This document shows positions 1 through 51,469 of a stretch of DNA of 51,469 nucleotides, piece after piece. How positions within the stretch are numbered: the stretch's first letter is position 1; every line of letters starts with the position of its first letter. Both the position numbers and the translations under genes were made by a program. Under the pieces are notes generated by a model, which was given only the letters and a program-made list of their open reading frames with translations, was not told where the DNA came from and made no database searches. This DNA is from Rhodospirillales bacterium 69-11 (GTDB taxonomy: Bacteria > Pseudomonadota > Alphaproteobacteria > Acetobacterales > Acetobacteraceae), in contig MKTV01000029.1 in NCBI GenBank assembly GCA_001898425.1, positions 52,163-103,631 of the forward strand, written 5' to 3'.

Positions 1-170
1 GCCATGACGATGGAGGGGCGGCCACGACGGGGGCGGCCACGACGGGGGCGGCCACGACGGGGGCGGCCATGACGGGGGCGGCCACGACGGGGGGCGGCCA
101 TGACGCGGGCGGCCATGACGGGGGCGGCACGACGGGGGCGACCTAGACGTGGGCGGCCATGACGGGGGCG
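1..170. repeat. 15-bp tandem repeat array at left edge
   Basis: About ten degenerate copies of a 15-base unit (GACGGGGGCGGCCAC, often with CATGAC in place of CACGAC) run from the window edge to about 170, just downstream of the aapP stop codon. The CATGAC/GGCC core resembles the palindromic repeats found elsewhere in the window. I see no gene in 1-233. The array continues beyond the left edge or begins there. Confidence 0.8.
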
Positions 171-233
171 GCCGGACCTCCGCTCCGTTCGCCGCCTCGC
201 GTCCGCCCGGCTTCGCCCGTCTGCCCCCCGGCC

Positions 234-1028
234 TCAGTGCCCGCGCAGGATCTGGCTCAGGAACAGCTTCAGCCGGTCGGTCTGCGGGTCCTCGAACATG
301 CGCTGCGGCGTGCCGCTCTCGACGATCTCGCCGCGGTCCATGAACACCACCCGGTCGGCGACCTGGCGCGCGAAGCCCATCTCGTGCGTGACGCAGACCA
401 TGGTCATGCCCGATTCCGCGAGGCCGATCATGGTGTCCAGCACCTCCTTGATCATCTCGGGGTCGAGCGCGGAGGTCGGCTCGTCGAACAGCATGATCTT
501 CGGCTTCATGCACAGCGCACGCGCGATCGCCACGCGCTGCTGCTGGCCGCCCGACAGTTGCCCCGGATACTTCTTCGCCTGGTCGGGGATCTTCACGCGG
601 GTGAGATAGCTCATCGCCAGCTCCTCCGCTTCCGCCTTGGGCATCTTGCGCACCCAGATCGGGGCGAGCGTGCAGTTCTCCAGGATCGTCAGGTGCGGGA
701 ACAGGTTGAACGACTGGAACACCATGCCGACCTCGCGCCGGATCGTGTCCAGCGCCCGCAGGTCATCGGTGAGTTCGGTGCCGTCGACCAGGATCCGGCC
801 TTCCTGGTGCGTCTCCAGCCGGTTGATGCAGCGGATCATGGTGGACTTGCCGGAGCCCGAGGGGCCGCAGACCACCACGCGTTCCTGCTGCGCGACGGTC
901 ATGGAGACGTCGCGCAGCACGTGCATCGTGCCGTACCATTTGTTGACCTTGTCGAGCACGATCGCCGGCGGGGCGTTGGTGTCGATCCTGTGCGGAACGG
1001 GGGCGTCGGCGAAGGCGGCCTGGCTCAT
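234..1028 (-). CDS. aapP: General L-amino acid ABC transporter, ATP-binding protein
   Basis: This 264-residue ATPase would power uptake of polar amino acids through AapQ and AapM on the cytoplasmic face of the inner membrane. Walker A (GPSGSGKST) is at residues 55-63, the Q-loop at FQSFNLF about 105-110, the signature LSGGQ at 158-162 and Walker B IMLFDEP at 178-184. This is the PAAT-family (GlnQ/AapP) pattern at the usual length. I chose the ATG at 1028, 14 bases after the aapM stop. The longer upstream frame overlaps aapM and is not a protein. It is the last gene of aapQMP. Assignment to AapP rather than another polar amino-acid ATPase rests on its neighbours. Confidence 0.93.
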
Positions 1029-1042
1029 GGTCGTGGCTCCGG

Positions 1043-2185
1043 TCAGCGGCGGCGGGCGCGGTTGAGGTCCTGCTCCAGGCCGCGGCTGTATTTCGACATG
1101 GCGAAGCAGAAGCAGATGTAGATGATCGCGAGGACGACGTAGACCTCGGTCGAGAAGCTCTGCCAGGGCGGATCGCTCAGCGCGACCTTGCCCATGGTCA
1201 GCAGGTCGAACAGGCCGATGATCAGCACCAGGCTCGTGTCCTTGAAGAAGCCGATGAACGTGTTCACCAGCGGCGGGATCACGAGGCGCAGCGCCTGCGG
1301 CAGGATGATCAGCCCGGTCTTCTGCCAGTAGGTGAGGCCCATCGCGTCGGCCGCCTCGCTCTGTCCCTTCGGCAGCGCCTGCAAGCCGCCGCGCACCACC
1401 TCGGCGAGGTAGGCGCCGGCGAACAGGATGAAGGCGATCTGCGCGCGCAGCAGCTTGTCCACGTTGACGCCGGCCGGCATGAACAGCGGGAACATCACGC
1501 TCGCCATGAACAGCACGCTGATCAGCGGCACGCCGCGGATCAGCTCGACATAGAGCACGCAGAGCAGCTTGATCGCCGGCAGTTTCGAGCGGCGTCCGAG
1601 CGCGACGAGGACGGAGAGCGGGAAGGCGAAGGCGAGGCCGAAGGTGGCGAGGATCAGGGTGATCGGCAGTCCGCCCCAGTAATCCTCGGGCACTTCCTGC
1701 AGGCCGAACACGCCGCCCCACATCAGCACGCCGATCACCGCGAGGGTCGCGATCCAGATCAGCGCGAGTTCCTTGCGCCAGAACCGGCGCATGGCGGAGA
1801 CGACGTAGAGGCCGATGAACAGCAGCACGCAGATCGCCGGCCGCCACTGTTCCTCGTACGGGTAGCGGCCGAACAGGATCAGCCGGTACTTGTCGCCGAT
1901 GATCGCCCAGCAGGCGCCGATCCCCTTGGCGTTCTGGCAGACCGCCGTGTCCGGCCGTCCCTGGGCGTTGTACGGCACGCTCCAGATCGCGTTCACGAAG
2001 GCCCATTCGACGAAGCCGACGAGCGCGCGGAGGATCACGTAGACCAGGACGAGCGTGATCGCGGTGGACCACCAGGAGGAGAACAGGTTGGCTCGCGCCC
2101 AGGCCCAGGGGCCGACCAGGCCGGCGGGCGGGCGTTCGCGGGCGGCGGCGTAGCCCGGCTCCGCGGTTGCCACGGTGTCGCTCAT
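1043..2185 (-). CDS. aapM: General L-amino acid ABC transporter, permease AapM
   Basis: This 380-residue inner-membrane permease matches the long AapM/BztC type, which has an extra N-terminal hydrophobic region and a periplasmic part before the permease core. Hydrophobic segments are obvious around residues 40-60, 120-160 and 185-370. The EAA-type loop [20 protein letters not shown] lies near residues 280-300 and is the coupling site for AapP. The ATG at 2185 is two bases downstream of the aapQ stop, so the genes are translationally coupled. The longer open frame upstream overlaps aapQ in another frame and is not used. Confidence 0.92.
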
Positions 2186-2187
2186 GC

Positions 2188-3396
2188 TCAGCGCTCCACC
2201 AGCGCGATGCGCGCGTTGTACCAGTTCATGAACAGGCTGATCGACAGGCTGATGGTGAGGTAGACCGCCATGATCACGGCGATGCCCTCGATGGCCTGGC
2301 CGGTCTGGTTCAGGGTCGTGTTGGCGATCGAGACGATGTCCTGGTAGCCGATCGCGACCGCGAGCGAGCTGTTCTTGGTCAGGTTCAGGTACTGGCTCGT
2401 CATCGGCGGCACGATGACGCGCAGCGCCTGCGGCAGGATCACCTTGCGCAGCACCATCCCCGAACGCAGTCCCAGCGCGCCGGCGGCCTCCCACTGGCCC
2501 TGCGGCACGGCCTGGATGCCGGACCGCACGATCTCCGCGATGTAGGCGGCGGTGTAGGTGACGAGGCCCAGCAGCAGCGCGAAATACTCGGGGCTGAGCG
2601 AGCCGCCGCCCTGGAAGTTGAAGCCGCGCAGCACCGGCACCTCGAAGGTGAGCGGCGCGCCGAAAATGGCCCAGACGACGAGCGGGAGCGCGACCATCAG
2701 CGCGAGCCCCACGGGCCAGACGCGCGGTCGCACGCCGGTCGCCTCCTGCTGGCGGGCCGCGTGCCGGTTCCACAGCACCGTGCCCACCAGGCCGACGAGG
2801 AACGCGAGCGCCGCCCATTCATGCGCCGGCTGCAGCTCGAGCAAGGGGATTTTGATGCCGCGGTTCGACAGGAACACGTCGCCGACCCGGATGGACTGGC
2901 GCGGTGCGGGCAGGCTCTGCAGCACGGTGTACCAGAACAGCAGCTGCAGCAGCAGCGGGATGTCGCGCAGCGTCTCGACGTAGAAGGCGGTCAGCTTGGC
3001 GAGCAGCCAGTTGCTCGACAGGCGGCCGATGCCGATGACGGTGCCCAGGATCGTGGCCAGCACGATGCCGACCACGGCCACCTTGAGCGTGTTCAGCACA
3101 CCGACGAGCAGGGCGCGGCCGTAGGTGTTGACCGCCGGATTGTAGGGGACCAACGCCTCCCCGATCGGGATGCCGGCGACGCGGTCGAGGAAGCCGAATC
3201 CGGTCGCGATGTGACGCGCCGCGAGGTTCTGGTTGGTGTTGTGGACCAGATAGCCGATCACCGCGGCCACCAGGCCCACGATCACCACCTGCCAGACGAT
3301 CGCGCGGAAGGTCGGGTCCGACCAGGACAAGCGCAGCCGCCGTCTGGGCGCTGCGCGGGCGGCGGCGAACCTCGGATCGGCGGTGGCGTCTGACAT
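2188..3396 (-). CDS. aapQ: General L-amino acid ABC transporter, permease AapQ
   Basis: This 402-residue membrane permease pairs with AapM. An N-terminal membrane segment is followed by a periplasmic region, then a cluster of helices with the coupling-loop motif [20 protein letters not shown] near residues 310-330. The ATG at 3396 ([10 protein letters not shown]) gives the normal AapQ length. The longer open frame begins in non-coding sequence. A copy of a motif also found upstream of aapJ lies at 3542-3577, and a terminator at 3686-3715 separates the gene from aapJ. aapQMP therefore probably has its own promoter. Confidence 0.92.
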
Positions 3397-3685
3397 GGGA
3401 AGCGGGTACCTCGACGTGGTGGTAGGCCGTTGGTGGGCCGTGGTGGTGGCCGATCCCGGGCTGACGGCATCGGGACGGGACGCGATGGAAAGCAAGATCG
3501 GGGCCACCCGATGCCGCGTTGGCCGCAGGGCCGCCCCGCCCCGACTGTGCGTCAGTCGGTCACAAAAGATCAACGGGTCCAGACCAGATTGGCGGCTGTC
3601 TCCTGGCGGGCCGGTCCCTCGCGTCCCGCGGCGGTCCCCTCCGGTCTTGCCCTGCGGCGCCGCTCCGCTGCGATGACCCCGAATG
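3397..3685. other. Intergenic region upstream of aapQ
   Basis: This stretch lies between the aapJ terminator and the aapQ start and contains no convincing gene. It holds the two-part motif at 3542-3577. A promoter for aapQMP is expected here on the minus strand, but I cannot assign -35 and -10 boxes with confidence. Confidence 0.6.
3542..3577 (-). promoter_or_regulatory. Shared two-part motif upstream of aapQ
   Basis: On the plus strand CGACTGTGCGT (3542-3552) is followed 13 bases later by AAGATCAACGGG (3566-3577). The same two blocks, in the same order and 12 bases apart, lie upstream of aapJ at 4866-4900. Two such matches upstream of two genes of one transporter suggest a regulator-binding or promoter element. 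The regulator is not identified. Confidence 0.55.
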
Positions 3686-3715
3686 AAAAAGGCCGCTCGG
3701 TTGTCCCGAGCGGCC
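3686..3715 (-). terminator. Rho-independent terminator after aapJ
   Basis: A perfect 10-bp GC-rich stem (3691-3700 with 3706-3715) closes a 5-base loop. In the minus-strand transcript it is followed by five U residues (plus-strand AAAAA at 3686-3690). It sits 36 bases after the aapJ stop. It would cut transcription between the binding protein and the membrane components, a common way of making more binding protein. Confidence 0.88.
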
Positions 3716-3732
3716 CATCTTCGACGCTGGCT

Positions 3733-3764
3733 GGATCAGCGGATCAGCGGATCAGCGGATCGGC
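3733..3764. repeat. 8-bp tandem repeat across the aapJ stop codon
   Basis: Four tandem copies of GGATCAGC (the last reads GGATCGGC) cover the end of aapJ, and the stop codon lies in the third copy. Slippage here would change the last residues of AapJ. Confidence 0.85.
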
Positions 3765-4822
3765 GGCGCGTATTGCAGCCCGCCCTTGGTCCAGAGGTTG
3801 TTGATCCCGCGCGGCACGCCCATCGGCGTGATGTTGCGGTCCCAGACCTCACCAAAATTGCCGACCTGCTTGATGACGTTGTACGCCCACTTGTTGTCGA
3901 CGCCGAGCGCCTTGCCCATGTCGCCCTCGAGGCCGAGGAGGCGACGGATGTCGGGATCGGTCGAGTTCATGAACGAATCGACGTTCTGGCTGGTGATCCC
4001 CTTCTCCTCCGCCGTGATCATGGCGATGAAGGTCCAGCGGACCAGGTCGAACCACTTGTCGTCGCCCTTGCGGACCATCACGCCCAGCGGCTCCTTCGAG
4101 ATGATCTCGGGCAGCAGCACGAGGTCGTTCGCCTTCGGGCCCTGGCTGTAGCGGAAGGTCGCGAGCGCCGAGGCGTCGGTGGAGTAGGCATCGCAGCGGC
4201 CGGACAGGAACGCGCCCTGGATCTCGGACAGGTCCTGGATCAGGATCGGCGTGAACTTCATGTTGTTGACGCGATAGTAGTCGGCGATCGCCAGTTCGGT
4301 GCTGGTGCCGGGCTGCACGCAGATCGTGGCGCCGTCCATCTCCTTCGCGGACTTCACGCCGGACGACTTCTTCACCAGGAAGCCGGTGCCGTCATAGTAG
4401 TTCACCCAGGCGAACTCGAGCCCGAGATTGGCCTCGCGGCCCAGCGTCCAGGTGGTGCTGCGCGACAGCACGTCGATCTCGCCCGACTGCAGCGCGGTGA
4501 AGCGGTTCTGCGTCGTGGTGGGGACGAACTTCACCTTGCTCGCATCGCCCAGCGCGGCGGCGGTGACGGCCCGGCAGGAATCGGCGTCGATGCCGCGCAT
4601 CACGCCCTGGCTGTCCGGCAACGAGAAGCCCGGCACCTGGCCCGAGATGCCGCACAGCACCTGGCCCTTGGAGCGGGAGGAATCCAGCGTGGGGGAGCCC
4701 GACCCTTGGGCCTGGGCCTGGCTCGTCATGCCGGCCGCCAGCAGGCCGCCCGCCACCAGGCCGCCGGTCAGCACCCGCTTAGCGAGCGAGCCGGAGGCTC
4801 GGGACCGATTGAACACCGTCAT
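3752..4822 (-). CDS. aapJ: General L-amino acid ABC transporter, periplasmic binding protein
   Basis: This 356-residue periplasmic solute-binding protein delivers amino acids to AapQM. A Sec signal peptide with a basic start and hydrophobic core (LTGGLVAGGLLAAG) ends near AQAQG at about residue 39. The mature part has the family-3 binding-protein pattern, including RGIDADSCRAV, GEIDVLSRSTTWT and GRCDAYSTDASAL, and matches the usual AapJ length. The ATG at 4822 is preceded by GGGAG at a good spacing. It is the first gene of the aap locus. It has a terminator behind it, a shared motif at 4866-4900 ahead of it, and an 8-bp repeat across its stop codon. Confidence 0.94.
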   Translation of the reverse strand: MTVFNRSRASGSLAKRVLTGGLVAGGLLAAGMTSQAQAQGSGSPTLDSSRSKGQVLCGISGQVPGFSLPDSQGVMRGIDADSCRAVTAAALGDASKVKFVPTTTQNRFTALQSGEIDVLSRSTTWTLGREANLGLEFAWVNYYDGTGFLVKKSSGVKSAKEMDGATICVQPGTSTELAIADYYRVNNMKFTPILIQDLSEIQGAFLSGRCDAYSTDASALATFRYSQGPKANDLVLLPEIISKEPLGVMVRKGDDKWFDLVRWTFIAMITAEEKGITSQNVDSFMNSTDPDIRRLLGLEGDMGKALGVDNKWAYNVIKQVGNFGEVWDRNITPMGVPRGINNLWTKGGLQYAPPIR

Positions 4823-5280
4823 GCATTCATCTCCCAGATGAGCGCGGGGGATCCCGCGTACGGCGCGACTGTGCGTTCGGCCTGCGTCAAGATCAACGGG
4901 GCCGATACAAAATCCCGGCTCCGTGTCATCGTGTTCGCGATGCATGGCGGCGGCTGCCCAACAAACGGCATGGGTGCTGCCGGATTTCGCGCCATCCGCG
5001 GTCCCGTGGCGCCGGTAAGTGGCACGCGGGCCGGCACGGGGCACCCGCCGGCACGCTTCGCCCGCGCCGGCACGTGACCTTCGCCGCGCGAGAGCACGTA
5101 TCGGATTCTGCGACACGTCCCGTCCACCGTTGCCGGCGCGCTCCAACCCTTGATGGTCTCCGCGCGCTGCGGTAGAATTTCCGTGAGAAAACACGCTTTG
5201 GTTGTGCTCTTCGCGACCCGCGCCGCCCGAGGTCCGCCATAGACAACGTCCCAGACACGAGCACGCGGCCAAGGCCGGAG
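4823..5280. promoter_or_regulatory. Divergent intergenic region, aapJ / SARP-type regulator
   Basis: These 458 bases separate minus-strand aapJ from the plus-strand regulator and should hold both promoters. Visible parts are the aapJ ribosome site (GGGAG), the two-part motif at 4866-4900, and GGAG directly before the ATG at 5281. I found no convincing gene. Confidence 0.6.
4866..4900 (-). promoter_or_regulatory. Shared two-part motif upstream of aapJ
   Basis: CGACTGTGCGT (4866-4876) is followed 12 bases later by AAGATCAACGGG (4889-4900). It matches the element at 3542-3577 upstream of aapQ. Its gene-proximal end is about 44 bases from the aapJ start, consistent with a promoter-proximal operator. 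On the transcribed strand it reads CCCGTTGATCTT first. Confidence 0.55.
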
Positions 5281-7302
5281 ATGTCCTCCCCTGAAACGCC
5301 GCTCCTGCGCATCCGGGTCTTCGGGCAGATGCGGGCGCAGGATGCGCTGGGCCGGTCGGTCCTGCCACGGGCGCGCAAGACCCGCGCCCTGCTCGCGATC
5401 CTGGCGCTCGCCGCGCCGGAGCCGGTGTTGCGCAGCCAGATCACCGCCCTGCTCTGGAGCCAGCGGGAGAAGGAGCAGGCGCGCGCCTCCCTGCGCCAGG
5501 CGGTCCACGAACTGCAGGACACGCTGGGCAGCCTCGCCAGCCGGATGATCGTCGCGGAACGCAACCATGTCGGCCTCCACCGCGCCGGGCTCTGGGTCGA
5601 CGCACGCGCGGCCGGTCCCCTGGGTCACGAGGAGGGCGGGCTGCTCGACCTTTTCCGCGCCCCGCTGCTCGAGGACCTGGCCGGCCTCGATCCCGCCTTC
5701 GATCGCTGGGTGCAGGAGGAGCGGCTGCGCCTGCTGCGCGTCGCCCGCACGCTGGGAGAGGGGATGCTGGCCGGCGCCCTCGACGCGGCGGAGCGGATCG
5801 CCGCGGCGGAACGCCTGCTGCTCGTCGATCGCGCGCATGAGGGCGCCTGGACGGCGCTGATCCGCGTCCACGCGGAGCGTGGCGACCGGACCGCCGCGCT
5901 CGCCTGCTTCGAGCGCTGCCGCGCGGCCCTGGCGGAGACCACCCACCTCGTCCCGAGCGCGGCGATCCAGACTTTGGTTGCCGAGTTGCGCGCGACCGCG
6001 CCGGCGCCCGTGCCGAACTCGGCCGCCGGGACCGTGTCCGCGTCGGCCGGCGCCCCGGAGGTTGCGTCACCCGGCGCGCCGCGCGGCCCACTCTCCCCGG
6101 CGCGGCCGAACGCCGTCCGGCTGGGCATCATGCCGTTCCGCGCGCCGGAGGGTGACGTCGATCCGAAGCTGACCCAAGGCTTGACCGAGGAGGTGGTGGG
6201 GGCGCTCGCGCGGTTCCGCGGCCTGTCCTGCATCCCGATCAGCTCCATCGCCGTCCTGCCGACCGACCTCACCCGCGACGCCCCGCTCTGGGAGCAACTC
6301 GGCCTCGACTACGCGCTGGAGGGATCGGTCCAGCGCAGCGGGGATCGGGTGCGCGTGCGGGCGCGCCTGATCGACGTGTGGGCGGCGGGCGAGGTCGTCT
6401 GGGCGGACCGGTTCGGCGGTGCGATCGGCGACATGTTCGACCTGCAGGACGAGGTCGCGGCGGCGATCGTGGCGCAGATCGACCCGCACATCCTGCTGCG
6501 CCAGGGCGAGCGCCTCGGTGCGCGCCGGATCCGCGCCACCACCGCGCATGAGCGGCTGCTGCAGTCCATCCCCGCGATCTACCGGCTGGAGCGGAACGGG
6601 TTCTTCACCGCGGGCGGGCTGCTCGATTCAGCCGTGGCCGAGGATCCCGGCAACGCGCCGGCCCATGCCTGGTACGCGTATTGGCACCTGTTCCTGGTGG
6701 GCCAGGGCTGGGCCAACGACCTGCGCGCCGCGACGATGCGGGCCGCCGAACTGGCGGGACGCGCGGTGACGCTGGACCCCGGCGATGCGCGGGCGTTGAC
6801 CCTGGCCGGCCATGTCCGCGCCTTCCTGGCCCGCGAGCCGGAGGAGGCCTGCACGCTGCACCAGCGCGCCGTCGCGCTGAATCCGAACCTCGCGCTCGCC
6901 CGCTGCTTCTTCGGCCTGGCGCAATGCTATCGCGGGCGGCCGGAGGACGGGCTGCCGCTGATCGAGCAGTCGATCCGCCTCTCCCCCTACGACCCGCACA
7001 TGTTCTTCTTCGAGATGTCGCTGTCGATGCCCCACCTGCTCCGCGGCGAGTACGAGAAGGCGGCGGAGGCGGGGCGGCGCGCGATCGAGCTCAATCCCGG
7101 CTTCTCCTCCTCCTACAAGGGGCATCTCTGCGCACTGGGGCATCTCGGGCGGGAGGAGGAAGCCGCGAAGGTCCGCGCCGCGCTGCTGCGGCTGGAGCCG
7201 GGGTTCTCGGTGGCCGAGGCGGTGGACCGCTCCCCCCTGGTCCGCCGCGAGGACCGCGCCCGCTACGCGGAGGGCCTGCGCCGCGCGGGGCTGCTGGATT
7301 AG
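5281..7302 (+). CDS. SARP/BTAD-type transcriptional regulator with TolB-like and TPR regions
   Basis: This is a 673-residue cytoplasmic regulator. Residues about 9-88 form an OmpR-type winged helix (LRIRVFGQMRAQDALGR, with a LLAILAL helix). Residues about 95-240 are a bacterial transcriptional activation domain (BTAD). Residues about 280-400 resemble the TolB N-terminal/adenylate-cyclase-associated region (IMPFRAPEGD, LEGSVQRSGDRVRVRARLID). From about 430 onward there are TPR-like helices (AVTLDPGDARALTLAGHVRA, HQRAVALNPNLALARCFFGL). Such proteins activate target genes, and SARP members often control secondary-metabolite clusters. It is divergent from aapJ and convergent with the biosynthetic operon, so control of either is possible. 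The ATG at 5281 follows GGAG closely. No ligand is evident. Confidence 0.85.
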   Translation: MSSPETPLLRIRVFGQMRAQDALGRSVLPRARKTRALLAILALAAPEPVLRSQITALLWSQREKEQARASLRQAVHELQDTLGSLASRMIVAERNHVGLHRAGLWVDARAAGPLGHEEGGLLDLFRAPLLEDLAGLDPAFDRWVQEERLRLLRVARTLGEGMLAGALDAAERIAAAERLLLVDRAHEGAWTALIRVHAERGDRTAALACFERCRAALAETTHLVPSAAIQTLVAELRATAPAPVPNSAAGTVSASAGAPEVASPGAPRGPLSPARPNAVRLGIMPFRAPEGDVDPKLTQGLTEEVVGALARFRGLSCIPISSIAVLPTDLTRDAPLWEQLGLDYALEGSVQRSGDRVRVRARLIDVWAAGEVVWADRFGGAIGDMFDLQDEVAAAIVAQIDPHILLRQGERLGARRIRATTAHERLLQSIPAIYRLERNGFFTAGGLLDSAVAEDPGNAPAHAWYAYWHLFLVGQGWANDLRAATMRAAELAGRAVTLDPGDARALTLAGHVRAFLAREPEEACTLHQRAVALNPNLALARCFFGLAQCYRGRPEDGLPLIEQSIRLSPYDPHMFFFEMSLSMPHLLRGEYEKAAEAGRRAIELNPGFSSSYKGHLCALGHLGREEEAAKVRAALLRLEPGFSVAEAVDRSPLVRREDRARYAEGLRRAGLLD

Positions 7303-7363
7303 CCGCCGCCGGACCCGCCGCCCGCACCCGCGTGCCCCGGCCGCCGCCCGCACCCGCGGCCCC

Positions 7364-7423
7364 CATCCGTCATGGCCGGCCGTCGAGCCGGCCATCCCCA
7401 CCGGCAGGCTGCCGCGACGGATG
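7364..7423. repeat. Nested inverted repeat at a convergent junction
   Basis: An inner hairpin, ATGGCCGGC (7372-7380) with GCCGGCCAT (7387-7395) and a 6-base loop, sits inside outer arms CATCCGTC (7364-7371) and GACGGATG (7416-7423). It lies between the regulator stop (7302) and the second P450 stop (7468). It has the sequence of the GTCATGGCCGGC palindrome family. It has no U-run, so intrinsic termination is uncertain. Confidence 0.75.
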
Positions 7424-7467
7424 ACATGCACGAGGCCGCTCGTGCCGGGGAGGGACCCCGCCAGGGG

Positions 7468-8700
7468 TCACGCGACCCCGCAGTCCAGCACCAGCCGCGT
7501 CAGCCCGCGCACCAGGATGCTCTCCTGCCGCTCCACCGCGACGACGCGCAGCTCCGGGAAGCGACGGCCGAGGGCGGCGAACACCAGCTCCGCCTCGAGC
7601 TGGGCGAGGCTGCTGCCGGCGCAGGTATGGATGCCCGCGCCGAAGGCGAGGTGCCGCGTCTCCTCGCGCCCCAGATCCAGCCGGTCCGCCTCCGCGAACA
7701 CGCGCGGATCGCGGTTGGCGGAGCCGAGGCCGAACCCGACCACCTGGCCCGTGCGGATCGTGACGCCCTGGAACGCCAGATCCGCCAGTGCGTGGCGGAA
7801 GGCGATCTGCTGCGGGCTGTCGTAGCGCAGCAGCTCCGTCACCGCCGACTTCACCCCGACGGCGCCCTCGCGCAGCCGCTGCCATTCCCCGGGATTGGCG
7901 GCGAGCGCACGCAGCCCGTTGCCGATCAGCAGCGACGACGCCTCGTGCCCGGCGAACAGGAACAGCACGCAGGAGGCGAGCAGCTCCTGGTCGTCGAGGA
8001 AGCTGCCCTGGTCCTGCGCCGCGATCAGCAGGCTCAGCAGGTTGCCCTGGGGCGCACGCCGGTGCGCCGCCACCAGCCGCTCGAAATACGCGATCAGTTC
8101 GGCCGCGCGCCGGCTGCCCGCGGCGATCCGTTCGGGGGTGCGCACCAGGTCGAGCGAGAGCGTGATCTCGCGCACCCAGCCGCGCACGAGCGGATGATCC
8201 TCCTCCGGCACGCCCATCAGGTCGGCCACGATGTCGATCGAGAGCGGCGAGGAGAAGTCGGAGACGATGTCGAACGGGCCGTCGTCGGGGATGCGGGCGA
8301 GGGCGGCGGCGATCAGCGCCTCGATCCGCGGCCGCATGCCGAGGACGGGGCGCAGCGCGAACACGGGCGCGGCGATGCGGCGCAGGCGCGCGTGGTCCGG
8401 CGGGTCCTTGAACAGCATCCAGGCCGCCAGCATCGCGTAGAGCGGCTTCTGCTGCTCCGGGATGGGCGGGAAGGCTTCGGGCGGCAGCACCTTGGTGATC
8501 TCGCGGCCGAACCGGTTGTCCTTGAGCCCGGCGGCGACGTCGGCATAGCGGCTGACGAACCAGAACCCGGCATAGCCCTCGGCCGGCGTCGCGGCCCAGC
8601 CGACCGGGTGATCGTCGCGCAGCCGCGCATAGGTCGGGTACGGATCCTCGAGAAAGGCCGGCTCGAGCGGGCGGAACACGGTCTGGCGCGCACCGGACAT
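7468..8700 (-). CDS. Cytochrome P450, last gene of the biosynthetic operon
   Basis: This 410-residue soluble class-I bacterial P450 probably hydroxylates or oxidises the product or a tethered intermediate. The haem-binding motif FGAGIHTCAG has its ligand at Cys360, and the ExxR motif reads ELLR. The I-helix reads FAGHEAS, so the usual Thr of the AGxxT proton-relay motif is Ala followed by Ser. Such a change is known in some macrolide P450s, where substrate groups assist oxygen activation. The ATG at 8700 is five bases after the P450-ACP stop, so it is in the same transcript. A longer open frame overlaps the upstream gene and is a shadow. A ferredoxin partner is not encoded nearby. Confidence 0.92.
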   Translation of the reverse strand: MSGARQTVFRPLEPAFLEDPYPTYARLRDDHPVGWAATPAEGYAGFWFVSRYADVAAGLKDNRFGREITKVLPPEAFPPIPEQQKPLYAMLAAWMLFKDPPDHARLRRIAAPVFALRPVLGMRPRIEALIAAALARIPDDGPFDIVSDFSSPLSIDIVADLMGVPEEDHPLVRGWVREITLSLDLVRTPERIAAGSRRAAELIAYFERLVAAHRRAPQGNLLSLLIAAQDQGSFLDDQELLASCVLFLFAGHEASSLLIGNGLRALAANPGEWQRLREGAVGVKSAVTELLRYDSPQQIAFRHALADLAFQGVTIRTGQVVGFGLGSANRDPRVFAEADRLDLGREETRHLAFGAGIHTCAGSSLAQLEAELVFAALGRRFPELRVVAVERQESILVRGLTRLVLDCGVA

Positions 8701-8705
8701 GGCGG

Positions 8706-10159
8706 TCAGCCCGCGTCCCTGGTGGTGGCGACCAGGGCGGCGAGCTCGCCCACGTCCTTGGCGGTATAGGCGGCGCGCCGCGGCAGCTTGACCGCGAACC
8801 GCTTCTCCAGCGCATCGAGGATCATCAGATGCGCGAGGCTGTCCCATTCCGGCGTGTTCTTCGCGCAGGTGTCCGCGGCGATCTCGGCGCGGTCGATTCC
8901 CAGGCTCTCGGCGACGATCGCGCAGACGGGGTCGAACAGGTCGGGGGTCGGGTCTGGGGTCGGAGGCATGAGCGATGGACCGGCCTTGGTGCGAAGGAGC
9001 GGGAGAATGTTCCAGCCGAGGTTGCCGGCGGCGTAGCCGGCGATCGGGATCGGGCGCTGCGCCGGGTCGAAGCGCAGGCCCTCCGACCGCGCCAGCAGCA
9101 CCTCGAAGGCGATGCGCGCCTCGAGCCGCGCGAGCGGGGCGCCGGGGCAGGTGTGCACGCCGGTGCCGAACCCCAGATGACCGCGTGCGTCGCGCGCAAG
9201 GTCCAGCGTGTCGGGATCGGCCCAGCGTTCCGTGTCGCGATTGGCGGAGCCGGGGAACAGCATCAGCAGCGCGTTGGCGGGCAGGTCCACGCCGGCCAGC
9301 GTCACGGGCCGGGTCGCGCGGCGCGCGATGCGCTGCAGCGGCGGACGCAGCCGCGCGAGTTCCTCGACGAAGCGGGGGATCAGCGCGGGGTCGGCCTTGA
9401 GCCGCGCCCAGAGCGACGGCGTCTCGGCCAGGACGTAGGCGCCGCTCGCGATCATGTTCGCGGTGGTCTCGTGCCCGCCGATCAGCAGCAGCGCGCAGAG
9501 ATTGCGCAGCTCCTCCCGGCTCAGCGTGCCGCGCGCCTCCTCGGCGACGAGCGTGCTGATGATGTTGTCGGTGGGCGCGGCGAGGTGGCGCTCGATCGCG
9601 GCGTCGAGGATCGCCATGAGCTGGGTGAGCCCGACCTGCGCCTCGGCCAGCAGGTCGGGGCTGCCCATGCCGGTCGCGGCGAAGCTCGCCAGCAGCGCGT
9701 CGCGCGCGTGCCGGTTCATCGCGTCGCGCTGGTCGAGCGGCACGCCCAGCATCTCGCAGATGATCGTGACCGAGAGCGGGTTGGCGTAGACCTGCACGAA
9801 ATCCATCCGCTCCGGCGCCGCCTCCAGCAGCGCCTCGGCCACCTCCCGGATGCGCGGCTCCAGATGCGCCACCGCGCGCGGGGTGAAGGCGCGGGTGACG
9901 GTCTGGCGCAGCCGCGTGTGGTCGCGCGCGTCCTTCATCACCATCGACATCAGCGGCACGTGCATGCCGAGATCGGACGCGTAGGTCGCCGGATCGCGCA
10001 GCACCGCCTCCACCTCGGCATGGCGGGAGATGACCCACATCGGCACGCCCGCCAGGCGATGGACCGGGTCGTGCGCCCGCAGCCAGGCATAGGCTGGGTA
10101 GGGGTTCGCCTGGATCGCGACGTTGGCGAGGTCGAACCCGGCGGAGGGATAGGCGCCGC

Positions 10160-10163
<4 letters not shown>
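8706..10163 (-). CDS. Cytochrome P450 fused to a C-terminal acyl carrier protein
   Basis: This 485-residue protein has two parts. Residues 1 to about 400 are a complete P450: I-helix IGGHETTANM, and haem motif FGTGVHTCPG with ligand Cys339. After a Pro-rich linker (PPTPDPTPD), residues about 410-485 form a carrier protein with phosphopantetheine site EWDSLAHLM, Ser442. This carrier resembles the free ACP of the same operon (WDSLQHI, then a helix ending FGVKL; here FAVKL). The P450 therefore probably acts on a substrate bound in cis. Its ATG overlaps the megasynthase stop (ATGA), which fixes the start at 10163 rather than 11 codons upstream. No stop or frameshift separates the two domains. Confidence 0.92.
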
Positions 10164-21970
<11,807 letters not shown>

Positions 21971-21983
21971 GGATCCTCCGGTT

Positions 21984-23456
21984 TCAGGCGCAGGCGTCGC
22001 GCAGGCGGGCGACGATTTCGGGGAGCGGGATGTCGTGGGTGCCCTCGGGCGTGCCGGCGATCAACTGCAGGCAGGGGCCGCGATAGGACAGGATCAGGAT
22101 GCCGCCGCCGCCGCGCGCGGCGCTCAGGACGAGCTGCATCGTGGTGTCGGGATCGGCCTCGGCGCGCGTGCCCACCGTGGGCGCGCCCGTGATGGTCATC
22201 GTGGCGGGCTGGTAGTCCGGCGTGCCGCCCATCAGCAGCCGCGGCAGGGCGAGCAGCGCGTCGCCGGCGGCGCCCGCGCGGATCTGCTCGAACAGCGCGG
22301 CGCGGTTGTCGCGGGCGGCGTCCCAGAACGGACCCTCGGCCAGCGGCGTGAAGACGTGCGCGACGGCGAGGCCGGGGCCGGCGGGCGGGGCCGGCCGGAT
22401 GAAGCGCTCCATGTCCACCGCATGCGCGACGGTCGCCACCTGCATCGTGTCGCGCAGCGCGATGGCGAGCGCGCCGTTCAGCGACACGCCTTCTTCCTCG
22501 CAGCGGTCCGCGAGGCGCCGCGTCTCGGCTTCGGTCAGCACGTGCCGCGCGAAGCGGGTGGGCGTCGCGCGGGGCAGGATCGCGGTGAGCCGCTCATGCC
22601 CCAGCGCCTGCCAGCGCGCGCCGGCGCGGGCGGACCACCATGCGTCGAGCAGGGTGTCGGCCTCGGCGTCGCCATACTGGGCGGGGGGCAGGAGTTCCTC
22701 GCAGGGCGGCGCAATCGGGCCGGGGTGTTCGCCGGCGAGGAAGGCATGGGCGACGTGCAGGCTGGTGCGCCAGTCGGTCAGCGCGTGGTTCACCGCGAGG
22801 ATCAGCGTCGTGCCGGCGGGATGGTGCTGCAGGACGGCGTGCCAGGGCGGGTGACCCTCGGTGCCGACGCGGGTGCCGAGCAGGGCGGCCGCGGTGGGGA
22901 GCCAGTCGTCGGGGGAGGCGGTGGTCTCGTGCCGGAGGACGCCGGGCGTGTCGGAGGACGCCCAGCGCGGGCGGCCCTGCGCGTCGCGGCGGATGGTGGG
23001 GAGGGTGAAGCGGGTAGGGGCGTCCGTGTCTTGGGCCGGCCCGCGTCCGCCCGTGTCATGGCCGGGCTTGTCCCTCCCCGTGTCATGGCCGGACTTGTCC
23101 CTCCCCGTGTCATAGCCGGACTTGTCCGTCCCCGTGTCATGGCCGGGCTTGTCCCGGCCATCCATGGCTTCGCTCCCCGCGGCACCGACAGTCGTGGATG
23201 GCCGGCCTTCGCCGGCCATGACACGGGGGGCCAGGCCTTCGCCGGCCATGACACGGGGGGCCAGGCCTTCGCCGGCCATGACACGGGGGCGTGGGTCTTC
23301 ACCGGCCATGACACGGGGGGCCGGGCCTTCGCCGGGCATGACACGGGGGGGTGGGCCGTCCCCGCGGCGTCGTTCCACCACGACGATGCTGTTCATCGGG
23401 GCGACCGCGTCGAGCAGCCAGAACTTCGCCTCGTTCGGGCTCAGCAACCGCTGCAT
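21984..23456 (-). CDS. Condensation-superfamily acyltransferase carrying a repeat-encoded insertion
   Basis: This 490-residue protein most resembles PapA5/alcohol-acyltransferase members of the condensation superfamily, which move acyl groups from carriers to hydroxyl or amino groups. The catalytic HxxxD is visible as NHALTDW (His224, Asp228), with weaker similarity at the N-terminus (RLLSPNEAKFWLLD) and C-terminus. Residues about 33-140 are encoded by GTCATGGCCGG-type repeats (PRVMAGEGLAP and DGRDKPGHDTG motifs). They split the conserved N-terminal strands between VVVERRR and FTLPTIRRDAQGRPRW. Removing them would place the His near residue 118, as in normal family members. The start at 23456 is three bases after the ACP stop. 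Its role could be O-acylation, release or transfer between carriers; the sequence does not decide. Confidence 0.8.
   Translation of the reverse strand: MQRLLSPNEAKFWLLDAVAPMNSIVVVERRRGDGPPPRVMPGEGPAPRVMAGEDPRPRVMAGEGLAPRVMAGEGLAPRVMAGEGRPSTTVGAAGSEAMDGRDKPGHDTGTDKSGYDTGRDKSGHDTGRDKPGHDTGGRGPAQDTDAPTRFTLPTIRRDAQGRPRWASSDTPGVLRHETTASPDDWLPTAAALLGTRVGTEGHPPWHAVLQHHPAGTTLILAVNHALTDWRTSLHVAHAFLAGEHPGPIAPPCEELLPPAQYGDAEADTLLDAWWSARAGARWQALGHERLTAILPRATPTRFARHVLTEAETRRLADRCEEEGVSLNGALAIALRDTMQVATVAHAVDMERFIRPAPPAGPGLAVAHVFTPLAEGPFWDAARDNRAALFEQIRAGAAGDALLALPRLLMGGTPDYQPATMTITGAPTVGTRAEADPDTTMQLVLSAARGGGGILILSYRGPCLQLIAGTPEGTHDIPLPEIVARLRDACA
23040..23370. repeat. Two opposed tandem palindromic-repeat arrays in the acyltransferase gene
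   Basis: Four direct units with GTCATG or GTCATA cores start near 23055, 23082, 23109 and 23136, 27 bases apart. A central GTCGTGGATGGCCGG palindrome half follows. Then five oppositely oriented CATGAC units lie at about 23218, 23248, 23278, 23308 and 23338, exactly 30 bases apart. All periods are multiples of three, so the reading frame is kept. Confidence 0.92.
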
Positions 23457-23459
23457 CGC

Positions 23460-23711
23460 TCAGGCCCGCGCGGTCTTCTCGAGCAGCAGGTCGACCATCT
23501 TGCCGACATTCTCGAGCTTGCCGACTTCGGCCGGGTTCAGCTTCACGCCGAACGCGCGCTCGACCGCCAGCACCAACACGATGTGCTGCAGCGAGTCCCA
23601 GTCGTCCAGGTCGGCCGCGGTCATCGCATCGTGGATGCGCAGGTCCGGGTCGTCGAACGTGTCCTGGAACACGGTCTCGAGGCGGCTCACGATGTCGGCG
23701 CGGTCAGGCAT
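23460..23711 (-). CDS. Free acyl carrier protein, FkbH partner type
   Basis: This 83-residue carrier protein has the phosphopantetheine site DDWDSLQHI at Ser40 and the short acidic helix pattern of FkbJ-like ACPs. Its ATG lies inside the end of the FkbH-like gene (8-base overlap), so the two are made together. This is the classic arrangement for loading a glyceryl or lactyl unit onto an ACP. The acyltransferase gene follows three bases later. It probably carries the starter, or an ACP-linked extender, to the KS. Confidence 0.93.
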   Translation of the reverse strand: MPDRADIVSRLETVFQDTFDDPDLRIHDAMTAADLDDWDSLQHIVLVLAVERAFGVKLNPAEVGKLENVGKMVDLLLEKTARA

Positions 23712-25575
23712 GCGGCGTGTCCGATGAAGGGGCGAGCTGGACCCAGGTGGTCCAGCCGGTGTCGCGCGTGGCGAGGTCGAGCACCCAGTCGGTCTCGCTC
23801 GTCCGGGTGAAGCCGATCCGCGGATACAGGTCGGCGACGAGCCCGTTCTTCGCCGATCGCACGTAGCGTCCGACGATCCGCGTGCAACCCTGGGCGCGGG
23901 CGACGTCGCGCATCAGGCCGGCGGTGAATTCCTCAACCGACCGGCCCAGCACCCGGCAGCTCATCACCCAGGTGTCCACCAGAAGGTCGCCGCCGTCGCG
24001 CCGCAGCACGAGGCAGGCGATCAGCCCGTTGTCGCCGAACCGGTCGGCGAGGCGGATGTGGCGCAGCGTCACGTCGTCCCGCGCCGCGAGCGCCGCCAAC
24101 TCCGCCTCGCCGTGGCGGGTGCCGGTCAGGTGGAACTGGTTGCTCTTGCCGATCAGCTGCGCCATGCGCGGCAGGTGGAACGGATCGGCGCCGCCCACGG
24201 TCGCCACCATCTCCAGGCTGCGCAGATAGGCGTCCATGTCGACGAAGCGGGCGCGCACCGCCTCGCGCGCCGCGTTGTCGGCGTAGTAGCGGCTGCGCTC
24301 CGCATCCTCGGCCGAGAACGCGGCCGGCTCGAACCAGCCGGGGGCGGCGAGGGCGGCGACGTAGCCGGACGGGTCCTCGGGCAGGTCCACCACCGCGACC
24401 TCCGGCAGATGGCGGCGGACGATGTCGCGCTCCATCGGGTTGTCGTCCACGAACACCAGCGCATCGAGGCCGATGTTCAGCCGCCGCGCAATGTCGCGCA
24501 GATTGTCCGCCTTGTTGTCCCAGTTGGCCACGAAGGCGGCGAAGTCCTCGACGCGCAGCACGCTGTCCGGATGGTCGCGGAACACCGCGGCGGCCGTCTC
24601 CGCGTCGTTCTTGCTGCAGGCGGCGAGGATCACCCCGCGCTCCTTCAAGGCGCGGACATGGGTCTGGAACGCGACGAACGCCTCCCCGTCGGCGCCGGAT
24701 CCGAGCCGGATGCCGGTGAGGCCGTCGTCGCCGATGACGCCGCCCCAGAGGGTGTTGTCGAGGTCGAGCACGAGGCATTTCTTGGCCAGTCCCCGCGCGC
24801 CCGCCAGCAGCCGCGAAGCGGCATGCGCCACGAGGCCGGAGGCGTCGAGCGCGAAGGCGTGGCGGGAGTGGAACCACCAGCGCGCATCGTCCCATCGCCG
24901 GCGCCCGTAGACGGCGGCCACGTGATCGAGGTCGAACAGCACGACGCCCGTGGGCGCGGCCTCGGCCAGCGCGGCGTCGTAGCGGCGGAGCATGGCGCGT
25001 CGGCCCCAGGGCGCGGCGCCGGCGAGATTGCCGAACGGGTCCTCGGCCGGCAGTTCGACGAGCGTGTCGAGCACGAGGCATCCCGCCGCCTCGGCCAGCC
25101 GGTGCCACAGCATGCGGCGCTCCGCGACGGCGGCTTCGATCGCCGCGTCCCGTTCGGCCATGCCGGCGCCGGGTGCAACCGCGAGCGGCACGTCGCGTGC
25201 GGTCGCGAACAGCCAGACCACGTCGGGGCGGTCGCGATACAGGGCGGATCCGGGTTGAAGGACCGAGGCCGCGACCGTGTCGAACGGCGCCACGCTCACC
25301 GCCGCGTCGAAGCCGGCCTGGGCGAGGAACAGCCGCAGCACCGGCGCGAAATGCTCGAGCGTGTGGGAGGCGAGCAGCGCGACGCGCAGCTTGCGCAGGC
25401 CGCAGGCGCCGAGGTCGATGCGGTCGAGCGCCTTGGCGAGCCGAACGAGGTCGACGTAGTCGGCTTCCGGCGCGGCGGCGGCGAGGAGCAGCGCCAGGGC
25501 GTGCCGGTGATCGCCGGCCAGGGCCGCCACACGCGCCTCGGCGAGCGCGGATTTCAGGGGGGTGGTGGCGGGCAT
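23704..25575 (-). CDS. FkbH-like HAD protein, glyceryl-ACP loading
   Basis: This 623-residue protein belongs to the FkbH family. In known members the HAD domain takes 1,3-bisphosphoglycerate, removes phosphate and passes the glyceryl unit to an ACP. The HAD motif DLDNTLWGGVIGDDG starts at Asp271, and FVDDNPMERD is also present. The N-terminal region (LRKLRVALLASHTLEHFAPV) matches the family's SGNH-like part. A GNAT-like C-terminus (about 470-600, FGDNGLIACLVL) completes the usual architecture. No O-methyltransferase or acyl-dehydrogenase partners (FkbG, FkbI, FkbK) are nearby, so methoxymalonyl supply by the classical route is unlikely. The start at 25575 gives a normal N-terminus, and the longer open frame crosses the promoter region. 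It is the first gene of the operon. Confidence 0.9.
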   Translation of the reverse strand: MPATTPLKSALAEARVAALAGDHRHALALLLAAAAPEADYVDLVRLAKALDRIDLGACGLRKLRVALLASHTLEHFAPVLRLFLAQAGFDAAVSVAPFDTVAASVLQPGSALYRDRPDVVWLFATARDVPLAVAPGAGMAERDAAIEAAVAERRMLWHRLAEAAGCLVLDTLVELPAEDPFGNLAGAAPWGRRAMLRRYDAALAEAAPTGVVLFDLDHVAAVYGRRRWDDARWWFHSRHAFALDASGLVAHAASRLLAGARGLAKKCLVLDLDNTLWGGVIGDDGLTGIRLGSGADGEAFVAFQTHVRALKERGVILAACSKNDAETAAAVFRDHPDSVLRVEDFAAFVANWDNKADNLRDIARRLNIGLDALVFVDDNPMERDIVRRHLPEVAVVDLPEDPSGYVAALAAPGWFEPAAFSAEDAERSRYYADNAAREAVRARFVDMDAYLRSLEMVATVGGADPFHLPRMAQLIGKSNQFHLTGTRHGEAELAALAARDDVTLRHIRLADRFGDNGLIACLVLRRDGGDLLVDTWVMSCRVLGRSVEEFTAGLMRDVARAQGCTRIVGRYVRSAKNGLVADLYPRIGFTRTSETDWVLDLATRDTGWTTWVQLAPSSDTPHA

Positions 25576-25778
25576 GACCGTGATGCCAGCCGCCTGCGCT
25601 GCTTCCAGCGGCACCCTCGACCCCCCGCGTGATTGATCCGTTGCGTTCCGCGCCGACCATAGTGCCTCGCCGTATCGGTTGCCAGCACCATGAGCACCCG
25701 CCGGCCGTCCCGCGGGACGGCCTTGCACCGGGACGCCCGTGGTTGACGGCGGGCGCCACCGCGGCAAGGGTGCGCGCC
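25576..25778. promoter_or_regulatory. Divergent promoter region, biosynthetic operon / ispDF
   Basis: These 203 bases separate the first gene of the minus-strand biosynthetic operon from plus-strand ispDF and should hold both promoters. I see no clear operator. The SARP-type regulator at 5281 could act here, but no direct-repeat heptamers typical of SARP sites stand out. Confidence 0.45.
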
Positions 25779-26906
25779 ATGCGCATCGCCTCCCTCCTGG
25801 TCGCCGCCGGCAGCGGTGTCCGCTTCGGCGCCGAGACCCCGAAGCAGTTCCTGCGGATCGGGGGCAAGCCGGTGATCCGCCACGCGGCGGAGGCCCTGGC
25901 GGCCGAGAGCGACATCCTGCAGCCGGTTGGCGACGCGGCGGCGATCGAGGCGGCGCTGACCGGGCTGCCGCACCGTCCGGTGGTCGCGGGCGGCGCCACC
26001 CGCCAGGACAGCGTGCGCGCCGGGCTCGAGGCGCTTGCCCCGTTCGCCCCCGACATCGTGCTGGTGCACGACGCGGCGCGGCCGATCGTGCCGAAGGGCA
26101 CCATCGCCGCCCTGGTCGCCGCGCTGGCGGAGGCACCGGGCGCGATCCCGGCCGCGCCGGTCGCCGACACGCTCAAGCGCGTGGTGGCGGGGGCGATCAC
26201 CGAAACGGTACCGCGGGACGGGCTGTTCCGTGCGCAGACGCCCCAGGCGTTCCGCTTCGCGACCCTGCTGGCCGCGCACCGCGCCGAACTGCAGGGCGCG
26301 ACCGACGACGCCTCCCTGCTGGAGGCCGCGGGCGAGCGGGTGCTGGTCGTGCCGGGGTCCGAGGACAACATCAAGCTGACCTGGCCCGAGGATCTCGGCC
26401 GGCTGGAGCGCGCCATGACGACCCTGTTTCCCCGGATCGGCACCGGGTTCGACGTGCATGTGCTGGTGGAAGGCCGGCCGCTGATGCTGTGCGGCATCGC
26501 GGTGCCTCACGAGAAGGGGCTCGCCGGCCATTCCGATGCCGACGTGGGCATCCACGCCCTGTGCGACGCGATCTACGGCGCGCTGGCCGAGGGCGATATC
26601 GGCCGGCACTTCCCGCCCAGCGAGGCGAGCTGGAAGGACGCGGACAGCGCGCGCTTCCTGCGCCACGCGGCGGAGCGGATCGCGGCGCGCGGCGGGCGGC
26701 TCGCCAATGCGGACGTGACGCTGATCTGCGAACGGCCGAAGATCGGGCCCCATGCAGCCGCGATGCAGGCGCGCCTGGCGGAGCTGCTGGGCGTTGCCGC
26801 CGACCGGATCTCGGTGAAGGCCACCACGACCGAGAAACTGGGTTTCACCGGTCGGGGCGAGGGCATCGCCGCCCAGGCCGCGGTGTGCCTGCTGCTGCCC
26901 GACTGA
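25779..26906 (+). CDS. ispDF: Bifunctional IspD/IspF, isoprenoid (MEP) pathway
   Basis: This 375-residue fusion carries out two cytoplasmic MEP-pathway steps. IspD (residues about 1-210) couples CTP to methylerythritol 4-phosphate. IspF (about 213-375) makes the cyclic 2,4-diphosphate. IspD motifs include [17 protein letters not shown] and VLVHDAARP. IspF has [18 protein letters not shown] with its metal-binding Asp/His residues, and [16 protein letters not shown]. Such fusions are usual in alphaproteobacteria. I chose the ATG at 25779 because IspD proteins begin directly with this strand. The 50-residue upstream extension is promoter DNA. Confidence 0.96.
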
Positions 26907-26939
26907 CCGAGTTCAGCAACGAGACCAAGAGGGGATCCC

Positions 26940-27251
26940 ATGACCCATCGCCGATACCTCGCCGCGATCGCCGGTTGCCTGCTGCTCGCCGGATGTGCGC
27001 AGCAGGCGGGCGTTGCGGGGAACCCGTACCCGCCCGTCCCCGCGCCGATGGTGGAGGCGATCCCGAAGCCGCCGGTCACCGGCCAGGCACTGATGTGGCA
27101 GCCGGGCCACTGGGAGTGGAACGGCACCGGCTACATGTGGCTGCCGGGCCAATACGTGCCCGCCGCCGGCCACGGGTCGCTGTGGATGCCGGGCTTCTGG
27201 GCGCAGACGCCGTCCGGCTGGGCGTGGACCCCGGCGCACTGGACGTCCTGA
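26940..27251 (+). CDS. Small YXWGXW-type lipoprotein
   Basis: This 103-residue protein has a lipoprotein signal peptide with lipobox LLAG-Cys19. Tryptophan-rich repeats follow (MWQPGHWEWNGTGYMWLPG, LWMPGFWAQTPSGWAWTPAHW), as in YXWGXW-repeat lipoproteins common in Proteobacteria. It should be anchored in the outer membrane or periplasm. Its function is unknown. AGAGGGG precedes the ATG at good spacing. It follows ispDF by 33 bases and may be co-transcribed. Confidence 0.88.
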   Translation: MTHRRYLAAIAGCLLLAGCAQQAGVAGNPYPPVPAPMVEAIPKPPVTGQALMWQPGHWEWNGTGYMWLPGQYVPAAGHGSLWMPGFWAQTPSGWAWTPAHWTS

Positions 27252-27329
27252 CCGCGCTTCGGTCGACTGGAAGCGGGCGGCACGGGAAAGAGGGGCGGCG
27301 ACCTGAGCCGCCGGCCCTGCCGCCGACGC

Positions 27330-28382
27330 TCAGGCCCGCGCGTCGATCACCATGTTGAACGGCGTCTCCACCACCTTGCGCACGCGGGAGAAGCCGCCGT
27401 CGCGGATCATCCCGCTCAGGCGTTCGAACCCGGCCTGCGCGCCCAGCGCCGCGCGACCCGCCTGCGCGAGCGAGGTCGGCACGCAGATCAGGGTGGAGGC
27501 CGCGTAGTAGATCCGGCTGAACGGAAGGGCGATGTTGTCCTGGAGCCGGTCCGCCGCCATCGGCTCCACCACCATCCACAGCCCGTCCGGCGACAGCGTC
27601 TCCCGCACGTGGCGCGCCGCCCCGGCCGGATCACCCATGTCGTGCAGGCAGTCGAAGAAGGTGACGAAGTCATATTGCCGGTCGGGGAAATCGGCGGCCG
27701 TCGCCACCTCGAAGGTGATGTTCTCCACCCCATGCTGCTGCGCGTGCCGCCGCGCCTGCTCGATCGAGCTCGGATGGAAGTCGTAGCCGAAGAACTGCGA
27801 CTGCGGGAATTCCTTCGCCATGAACACGGTCGAGAACCCGTGCCCGCAGCCGACATCCGCGACCCGCGCGCCGGCGCGCAGCCGGTCGACGATCCCCTCC
27901 ACCGCCGGCAGCCAGTTCTCGACCAGGTTGTGCTGATAGCTGGGCCGGAAGAACCGGCCGGCGGCGCAGAACTGGCATTGCGACATGTCGCCCCAGCCGA
28001 CGCCCCCGCCGGTCCTGAACGCGGGCTCGACGAACGCCTGGTTCTCCATCATCGCCGCGACCAGGTCGAAGGCGCCCATCATGTAGACGGGGCTGTCCTC
28101 GTCGGCGAACACCGCGGCCTGTTCGGGCGGCAACTCGAACGTGTCGTGCTCCGCGTCGTAGGCCAGATAGCCGGAGGCCGCCTGGTTGCTCAGCCATTCC
28201 CGGCCGTAGCGCGGCGCGATCCCGACCTTCTCGCAGATCTGCTGGGCCGTCATCGGGCCCGCCGCGTGCATCGCCGTGTAGATGCCCAGACGATCCCCCA
28301 CGCGAATGAGCGGAACGTTCACCGCCCCCGCGATTTCGCCAAGGATCTTCCCGACGAAGTCTTCCAACTTGGCTTGATTCAC
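27330..28382 (-). CDS. SAM-dependent methyltransferase with N-terminal winged helix
   Basis: This 350-residue class-I methyltransferase resembles Rv2258c-type proteins. A helix-turn-helix-like N-terminus (about 30-90, MTAQQICEKVGIAPRYGREW) precedes a Rossmann domain with SAM motif VADVGCGHGFS near residue 172 and acidic motif GYDFHPSS. The substrate is unknown. I chose the GTG at 28382 because AGGGAGG lies six bases upstream. The in-frame ATG at 28418 is upstream of that site and less likely. A TTGACA box (plus-strand complement at 28449-28454) is a candidate -35 element. Confidence 0.85.
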   Translation of the reverse strand: MNQAKLEDFVGKILGEIAGAVNVPLIRVGDRLGIYTAMHAAGPMTAQQICEKVGIAPRYGREWLSNQAASGYLAYDAEHDTFELPPEQAAVFADEDSPVYMMGAFDLVAAMMENQAFVEPAFRTGGGVGWGDMSQCQFCAAGRFFRPSYQHNLVENWLPAVEGIVDRLRAGARVADVGCGHGFSTVFMAKEFPQSQFFGYDFHPSSIEQARRHAQQHGVENITFEVATAADFPDRQYDFVTFFDCLHDMGDPAGAARHVRETLSPDGLWMVVEPMAADRLQDNIALPFSRIYYAASTLICVPTSLAQAGRAALGAQAGFERLSGMIRDGGFSRVRKVVETPFNMVIDARA

Positions 28383-28448
28383 GGTTCCCTCCCTGGTTTG
28401 TTCTTGATGAAAGGGCATGATTCACGCGCGTCATGCGCATAAGCAACT

Positions 28449-28454
28449 GTCAAA
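28449..28454 (-). promoter_or_regulatory. Candidate -35 box upstream of the methyltransferase gene
   Basis: The minus strand reads a consensus TTGACA here, 67 bases upstream of the GTG start at 28382. I cannot identify a clear -10 box at the expected distance, so this is only a candidate. Confidence 0.3.
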
Positions 28455-28566
28455 TGCAAAATGCCGTCGTGAACCTTCGAAGGCAAAAACCGCGCGTAAC
28501 GAGCGGAACGGCGGGAGGGTCGCCGGGGCGCGAGCGTGCACGGATCGGGGCATTGCAGGAACTGTT

Positions 28567-28638
28567 GCGCGGGTCACCGCCCACGGCGCCGGTCAGCGCC
28601 CCCGGCGCGGGTCACCGCGCACGGCGCCGGTCAGCGCC
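28567..28638. repeat. 34-bp direct repeat
   Basis: Two 34-base copies (28567-28600 and 28605-28638) differ at one position and are spaced by four bases. The second copy overlaps the stop codon of the inositol-monophosphatase-like gene. Both are rich in GGCGCCGGTCA. Confidence 0.85.
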
Positions 28639-29491
28639 TCGTCAGCAGTGTCTCGTGCAGATCGTCCCAGCAGGTCCGGTCGGGCGCGCAGATCAGCCCG
28701 CCCTGCGTCTCGGTCGGCCGGTAGGGGGAGCCATCGAAGCGCGCGCTGTAGCCGCCGGCTTCCTGGTGCAGCAGCCAGCCGGGCGCATGGTCCCAAGGGT
28801 AGAGGCGATTGAAGAACAGGAAATGCCCGAACCCCGCCGCGGTCATGCGGTATTCGTGCGCGGCGCAGCGATAGTCCCAGCAGCCGCCGAGGCGGATCAG
28901 GTTGCCGCACACGGTGCTGCGCGCGGGTTCTGGCAGGAACCGCCAGGAGACGTTGCCCGCCATTTCCGCGGCCGGGGCAGGGGCTGCGACACGCAGCGCC
29001 GTCTGGCTGCCGTCCGGCGTTTCCACCCAGGCTCCCTCGCCGCGCAGCGCGAGCGCCGTGTCGTCGCCCAGCGGGTCGTGGATCGCCGCCGCCACGACCT
29101 CACCCCGGACGATGGCGGCGGCCATCACCCCGAACAGCGGCAGGCCGGAGGCGAAGTTCGCGGTGCCGTCCACCGGATCGACGACGAAGGCCAGGTCGGC
29201 GGTGGCGAGCAGGTCGAGCCGCGCGGGGTCGGCGGTGGTGGCTTCCTCGCCCACCACGACGCAGCCGGGGAAGCGGGCGAGCAAGCCGGCCGTGATCCGC
29301 TGCTCCGCCTGCTCGTCGGCCGCCGTGACGAGATCGAGCGGGCCGGTCTTGGTGCGCACCCCGTCGGCGCCGAGGCGCCGGAAGCGCGGTATGATCTCCG
29401 CACGCGCGGCATCCCGGAGCAGCGTCGCGAGATCGCGCAGGTCGCGGGTGCGAAGGATCAAGACGCGCGGCTCGGACGGACGGACGGGCAT
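28631..29491 (-). CDS. Inositol monophosphatase family phosphatase
   Basis: This 286-residue member of the Mg-dependent IMPase/FIG superfamily has all three metal-site motifs: GEE (VVVGEEA, about residue 82), DPVDGTANF (about 104) and WDHAPGWLL (about 232). Candidate substrates are inositol phosphate, histidinol phosphate or a nucleotide phosphate; the sequence does not decide. I chose the ATG at 29491 because the homologous domain begins within 20 residues of it. The upstream extension is low-complexity and overlaps repeats. Confidence 0.88.
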   Translation of the reverse strand: MPVRPSEPRVLILRTRDLRDLATLLRDAARAEIIPRFRRLGADGVRTKTGPLDLVTAADEQAEQRITAGLLARFPGCVVVGEEATTADPARLDLLATADLAFVVDPVDGTANFASGLPLFGVMAAAIVRGEVVAAAIHDPLGDDTALALRGEGAWVETPDGSQTALRVAAPAPAAEMAGNVSWRFLPEPARSTVCGNLIRLGGCWDYRCAAHEYRMTAAGFGHFLFFNRLYPWDHAPGWLLHQEAGGYSARFDGSPYRPTETQGGLICAPDRTCWDDLHETLLTRR

Positions 29492-29610
29492 GCGCGCGCG
29501 GCAGGGCGCGCGTCCCAGCGGCCGGGGCTGCCCGCTTCCCTGACGCCAGGGTGAGGGGCGCGCCCGACGTGGCGGGAGGGCGCGATCCCGCCAGCCGGCA
29601 CGCGCCAAGG

Positions 29611-29670
29611 CGTCGCGCGCCAGGGCATTGCAAGGCAGGGCGTCGCGCGCCAGGGCGTTGCAAGCCAGGG
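29611..29670. repeat. 30-bp tandem repeat downstream of hflX
   Basis: Two exact-period 30-base units (29611-29640 and 29641-29670) contain CGTCGCGCGCCAGGGC and TTGCAAG. They lie between the hflX stop (29678) and the IMPase-like start (29491). The function is unknown. Confidence 0.85.
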
Positions 29671-29677
29671 CGGCAGG

Positions 29678-30964
29678 TCAGGCGTCATGACGCTCGAACC
29701 GCGCGCGGTCGGCGGGCAGCAGCCGGACGGTCACGTGCACGCCCGACTCGCGGTCCTGCCGATCCACCACCTCGCCATGCTGGTAGAGCCAGGCGAGGCG
29801 GGCTCCGTCCTGCGGCGGGATGTCGTAGGCGGCCAGCTCCATTCCGGCGGCGATCCGCGCATCGATCGCGGCGCGGACGGCGTCGAGCCCTTCGCCGCTG
29901 ATGGCGGACACCGCGACCGCGCCCGGCCGCAATTCGACGTTCTGGGTTCCGCCCAGCAGGTCGGCCTTGTTCAGCACCTCGATCATGCGGTCGCGGTAGC
30001 CGTCGTCGAGCAGGCCTTCGCCCACCATGTCGTCCAGCACGCGGAACACGTCGGTCCGCTGGGCGGCGGTCTCGGGATGGGCCGCGTCACGCACGTGCAG
30101 GATCACGTCGGCGGCGGCCACTTCCTCGAGCGTCGCGCGGAAGGCGGCGACCAGCTCGTGCGGCAACTCGCTGATGAACCCCACGGTGTCGGACAGGATG
30201 GCGCGCCGGCCGGAGGGCAGGCGGATCCCCCGCATGGTGGGGTCGAGCGTGGCGAAGAGCTGGTCCCGCGCGGTCACGTCGGCGCCGGTCAGCGCGTTGA
30301 ACAGCGTGGACTTCCCGGCATTGGTGTAGCCGACCAGCGCGATCACCGGGAACGGCACGCGGTTGCGCGCGGAGCGATGCAGGCCGCGGGTGCGGCGGAC
30401 CTGTTCGAGCTCCTTCTTCAGCCGCACGATGCGGTCGCCGATCAGGCGGCGGTCGGCCTCGATCTGGGTCTCGCCGGGGCCGCCCAGGAAGCCGAAGCCG
30501 CCGCGCTGCCGCTCGAGATGGGTCCAGGACCGTACCAGGCGCGAGCGCTGGTACTCCAGATGGGCGAGTTCGACCTGCAGCGTGCCTTCGCGCGTGGCCG
30601 CACGCTCACCGAAGATGTCGAGGATCAGGCCGGTGCGGTCGATGACCTTGCAGCCCCAGGCGCGCTCCAGGTTGCGCTGCTGCACCGGGGAGAGGGCGGC
30701 ATCGACCACCGCGACCGTCACCTGAGCGTCCCGCAGGGCCTGCCCCTGCTGGGCGACCTGACCCTCGCCCAGCAGGGTCGCGGGGCGGCGGGTCCGCAGC
30801 GGGAGGATGGCGGAATGGACGATGACGAGGTTGATCGACGCGGCCAGGCCCGCGGCCTCGGCCAGCTTCGCTTCCGCGGCACGTGCGCCGTCGGCCCCGC
30901 GCGCGGCATCGCCGTCGCGGGTCAGCCGGTCCGAAAGGGCTCTGTCCGAATGAGCTCGCTCCAT
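29678..30964 (-). CDS. hflX: GTPase HflX, ribosome-associated
   Basis: This 428-residue protein matches HflX, a cytoplasmic GTPase that splits stalled ribosomes. The N-terminal domain contains HSAILPLRTRRPATLLGEGQ. A coiled region with the HflX hallmark GGFGFLGGPGETQIE (about 155-170) follows. The G domain has G1 GYTNAGKST near 208, G3 DTVGFI and G4 NKAD. GGGAGAG precedes the ATG at 30964. It follows hfq on the same strand, as in many proteobacteria. Confidence 0.95.
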   Translation of the reverse strand: MERAHSDRALSDRLTRDGDAARGADGARAAEAKLAEAAGLAASINLVIVHSAILPLRTRRPATLLGEGQVAQQGQALRDAQVTVAVVDAALSPVQQRNLERAWGCKVIDRTGLILDIFGERAATREGTLQVELAHLEYQRSRLVRSWTHLERQRGGFGFLGGPGETQIEADRRLIGDRIVRLKKELEQVRRTRGLHRSARNRVPFPVIALVGYTNAGKSTLFNALTGADVTARDQLFATLDPTMRGIRLPSGRRAILSDTVGFISELPHELVAAFRATLEEVAAADVILHVRDAAHPETAAQRTDVFRVLDDMVGEGLLDDGYRDRMIEVLNKADLLGGTQNVELRPGAVAVSAISGEGLDAVRAAIDARIAAGMELAAYDIPPQDGARLAWLYQHGEVVDRQDRESGVHVTVRLLPADRARFERHDA

Positions 30965-31103
30965 CTGGGATCTCTCCCAGGGGAGGATGATGGCGGCGCG
31001 GGTCGGGCCCGCGCCGGTTTCATGGGTGCCCTTCGGCGATCGTCTCTCGAATGGGGTCCCGTTCGGGGCGGCATCGGCGTCTGGCGCGCGCCCCGTCCGT
31101 GGC

Positions 31104-31394
31104 TCAGCCTCCGGTGGCTGCAGGGGCCATCTCCCGAACCTGGCCTGTGCCGGTCTCCGCCTTGGTCGCGTCGAACAACTGGATCGGCGCGCCCGGCATC
31201 ACCGTGCTGATGGCGTGTTTGTAGACGAGCTGGGTATGCCCATCCCGTCGCAGCAGAACGGAAAAATTGTCAAACCAGGTAATGATCCCCTGAAGCTTGA
31301 CTCCGTTCACGAGGAACACCGTCACCGGTGTCTTGTTCTTTCGCACGTGGTTCAGGAACACGTCCTGAACGTTCTGCGATTTCTCATTGGCCAC
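31104..31394 (-). CDS. hfq: RNA chaperone Hfq
   Basis: This 96-residue RNA-binding hexamer subunit has Sm1 ([21 protein letters not shown]) and Sm2 ([10 protein letters not shown]) motifs, plus a short low-complexity tail ([17 protein letters not shown]). The start is probably GTG at 31394, nine bases after AGAAGGA, giving the usual [16 protein letters not shown]-terminus. The ATG at 31454 would add 20 residues never seen in Hfq. It is upstream of hflX, with 139 bases between. Confidence 0.95.
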
Positions 31395-31475
31395 GGCGGG
31401 CAATCCTTCTGCTACGCAGTGCGTGTTGTTGGTTGATCCGGAGGGTCGTGGCACGCCCGCCGGCGGTGTGACGTC

Positions 31476-32141
31476 TCAATCGGCGCATGCGCCCGCGGCT
31501 AGGAGTCGAAGCCGAACCGCGAGGTCATGCGCGGAGGAGAAATGGCGATCCGGCGCGGCTCGTGCAACTCCCCCGTCATGGGCGGCATCCCCGATCAGCA
31601 CGGCCGTGACGCCCGCCGCGCGGGCCGCCTGCATGTCGAGCGCGGTGTCGCCCAGATACCAGACGGTAGGGTCGGCCGTGCGTCCCAGCCGCGCCAGCGC
31701 GAGGTGGATCGGCGCCGGGTCCGGCTTGTCGATCGCGGCATCCCCGGCCCCCACGACGGCGCCGAAATGGTCGGACCAGCCGAGATGTACAACCTCCCGC
31801 CGCAGGAAGGCGCCCGCCTTGTTCGACACGACGCCCTGCGGCCAGGGCGCGCCGGCGGCCAGCGCCTCCGCGGCGTGCGGCATCGGCCGCACGTGCTCGA
31901 GATGCTGGTCGGAGAGCGTCTGGTAGAACAGGTCCCGCGCCCGCTCCCACGCATCCCCGAACATCACGGGGAAGCTCTCGCGCAGCGAGACGCGCACCCG
32001 GTGACGGGTGTCCTCCACCGTCCAGAGGGGCTTGCCGAATTCGGTGAAGACGGCGTTCAGCGCGGCGGTGATGCCGGCCCACCCATCCACCAGCGTATTG
32101 TCCCAATCATACAGCAGGACGCTCGGTCGATCGTCGGTCAT
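31476..32141 (-). CDS. HAD-family hydrolase
   Basis: This 221-residue phosphatase of the phosphoglycolate-phosphatase-like HAD group has motif I YDWDNTLVDG (Asp12, Asp14), motif II VVSNKAG, and motif IV GDTALDM. The substrate is not predictable. The ATG at 32141 is preferred over 32189 because motif I then falls at the normal position. It lies 81 bases upstream of hfq on the same strand. Confidence 0.88.
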   Translation of the reverse strand: MTDDRPSVLLYDWDNTLVDGWAGITAALNAVFTEFGKPLWTVEDTRHRVRVSLRESFPVMFGDAWERARDLFYQTLSDQHLEHVRPMPHAAEALAAGAPWPQGVVSNKAGAFLRREVVHLGWSDHFGAVVGAGDAAIDKPDPAPIHLALARLGRTADPTVWYLGDTALDMQAARAAGVTAVLIGDAAHDGGVARAAPDRHFSSAHDLAVRLRLLAAGACAD

Positions 32142-32309
32142 GCACGAACTTAGCACATGGCCCGCGCCGCACGCGCGCGAGACGGACATTGCCGCTGCGC
32201 CCTCACCGCGTATGTGCCGAGCGTATGTGCCGGGGTGCGCATGGGGCCGCGCGGGGCGGGCGGGCGGACGCGCCGCCGACGGAGGGGCAGCCGCATCGCC
32301 CGCGCCGCG

Positions 32310-33518
32310 TCACGCCGGCGACTTCATCACCCGGGAGAGGCGGTAGGCGTTGGCGCAGATCCGCAGCCAGCAGGCGAAGGAGAAGTCGTGTGCGTTGTCG
32401 TCCGGCGCGAACCGGTCGATGTAGCCCTTCAGGATGCCCGGCATCGCGATCTCCACCGTGCCGGCTGGCCGGCCGGGTTCCTCCGGCACGACCCAGAGCA
32501 GCGTGTTGTCGCCATGGCGCCGGAGCGCGAGGAAGAGCGGCAGGATCTCGTCCTCGGCGACCGGGAGGTTGCGCTTGTAGACGAAGATCTTCTCCGCAAC
32601 CTCCAGCTCCTCCATGAACTTGCGGCGGAGGAACTTCAGGCGTGCGGTCTCCTGCTCGCGCACCAGCCAGACGCTGCGATCCCCCTCGTAGACGAAGGTG
32701 TGGTACACGAGGCCGTAGCGCTTCTCGTGGATCATGTACTCCTTCTTCGCGCCGCCGCCTTCCAGGCGGGGCTCGATCTCCTCGGCCGCGCCCAATCCCT
32801 CGAAATCGCCGTCCAGGCCGCGGATCAGGTTGCGCAGGAAGGTGGAGGAGAAGCGCAGGAGGCCGAGTGGTTCGGAGTCGCAGCGCCGCTGCACGAGCCC
32901 GAACTCGCAGTTCTCGCCCAGGCTCTCGAACTGCATCGCGAGCTGCTGGAGGGTGAGCCCGGTCGTGTCCTGGACCCAGTCGGCGTCATCCGCCTCATGC
33001 GGCTGACCGAAACGCGGGCGGCCCTCCGGTCCCAGGGTCAGGCCGCGCAGCGCATCCTCGGCGGGCGTGATCCGCGGCGGGTCGGTGCGGAACAGGCGCG
33101 CCTCGCGCACCGCGAAGGAGAGCTGGCGCGCATCCTGGCTGGCGCCGATTGCGTTCGGACGGACCGCATCCGGATGGCGGATGGTGATGACCACCTTCTC
33201 ACCCGCGGGAACCAGCTCCTCCCGCAAGTGGAAGCCGATCAGGCTCGGGCGTCGCAACGCGGAGGTGCCGACCACGGTGTCGCCGACACACACCGTGAGG
33301 TGCTGGACGGGAACTTCCGGCGGATGGACGAAAGGGATCACGTCGAGGGTCAGGAGGCAGTCGCCGCGCGCCTCGGCCCCGCGCTGCAGCAGGATGTGGC
33401 TCTCCTCGCCCAGGGCCCAGGTGAACTCCGGCTCCGCGGGCGACCACCCGCCGCCGAGATAGCCCAGCGAGTTTCCGGTCGCCCCGAAATCGATACGGAG
33501 TTCGAGATCCGCCGTCAT
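32310..33518 (-). CDS. Unknown protein with SLGENCEFGLVQRR motif
   Basis: I do not recognise this 402-residue protein with confidence. The N-terminal half is beta-rich and hydrophilic (LGYLGGGWSPAEPEFTWALG, then TLDVIPFVHPPE), like accessory domains of carbohydrate-active proteins. The C-terminal half has a conserved-looking SLGENCEFGLVQRRC motif (about residue 198), which I recall from putative papain-like or glycosylation-associated proteins. It has no signal peptide or membrane segment. I chose the ATG at 33518; the longer upstream frame looks non-coding. Confidence 0.7.
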   Translation of the reverse strand: MTADLELRIDFGATGNSLGYLGGGWSPAEPEFTWALGEESHILLQRGAEARGDCLLTLDVIPFVHPPEVPVQHLTVCVGDTVVGTSALRRPSLIGFHLREELVPAGEKVVITIRHPDAVRPNAIGASQDARQLSFAVREARLFRTDPPRITPAEDALRGLTLGPEGRPRFGQPHEADDADWVQDTTGLTLQQLAMQFESLGENCEFGLVQRRCDSEPLGLLRFSSTFLRNLIRGLDGDFEGLGAAEEIEPRLEGGGAKKEYMIHEKRYGLVYHTFVYEGDRSVWLVREQETARLKFLRRKFMEELEVAEKIFVYKRNLPVAEDEILPLFLALRRHGDNTLLWVVPEEPGRPAGTVEIAMPGILKGYIDRFAPDDNAHDFSFACWLRICANAYRLSRVMKSPA

Positions 33519-34095
33519 CTGGGCCGATCCACGGACAGGCGCGCGCGATGCGGCGAGGCGAAGCCCGACTCGGCTTCGTCCAGAAATCGTAGACTTTCTG
33601 AAATCATTGGACCGTCCGCTTCGAGGCGCCGGCGCACCGACCACAGGATGCGATGCCGACGCGCGTGACGACGGGATATTCCAGCGCCGGTTCCACCGCC
33701 GGCCAAACGGGAAACTGCGTCAACGGCTTCGAGTTCCTTCGCCCCTGCGGCCTCGATGCAAATACCGTGTGAAACCGGACCGGCTGAACCGGCGAGATGT
33801 CAGGATTAGCCTGACACTCATATCGCATGTGTATGCTTCGGGACGGGGCGGTGCAACGTCCCGTAGTCGTTCGTGGTTCGCCCACATGCGGCACGTTTCC
33901 CCCGCGGCGTCTCGCCAGCCTGCCATTTTGTCGAAAGCCAAGGGCAGGTGAAAGTGATGTCGGACATGGACCGTCCGACACACGCAACGGTGAACGCGCC
34001 GGCGCGCGCGTGTCCAGAGTCGGGATGCGAGGGGGATTCGCGGCGGGCGCTGATCGCGCGGCCGGCGTGGTGGTGGCAGCCGAACGGCCGATCGG
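33519..34095. other. 577-bp intergenic region
   Basis: No convincing coding frame is present. The open frames here lack ribosome sites and family similarity. Base composition is less GC-rich than its surroundings around 33740-33850. A 19-base palindrome lies at 33798-33816. The promoter of the 402-residue gene should lie in the part near 33518. Confidence 0.6.
33798..33816. promoter_or_regulatory. Perfect 7-5-7 palindrome, possible operator
   Basis: TGTCAGG (33798-33804) and CCTGACA (33810-33816) are perfect inverted repeats around ATTAG. The site lies in a relatively AT-rich patch about 280 bases upstream of the 402-residue gene. Size and symmetry fit a dimeric regulator site. There is no direct evidence for a regulator. 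Confidence 0.45.
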
Positions 34096-34173
34096 TGGTC
34101 GGGGCGGCCGGATTCGAACCGGCGGCCTCGTGTACCCAAAACACGCGCGCTAACCAGGCTGCGCCACGCCCCG
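34096..34173 (-). tRNA. tRNA-Pro (anticodon TGG)
   Basis: The minus strand folds as a complete 78-base tRNA. The acceptor stem is CGGGGCG/CGCCCCG, the D stem GCGC/GCGC, and the anticodon stem CGTGT/ACACG with loop TTTGGGT. The T arm is GCCGG-TTCGAAT-CCGGC, and the gene ends with discriminator A and an encoded CCA. The anticodon TGG reads CCA and other proline codons. Confidence 0.95.
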
Positions 34174-34237
34174 CCCCGCCCAGAAGCCGGCAACCTATGG
34201 AGCCACGCCGCGCAAGGCAAGCCGGTCGGCCGCGGTA

Positions 34238-34732
34238 TCAGCCGGCGTTGCCGAAGATGCGCTGCTTCACGAGGTCACCCACCCGGATTCCCAGCTTGGC
34301 CGTCACCCCGCCGGCAAGTTCCAGCGTGGCGCGGACCGGCCCACGGCTGTCCACGATGGCGAGGCTCTGCGGCACGGTGTTCTCGGCGATGCTGCGGATG
34401 CGCCCATCGGCGTTGATGAACACCATGTCGAGCGGCACCAGCGTGTTGCGCATCCACATCTGCGACTCGCGCGGCGACTTCCAGTCGAACAGCATGCCGC
34501 CGTCCTCGGGCACCTTGGTGCGGAACATCTCGCCCACGGTCTGCTGGTCCGTCGTCAGCGCCATCTCCACCATGAAGACGTGCTCCTTCCCGTCACGCGT
34601 GACGATGACGAGCTTCTCCTTCGGCAGTTCCGGCTGCGGCTTCGTCGTGTCGGCCGCCTGCGCGCGGGCCAGCAGCAGCGGCGCGCCGAGGAACAGGCCG
34701 CCCACGGTGCGGCAGAAGAGACGGCGGTTCAT
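34238..34732 (-). CDS. DUF192 family exported protein
   Basis: This 164-residue protein has a signal peptide (RRLFCRTVGGLFLGAPLLLARAQA, cleaved near residue 26) and a DUF192 domain. That domain is recognisable by GMLFDWKSPRESQMWMRNT and PLDMVFINADGRI. The family is periplasmic and its molecular function is not established. Its ATG overlaps the stop of the deacetylase-like gene (ATGA), so the two are coupled. Confidence 0.88.
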   Translation of the reverse strand: MNRRLFCRTVGGLFLGAPLLLARAQAADTTKPQPELPKEKLVIVTRDGKEHVFMVEMALTTDQQTVGEMFRTKVPEDGGMLFDWKSPRESQMWMRNTLVPLDMVFINADGRIRSIAENTVPQSLAIVDSRGPVRATLELAGGVTAKLGIRVGDLVKQRIFGNAG

Positions 34733-35844
34733 GCGGGGGGAGTCTCCTTCAGGACCTGGTCGGCCAGGCGTTCGACAGGCTCGCGCACCGGTCCCTCCCG
34801 GGGCGGGTCGCGCAAGGTGGTGAACCAGTGCGCGGGCGGGTTGCGGCCGGCGGCACGGTCGTAGCGCAAGTCGCGGAGCACCCGTTCGGCGGCGTCCGGC
34901 AGCCGGTCGGGCAGGGTGAAATCGTTCAGCGTGCCCCAGATCGCCGCCCAGCAGCGGCCGACCGACCACGGGTTGTAGCCGCCACCGCCCAGGACGATCA
35001 GCCGGGGCGCGCGGCCGCGCACATCCCTCGCCACGGCGCAATGAGCGTTGTTGGACAGCGAGAGCTTCGCCAGCGGGTCCTCGTCCAGCCCGTCGGCGCC
35101 CGCCTGCAGCATGATGGCCTGCGGCCGGAACGCGTCGATCAGCGGCAGCACGGCGTGCCGAATGACCCAGGCGAACTCGGAGTCGTTGCAGCCGGAGGGG
35201 AGAGGGAAATTCCAGGCCGCACCGCCGGCGCGATCGCCGGCGGCGCCGGTGAACGGCCAGCGCTTGTCCTCGTGCAGGCTGATCGTCAGCACGCGCGGGT
35301 CGTCGTGGAATGCGTCCTGCACGCCATCGCCGTGGTGCGCGTCGATATCGAGATAGACGATGCGCTCCAGACCCTGGTCGAGCCACGCGAGCAGGCCCAG
35401 CACCGCGTCGTTGAGGAAGCAGAAACCCGCGGCGCGGTCGCGGCGGCCGTGATGCGTGCCGCCTCCGGGGCAGTGCACGATCCCGCCCTCCGCCGTGAGC
35501 CGCGCGGCGAGCAGCACGCCGCCGGCGGAGATCGCGGGGCGGCGGTACACCTCCCGGTAGATCGGGTTGCCCTCCGCGCCGATGCGGAAGCGCGCGCGGT
35601 CGGCCTCGGGCAGTGCCTGGTCGCGTTCGGCGCGCTGCAGTGCGTCCACATAGGCCGGGTCGTGGAAGCGCGTCAGGTCGGCGACCGACGCCATCGGCGC
35701 GTCGTGATACACGCCGTCCGGCAGCCAGCCCAGGGCGCGGCAGAGATCGGTGCAGACCGAGACACGGGGGACGGCGAGCGGGTGCTTCGGCCCGTAGCTC
35801 GAGTTCCGGTAGATCTCGCTGCCGACATAGAGCGGGCGGCTCAT
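34729..35844 (-). CDS. Histone deacetylase / AcuC superfamily hydrolase
   Basis: This 371-residue zinc-dependent deacetylase-fold enzyme has the catalytic His pair in GGGTHHGRRDRAAGFC (about residue 128), zinc-binding DIDAHHGDG (about 162) and the downstream Asp region LQAGADGLDED. Bacterial members include AcuC and polyamine or acetylpolyamine deacetylases; the substrate is not clear. The ATG at 35844 gives the standard N-terminus (MSRPLYVGSEIYRNSSYG). The upstream extension overlaps other sequence. Confidence 0.9.
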   Translation of the reverse strand: MSRPLYVGSEIYRNSSYGPKHPLAVPRVSVCTDLCRALGWLPDGVYHDAPMASVADLTRFHDPAYVDALQRAERDQALPEADRARFRIGAEGNPIYREVYRRPAISAGGVLLAARLTAEGGIVHCPGGGTHHGRRDRAAGFCFLNDAVLGLLAWLDQGLERIVYLDIDAHHGDGVQDAFHDDPRVLTISLHEDKRWPFTGAAGDRAGGAAWNFPLPSGCNDSEFAWVIRHAVLPLIDAFRPQAIMLQAGADGLDEDPLAKLSLSNNAHCAVARDVRGRAPRLIVLGGGGYNPWSVGRCWAAIWGTLNDFTLPDRLPDAAERVLRDLRYDRAAGRNPPAHWFTTLRDPPREGPVREPVERLADQVLKETPPA

Positions 35845-35902
35845 GGCCGGACCCGCACACCGTGGCATGCGCGCGGTGGGCCGGAACTCGCGCGGCGCCG
35901 GC

Positions 35903-36826
35903 TCACGTCCGCTGCGGCATGCCCTGCGGGATGATCGTCTGCACGATGGAGGCGTCGAGCGCCTCGTAATCGTGGTAGCCGATCGTCGCGTACAGCTCCG
36001 CGCGGGTCTGCATGCGGTCGACCATGTTCTGCGTGCCGCCGTCGCGCGCGATCGCGGCGTAGAGCTCCGCCTGCGCCTTGTTGGCGACACGCAGGCTGCT
36101 CACCGGCCAGATCACCATCTTGTAGCCCATCGCCTCGAACTCGGCGGCGGTGAAGAACGGCGTGCGGCCGAACTCGGTCATGTTGGCGAGCAGCGGCACG
36201 CCGGGCAGGCGGTCCGCGACGGTGCGGAACATCTCGGCGGTGTTCAGCGCTTCGGGGAAGATCGCGTCGGCCCCGGCCTCCATGAACAGCTTCGCGCGGG
36301 CGACGGCGCCGTCGATCCCTTCGCTCGCCGCGGCGTCGGTGCGCGCGATGATGAACAGGTGGCGGCGCGCCTTGCGGGCGGCGGCGATCTTGGCCGCCAT
36401 GTCGTGCGCGTCGGCCAGCTTCTTGTCGTTCAGGTGGCCGCATTTCTTGGGCAGCAACTGGTCCTCGATATGGACCGCGGCGGCGCCCGCATCCTCGAAG
36501 CTGCGGACCATGTGCATGACGTTCAGCGCCTCGCCATAGCCGGTGTCGCCGTCCACCAGCACGGGCAGGCCGGAGGCGCGGGCCACCTGGCGGATGAAGA
36601 AGCACACCTCGTCCACGGTGATGACGCCGAGATCGGGCAGGCCCATCGAGGCCGTCATGGCGGCGCCCGAGAGATACAGCGCCTCGAACCCGGCGGCCTT
36701 CGCCTGCAGGGCGGCCTGGCCGTTATGCGTGCCGGGCATCTTCAGGATGCCGGGCCGCGCGAGCAGGGCGCGGAGGCGGGCACCAGCCGGTTCGGTCGGC
36801 AGGTCGGCGGCGACGAGATAGGTCAT
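35903..36826 (-). CDS. prpB: Methylisocitrate lyase-like protein (PrpB family)
   Basis: This 307-residue member of the isocitrate lyase/PEP mutase superfamily probably cleaves 2-methylisocitrate to succinate and pyruvate. The catalytic loop reads KKCGH with Cys129, and the Mg-binding VDGDTGYG and EDQ are present. The 2-methylcitrate synthase gene is not in the window, so a related role such as oxaloacetate decarboxylase or carboxy-PEP mutase remains possible. I chose the ATG at 36826, the usual MTYLVAADLP-like start. The longer frame runs into repeats. Confidence 0.85.
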   Translation of the reverse strand: MTYLVAADLPTEPAGARLRALLARPGILKMPGTHNGQAALQAKAAGFEALYLSGAAMTASMGLPDLGVITVDEVCFFIRQVARASGLPVLVDGDTGYGEALNVMHMVRSFEDAGAAAVHIEDQLLPKKCGHLNDKKLADAHDMAAKIAAARKARRHLFIIARTDAAASEGIDGAVARAKLFMEAGADAIFPEALNTAEMFRTVADRLPGVPLLANMTEFGRTPFFTAAEFEAMGYKMVIWPVSSLRVANKAQAELYAAIARDGGTQNMVDRMQTRAELYATIGYHDYEALDASIVQTIIPQGMPQRT

Positions 36827-36868
36827 GGCGGGCACTCCCGGTGCGTCGCGGTTCGGATAGCCGACCGC

Positions 36869-36960
36869 CAGAGGGAAGGGAAGCCGCAGGGGGAAGGGAA
36901 GCGCAGAGGGAAGGGAGGCCGCAGGGGGAAGGGAAGCCGCAGGGGGCAGGGGGCAGGGGG
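36869..36960. repeat. About 18-bp G-rich tandem repeats
   Basis: Four or more degenerate units of CAGGGGGAAGGGAAGCCG lie between divergent prpB and the FAD oxidoreductase. They end in a run of GGGGGCA units. The purine-rich strand is plus. Instability or a G-quadruplex is possible. Both promoters must share this 238-base region. Confidence 0.8.
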
Positions 36961-37064
36961 CGTGAAGGCGGAGGGGCGGGGCGGGAGGGCGGCGGCGACA
37001 GTGCCGGGTTGACCTCGGGCCGGCCCGTGCCCTTCTCCTGCCCCCGAACCCCGAGGACATCCCG

Positions 37065-38726
37065 TTGCTCCGCCTGACCGAACTCATCCTGCCGCTCGAT
37101 CACGACGAAGCGGCGCTCCCCGCCGCGATCGCCGCACGGATCGGCTGCGCGCCCGCGGCCCTGGGGCGCTGGACCATCGCGCGGCGGGGCTACGATGCAC
37201 GGCGGCGGGACGCGATCCGGCTGGTGTACTCGATCGACGTGGAGGTTCCGGACGAGGCGGCGCTGCTGGCCGCGCGTCCCGACCTGGCGCCCACGCCCGA
37301 CACGCGCTGGCGCCCGCCGGTGCGGCTGGACCGGCCGCAGGCGGTCCGCCCGGTGGTGATCGGCTGCGGGCCCTGCGGGGTGATGGCGGGCCTCGCGCTC
37401 GCCGAGATGGGGCTGCGGCCGATCATCCTGGAGCGCGGCAGCATCGTGCGCGAGCGCACGCGCGACACCTGGGGCCTGTGGCGGCGATCGGTGCTGACGC
37501 CGGAGAGCAACGTGCAGTTCGGCGAAGGCGGCGCGGGCACGTTCTCCGACGGCAAGCTCTACAGCGGCATCAAGGACCCCCGCCATCTCGGGCGCAAGGT
37601 GCTGACCGCCTTCGTCGAGGCCGGCGCGCCCGAGGAGATCCTGTTCATCTCCAAGCCGCATATCGGCACGTTCCGGCTGGTCACCGTGGTGGAAGGCATC
37701 CGCGCCCGCATCGAGGCGCTGGGCGGCGAGTACCGCTTCGGGGCGCGGGTCGAGGACCTGCTGGTCGATACCGCTCCGGACGGCGCGCGGGCGCTGCGCG
37801 GCGTCGTGCTGGCCGATGGCGAGCGCATCATGGCGGACGCGGTGATCCTGGCGGTGGGCCACAGCGCCCGCGATACGTTCGGCATGCTGCACGCCCGCGG
37901 CGTGTTCCTGGAGCCGAAGCCGTTCTCGATCGGCGTGCGGATCGAGCATCCGCAGGCGTTGATCGACCGCGCGCGCTTCGGCCGCTTCGCCGGCCATCCG
38001 CTGCTGGGCGCCGCCGACTACAAGCTGGTGCATCACGCGGCCAACGGGCGATCGGTCTACAGCTTCTGCATGTGTCCCGGCGGCCGGGTGGTGGCGGCGA
38101 CCTCCGAACCGGGCTGCGTCGTGACCAACGGCATGAGCCAGTACTCGCGCGCCGAGTTCAACGCGAATGCCGGCATCGTGGTCGGCATCGACCCGCGCGA
38201 CTACCCCGGTGGTCCGCTGGCCGGGATCGAGTTCCAGCGCCGCTGGGAACGCGCGGCCTTCGTCGCGGGCGGGGAGAGCTACGCGGCACCCTGCCAGACC
38301 GTCGGCGATTTCCTGGCCGGCCGACCCTCCACCGCGCTCGGCGAGGTGCCGCCGTCCTACAAGCCGGGGGTCACGCCCACCGACCTTGCGCGCTGCCTGC
38401 CGGATTTCGCCGTCGCCGCGATGCGGGAGGCGCTGCCCGCCTTCGAGCGCCGCATCCCCGGCTTCGCGCGACCCGACGCGGTGATGACGGGGGTGGAGAC
38501 GCGAACCTCCTCGCCGCTGCGCATCACCCGCAACCGCGGTTTCGAGAGCCTGAACACCCGCGGCCTTTTTCCCGCGGGCGAGGGGGCCGGCTATGCGGGG
38601 GGAATCCTCTCGGCCGGGGTGGACGGGATCCGCGTGGCGGAAGCGGTCGCGCTGCGGCTGACCGGCGCGGCGCCGCTCGACCCGCGCGCGGCGGAGGTGG
38701 ACCGGAGCGAGGCGCCCGCGATGTGA
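37065..38726 (+). CDS. FAD-dependent dehydrogenase, COG2509-like
   Basis: This 553-residue flavoprotein has a FAD/NAD Rossmann motif VVIGCGPCGVMAGLALAEMG around residue 100 and FPAGEGAGYAGGILSAGVDG near the C-terminus. This is the pattern of the uncharacterised COG2509 FAD-dependent dehydrogenases. The start appears to be TTG at 37065, with GAGGA seven bases upstream. The N-terminal 90 residues are the family's extra domain. The substrate is unknown. Confidence 0.82.
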   Translation: MLRLTELILPLDHDEAALPAAIAARIGCAPAALGRWTIARRGYDARRRDAIRLVYSIDVEVPDEAALLAARPDLAPTPDTRWRPPVRLDRPQAVRPVVIGCGPCGVMAGLALAEMGLRPIILERGSIVRERTRDTWGLWRRSVLTPESNVQFGEGGAGTFSDGKLYSGIKDPRHLGRKVLTAFVEAGAPEEILFISKPHIGTFRLVTVVEGIRARIEALGGEYRFGARVEDLLVDTAPDGARALRGVVLADGERIMADAVILAVGHSARDTFGMLHARGVFLEPKPFSIGVRIEHPQALIDRARFGRFAGHPLLGAADYKLVHHAANGRSVYSFCMCPGGRVVAATSEPGCVVTNGMSQYSRAEFNANAGIVVGIDPRDYPGGPLAGIEFQRRWERAAFVAGGESYAAPCQTVGDFLAGRPSTALGEVPPSYKPGVTPTDLARCLPDFAVAAMREALPAFERRIPGFARPDAVMTGVETRTSSPLRITRNRGFESLNTRGLFPAGEGAGYAGGILSAGVDGIRVAEAVALRLTGAAPLDPRAAEVDRSEAPAM

Positions 38727-39122
38727 AGGGGAGCGGCCGGGTGGTCGGGGGCGTGAGTGGCGTCGGTTTCACCACGGAGGAAGGACGAGAGCCACGGAGG
38801 GCCACGGAGGCTTTCAAAGGGGGCATTGCCCCTAAAGGAGACCCTGTCCGCTAGAGGGGGCCCTGCCCCCTGAAGGAGGCACTGCCCTTGCGAGGGCAGC
38901 ACTGCCCTTGCGGTGTCATGATCGAAGGCCGACCATCCGCGGCGTCATGCCGATCGCCGCGGCCCAGCAGCCCGCACGCCCACGTGCCGCGCGACAGCGC
39001 GCATCCCGCTCCGTGGCCCTCCGTGGCTCTCGTTCTTCCTCCGTGGTGAACCCGCAGCCACGCCAGAACGAGACACTCGCCCCGTGCCCCCGCCCGAACG
39101 CGACCGAGCGGGCGTGCGCGGC
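38727..39122. other. 396-bp intergenic region with palindromic element
   Basis: No gene is recognised. The region is dominated by the inverted-repeat element at 38765-39052, a degenerate GTCATG-type copy near 38914-38950, and short GGCACTGCCCTTGCG-type repeats. Confidence 0.7.
38765..39052. repeat. Long inverted-repeat element (MITE-like)
   Basis: Arms of about 45 bases (38765-38810 and 39009-39052) are nearly perfect inverted repeats containing CACGGAGGAAG and GAGAGCCACGGAGG. They enclose about 200 bases with shorter internal palindromes such as GGGGGCCCTGCCCCC. The element encodes no transposase and shows no clear target-site duplication. Confidence 0.75.
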
Positions 39123-40946
<1,824 letters not shown>

Positions 40947-40950
40947 GCCG

Positions 40951-42264
40951 TCACTTGCCTTTCTTCGTTGCGCGGAATTCGGCCGCGCGTCCTGGCTTCT
41001 GCACCTGCCGCCCGCGCGCGAGCGCCAGCGCGTCGGGGGAAACGTCCTCGGTGATCACGCTGCCGGCCGCCACGATCGCGCCGTCGCCGACCGAGACGGG
41101 TGCGACCAGCGCCACGTCGGAGCCGATGAAGGCGCGCGCGCCGATCGTGGTGCGATGCTTGGCATACCCGTCGTAATTGCAGGTGATTGTGCCCGCACCG
41201 ATGTTGGTTCCCGCGCCGACGGAAGCGTCGCCGATATACGTAAGATGGTTCGCCTTGGCACCAGTTGCCATCGTGGCGGCTTTCAATTCGACAAAGTTAC
41301 CAATGTGTACGTCCTGCTGCAGAACGGTGCCGGGACGGAGCCGCGCATAGGGACCGACGATACAGCCCGGCCCGACCTCCGCCCCTTCCAGGTGCGAGAA
41401 GGCGCGGATCTGCGCGCCGCTGGCGACCCGGACGCCGGGGCCGAACACGACGTTGGGCTCGATCGTCACGTCCGGCTCGAACGCGGTGTCCATCGACAGG
41501 AAGACCGAGGCGGGATCGACCATGGTGACGCCGGCGTCCATCGCCGCCTCGCGCAGCCAGCCCTGCATCACCGCCTCCGCGGCGGCGAGTTCGGCGCGGG
41601 AATTCACCCCGGCGACCTCGTCGGCCGGCGCCTCCACCGACGCGACCCGTCCGCCTTCGGCGCGCGCGAGCGCCACCACGTCGGTCAGGTAGAATTCCCG
41701 CTTCGCGTTGTCGTCCCGCACGTCGGCGAGCCAGCGGCGCATGTCGGCGGCCTGGGCGCACAGCACGCCCGCATTGCACAGGTCGATCGCGCGCGTCGCG
41801 GCATCGGCGTCGGCCCATTCGACGATCCGCTCCACCCAGCCGTCCGCGGTGACGACGCGCCCGTAGCGGGCGGGGTCGGCGGGCCGGAACGCCAGCAGCG
41901 CGAGGTCGGCCGCGCCGTCGCGCCGCTGCTGGAGCAGGCGGGTCAGGGTGGCCGGCCGGATCAGCGGATTGTCGGCGTAGAGGATGGCGACGTCGCCGTC
42001 CCCGAACAGGTCGGCCGCCTGCAGCGCCGCATGCGCGGTGCCGCGCCGCTCCGCCTGCACCACGGTCGCGTGCGGCGCCGCTTCCCGCGCCACCGGCTCC
42101 ATGTCCGGACCGAGCACGACGACGATGCGGTCGAACGCGGTTTCGCAGGAGCCGAGGAGGTGGCGCAGCATGGAGCGACCGGCGATCCGGTGCAGGGTCT
42201 TCGGCAGGGCGGATTTCATCCGCGTGCCGAGACCGGCGGCCAGGACCACGGCTGTTGCTTGCAT
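40951..42264 (-). CDS. glmU: Bifunctional N-acetylglucosamine-1-phosphate uridyltransferase / glucosamine-1-phosphate acetyltransferase
   Basis: This 437-residue enzyme makes UDP-GlcNAc. The N-terminal nucleotidyltransferase has VVLAAGLGTRMKSALPK (residues 6-22). From about residue 240 there is a left-handed beta-helix of hexapeptide repeats ending in the acetyltransferase motif GAGTITCNYDGYAKHRT. The length and domain order are normal for alphaproteobacteria. It lies upstream of glmS, so the two adjacent genes supply steps of one pathway. Confidence 0.97.
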   Translation of the reverse strand: MQATAVVLAAGLGTRMKSALPKTLHRIAGRSMLRHLLGSCETAFDRIVVVLGPDMEPVAREAAPHATVVQAERRGTAHAALQAADLFGDGDVAILYADNPLIRPATLTRLLQQRRDGAADLALLAFRPADPARYGRVVTADGWVERIVEWADADAATRAIDLCNAGVLCAQAADMRRWLADVRDDNAKREFYLTDVVALARAEGGRVASVEAPADEVAGVNSRAELAAAEAVMQGWLREAAMDAGVTMVDPASVFLSMDTAFEPDVTIEPNVVFGPGVRVASGAQIRAFSHLEGAEVGPGCIVGPYARLRPGTVLQQDVHIGNFVELKAATMATGAKANHLTYIGDASVGAGTNIGAGTITCNYDGYAKHRTTIGARAFIGSDVALVAPVSVGDGAIVAAGSVITEDVSPDALALARGRQVQKPGRAAEFRATKKGK

Positions 42265-42370
42265 CCTCTACCCCTGCTTGGCTGCGGTCCGGGCGTAGCG
42301 GGGCGATCGGGCGGATGTCAAAACACTCCGTTATGTTCATGGTTCAATTCAGATTGCGGAGTGCAACACG

Positions 42371-43024
42371 GTGGGTCCCACGCTGCTGCTCGATCTCGAC
42401 GGGACCCTGGTCGACACGGTGCCGGACCTCGCCGCCGCGCTGAACCGGGTGATGGCCGCCCGTGGCCTCGCCCCGTTCACCGAAGCGGAGACGGCGCGGA
42501 TGGTGGGCGACGGCGTCGCGACCCTGATCGCGCGGGCCTTCGCCGCGCGCGGGCGCACGCCCGATGCCACGGCGGTGGCGGACTATGCCGCCGATCCCGC
42601 GCTGTTCGTCCCCCGCGCGAGCCGGCCGTTCCCCGGCGTGGTGGCCGGCCTCGCGACCCTGGCCGAAGCCGGCTGGCGGCTCGCCGTCTGCACCAACAAG
42701 CCCGAGGCCGCCGCCCGCTCCCTCCTGGAGCAGCTCGGGATCGGCGGGTTCATGGCCGCGATCGGCGGGGGCGACAGTTTTCCGGTGCGCAAGCCCGATC
42801 CCGCGCATCTGGTCGCGACGCTGCGGGCCGCCGGCGGCGTGGCGGAGCGCGCGATCATGGCGGGCGACCACGCCAACGACGTGGCCGCGGCACGCGGCGC
42901 CGGCATCCCGGCGATCTTCGCCGCCTGGGGATACGGGCCGGCGGAGATGGCCGACGGCGCGGCGGCCGTCGCCCAGGACGCGACGGAGATGGTGCGGATC
43001 GCACGGGCGATGATGGACGCCTGA
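42371..43024 (+). CDS. gph: Phosphoglycolate phosphatase, HAD family
   Basis: This 217-residue HAD phosphatase probably hydrolyses 2-phosphoglycolate formed during DNA repair or by RuBisCO. Motif I is LLDLDGTLVDT (Asp8, Asp10), motif II is CTNKPE, and motif IV is AGDHANDV. The start is GTG at 42371, preceded by GGAG at nine bases. It is divergent from glmU with 106 bases between. Another phosphatase activity is possible. Confidence 0.85.
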   Translation: MGPTLLLDLDGTLVDTVPDLAAALNRVMAARGLAPFTEAETARMVGDGVATLIARAFAARGRTPDATAVADYAADPALFVPRASRPFPGVVAGLATLAEAGWRLAVCTNKPEAAARSLLEQLGIGGFMAAIGGGDSFPVRKPDPAHLVATLRAAGGVAERAIMAGDHANDVAAARGAGIPAIFAAWGYGPAEMADGAAAVAQDATEMVRIARAMMDA

Positions 43025-43146
43025 GACGGGGGACGAGGGAGGCCCGGCACGGGCATCACCTCGGACGATCGGAGGAATCAGAGGAATTCGTTTTTCGCGA
43101 TGGACGGACGGGCCCAGCTTGAGGGCCAGCCACAGGAGATGCCGCC

Positions 43147-44436
43147 ATGGCGATCGCACCTGCCGCCCAGCCGCCCACGCCAGTGCCGCGTGCCGCCGCG
43201 GCGCCCCGTTCGGCGCCGTCGGGTGACCCGCACGGGGCTCCGCCGCGCGAGCGGCATTCGCCCCCGCCGGCTGCGCCCTCCACCCCACCGGCCGCGGTCG
43301 GGATCGCGCTGGCGGGCATGGCGGCGCTGGCATCGGGCATGGGGATCGGGCGTTTCGTCTACACGCCCATCCTGCCGGCCATGGCCGAGGGGCTGGGCCT
43401 CGCATCGACCTCCGCCGGGCTGATCGCCTCGGCGAACTTCGTGGGATACCTGGCCGGCGCGCTGCTCGCCGCCACACCTCTGCCGGGCGCGCGCCGCACG
43501 TGGTTCCTGGGGGCGCTCGCGGTGGGCGCGCTGAGCACGATCCTCATGGGCATGGTCGGGACGATGCCCGCCTTCCTCGCGCTGCGCTGCGTGGGCGGGG
43601 TCGCCAGCGCGATCGTGCTGGTGATCGGTTCGGTGCTGGTGCTGGACGCGCTGGCCGCGGTCGGACGCAGCCGCCTCGCACCGCTGCATTTCGCGGGTGT
43701 GGGCGTCGGGATCGTGGTGTCCGCGCTGGTGGTGAGCGGGCTCGAAGCCGCGGGACAAGGCTGGCGCGCATTGTGGATCGGCGCCGGGGTTGCCGCCGCG
43801 CTGGCCGTGCCGGTCGCGGTCTGGGGGCTGCCGGCGCGGGAGGCGGCCGCGCCGCCGGTCCCGTCCGGTGGCGCCCCGGGAGGTGTCCGGCGCGGGCCGG
43901 TGGCCGCGCTGGCGGTCTGCCACGGCCTGTTCGGCTTCGGCTACATCGTGACCGCGACGTTCCTGGTGGCCGTCGTCCGCGCCTCACCGGGTGCGCGGGC
44001 GTTCGAGGCGCTGGTCTGGCCGGTGGTCGGCCTCGCGGCAGCCCTCTCCGTCCTCCTGTGGGGGCGGCTCGGGGCGCGCATCGGCGTGCTGCCCCTGTAT
44101 GGCGCCGCGTGCCTCGTGGAAGCGGTGGGGGTGGCGGTCGGCGGCTTCTGGCCGACACCGGCCGGGGCGTTGCTGTCGGCGCTGCTGCTGGGCGGCACGT
44201 TCATGGGGATCACCGCACTGGGCTTCTCGGCGGCGCGGGCGCTGGCGCCAGGGGAGGAGCGGCGGGTCTCGGCGCTGATCACGGCCGCCTTCGGTCTCGG
44301 CCAGATCGTCGGGCCGGTGCTGGCCGGCTGGCTGCTCGACCGCGCGGGCGGGTTCGCGCTGCCGTCGGGGATCGCGGCGGGGGCGCTCGTGGTCGGGGGA
44401 ATCATGGCATTGGGGACCGCGCGCGCGGTGCGGTGA
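43147..44436 (+). CDS. MFS transporter, YbfB/YjiJ-like
   Basis: This 429-residue inner-membrane protein has about 12 hydrophobic segments from residue 50 onward and a Pro/Ala-rich cytoplasmic N-terminus. The pattern (GMGIGRFVYTPILPAMAEGLGL, then SANFVGYLAGALLAA) fits the YbfB/YjiJ group of the major facilitator superfamily. The substrate is unknown. AGGAG lies eight bases before the ATG at 43147. Confidence 0.88.
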   Translation: MAIAPAAQPPTPVPRAAAAPRSAPSGDPHGAPPRERHSPPPAAPSTPPAAVGIALAGMAALASGMGIGRFVYTPILPAMAEGLGLASTSAGLIASANFVGYLAGALLAATPLPGARRTWFLGALAVGALSTILMGMVGTMPAFLALRCVGGVASAIVLVIGSVLVLDALAAVGRSRLAPLHFAGVGVGIVVSALVVSGLEAAGQGWRALWIGAGVAAALAVPVAVWGLPAREAAAPPVPSGGAPGGVRRGPVAALAVCHGLFGFGYIVTATFLVAVVRASPGARAFEALVWPVVGLAAALSVLLWGRLGARIGVLPLYGAACLVEAVGVAVGGFWPTPAGALLSALLLGGTFMGITALGFSAARALAPGEERRVSALITAAFGLGQIVGPVLAGWLLDRAGGFALPSGIAAGALVVGGIMALGTARAVR

Positions 44437-44474
44437 GGGCGCTCTCCCGGCGGCGCGCTGTCATGCCATCGGGA

Positions 44475-45212
44475 TCAGGACGGGTCCTCGGGCTTGGCGC
44501 CGTCCACCGGACCGGGGATCGGATCGGCGTTGGTGCCCTGCTGTGCGTTCGGGAAGCTCCGGTGATAGGCGGGCTGGGGACGCAAGGTCTCGCCGGCGGC
44601 GGTGCCGGTCCCGGTCCCGGTCCCGGTGGCCGCCTTGGGGGCGGACCGCGCGGCGCGGCGCGCCTTGTGCCAGGCGCGGATGTCGTCGGTGGTGACCCAG
44701 CCCTTCGCGTCCAGGTCGATCTCCTTGAAGTGGCGGGCGACGGTGACGTAGCCGGCCTTCGCCTGCTCAAGGGTCAGCCGCCCGTCGCCGGTGGTGTTCG
44801 CCTGGGCGAAGCGCTGCTCCCAGCTCAGGCGCTTCTTGGCGGGCTTGGCCGGCGGGGCGGCGGGTCCGGGCGCGTTCGCCGACTGTGCGTTGACGGCGGT
44901 TCCGGTCGTGCTGGCAAGCGTGGCGTTCGGGGTCAGGGACACCGCAGTGAGGGGGGCGGGCGTCACGCCGGCCGGCGGCGCGCTGGCGGATGTGAGGTCG
45001 GTGGGGGTCGCGCCGATGGGGGCCGCGCCCGTTTGAGGGCCGCTGGACACGCTGGACACGGCCATTCCAGCCGCAGCGGACGAGGGGGGCGTGACGCTCG
45101 CCGTCGTGGCCGGCGCCCGCGGCGCGGTGGCATCGGGCGCGGGCTGCCCGGATGCGCCGGCCGTCCAGGCCAGCCCGGCGGCGGCAAGCATGGCGATCAA
45201 CGACGGGCGCAT
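44475..45212 (-). CDS. Exported EF-hand protein
   Basis: This 245-residue protein has a signal peptide (MRPSLIAMLAAAGLAWTAGASGQ) and a long Ala/Pro/Thr-rich low-complexity stretch (about 25-135). Two EF-hand-like loops follow: NTTGDGRLTLEQ and the better second one DLDAKGWVTTDD. Calcium binding is likely but weak in loop one. The C-terminus contains a TGTGTGTG run encoded by a GGTCCC microsatellite near 44601-44629. The ATG at 45212 is preceded by AAGGAG. Function is unknown. Confidence 0.85.
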   Translation of the reverse strand: MRPSLIAMLAAAGLAWTAGASGQPAPDATAPRAPATTASVTPPSSAAAGMAVSSVSSGPQTGAAPIGATPTDLTSASAPPAGVTPAPLTAVSLTPNATLASTTGTAVNAQSANAPGPAAPPAKPAKKRLSWEQRFAQANTTGDGRLTLEQAKAGYVTVARHFKEIDLDAKGWVTTDDIRAWHKARRAARSAPKAATGTGTGTGTAAGETLRPQPAYHRSFPNAQQGTNADPIPGPVDGAKPEDPS

Positions 45213-45274
45213 TGCGGGCTCCTTGCGGTGTCCCGCCAGCATGCCCGTCGCTGGCTAACGCTTCGTGAATGCGG

Positions 45275-46342
45275 TCAGTGCGCGAGCACGGCGCGCATGA
45301 CCGAGATCGCGAGGTCGACCCCGGCCGCGTCCACGTCCAGATGGGTGCAGGCGCGGGCGCGGTACTTGCCCATCGTGGAGATCATCACCCCCTCCCGCCG
45401 CACCCGGTCGGAGAGGTCGTCGGCCGTCAGGCCGGTCTCCCGCGTGTCGAAGAACACGAGGTTGGTCTCCGGCGTCTCGACCGAGAGGCCCTGGATCTGG
45501 CTGAGCCTGCGGGCGAGGCGCTGGGCGTTGCCGTGATCCTCGGCGAGCCGGTCGACGTTGTGGTCGAGCGCGTAGAGACAGGCCGCGGCGCAGATCCCGG
45601 CCTGGCGCAGCGAGCCGCCGAGGCGCTGCTTCCACCGCCAGGCCTGGTCGATGAACTCCGCCGGCCCGCACAGGACGGCGCCGAGCGGTGCGCCGAGGCC
45701 CTTGGTGAAGTCGAGCCAGACGGTGTCGCAATGGGCGGTCATCTCCTGGGCGGGCACCCCGGCGGCGACCACGGCGTTCATCAGGCGGGCGCCGTCCATG
45801 TGGGTGGCGAGCCCGTGCGCCTTGCCGGCCTGCAGCACGGCGTCGAGCTGCGCGATCGGCCAGACCGCGCCGCCGCCGAAATTCGCGGTCTGCTCGACCT
45901 CCAGCAAGGTCTGCGGCGGGGAGTTCCGGCGCTTCTCGCGGAACGCCGCCTGCAGCGTGGGCACGTCGAACATGCCGCGCGCGCCCGGCAGGCCGAGCAC
46001 GGTCGCGCCGGTCAGGGCGGCGGGACCGCCGCCCTCGCTGGTGATGATGTGGGCGCTCTCATGCGCGATGATCTCGTCGCCGGGCCGGCAATGGGTGAGG
46101 ATCGCGATCTGGTTGCACATCGTGCCGGAGGGCAGGAACATCGCCGCCTCCTTCCCCAGCAGGGCCGCCATTCGGTCGCAGAGCTCGTGCACGGTCGGGT
46201 CGTCGCCATGCTGCTCGTCGCCGACCTCGGCGCGCATCATCGCGTCCTTCATCCCGGCGGAGGGTTTGGTCTGGGTGTCGGAGTAGAGGTTCACCCGCAC
46301 CGGCGGCAGGGAGGGATCGGGGCGGGCGGGGGCGTACACCAT
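45275..46342 (-). CDS. Low-specificity threonine aldolase-like PLP enzyme
   Basis: This 355-residue fold-type I PLP enzyme of the beta-eliminating lyase/threonine aldolase family probably cleaves L-threonine or allo-threonine to glycine and acetaldehyde. Lys214 in LDFTKGLGAPLG is the PLP Schiff-base site, and HMDGARLMNA is conserved. I chose the ATG at 46342 because GGAG lies eight bases upstream. The longer frame begins in GC-rich spacer. Confidence 0.9.
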   Translation of the reverse strand: MVYAPARPDPSLPPVRVNLYSDTQTKPSAGMKDAMMRAEVGDEQHGDDPTVHELCDRMAALLGKEAAMFLPSGTMCNQIAILTHCRPGDEIIAHESAHIITSEGGGPAALTGATVLGLPGARGMFDVPTLQAAFREKRRNSPPQTLLEVEQTANFGGGAVWPIAQLDAVLQAGKAHGLATHMDGARLMNAVVAAGVPAQEMTAHCDTVWLDFTKGLGAPLGAVLCGPAEFIDQAWRWKQRLGGSLRQAGICAAACLYALDHNVDRLAEDHGNAQRLARRLSQIQGLSVETPETNLVFFDTRETGLTADDLSDRVRREGVMISTMGKYRARACTHLDVDAAGVDLAISVMRAVLAH

Positions 46343-46530
46343 GAGGCGGTCTCCGGGTTCGGGCGGCAGCCTGGGGCGCGTCGGCGGACGCGGCGCCGGC
46401 ACGCGGGCGGGTTCGAGGGGCCGCAGGAAAGCAGGATCGGGCTGCCGTGTCAGCCGGGTGGGGCCGGGCCGCCGCGCGCCGGCCGCACGGGAGCCCGCAG
46501 GAAGGCGGCGCGGGCCGCCGTCGGCCGGCG

Positions 46531-47031
46531 TCAGCCGAGTTGCGGCTTGGCGATCGAGGCGGGGGGCGCCGCGGCCGGGGTGGGGTGTGCGGTCGTGCCG
46601 GGCGGGCCGTAGACGTCGCGCGCGCGCTTCTTGAACGCGTTGACCATGCGCTTCACCGCCTCGTTGAACACGACGCCGATCGCGGCCTGCAGGATGCGGC
46701 TGCGGAACTCGAAATCGACGAAGAACGCGACCTCCGTCCCGCGCTCATGCGGGGTGAAGTCCCATTGGTTGTTCAGGTAGCGGAAGGGGCCGTTCTCGTA
46801 GCTCACCTTCACCTGCTGCGGCCGGTCCAGCGTGACGCGGCTGGTGAACGTCTCCCGGAACGGGCCGAAGCCGATCGTCAGGTCGGCGATCAGCTCCGCG
46901 TCGGTCCGCTTGCGCACGCGCGCGGCGACGCACCAGGGCAGGAATTGCGGATACTTGCCGACATCCGCGACCAGGTCGAAGAGCTGGTCGGGCCGGTAGG
47001 GCAGGATCTGTTTCTCGGCGTGCGTCGGCAT
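46531..47031 (-). CDS. Coq10/RatA-like START-domain protein
   Basis: This 166-residue protein matches the ubiquinone-binding Coq10/RatA family of START-domain proteins (QILPYRPDQLFDLVADVGKYPQFLPWC, then FVDFEFRSRILQAAIG). It is expected to help deliver or use ubiquinone; toxin RatA activity is the alternative. Its ATG shares a base with the lipA stop (TGATG), so lipA and this gene are coupled. A Pro/Ala-rich tail follows the domain. Confidence 0.9.
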   Translation of the reverse strand: MPTHAEKQILPYRPDQLFDLVADVGKYPQFLPWCVAARVRKRTDAELIADLTIGFGPFRETFTSRVTLDRPQQVKVSYENGPFRYLNNQWDFTPHERGTEVAFFVDFEFRSRILQAAIGVVFNEAVKRMVNAFKKRARDVYGPPGTTAHPTPAAAPPASIAKPQLG

Positions 47032-48002
47032 CAGGCGGCGGCCGCGGCGAGCTTCGCCTCGCGGGCGGCGCGCAGGGCCGCGAAATCGGCGTCGGCGTGA
47101 TAGGAGCTGCGGGTGAGCGGCGTGGCGGAGACCAGCAGGAAGCCCTTGGCGCGGGCGAGCCCGGCGTAGTCGGCGAACGACTCGGGCGTGACGAACTCGG
47201 CCACCGCGGCATGCTTCACCGTCGGCTGCAGGTACTGGCCGAGGGTGAGGAAGTCGACATCGGCGACGCGCAGATCGTCCATCACCTGCATGATCTCGGT
47301 ACGCGCCTCGCCCAACCCAACCATCAGGCCGGACTTCGTGAAGATGGACGGGTCCGCGCGCTTCACCTCGTCGAGCAGGCGCAGCGACTGGAAGTAGCGG
47401 GCGCCGGGCCGGATCGTGGGGTAGAGCCGGGGGACCGTCTCCAGGTTGTGGTTGAACACGTCGGGACGCGCCGCCGCCACGACCTCGAGCGCGCCGGGCT
47501 TGCGCAGGAAGTCGGGGGTGAGGACCTCGATCGTGGTTTCCGGCGCGGCCGCGCGGATCGCGCGGATCACGGCGGCGAAATGCGCAGCCCCGCCATCCTT
47601 CAGGTCGTCGCGGTCGACGGAGGTGATCACGACGTGGCGCAGGCCGAGTTGCGCGACGGCGTCGGCCACGCGGTTGGGCTCGTCCGCGTCCAGCGCATCG
47701 GGCTGGCCGGTGCGCACGTTGCAGAAGCTGCAGGCGCGGGTGCAGGTGTCGCCCATGATCATCATGGTGGCGTGGCGCTGCGACCAGCACTCCCCGATGT
47801 TCGGGCAGGCGGCCTCCTCGCACACGGTGACCAGCTTGTTCTCCCGCATCAGGTCGCGGGTCTCGCGATAGACCGGGTGATTGGGCGCCTTGACGCGGAT
47901 CCAGGCGGGCTTCCGCTGGATGGGGTTGTCCGGCCGATGCGCCTTCTCGGGATGGCGCAACGCACCGCCGGCGCGGTGGTCGATCACGATGCGGGTGGAC
48001 AT
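47031..48002 (-). CDS. lipA: Lipoyl synthase
   Basis: This 323-residue radical-SAM enzyme inserts sulfur into octanoyl groups to make lipoate. The auxiliary cluster cysteines are Cys61, Cys66 and Cys72 ([12 protein letters not shown]). The radical-SAM cluster cysteines are Cys87, Cys91 and Cys94 (CTRACSFC). The length and motifs are canonical. Only a weak ribosome site precedes the ATG at 48002, but the N-terminus matches the family. Confidence 0.97.
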
Positions 48003-48127
48003 GGCGCCGTAGAAGTGGCGGTCGCGGCAGGGGCCGTCAAGCGGGGTGTAACGATCGGGCCGGGATTGCCGTTCGGCTCACCGCGGGCGCCGCCTTTGCG
48101 AGCGTTCTCGCGCGGCACCCCCTCCCC

Positions 48128-49756
48128 CTAGCCCCCTCCCGCGAGGGGAGGGGGGACGGTGTCCGGGATCGGGGGGGTCCAGTGGCGGCCGGGGATGCTG
48201 TCCAGCAGGCTCTGCGTGTAGGGGTGCCGGGGATTGGCGAAGACGGCGGCGGTCTCGCCCTGCTCGACGATGCGGCCGCGCTGCATGACGGCGACGCGGT
48301 TGCAGATCTGCGCCGCCACGCGCAGGTCGTGCGTGATGAACAGCATGGTCAGGCCAAGGCGCTGGCGCAGATCCTCGAGCAGGTCGAGCACCTGGGCCTG
48401 GACGGAGACGTCGAGCGCGGAGACCGGCTCGTCCGCGATCAGCAATTCGGGATCCATGGCGAGCGCGCGGGCGATGCCGATGCGCTGGCGCTGGCCGCCG
48501 GAGAATTCGTGCGGGAACCGGTCGGCCGCGCCGGGATCGAGCTGCACCAGCTTCAGCAGGTCGGCCGCGCGGGCGAGCGCCTGGGCGCGCGGCGTGCCGT
48601 AGGCGATCGGGCCTTCCGCGATGATCTCGCCCACGCGGCGGCGCGGGTTGAGCGAGGCGAACGGGTCCTGGAAGACCATCTGGATGCGCTTGCGCATGGG
48701 CTTCCAGGCACGACGGTTCAGCCGCGCGAGGTCGGTGTCGTGGAAGCGGATCGCGCCCGCTTCCGGCTGCACGAGGCGGACGACGCAGCGGGCGAGGGTG
48801 GACTTGCCCGATCCGCTCTCGCCCACGAGACCCAGCGTCTCGCCCTTGCGCAGCACGAAATCGGCATCGGCGACGGCCGGGATCGTGGCCCCGCCGCCGA
48901 ACAGGCCGCCGCCGCGGCGGTAGGTCTTGCGCACGCCCACCGCCTCCAGCACCGGCCGGCCGGTCACGGCGGGGCGGGCGGCGGCGCGATGCGGCACGGC
49001 GGCGATCAGGGCGCGGGTGTAGGGATGCTGCGGGTCGTTCAGCACGGTCGCGGCGGGGCCGGCTTCGACGATGCGGCCGGTCTGCATCACGGCGACCCGG
49101 TCGGCGATCTCCGCGACCACGCCGAAATCATGCGTGATGAACAGGACGCCGGTGCCGCGCCGGGTCTGGATCTCCTTGATCAGCCGCAGGATCTGCATCT
49201 GGGTCGTGACGTCGAGCGCGGTCGTCGGCTCGTCGGCGATCAGCAGCGCGGGTTCGAGCGCGAGCGCCATGGCGATCATCACCCGCTGCCGCTGCCCGCC
49301 CGAGAGCATGTGCGGGTAGCTGCGCGCGAGCCGGGCGGGGTCGGGCAGGTTCACCGCGGCCAGCACCTCCGGCACGCGGGCGGCGGCGCCGCGGACGTTG
49401 TGCACCGCAAGGACCTCGGCCACCTGCTCCCCCACGCGCATCAGCGGGTTGAGCGCGGTCATCGGCTCCTGGAAGATCATGCCGATGCGGGCGCCGCGCA
49501 GGGCGCGCAATCCGGCCGGATCGAGCGCGAGCATGTCGCGCCCCTCGAAGGTGATGCCGCCGCGGACGCGCTTCAGCGCGGGCGGCAGCAGCCCCATGAC
49601 GGCGCCGGCGGAGACGGACTTGCCGGAACCGCTCTCGCCCACGATGCACAGCACCTCGCCGGGATCGAGGGTGAGGCTGACGCCGTCCACCGCGTGCGGG
49701 CGGTCGGCGCCTTGTGGCAGGGCGATGGTGAGGTCGTCGATCGCGAGCAGGCTCAT
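48128..49756 (-). CDS. Peptide ABC transporter, double ATP-binding protein
   Basis: This 542-residue protein fuses two Dpp/Opp-type ATPases. Each has Walker A (GESGSGKS near residues 40 and 309), a signature (LSGGQRQR, then FSGGQRQR) and Walker B ([13 protein letters not shown], then [13 protein letters not shown]). The C-terminal stub includes [13 protein letters not shown], typical of oligopeptide ATPases. The last codons (PPPLAGGG) are read from a GC palindrome at 48133-48148. The ATG at 49756 overlaps the permease stop (ATGA). It works with the two following permeases; no binding protein is in the window. Confidence 0.94.
48133..48148. repeat. C/G palindrome at the end of the peptide ABC ATPase gene
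   Basis: CCCCTC (48133-48138) pairs with GAGGGG (48143-48148) around a 4-base loop, within a longer CCCCTCCC...GGGAGGGG-type repeat common between bacterial genes. It overlaps the last codons of the gene. There is no U-run, so it is not a clear terminator. Confidence 0.7.
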
Positions 49757-50586
49757 CGGCGGCGCGCCAAACGAGGGTTGAGGGCATCGCCGAGGCCTTC
49801 GCCCACCAGGTTGAGGGCGAGCACGGTCAGGAAGATCGCGACGCCCGGGAAGACGCTCATCCACCAGGCGAGGCGGATCACGCTGCGGCCGGCGCCGATC
49901 ATGAAGCCCCACGACATCAGGTTGGGATCGCCGAGCCCGAGGAAGGAGAGGCCGCTCTCGAGCAGGATGGCGTTGGCGACCATCAGGCTCGCCAGCACGA
50001 TCAGCGGCGAGAGCGCGTTGGGCAGGATCTCCCGGAACACGATCGCCGTGCGGGAGCGGCCCAGCACCTCGGCGGCCTGCACGAACTCGCGGCCGCGCAG
50101 CGAGAGGAACTCGGCGCGGATCACGCGGGTGACCGGCGGCCAGGACACGATCGCGATCGCGGCGACGATCGAGCCCAGGTTGGGCGAGAAGATCGCCACC
50201 AGCACGATCGCCAGGATGAAGCTGGGGATGGTCTGGAAGAACTCCGTGAAGCGCATGACGGCATCGTCCAGCAGGCCGCCCGCGTAGCCGGCGATGGCGC
50301 CCAAGGAGACGCCGATCAGCAGGGAGACGGCGGTGGAGACGGCGCCGATCAGCAGCGAGACGCGGGCGCCGTAGGCGATGCCGGCGGCGACGTCGCGGCC
50401 CAGGCTGTCGGTGCCGAGCCATGCGTCCGGGTCGAACGGGGGCTGGAAGGGCGCGCCTTGCATGTCCCAGGGCGAGAACGGGAAGACGACGTTGGCGAGC
50501 GCGGCGGTGAGGGCGACGAGGGCGAGGATCATGAGACCGAGGACGGCGCCCTTGTTGCGCGCATAGGCGCGGAGGAAGGGCTTCAT
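49753..50586 (-). CDS. Peptide ABC transporter, DppC-type permease
   Basis: This 277-residue inner-membrane permease has an N-terminal membrane segment, then [23 protein letters not shown], the hallmark of DppC/OppC proteins. About five further hydrophobic segments follow. The coupling loop reads [18 protein letters not shown]. The ATG at 50586 overlaps the upstream permease stop (ATGA), fixing the start. The longer frame upstream is a shadow. Confidence 0.94.
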
Positions 50587-51469
50587 GCCGCCTGCACGCG
50601 CGGATCGATCACGGCGTAGAGCAGGTCCGTGAGCAGGTTGAACAGCACGACCAGGATGGAGGTGACGAGGAACACGCCCAGCAGCACCTGGTAGTCGCGG
50701 GCGAGCAGCGCGTCGAAGGCGAGGCGGCCGATGCCTGGCCAGGCGAACACCGTCTCCACCAGGATGGATCCGCCGATCAACTGGCCGGCCTGGATGCCGG
50801 CGAAGGTGATCACCGGCAGCAGCGCGTTGCGCAGGATGTGGCGGCGCAGGATGCGGCCCTCCGGCACGCCCTTGGCGCGGGCGGTGCGGACGAAATCCTG
50901 TGACGCGACCTCGAGCATGGAGGCGCGGGTGAGGCGTGCGTAGACCGCCATGTAGAACAGGCCGAGGGTGAGCGCGGGCAGGACCAGGTATTGCGCGATG
51001 TCGACGACGGCGGCCCAGCCGTGCAGGTCGGCCCCGACGGTCTGCATGCCGAAGGAGGGCAGCCAGTTCAGCCACACGCTGAAGACGAGCACGAGCATGA
51101 GCCCGACCCAGAACAGCGGTGTCGCATAGAAGCCGAGTGCGAGGATGGTGATCAGGCTGTCGGCGACCCGGCCGACGCGCTGTGCGGCGAGCGCGCCCAG
51201 GGTGATGCCGGCGGCGATGGCAAACACGAACGCGGTGCCGGTGAGCAGGAGGGTCGCGGGCAGGCGCTCGAGGATCAGGCCGAGGACCGGCCGGCCCTGG
51301 CGGAAGGACGTGCCGAGATCGCCTTGCAGGACGTGGCCGACATAGATCGCGAGCTGGGTGGTGAGCGGCTTGTCGAGGCCGAATTGTGCGCGGAGTTGGG
51401 CGAGCATCTGCGGGTCGGCGGCGCCCGACTGGCCGGCGATGACGCTGGCCGGATCGCCGGGGGCGGCGT
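50583..51469 (-). CDS. Peptide ABC transporter, DppB-type permease (partial, runs off right edge)
   Basis: At least 295 residues are present and the 5' end is outside the window. The frame stays open to the edge and reads PGDPASVIAGQSGAADPQM before LAQLRAQFGLDKPLTTQ, which is typical DppB sequence upstream of the first in-window ATG (51407). That ATG is therefore internal. Hydrophobic segments and the coupling loop (AKGVPEGRILRRHILRNALLP) fit DppB/OppB. With the next two genes it forms the membrane part of a peptide importer. Confidence 0.94.
   Translation of the reverse strand, partial: AAPGDPASVIAGQSGAADPQMLAQLRAQFGLDKPLTTQLAIYVGHVLQGDLGTSFRQGRPVLGLILERLPATLLLTGTAFVFAIAAGITLGALAAQRVGRVADSLITILALGFYATPLFWVGLMLVLVFSVWLNWLPSFGMQTVGADLHGWAAVVDIAQYLVLPALTLGLFYMAVYARLTRASMLEVASQDFVRTARAKGVPEGRILRRHILRNALLPVITFAGIQAGQLIGGSILVETVFAWPGIGRLAFDALLARDYQVLLGVFLVTSILVVLFNLLTDLLYAVIDPRVQAA

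What the first reader, a model, noticed from the sequence alone, without database searches (positions are those of the whole stretch)
7468..25575. Apparently undescribed FkbH/AT-less-PKS/Cy-NRPS operon with carrier-fused P450
Six genes on one strand, with overlaps or gaps of at most 13 bases, encode FkbH, ACP, acyltransferase, KS-DH-cMT-KR-ACPx3-Cy-A-MT-PCP-TE, P450-ACP and P450. I know of yersiniabactin-like KS-AT-MT-KR-ACP-Cy-MT-PCP-TE lines and of FkbH/ACP starters, but not this combination. The inferred product is a small chain from a three-carbon hydroxylated starter and one C-methylated ketide unit, ending in a methylated thiazoline carboxylate with oxidative and acyl tailoring. A metal-binding role is possible but not shown.
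Basis: partly seen in the sequence, partly recalled or inferred. Interest (0 to 1): 0.9.

Follow-up and report, generated by a model that had tools for sequence, protein, structure and literature searches.

The report
End section of dispersed polyketide-peptide line
These six genes are real and seem undescribed, but comparison with relatives suggests they are only the end, and perhaps the starter supply, of a larger natural-product assembly line whose other genes lie elsewhere in the genome, so the product is probably bigger than first guessed.

Summary
The operon (window 25575-7468, minus strand) is confirmed: FkbH, ACP, HxxxD acyltransferase, KS-DH-cMT-KR-ACPx3-Cy-A-MT-PCP-TE, P450-ACP, P450. 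Substitutions against relative L027 indicate purifying selection (dN/dS 0.08-0.35).

The reading as a self-contained route to a small molecule is not supported. The genome has two further AT-poor PKS/NRPS contigs, C76 and C118. Among 33 genomes of the genus, orthologs of the first C76 module occur in exactly the four that carry the operon, and of a C118 Cy-A-oxidase-PCP gene in three of those four. In two relatives another PKS gene lies 2.4 and 5.7 kb from the operon. A Rhodanobacteraceae MAG keeps the FkbH-ACP-AT order and a related synthase.

Best reading: starter supply, terminal module with release, and tailoring of a line with about ten KS, ending in an alpha-methylthiazoline. Starter, module order and product are inferred.

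The KR has His for the catalytic Tyr. Palindromic repeats are inserted in frame at one acyltransferase and three synthase sites. Ten paper searches found no match. New variant of a known kind.

The parts
23704..25575 (-). FkbH-family protein, 623 aa; predicted glyceryl loading on an ACP
   Evidence: TIGR01686 294 bits; orthologs 86% L027, 67% G597, 70% G596, 52% G609
23460..23711 (-). discrete ACP, 83 aa, WDSL motif
   Evidence: PF00550; 94% L027, 75% G597, 85% G596, 60% G609
21984..23456 (-). standalone HxxxD acyltransferase, 490 aa, with an in-frame repeat tract
   Evidence: NHALTDW invariant in 4 sequences; PapA_C E 0.0034
10160..21970 (-). megasynthase KS-DH-cMT-KR-ACPx3-Cy-A-MT-PCP-TE, 3936 aa
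20606..21871 (-). KS domain (DTACSS, HGTGT, NIGH), no AT after it
19283..20041 (-). DH domain
   Evidence: PF21089 and PF14765
18071..19183 (-). first C-methyltransferase domain
   Evidence: CurJ 5thy, E 1.7e-79
17072..17569 (-). KR domain with His in place of the catalytic Tyr
   Evidence: PF08659; alignments to solved KRs
15857..16735 (-). three tandem ACPs
   Evidence: GLDS at aa 1774, 1903, 1997
14336..15658 (-). heterocyclization (Cy) domain, DLIALDAAS
   Evidence: PF00668, motif
11351..14281 (-). A domain, Cys-like pocket residues, with an inserted methyltransferase
11516..12433 (-). second methyltransferase, C-MT type, inside the A domain
   Evidence: CurJ 5thy, E 1.1e-30
11081..11293 (-). 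PCP
10295..11035 (-). TE, GHSFGG
   Evidence: PF00975, motif
8706..10163 (-). cytochrome P450 with a C-terminal carrier domain (8724-8939, EWDSL)
7468..8700 (-). second cytochrome P450
   Evidence: PF00067; start
23007..23369 (.). palindromic repeat tract, in frame in the acyltransferase
20396..20608 (.). palindromic repeat tract, in frame after the KS
12827..13168 (.). palindromic repeat tract, in frame in the A domain
12035..12157 (.). palindromic repeat tract, in frame before the second MT core

Best explanation
The operon is one locus of a larger, dispersed, AT-poor PKS-NRPS assembly line. FkbH charges the neighbouring ACP with glyceryl (inferred from the family), and this unit may prime the first KS of the C76 synthase, in front of which no loading domain was found (inferred; about 0.45 on its own). 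C76 and C118 carry nine further KS, several C-methyltransferases and one Cy-A-oxidase-PCP module, probably thiazole-forming (domains shown, order inferred). The operon synthase adds the last ketide unit, condenses and cyclizes a cysteine, methylates the ring carbon to a 4-methylthiazoline and releases the chain by its TE (domains shown, chemistry inferred). The P450-ACP would oxidize a carrier-bound intermediate, the second P450 the chain or product, and the HxxxD acyltransferase would move an acyl group between carrier and hydroxyl or carrier (inferred).
For: Operon P450-ACP in 4 of 33 genus genomes (71-88% in the three others; next best ortholog-length match 41%). First C76 module KS-AT at 77-88% over more than 930 aa in the same 4 of 33 and in none of the other 29 (best 56%, KS stretch only). 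C118c Cy-A-oxidase-PCP at 70-79% in G597 and G596 as well as the own genome, in none of the other 29 (at most 51%). The loci rank alike: C76 module 88/80/77% and FkbH 86/70/67% in G586/G596/G597. G597 and G596 have a convergent PKS gene, cut by the contig start, 2.4 and 5.7 kb from the operon (domains DH-MT-KR-ACP scanned in G597), and the KS fragment at the C118 edge is 81-82% identical to KS fragments at edges of G597:C74 and G596:C139. Own genome has only two PF00698 ATs, C76 module 1 and a 321-aa FabD-like frame. FkbH, ACP and AT keep their order in the G609 MAG genome, which also has a related synthase. dN/dS 0.08-0.35.
Against: In the window genome the operon is not next to C76 or C118; ispDF lies on one side, a regulator and ABC genes on the other. 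The extra PKS gene of G597/G596 has no match above 43% in the window genome. The G586 assembly shows no C118c ortholog. The four genomes are related, so the co-occurrence is not four independent events. KS motifs used did not match C118d and C118f, and the C118c Cy motif has Ala for the final Ser. No discrete trans-AT was found. The fate of the glyceryl unit is untested.
Confidence: 0.72

Rival explanations
1. The six genes are self-contained: glyceryl-ACP starter, one extension by the synthase, a cysteine, methylation, release, oxidation and acylation.
For: Complete set of a starter enzyme, a KS module, a Cy module with TE and tailoring genes; in the window genome unrelated genes lie on both sides.
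Against: The C76 locus tracks the operon in 4 of 33 genomes; a PKS gene lies near it in G597 and G596.
Confidence: 0.12
2. The operon belongs to the larger line, but FkbH, ACP and acyltransferase decorate the product, for example by putting a glyceryl or acyl ester on a hydroxyl, instead of supplying the starter.
For: The three genes stay together, in a MAG (G609) where they are on a different contig from the synthase; the acyltransferase has an HxxxD motif and a weak PapA_C match; PapA enzymes form esters (recalled).
Against: No other starter source was recognised for the first C76 KS among the genes examined; the fold of the acyltransferase is not established.
Confidence: 0.35
3. The cluster is decaying: repeat insertions and the KR substitution have made it non-functional in this genome.
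For: Repeat tracts in four places, KR Tyr to His, an out-of-frame insertion in the P450-ACP of G596, and the extra PKS gene of G597/G596 not found here.
Against: All six frames are open here; dN/dS 0.08-0.35; the KR substitution is shared by L027, L028 and L029.
Confidence: 0.1

Closest known systems
Yersiniabactin synthetase HMWP1, terminal part
   Same: PKS with C-methylation followed by Cy-MT-PCP-TE giving a 4-methylthiazoline end
   Different: Here no AT, an own A domain with an inserted MT, three ACPs, and FkbH, ACP, acyltransferase and P450 genes in the operon
Glycerate-utilisation genes of tetronate pathways (tetromadurin, PMC7489565, passages seen)
   Same: FkbH-like protein and a discrete ACP predicted to make glyceryl-ACP
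   Different: No FabH-like ring-forming enzyme in the operon; release by a TE; acyltransferase of another type than Agg4 as far as recalled
FK520-type methoxymalonyl-ACP genes (PMC7489565, passages seen)
   Same: FkbH and ACP
   Different: No dehydrogenases and no O-methyltransferase in the operon
Thiamyxin cluster (PMC10100342, passages seen)
   Same: Methylthiazolines, thiazoles, a P450 and a TE in a PKS-NRPS hybrid
Hybrid cluster of Roseomonas algicola (PMC8776678, passages seen)
   Same: Acetobacteraceae; two NRPS modules among seven PKS modules
   Different: Sequence not compared; whether it is the same pathway is unknown
Rickettsia palindromic elements (recalled; listing only), as a likeness for the repeats
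   Same: Palindromic repeats read through in frame in protein genes
   Different: Here in megasynthase and acyltransferase genes; sequences were not compared

Membership tests
trans-AT PKS | PKS modules without an in-line AT | tested here: met
   No PF00698 in the synthase; in the genome only C76 module 1 and a FabD-like frame match
trans-AT PKS | discrete malonyl-AT encoded with the cluster | tested here: not met
   One search found none besides the two named; the draft breaks inside PKS genes, so the absence is not final
trans-AT PKS | KS in trans-AT phylogenetic clades | not tested
   no reference KS set was at hand
yersiniabactin-type thiazoline metallophore | terminal Cy, C-methyltransferase, PCP and TE | tested here: met
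yersiniabactin-type thiazoline metallophore | aryl starter and siderophore uptake genes with the cluster | tested here: inconclusive
   none among the ORFs scanned, but not every ORF was scanned
tetronate glycerate-utilisation genes | FkbH-like protein and discrete ACP | tested here: met
tetronate glycerate-utilisation genes | FabH-like ring-forming enzyme | tested here: not met
   none among the six operon genes; rest of the genome not searched for it
FkbH methoxymalonyl-ACP genes | two dehydrogenases and an O-methyltransferase with FkbH and ACP | tested here: not met
   none among the six operon genes
condensation/PapA acyltransferase superfamily (standalone acyltransferase) | HxxxD motif | tested here: met
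   invariant in 4 aligned sequences
condensation/PapA acyltransferase superfamily (standalone acyltransferase) | profile or fold match | tested here: inconclusive
   PapA_C E 0.0034, below cut-off, 3 of 4 members at E up to 10; hhalign to Cy domains probability 4.4%, E 0.0092; model pLDDT 35

The most novel reading that the evidence does not exclude
A new kind of hybrid assembly line: a glyceryl starter made by FkbH feeds AT-less modules scattered over the genome, the chain ends in an alpha-methylthiazoline, a P450 works on a substrate held by its own fused carrier domain, and palindromic elements repeatedly and preferentially lengthen linkers of the megasynthases in frame.
Probability: 0.3. 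Interest if true: 0.7.

Novelty: new variant of a known kind. Interest (0 to 1): 0.5.

Why it matters
It points to an undescribed, probably large polyketide-peptide in a PKS-rich genus of Acetobacteraceae (family from the record title of L029, whose contig belongs to a genome of the same genus), and shows how an operon-level reading can underestimate a dispersed pathway. The carrier-fused P450 offers a direct test of on-carrier oxidation. The in-frame repeats are natural experiments on which megasynthase linkers tolerate insertions.

Tried and rejected
AlphaFold of the acyltransferase on a 4-sequence alignment gave mean pLDDT 35; no fold search was run on it. A PDB sequence search with it at E up to 1 found nothing. 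hhalign with Cy domains was weak.

The family search with the acyltransferase (200 genomes) matched 3 including the own; the other two, G052 and G099, match only in the repeat tract, which led to the palindromic element. That sample did not list G586, G596 or G597 as matches; the genus search did. Plasmid tblastn: 1591 records, all under 60% identity; widest match 36.8% over 92%, up to 44% over 54-55%. Of 7 loci, L027, L028 and L029 are relatives; L030-L033 share common domains at most. L027 and L029 come from contigs of the same length as G586:C103 and G596:C82 with the same matches, so they are counted once.

Patellazole was considered from memory; the listing shows no paper holding both 'patellazole' and 'FkbH'. 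Oocydin A: its FkbH domain is described as part of a module thought non-functional (PMC4552970, passages). A claim that the KR is dead was softened because C118a, C118d and C118e also have His there; my motif matched 6 KRs in 13 proteins, one with Tyr.

Paper searches: seen as listings with abstract starts. Passages were seen in PMC8776678, PMC4552970, PMC10100342 and PMC7489565.
Full report
OBSERVATION. FkbH passes its curated cut-off (294 bits against 146.65). The ACP, both P450s and the P450's carrier domain match Pfam. The 3936-aa synthase shows KS, DH, MT, KR, four carrier stretches, Cy, A, a second MT and TE, and no AT. Cys, His and His of the [11 protein letters not shown] of the Cy and GHSFGG of the TE are present. 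A-domain pocket residues ([29 protein letters not shown]) resemble the Cys code, which I recall and did not compute. Both MTs are closest among solved structures to the C-methyltransferase of CurJ (E 1.7e-79 and 1.1e-30), so the second probably methylates carbon, as in yersiniabactin (recalled).

CORRECTIONS. The KR has His where the three solved KRs shown have Tyr; L027, L028 and L029 share this, G597 too, and so do C118a, C118d and C118e among the six KRs that my motif matched; C76_1 has Tyr. The KR may be inactive or a working variant. The standalone acyltransferase has an HxxxD motif and a weak PapA_C match; it is no malonyl-AT. The last P450 probably starts at 8700.

SELECTION. Between window and L027, dN/dS (Nei-Gojobori) is 0.22 FkbH, 0.18 ACP, 0.35 acyltransferase, 0.24 synthase, 0.22 P450-ACP and 0.08 P450. 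The carrier serine of the P450-ACP is kept in G597, G586 and G596.

RELATIVES. The genome-contig scan gave L027 (complete operon; FkbH 86%, ACP 94%, acyltransferase 75%, P450 96%), L029 (from inside the synthase onward) and L028, a Rhodanobacteraceae MAG contig whose synthase is about 43-52% identical in its pieces. The genus search found the P450-ACP in 4 of 33 genomes: own, G586, G596, G597; G586 and G596 hold the L027 and L029 contigs. G597 has the six genes at 63-81%; G596 has FkbH, ACP, acyltransferase and the synthase start on contig C112. In L028 the P450 is unfused and lies upstream of the synthase, after a PKS end and a methyltransferase. Its genome, G609, carries FkbH, ACP and acyltransferase (cut by the contig end) in the same order on another contig (52, 60 and 48%).

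A LARGER SYSTEM. In the own genome KS domains lie on C118 (5), C76 (4) and in the operon (1), apart from fatty-acid-type ones. PF00698 ATs are two: C76 module 1 and a FabD-like frame. C118c is Cy-A-oxidase-PCP; its Cy motif reads DLLIADAAA. Upstream of C76_1 lie a thioesterase, an ABC1 kinase and a phosphopantetheinyl transferase gene. The first C76 module has orthologs of 77-88% in exactly the three other operon carriers and in none of the other 29 genomes (best 56%, KS stretch only). Ignoring relatedness, such a 4-of-4 against 0-of-29 split has odds of 1 in 40,920 (my arithmetic). C118c has orthologs of 70-79% in G597 and G596, not in the G586 assembly, and in none of the other 29 (at most 51%). 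In G597 and G596 a PKS gene cut by the contig start runs toward the operon and ends 2.4 and 5.7 kb from it (domains from G597). The KS fragment at the edge of C118 is 81-82% identical to KS fragments at the edges of G597:C74 and G596:C139. The simplest reading is that such a KS fragment and that PKS gene are halves of one module broken in assembly. Against it: the window genome shows no such second half above 43%, and here the operon is flanked by ispDF and by a regulator and ABC genes.

MECHANISM. Shown: domains, motifs, neighbourhoods, co-occurrence. Inferred: FkbH loads glyceryl on the ACP, as proposed for FkbH-like proteins in PMC7489565. The first C76 KS has a normal Cys and no Pfam domain before it at E up to 1e-6, so its starter must come from elsewhere; this ACP is the one discrete carrier I found among the genes examined. 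The terminal module builds an alpha-methylthiazoline and releases the chain. Two KS, C118d and C118f, did not match my Cys motif, so not every KS need elongate. Glyceryl as a decoration and not a starter is a serious rival (0.35).

IN-FRAME REPEATS. The acyltransferase and three synthase sites contain a palindromic repeat (core GTCATGGCCGG, 3 to 12 bases, CCGGCCATCCACGAC) read through in frame. The acyltransferase tract is absent in G597 and G596; all three synthase tracts are absent in L028, and the second and third in L029, whose contig does not cover the first. L027 shares the sites with other lengths. Exact cores: 82 in the own genome, 65 in G586, 58 in G597, 87 in G600, 38 in G603, none in G596; 11 of 33 genomes have any; the reversed-pattern control gives none. 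Of the 82, 13 lie in the operon (6), C118 (6) and the PKS part of C76 (1), against 0.84 expected by length (Poisson 7.6e-12). Cores often come in pairs within one element, so there are fewer events and the probability is optimistic. The A domains of the synthase and of C118c carry tracts at the same place in the sequence. In the P450-ACP, L027 has an in-frame repeat and G596 a different, frame-breaking insertion at the same place.

NOVELTY. Ten paper searches listed no description of this cluster, nor of such a P450-carrier fusion; the library lacks most subscription journals. PMC8776678 mentions a Roseomonas algicola hybrid cluster with two NRPS modules among PKS modules, which may be related; I could not compare it.

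VERDICT. Interest 0.5.

Noticed in passing
window 23007-23369, 20396-20608, 12827-13168, 12035-12157: Palindromic repeat tracts inserted in frame; 82 exact cores in the genome, 13 of them in PKS loci.
   Followed up: partly
L050 about 11570-11645 (G596:C82), P450-ACP gene: A different repeat interrupts the P450-ACP frame at the place where L027 has an in-frame repeat; real or assembly error unknown.
   Followed up: partly
L081 1047-19554 (C76) and L070/L080 (C118): Two further PKS/NRPS loci of the same genome, with contig ends inside PKS genes.
   Followed up: partly
L047 3066-4685 and 4704-6101 (G597:C86): Radical SAM and MBOAT genes beyond FkbH in G597; the same side was not scanned in G596.
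   Followed up: no
L050 3584-4150 and L046 4112-5832: Nitroreductase-like gene (G596, below cut-off) and CMAS-like methyltransferase and phosphoesterase genes (G597) between the extra PKS gene and the operon.
   Followed up: no
window 15-173: Tandem 15-base GC-rich array at the window edge.
   Followed up: no
window 34096-34173: tRNA-Pro (TGG), minus strand.
   Followed up: no
G000:C52:84532-86151: A second, distant FkbH-family gene in the own genome, 44% identical.
   Followed up: no
other genomes of the genus (G582, G585, G602, G603, G605): Long arrays of KS matches, not orthologous to C76 module 1.
   Followed up: no
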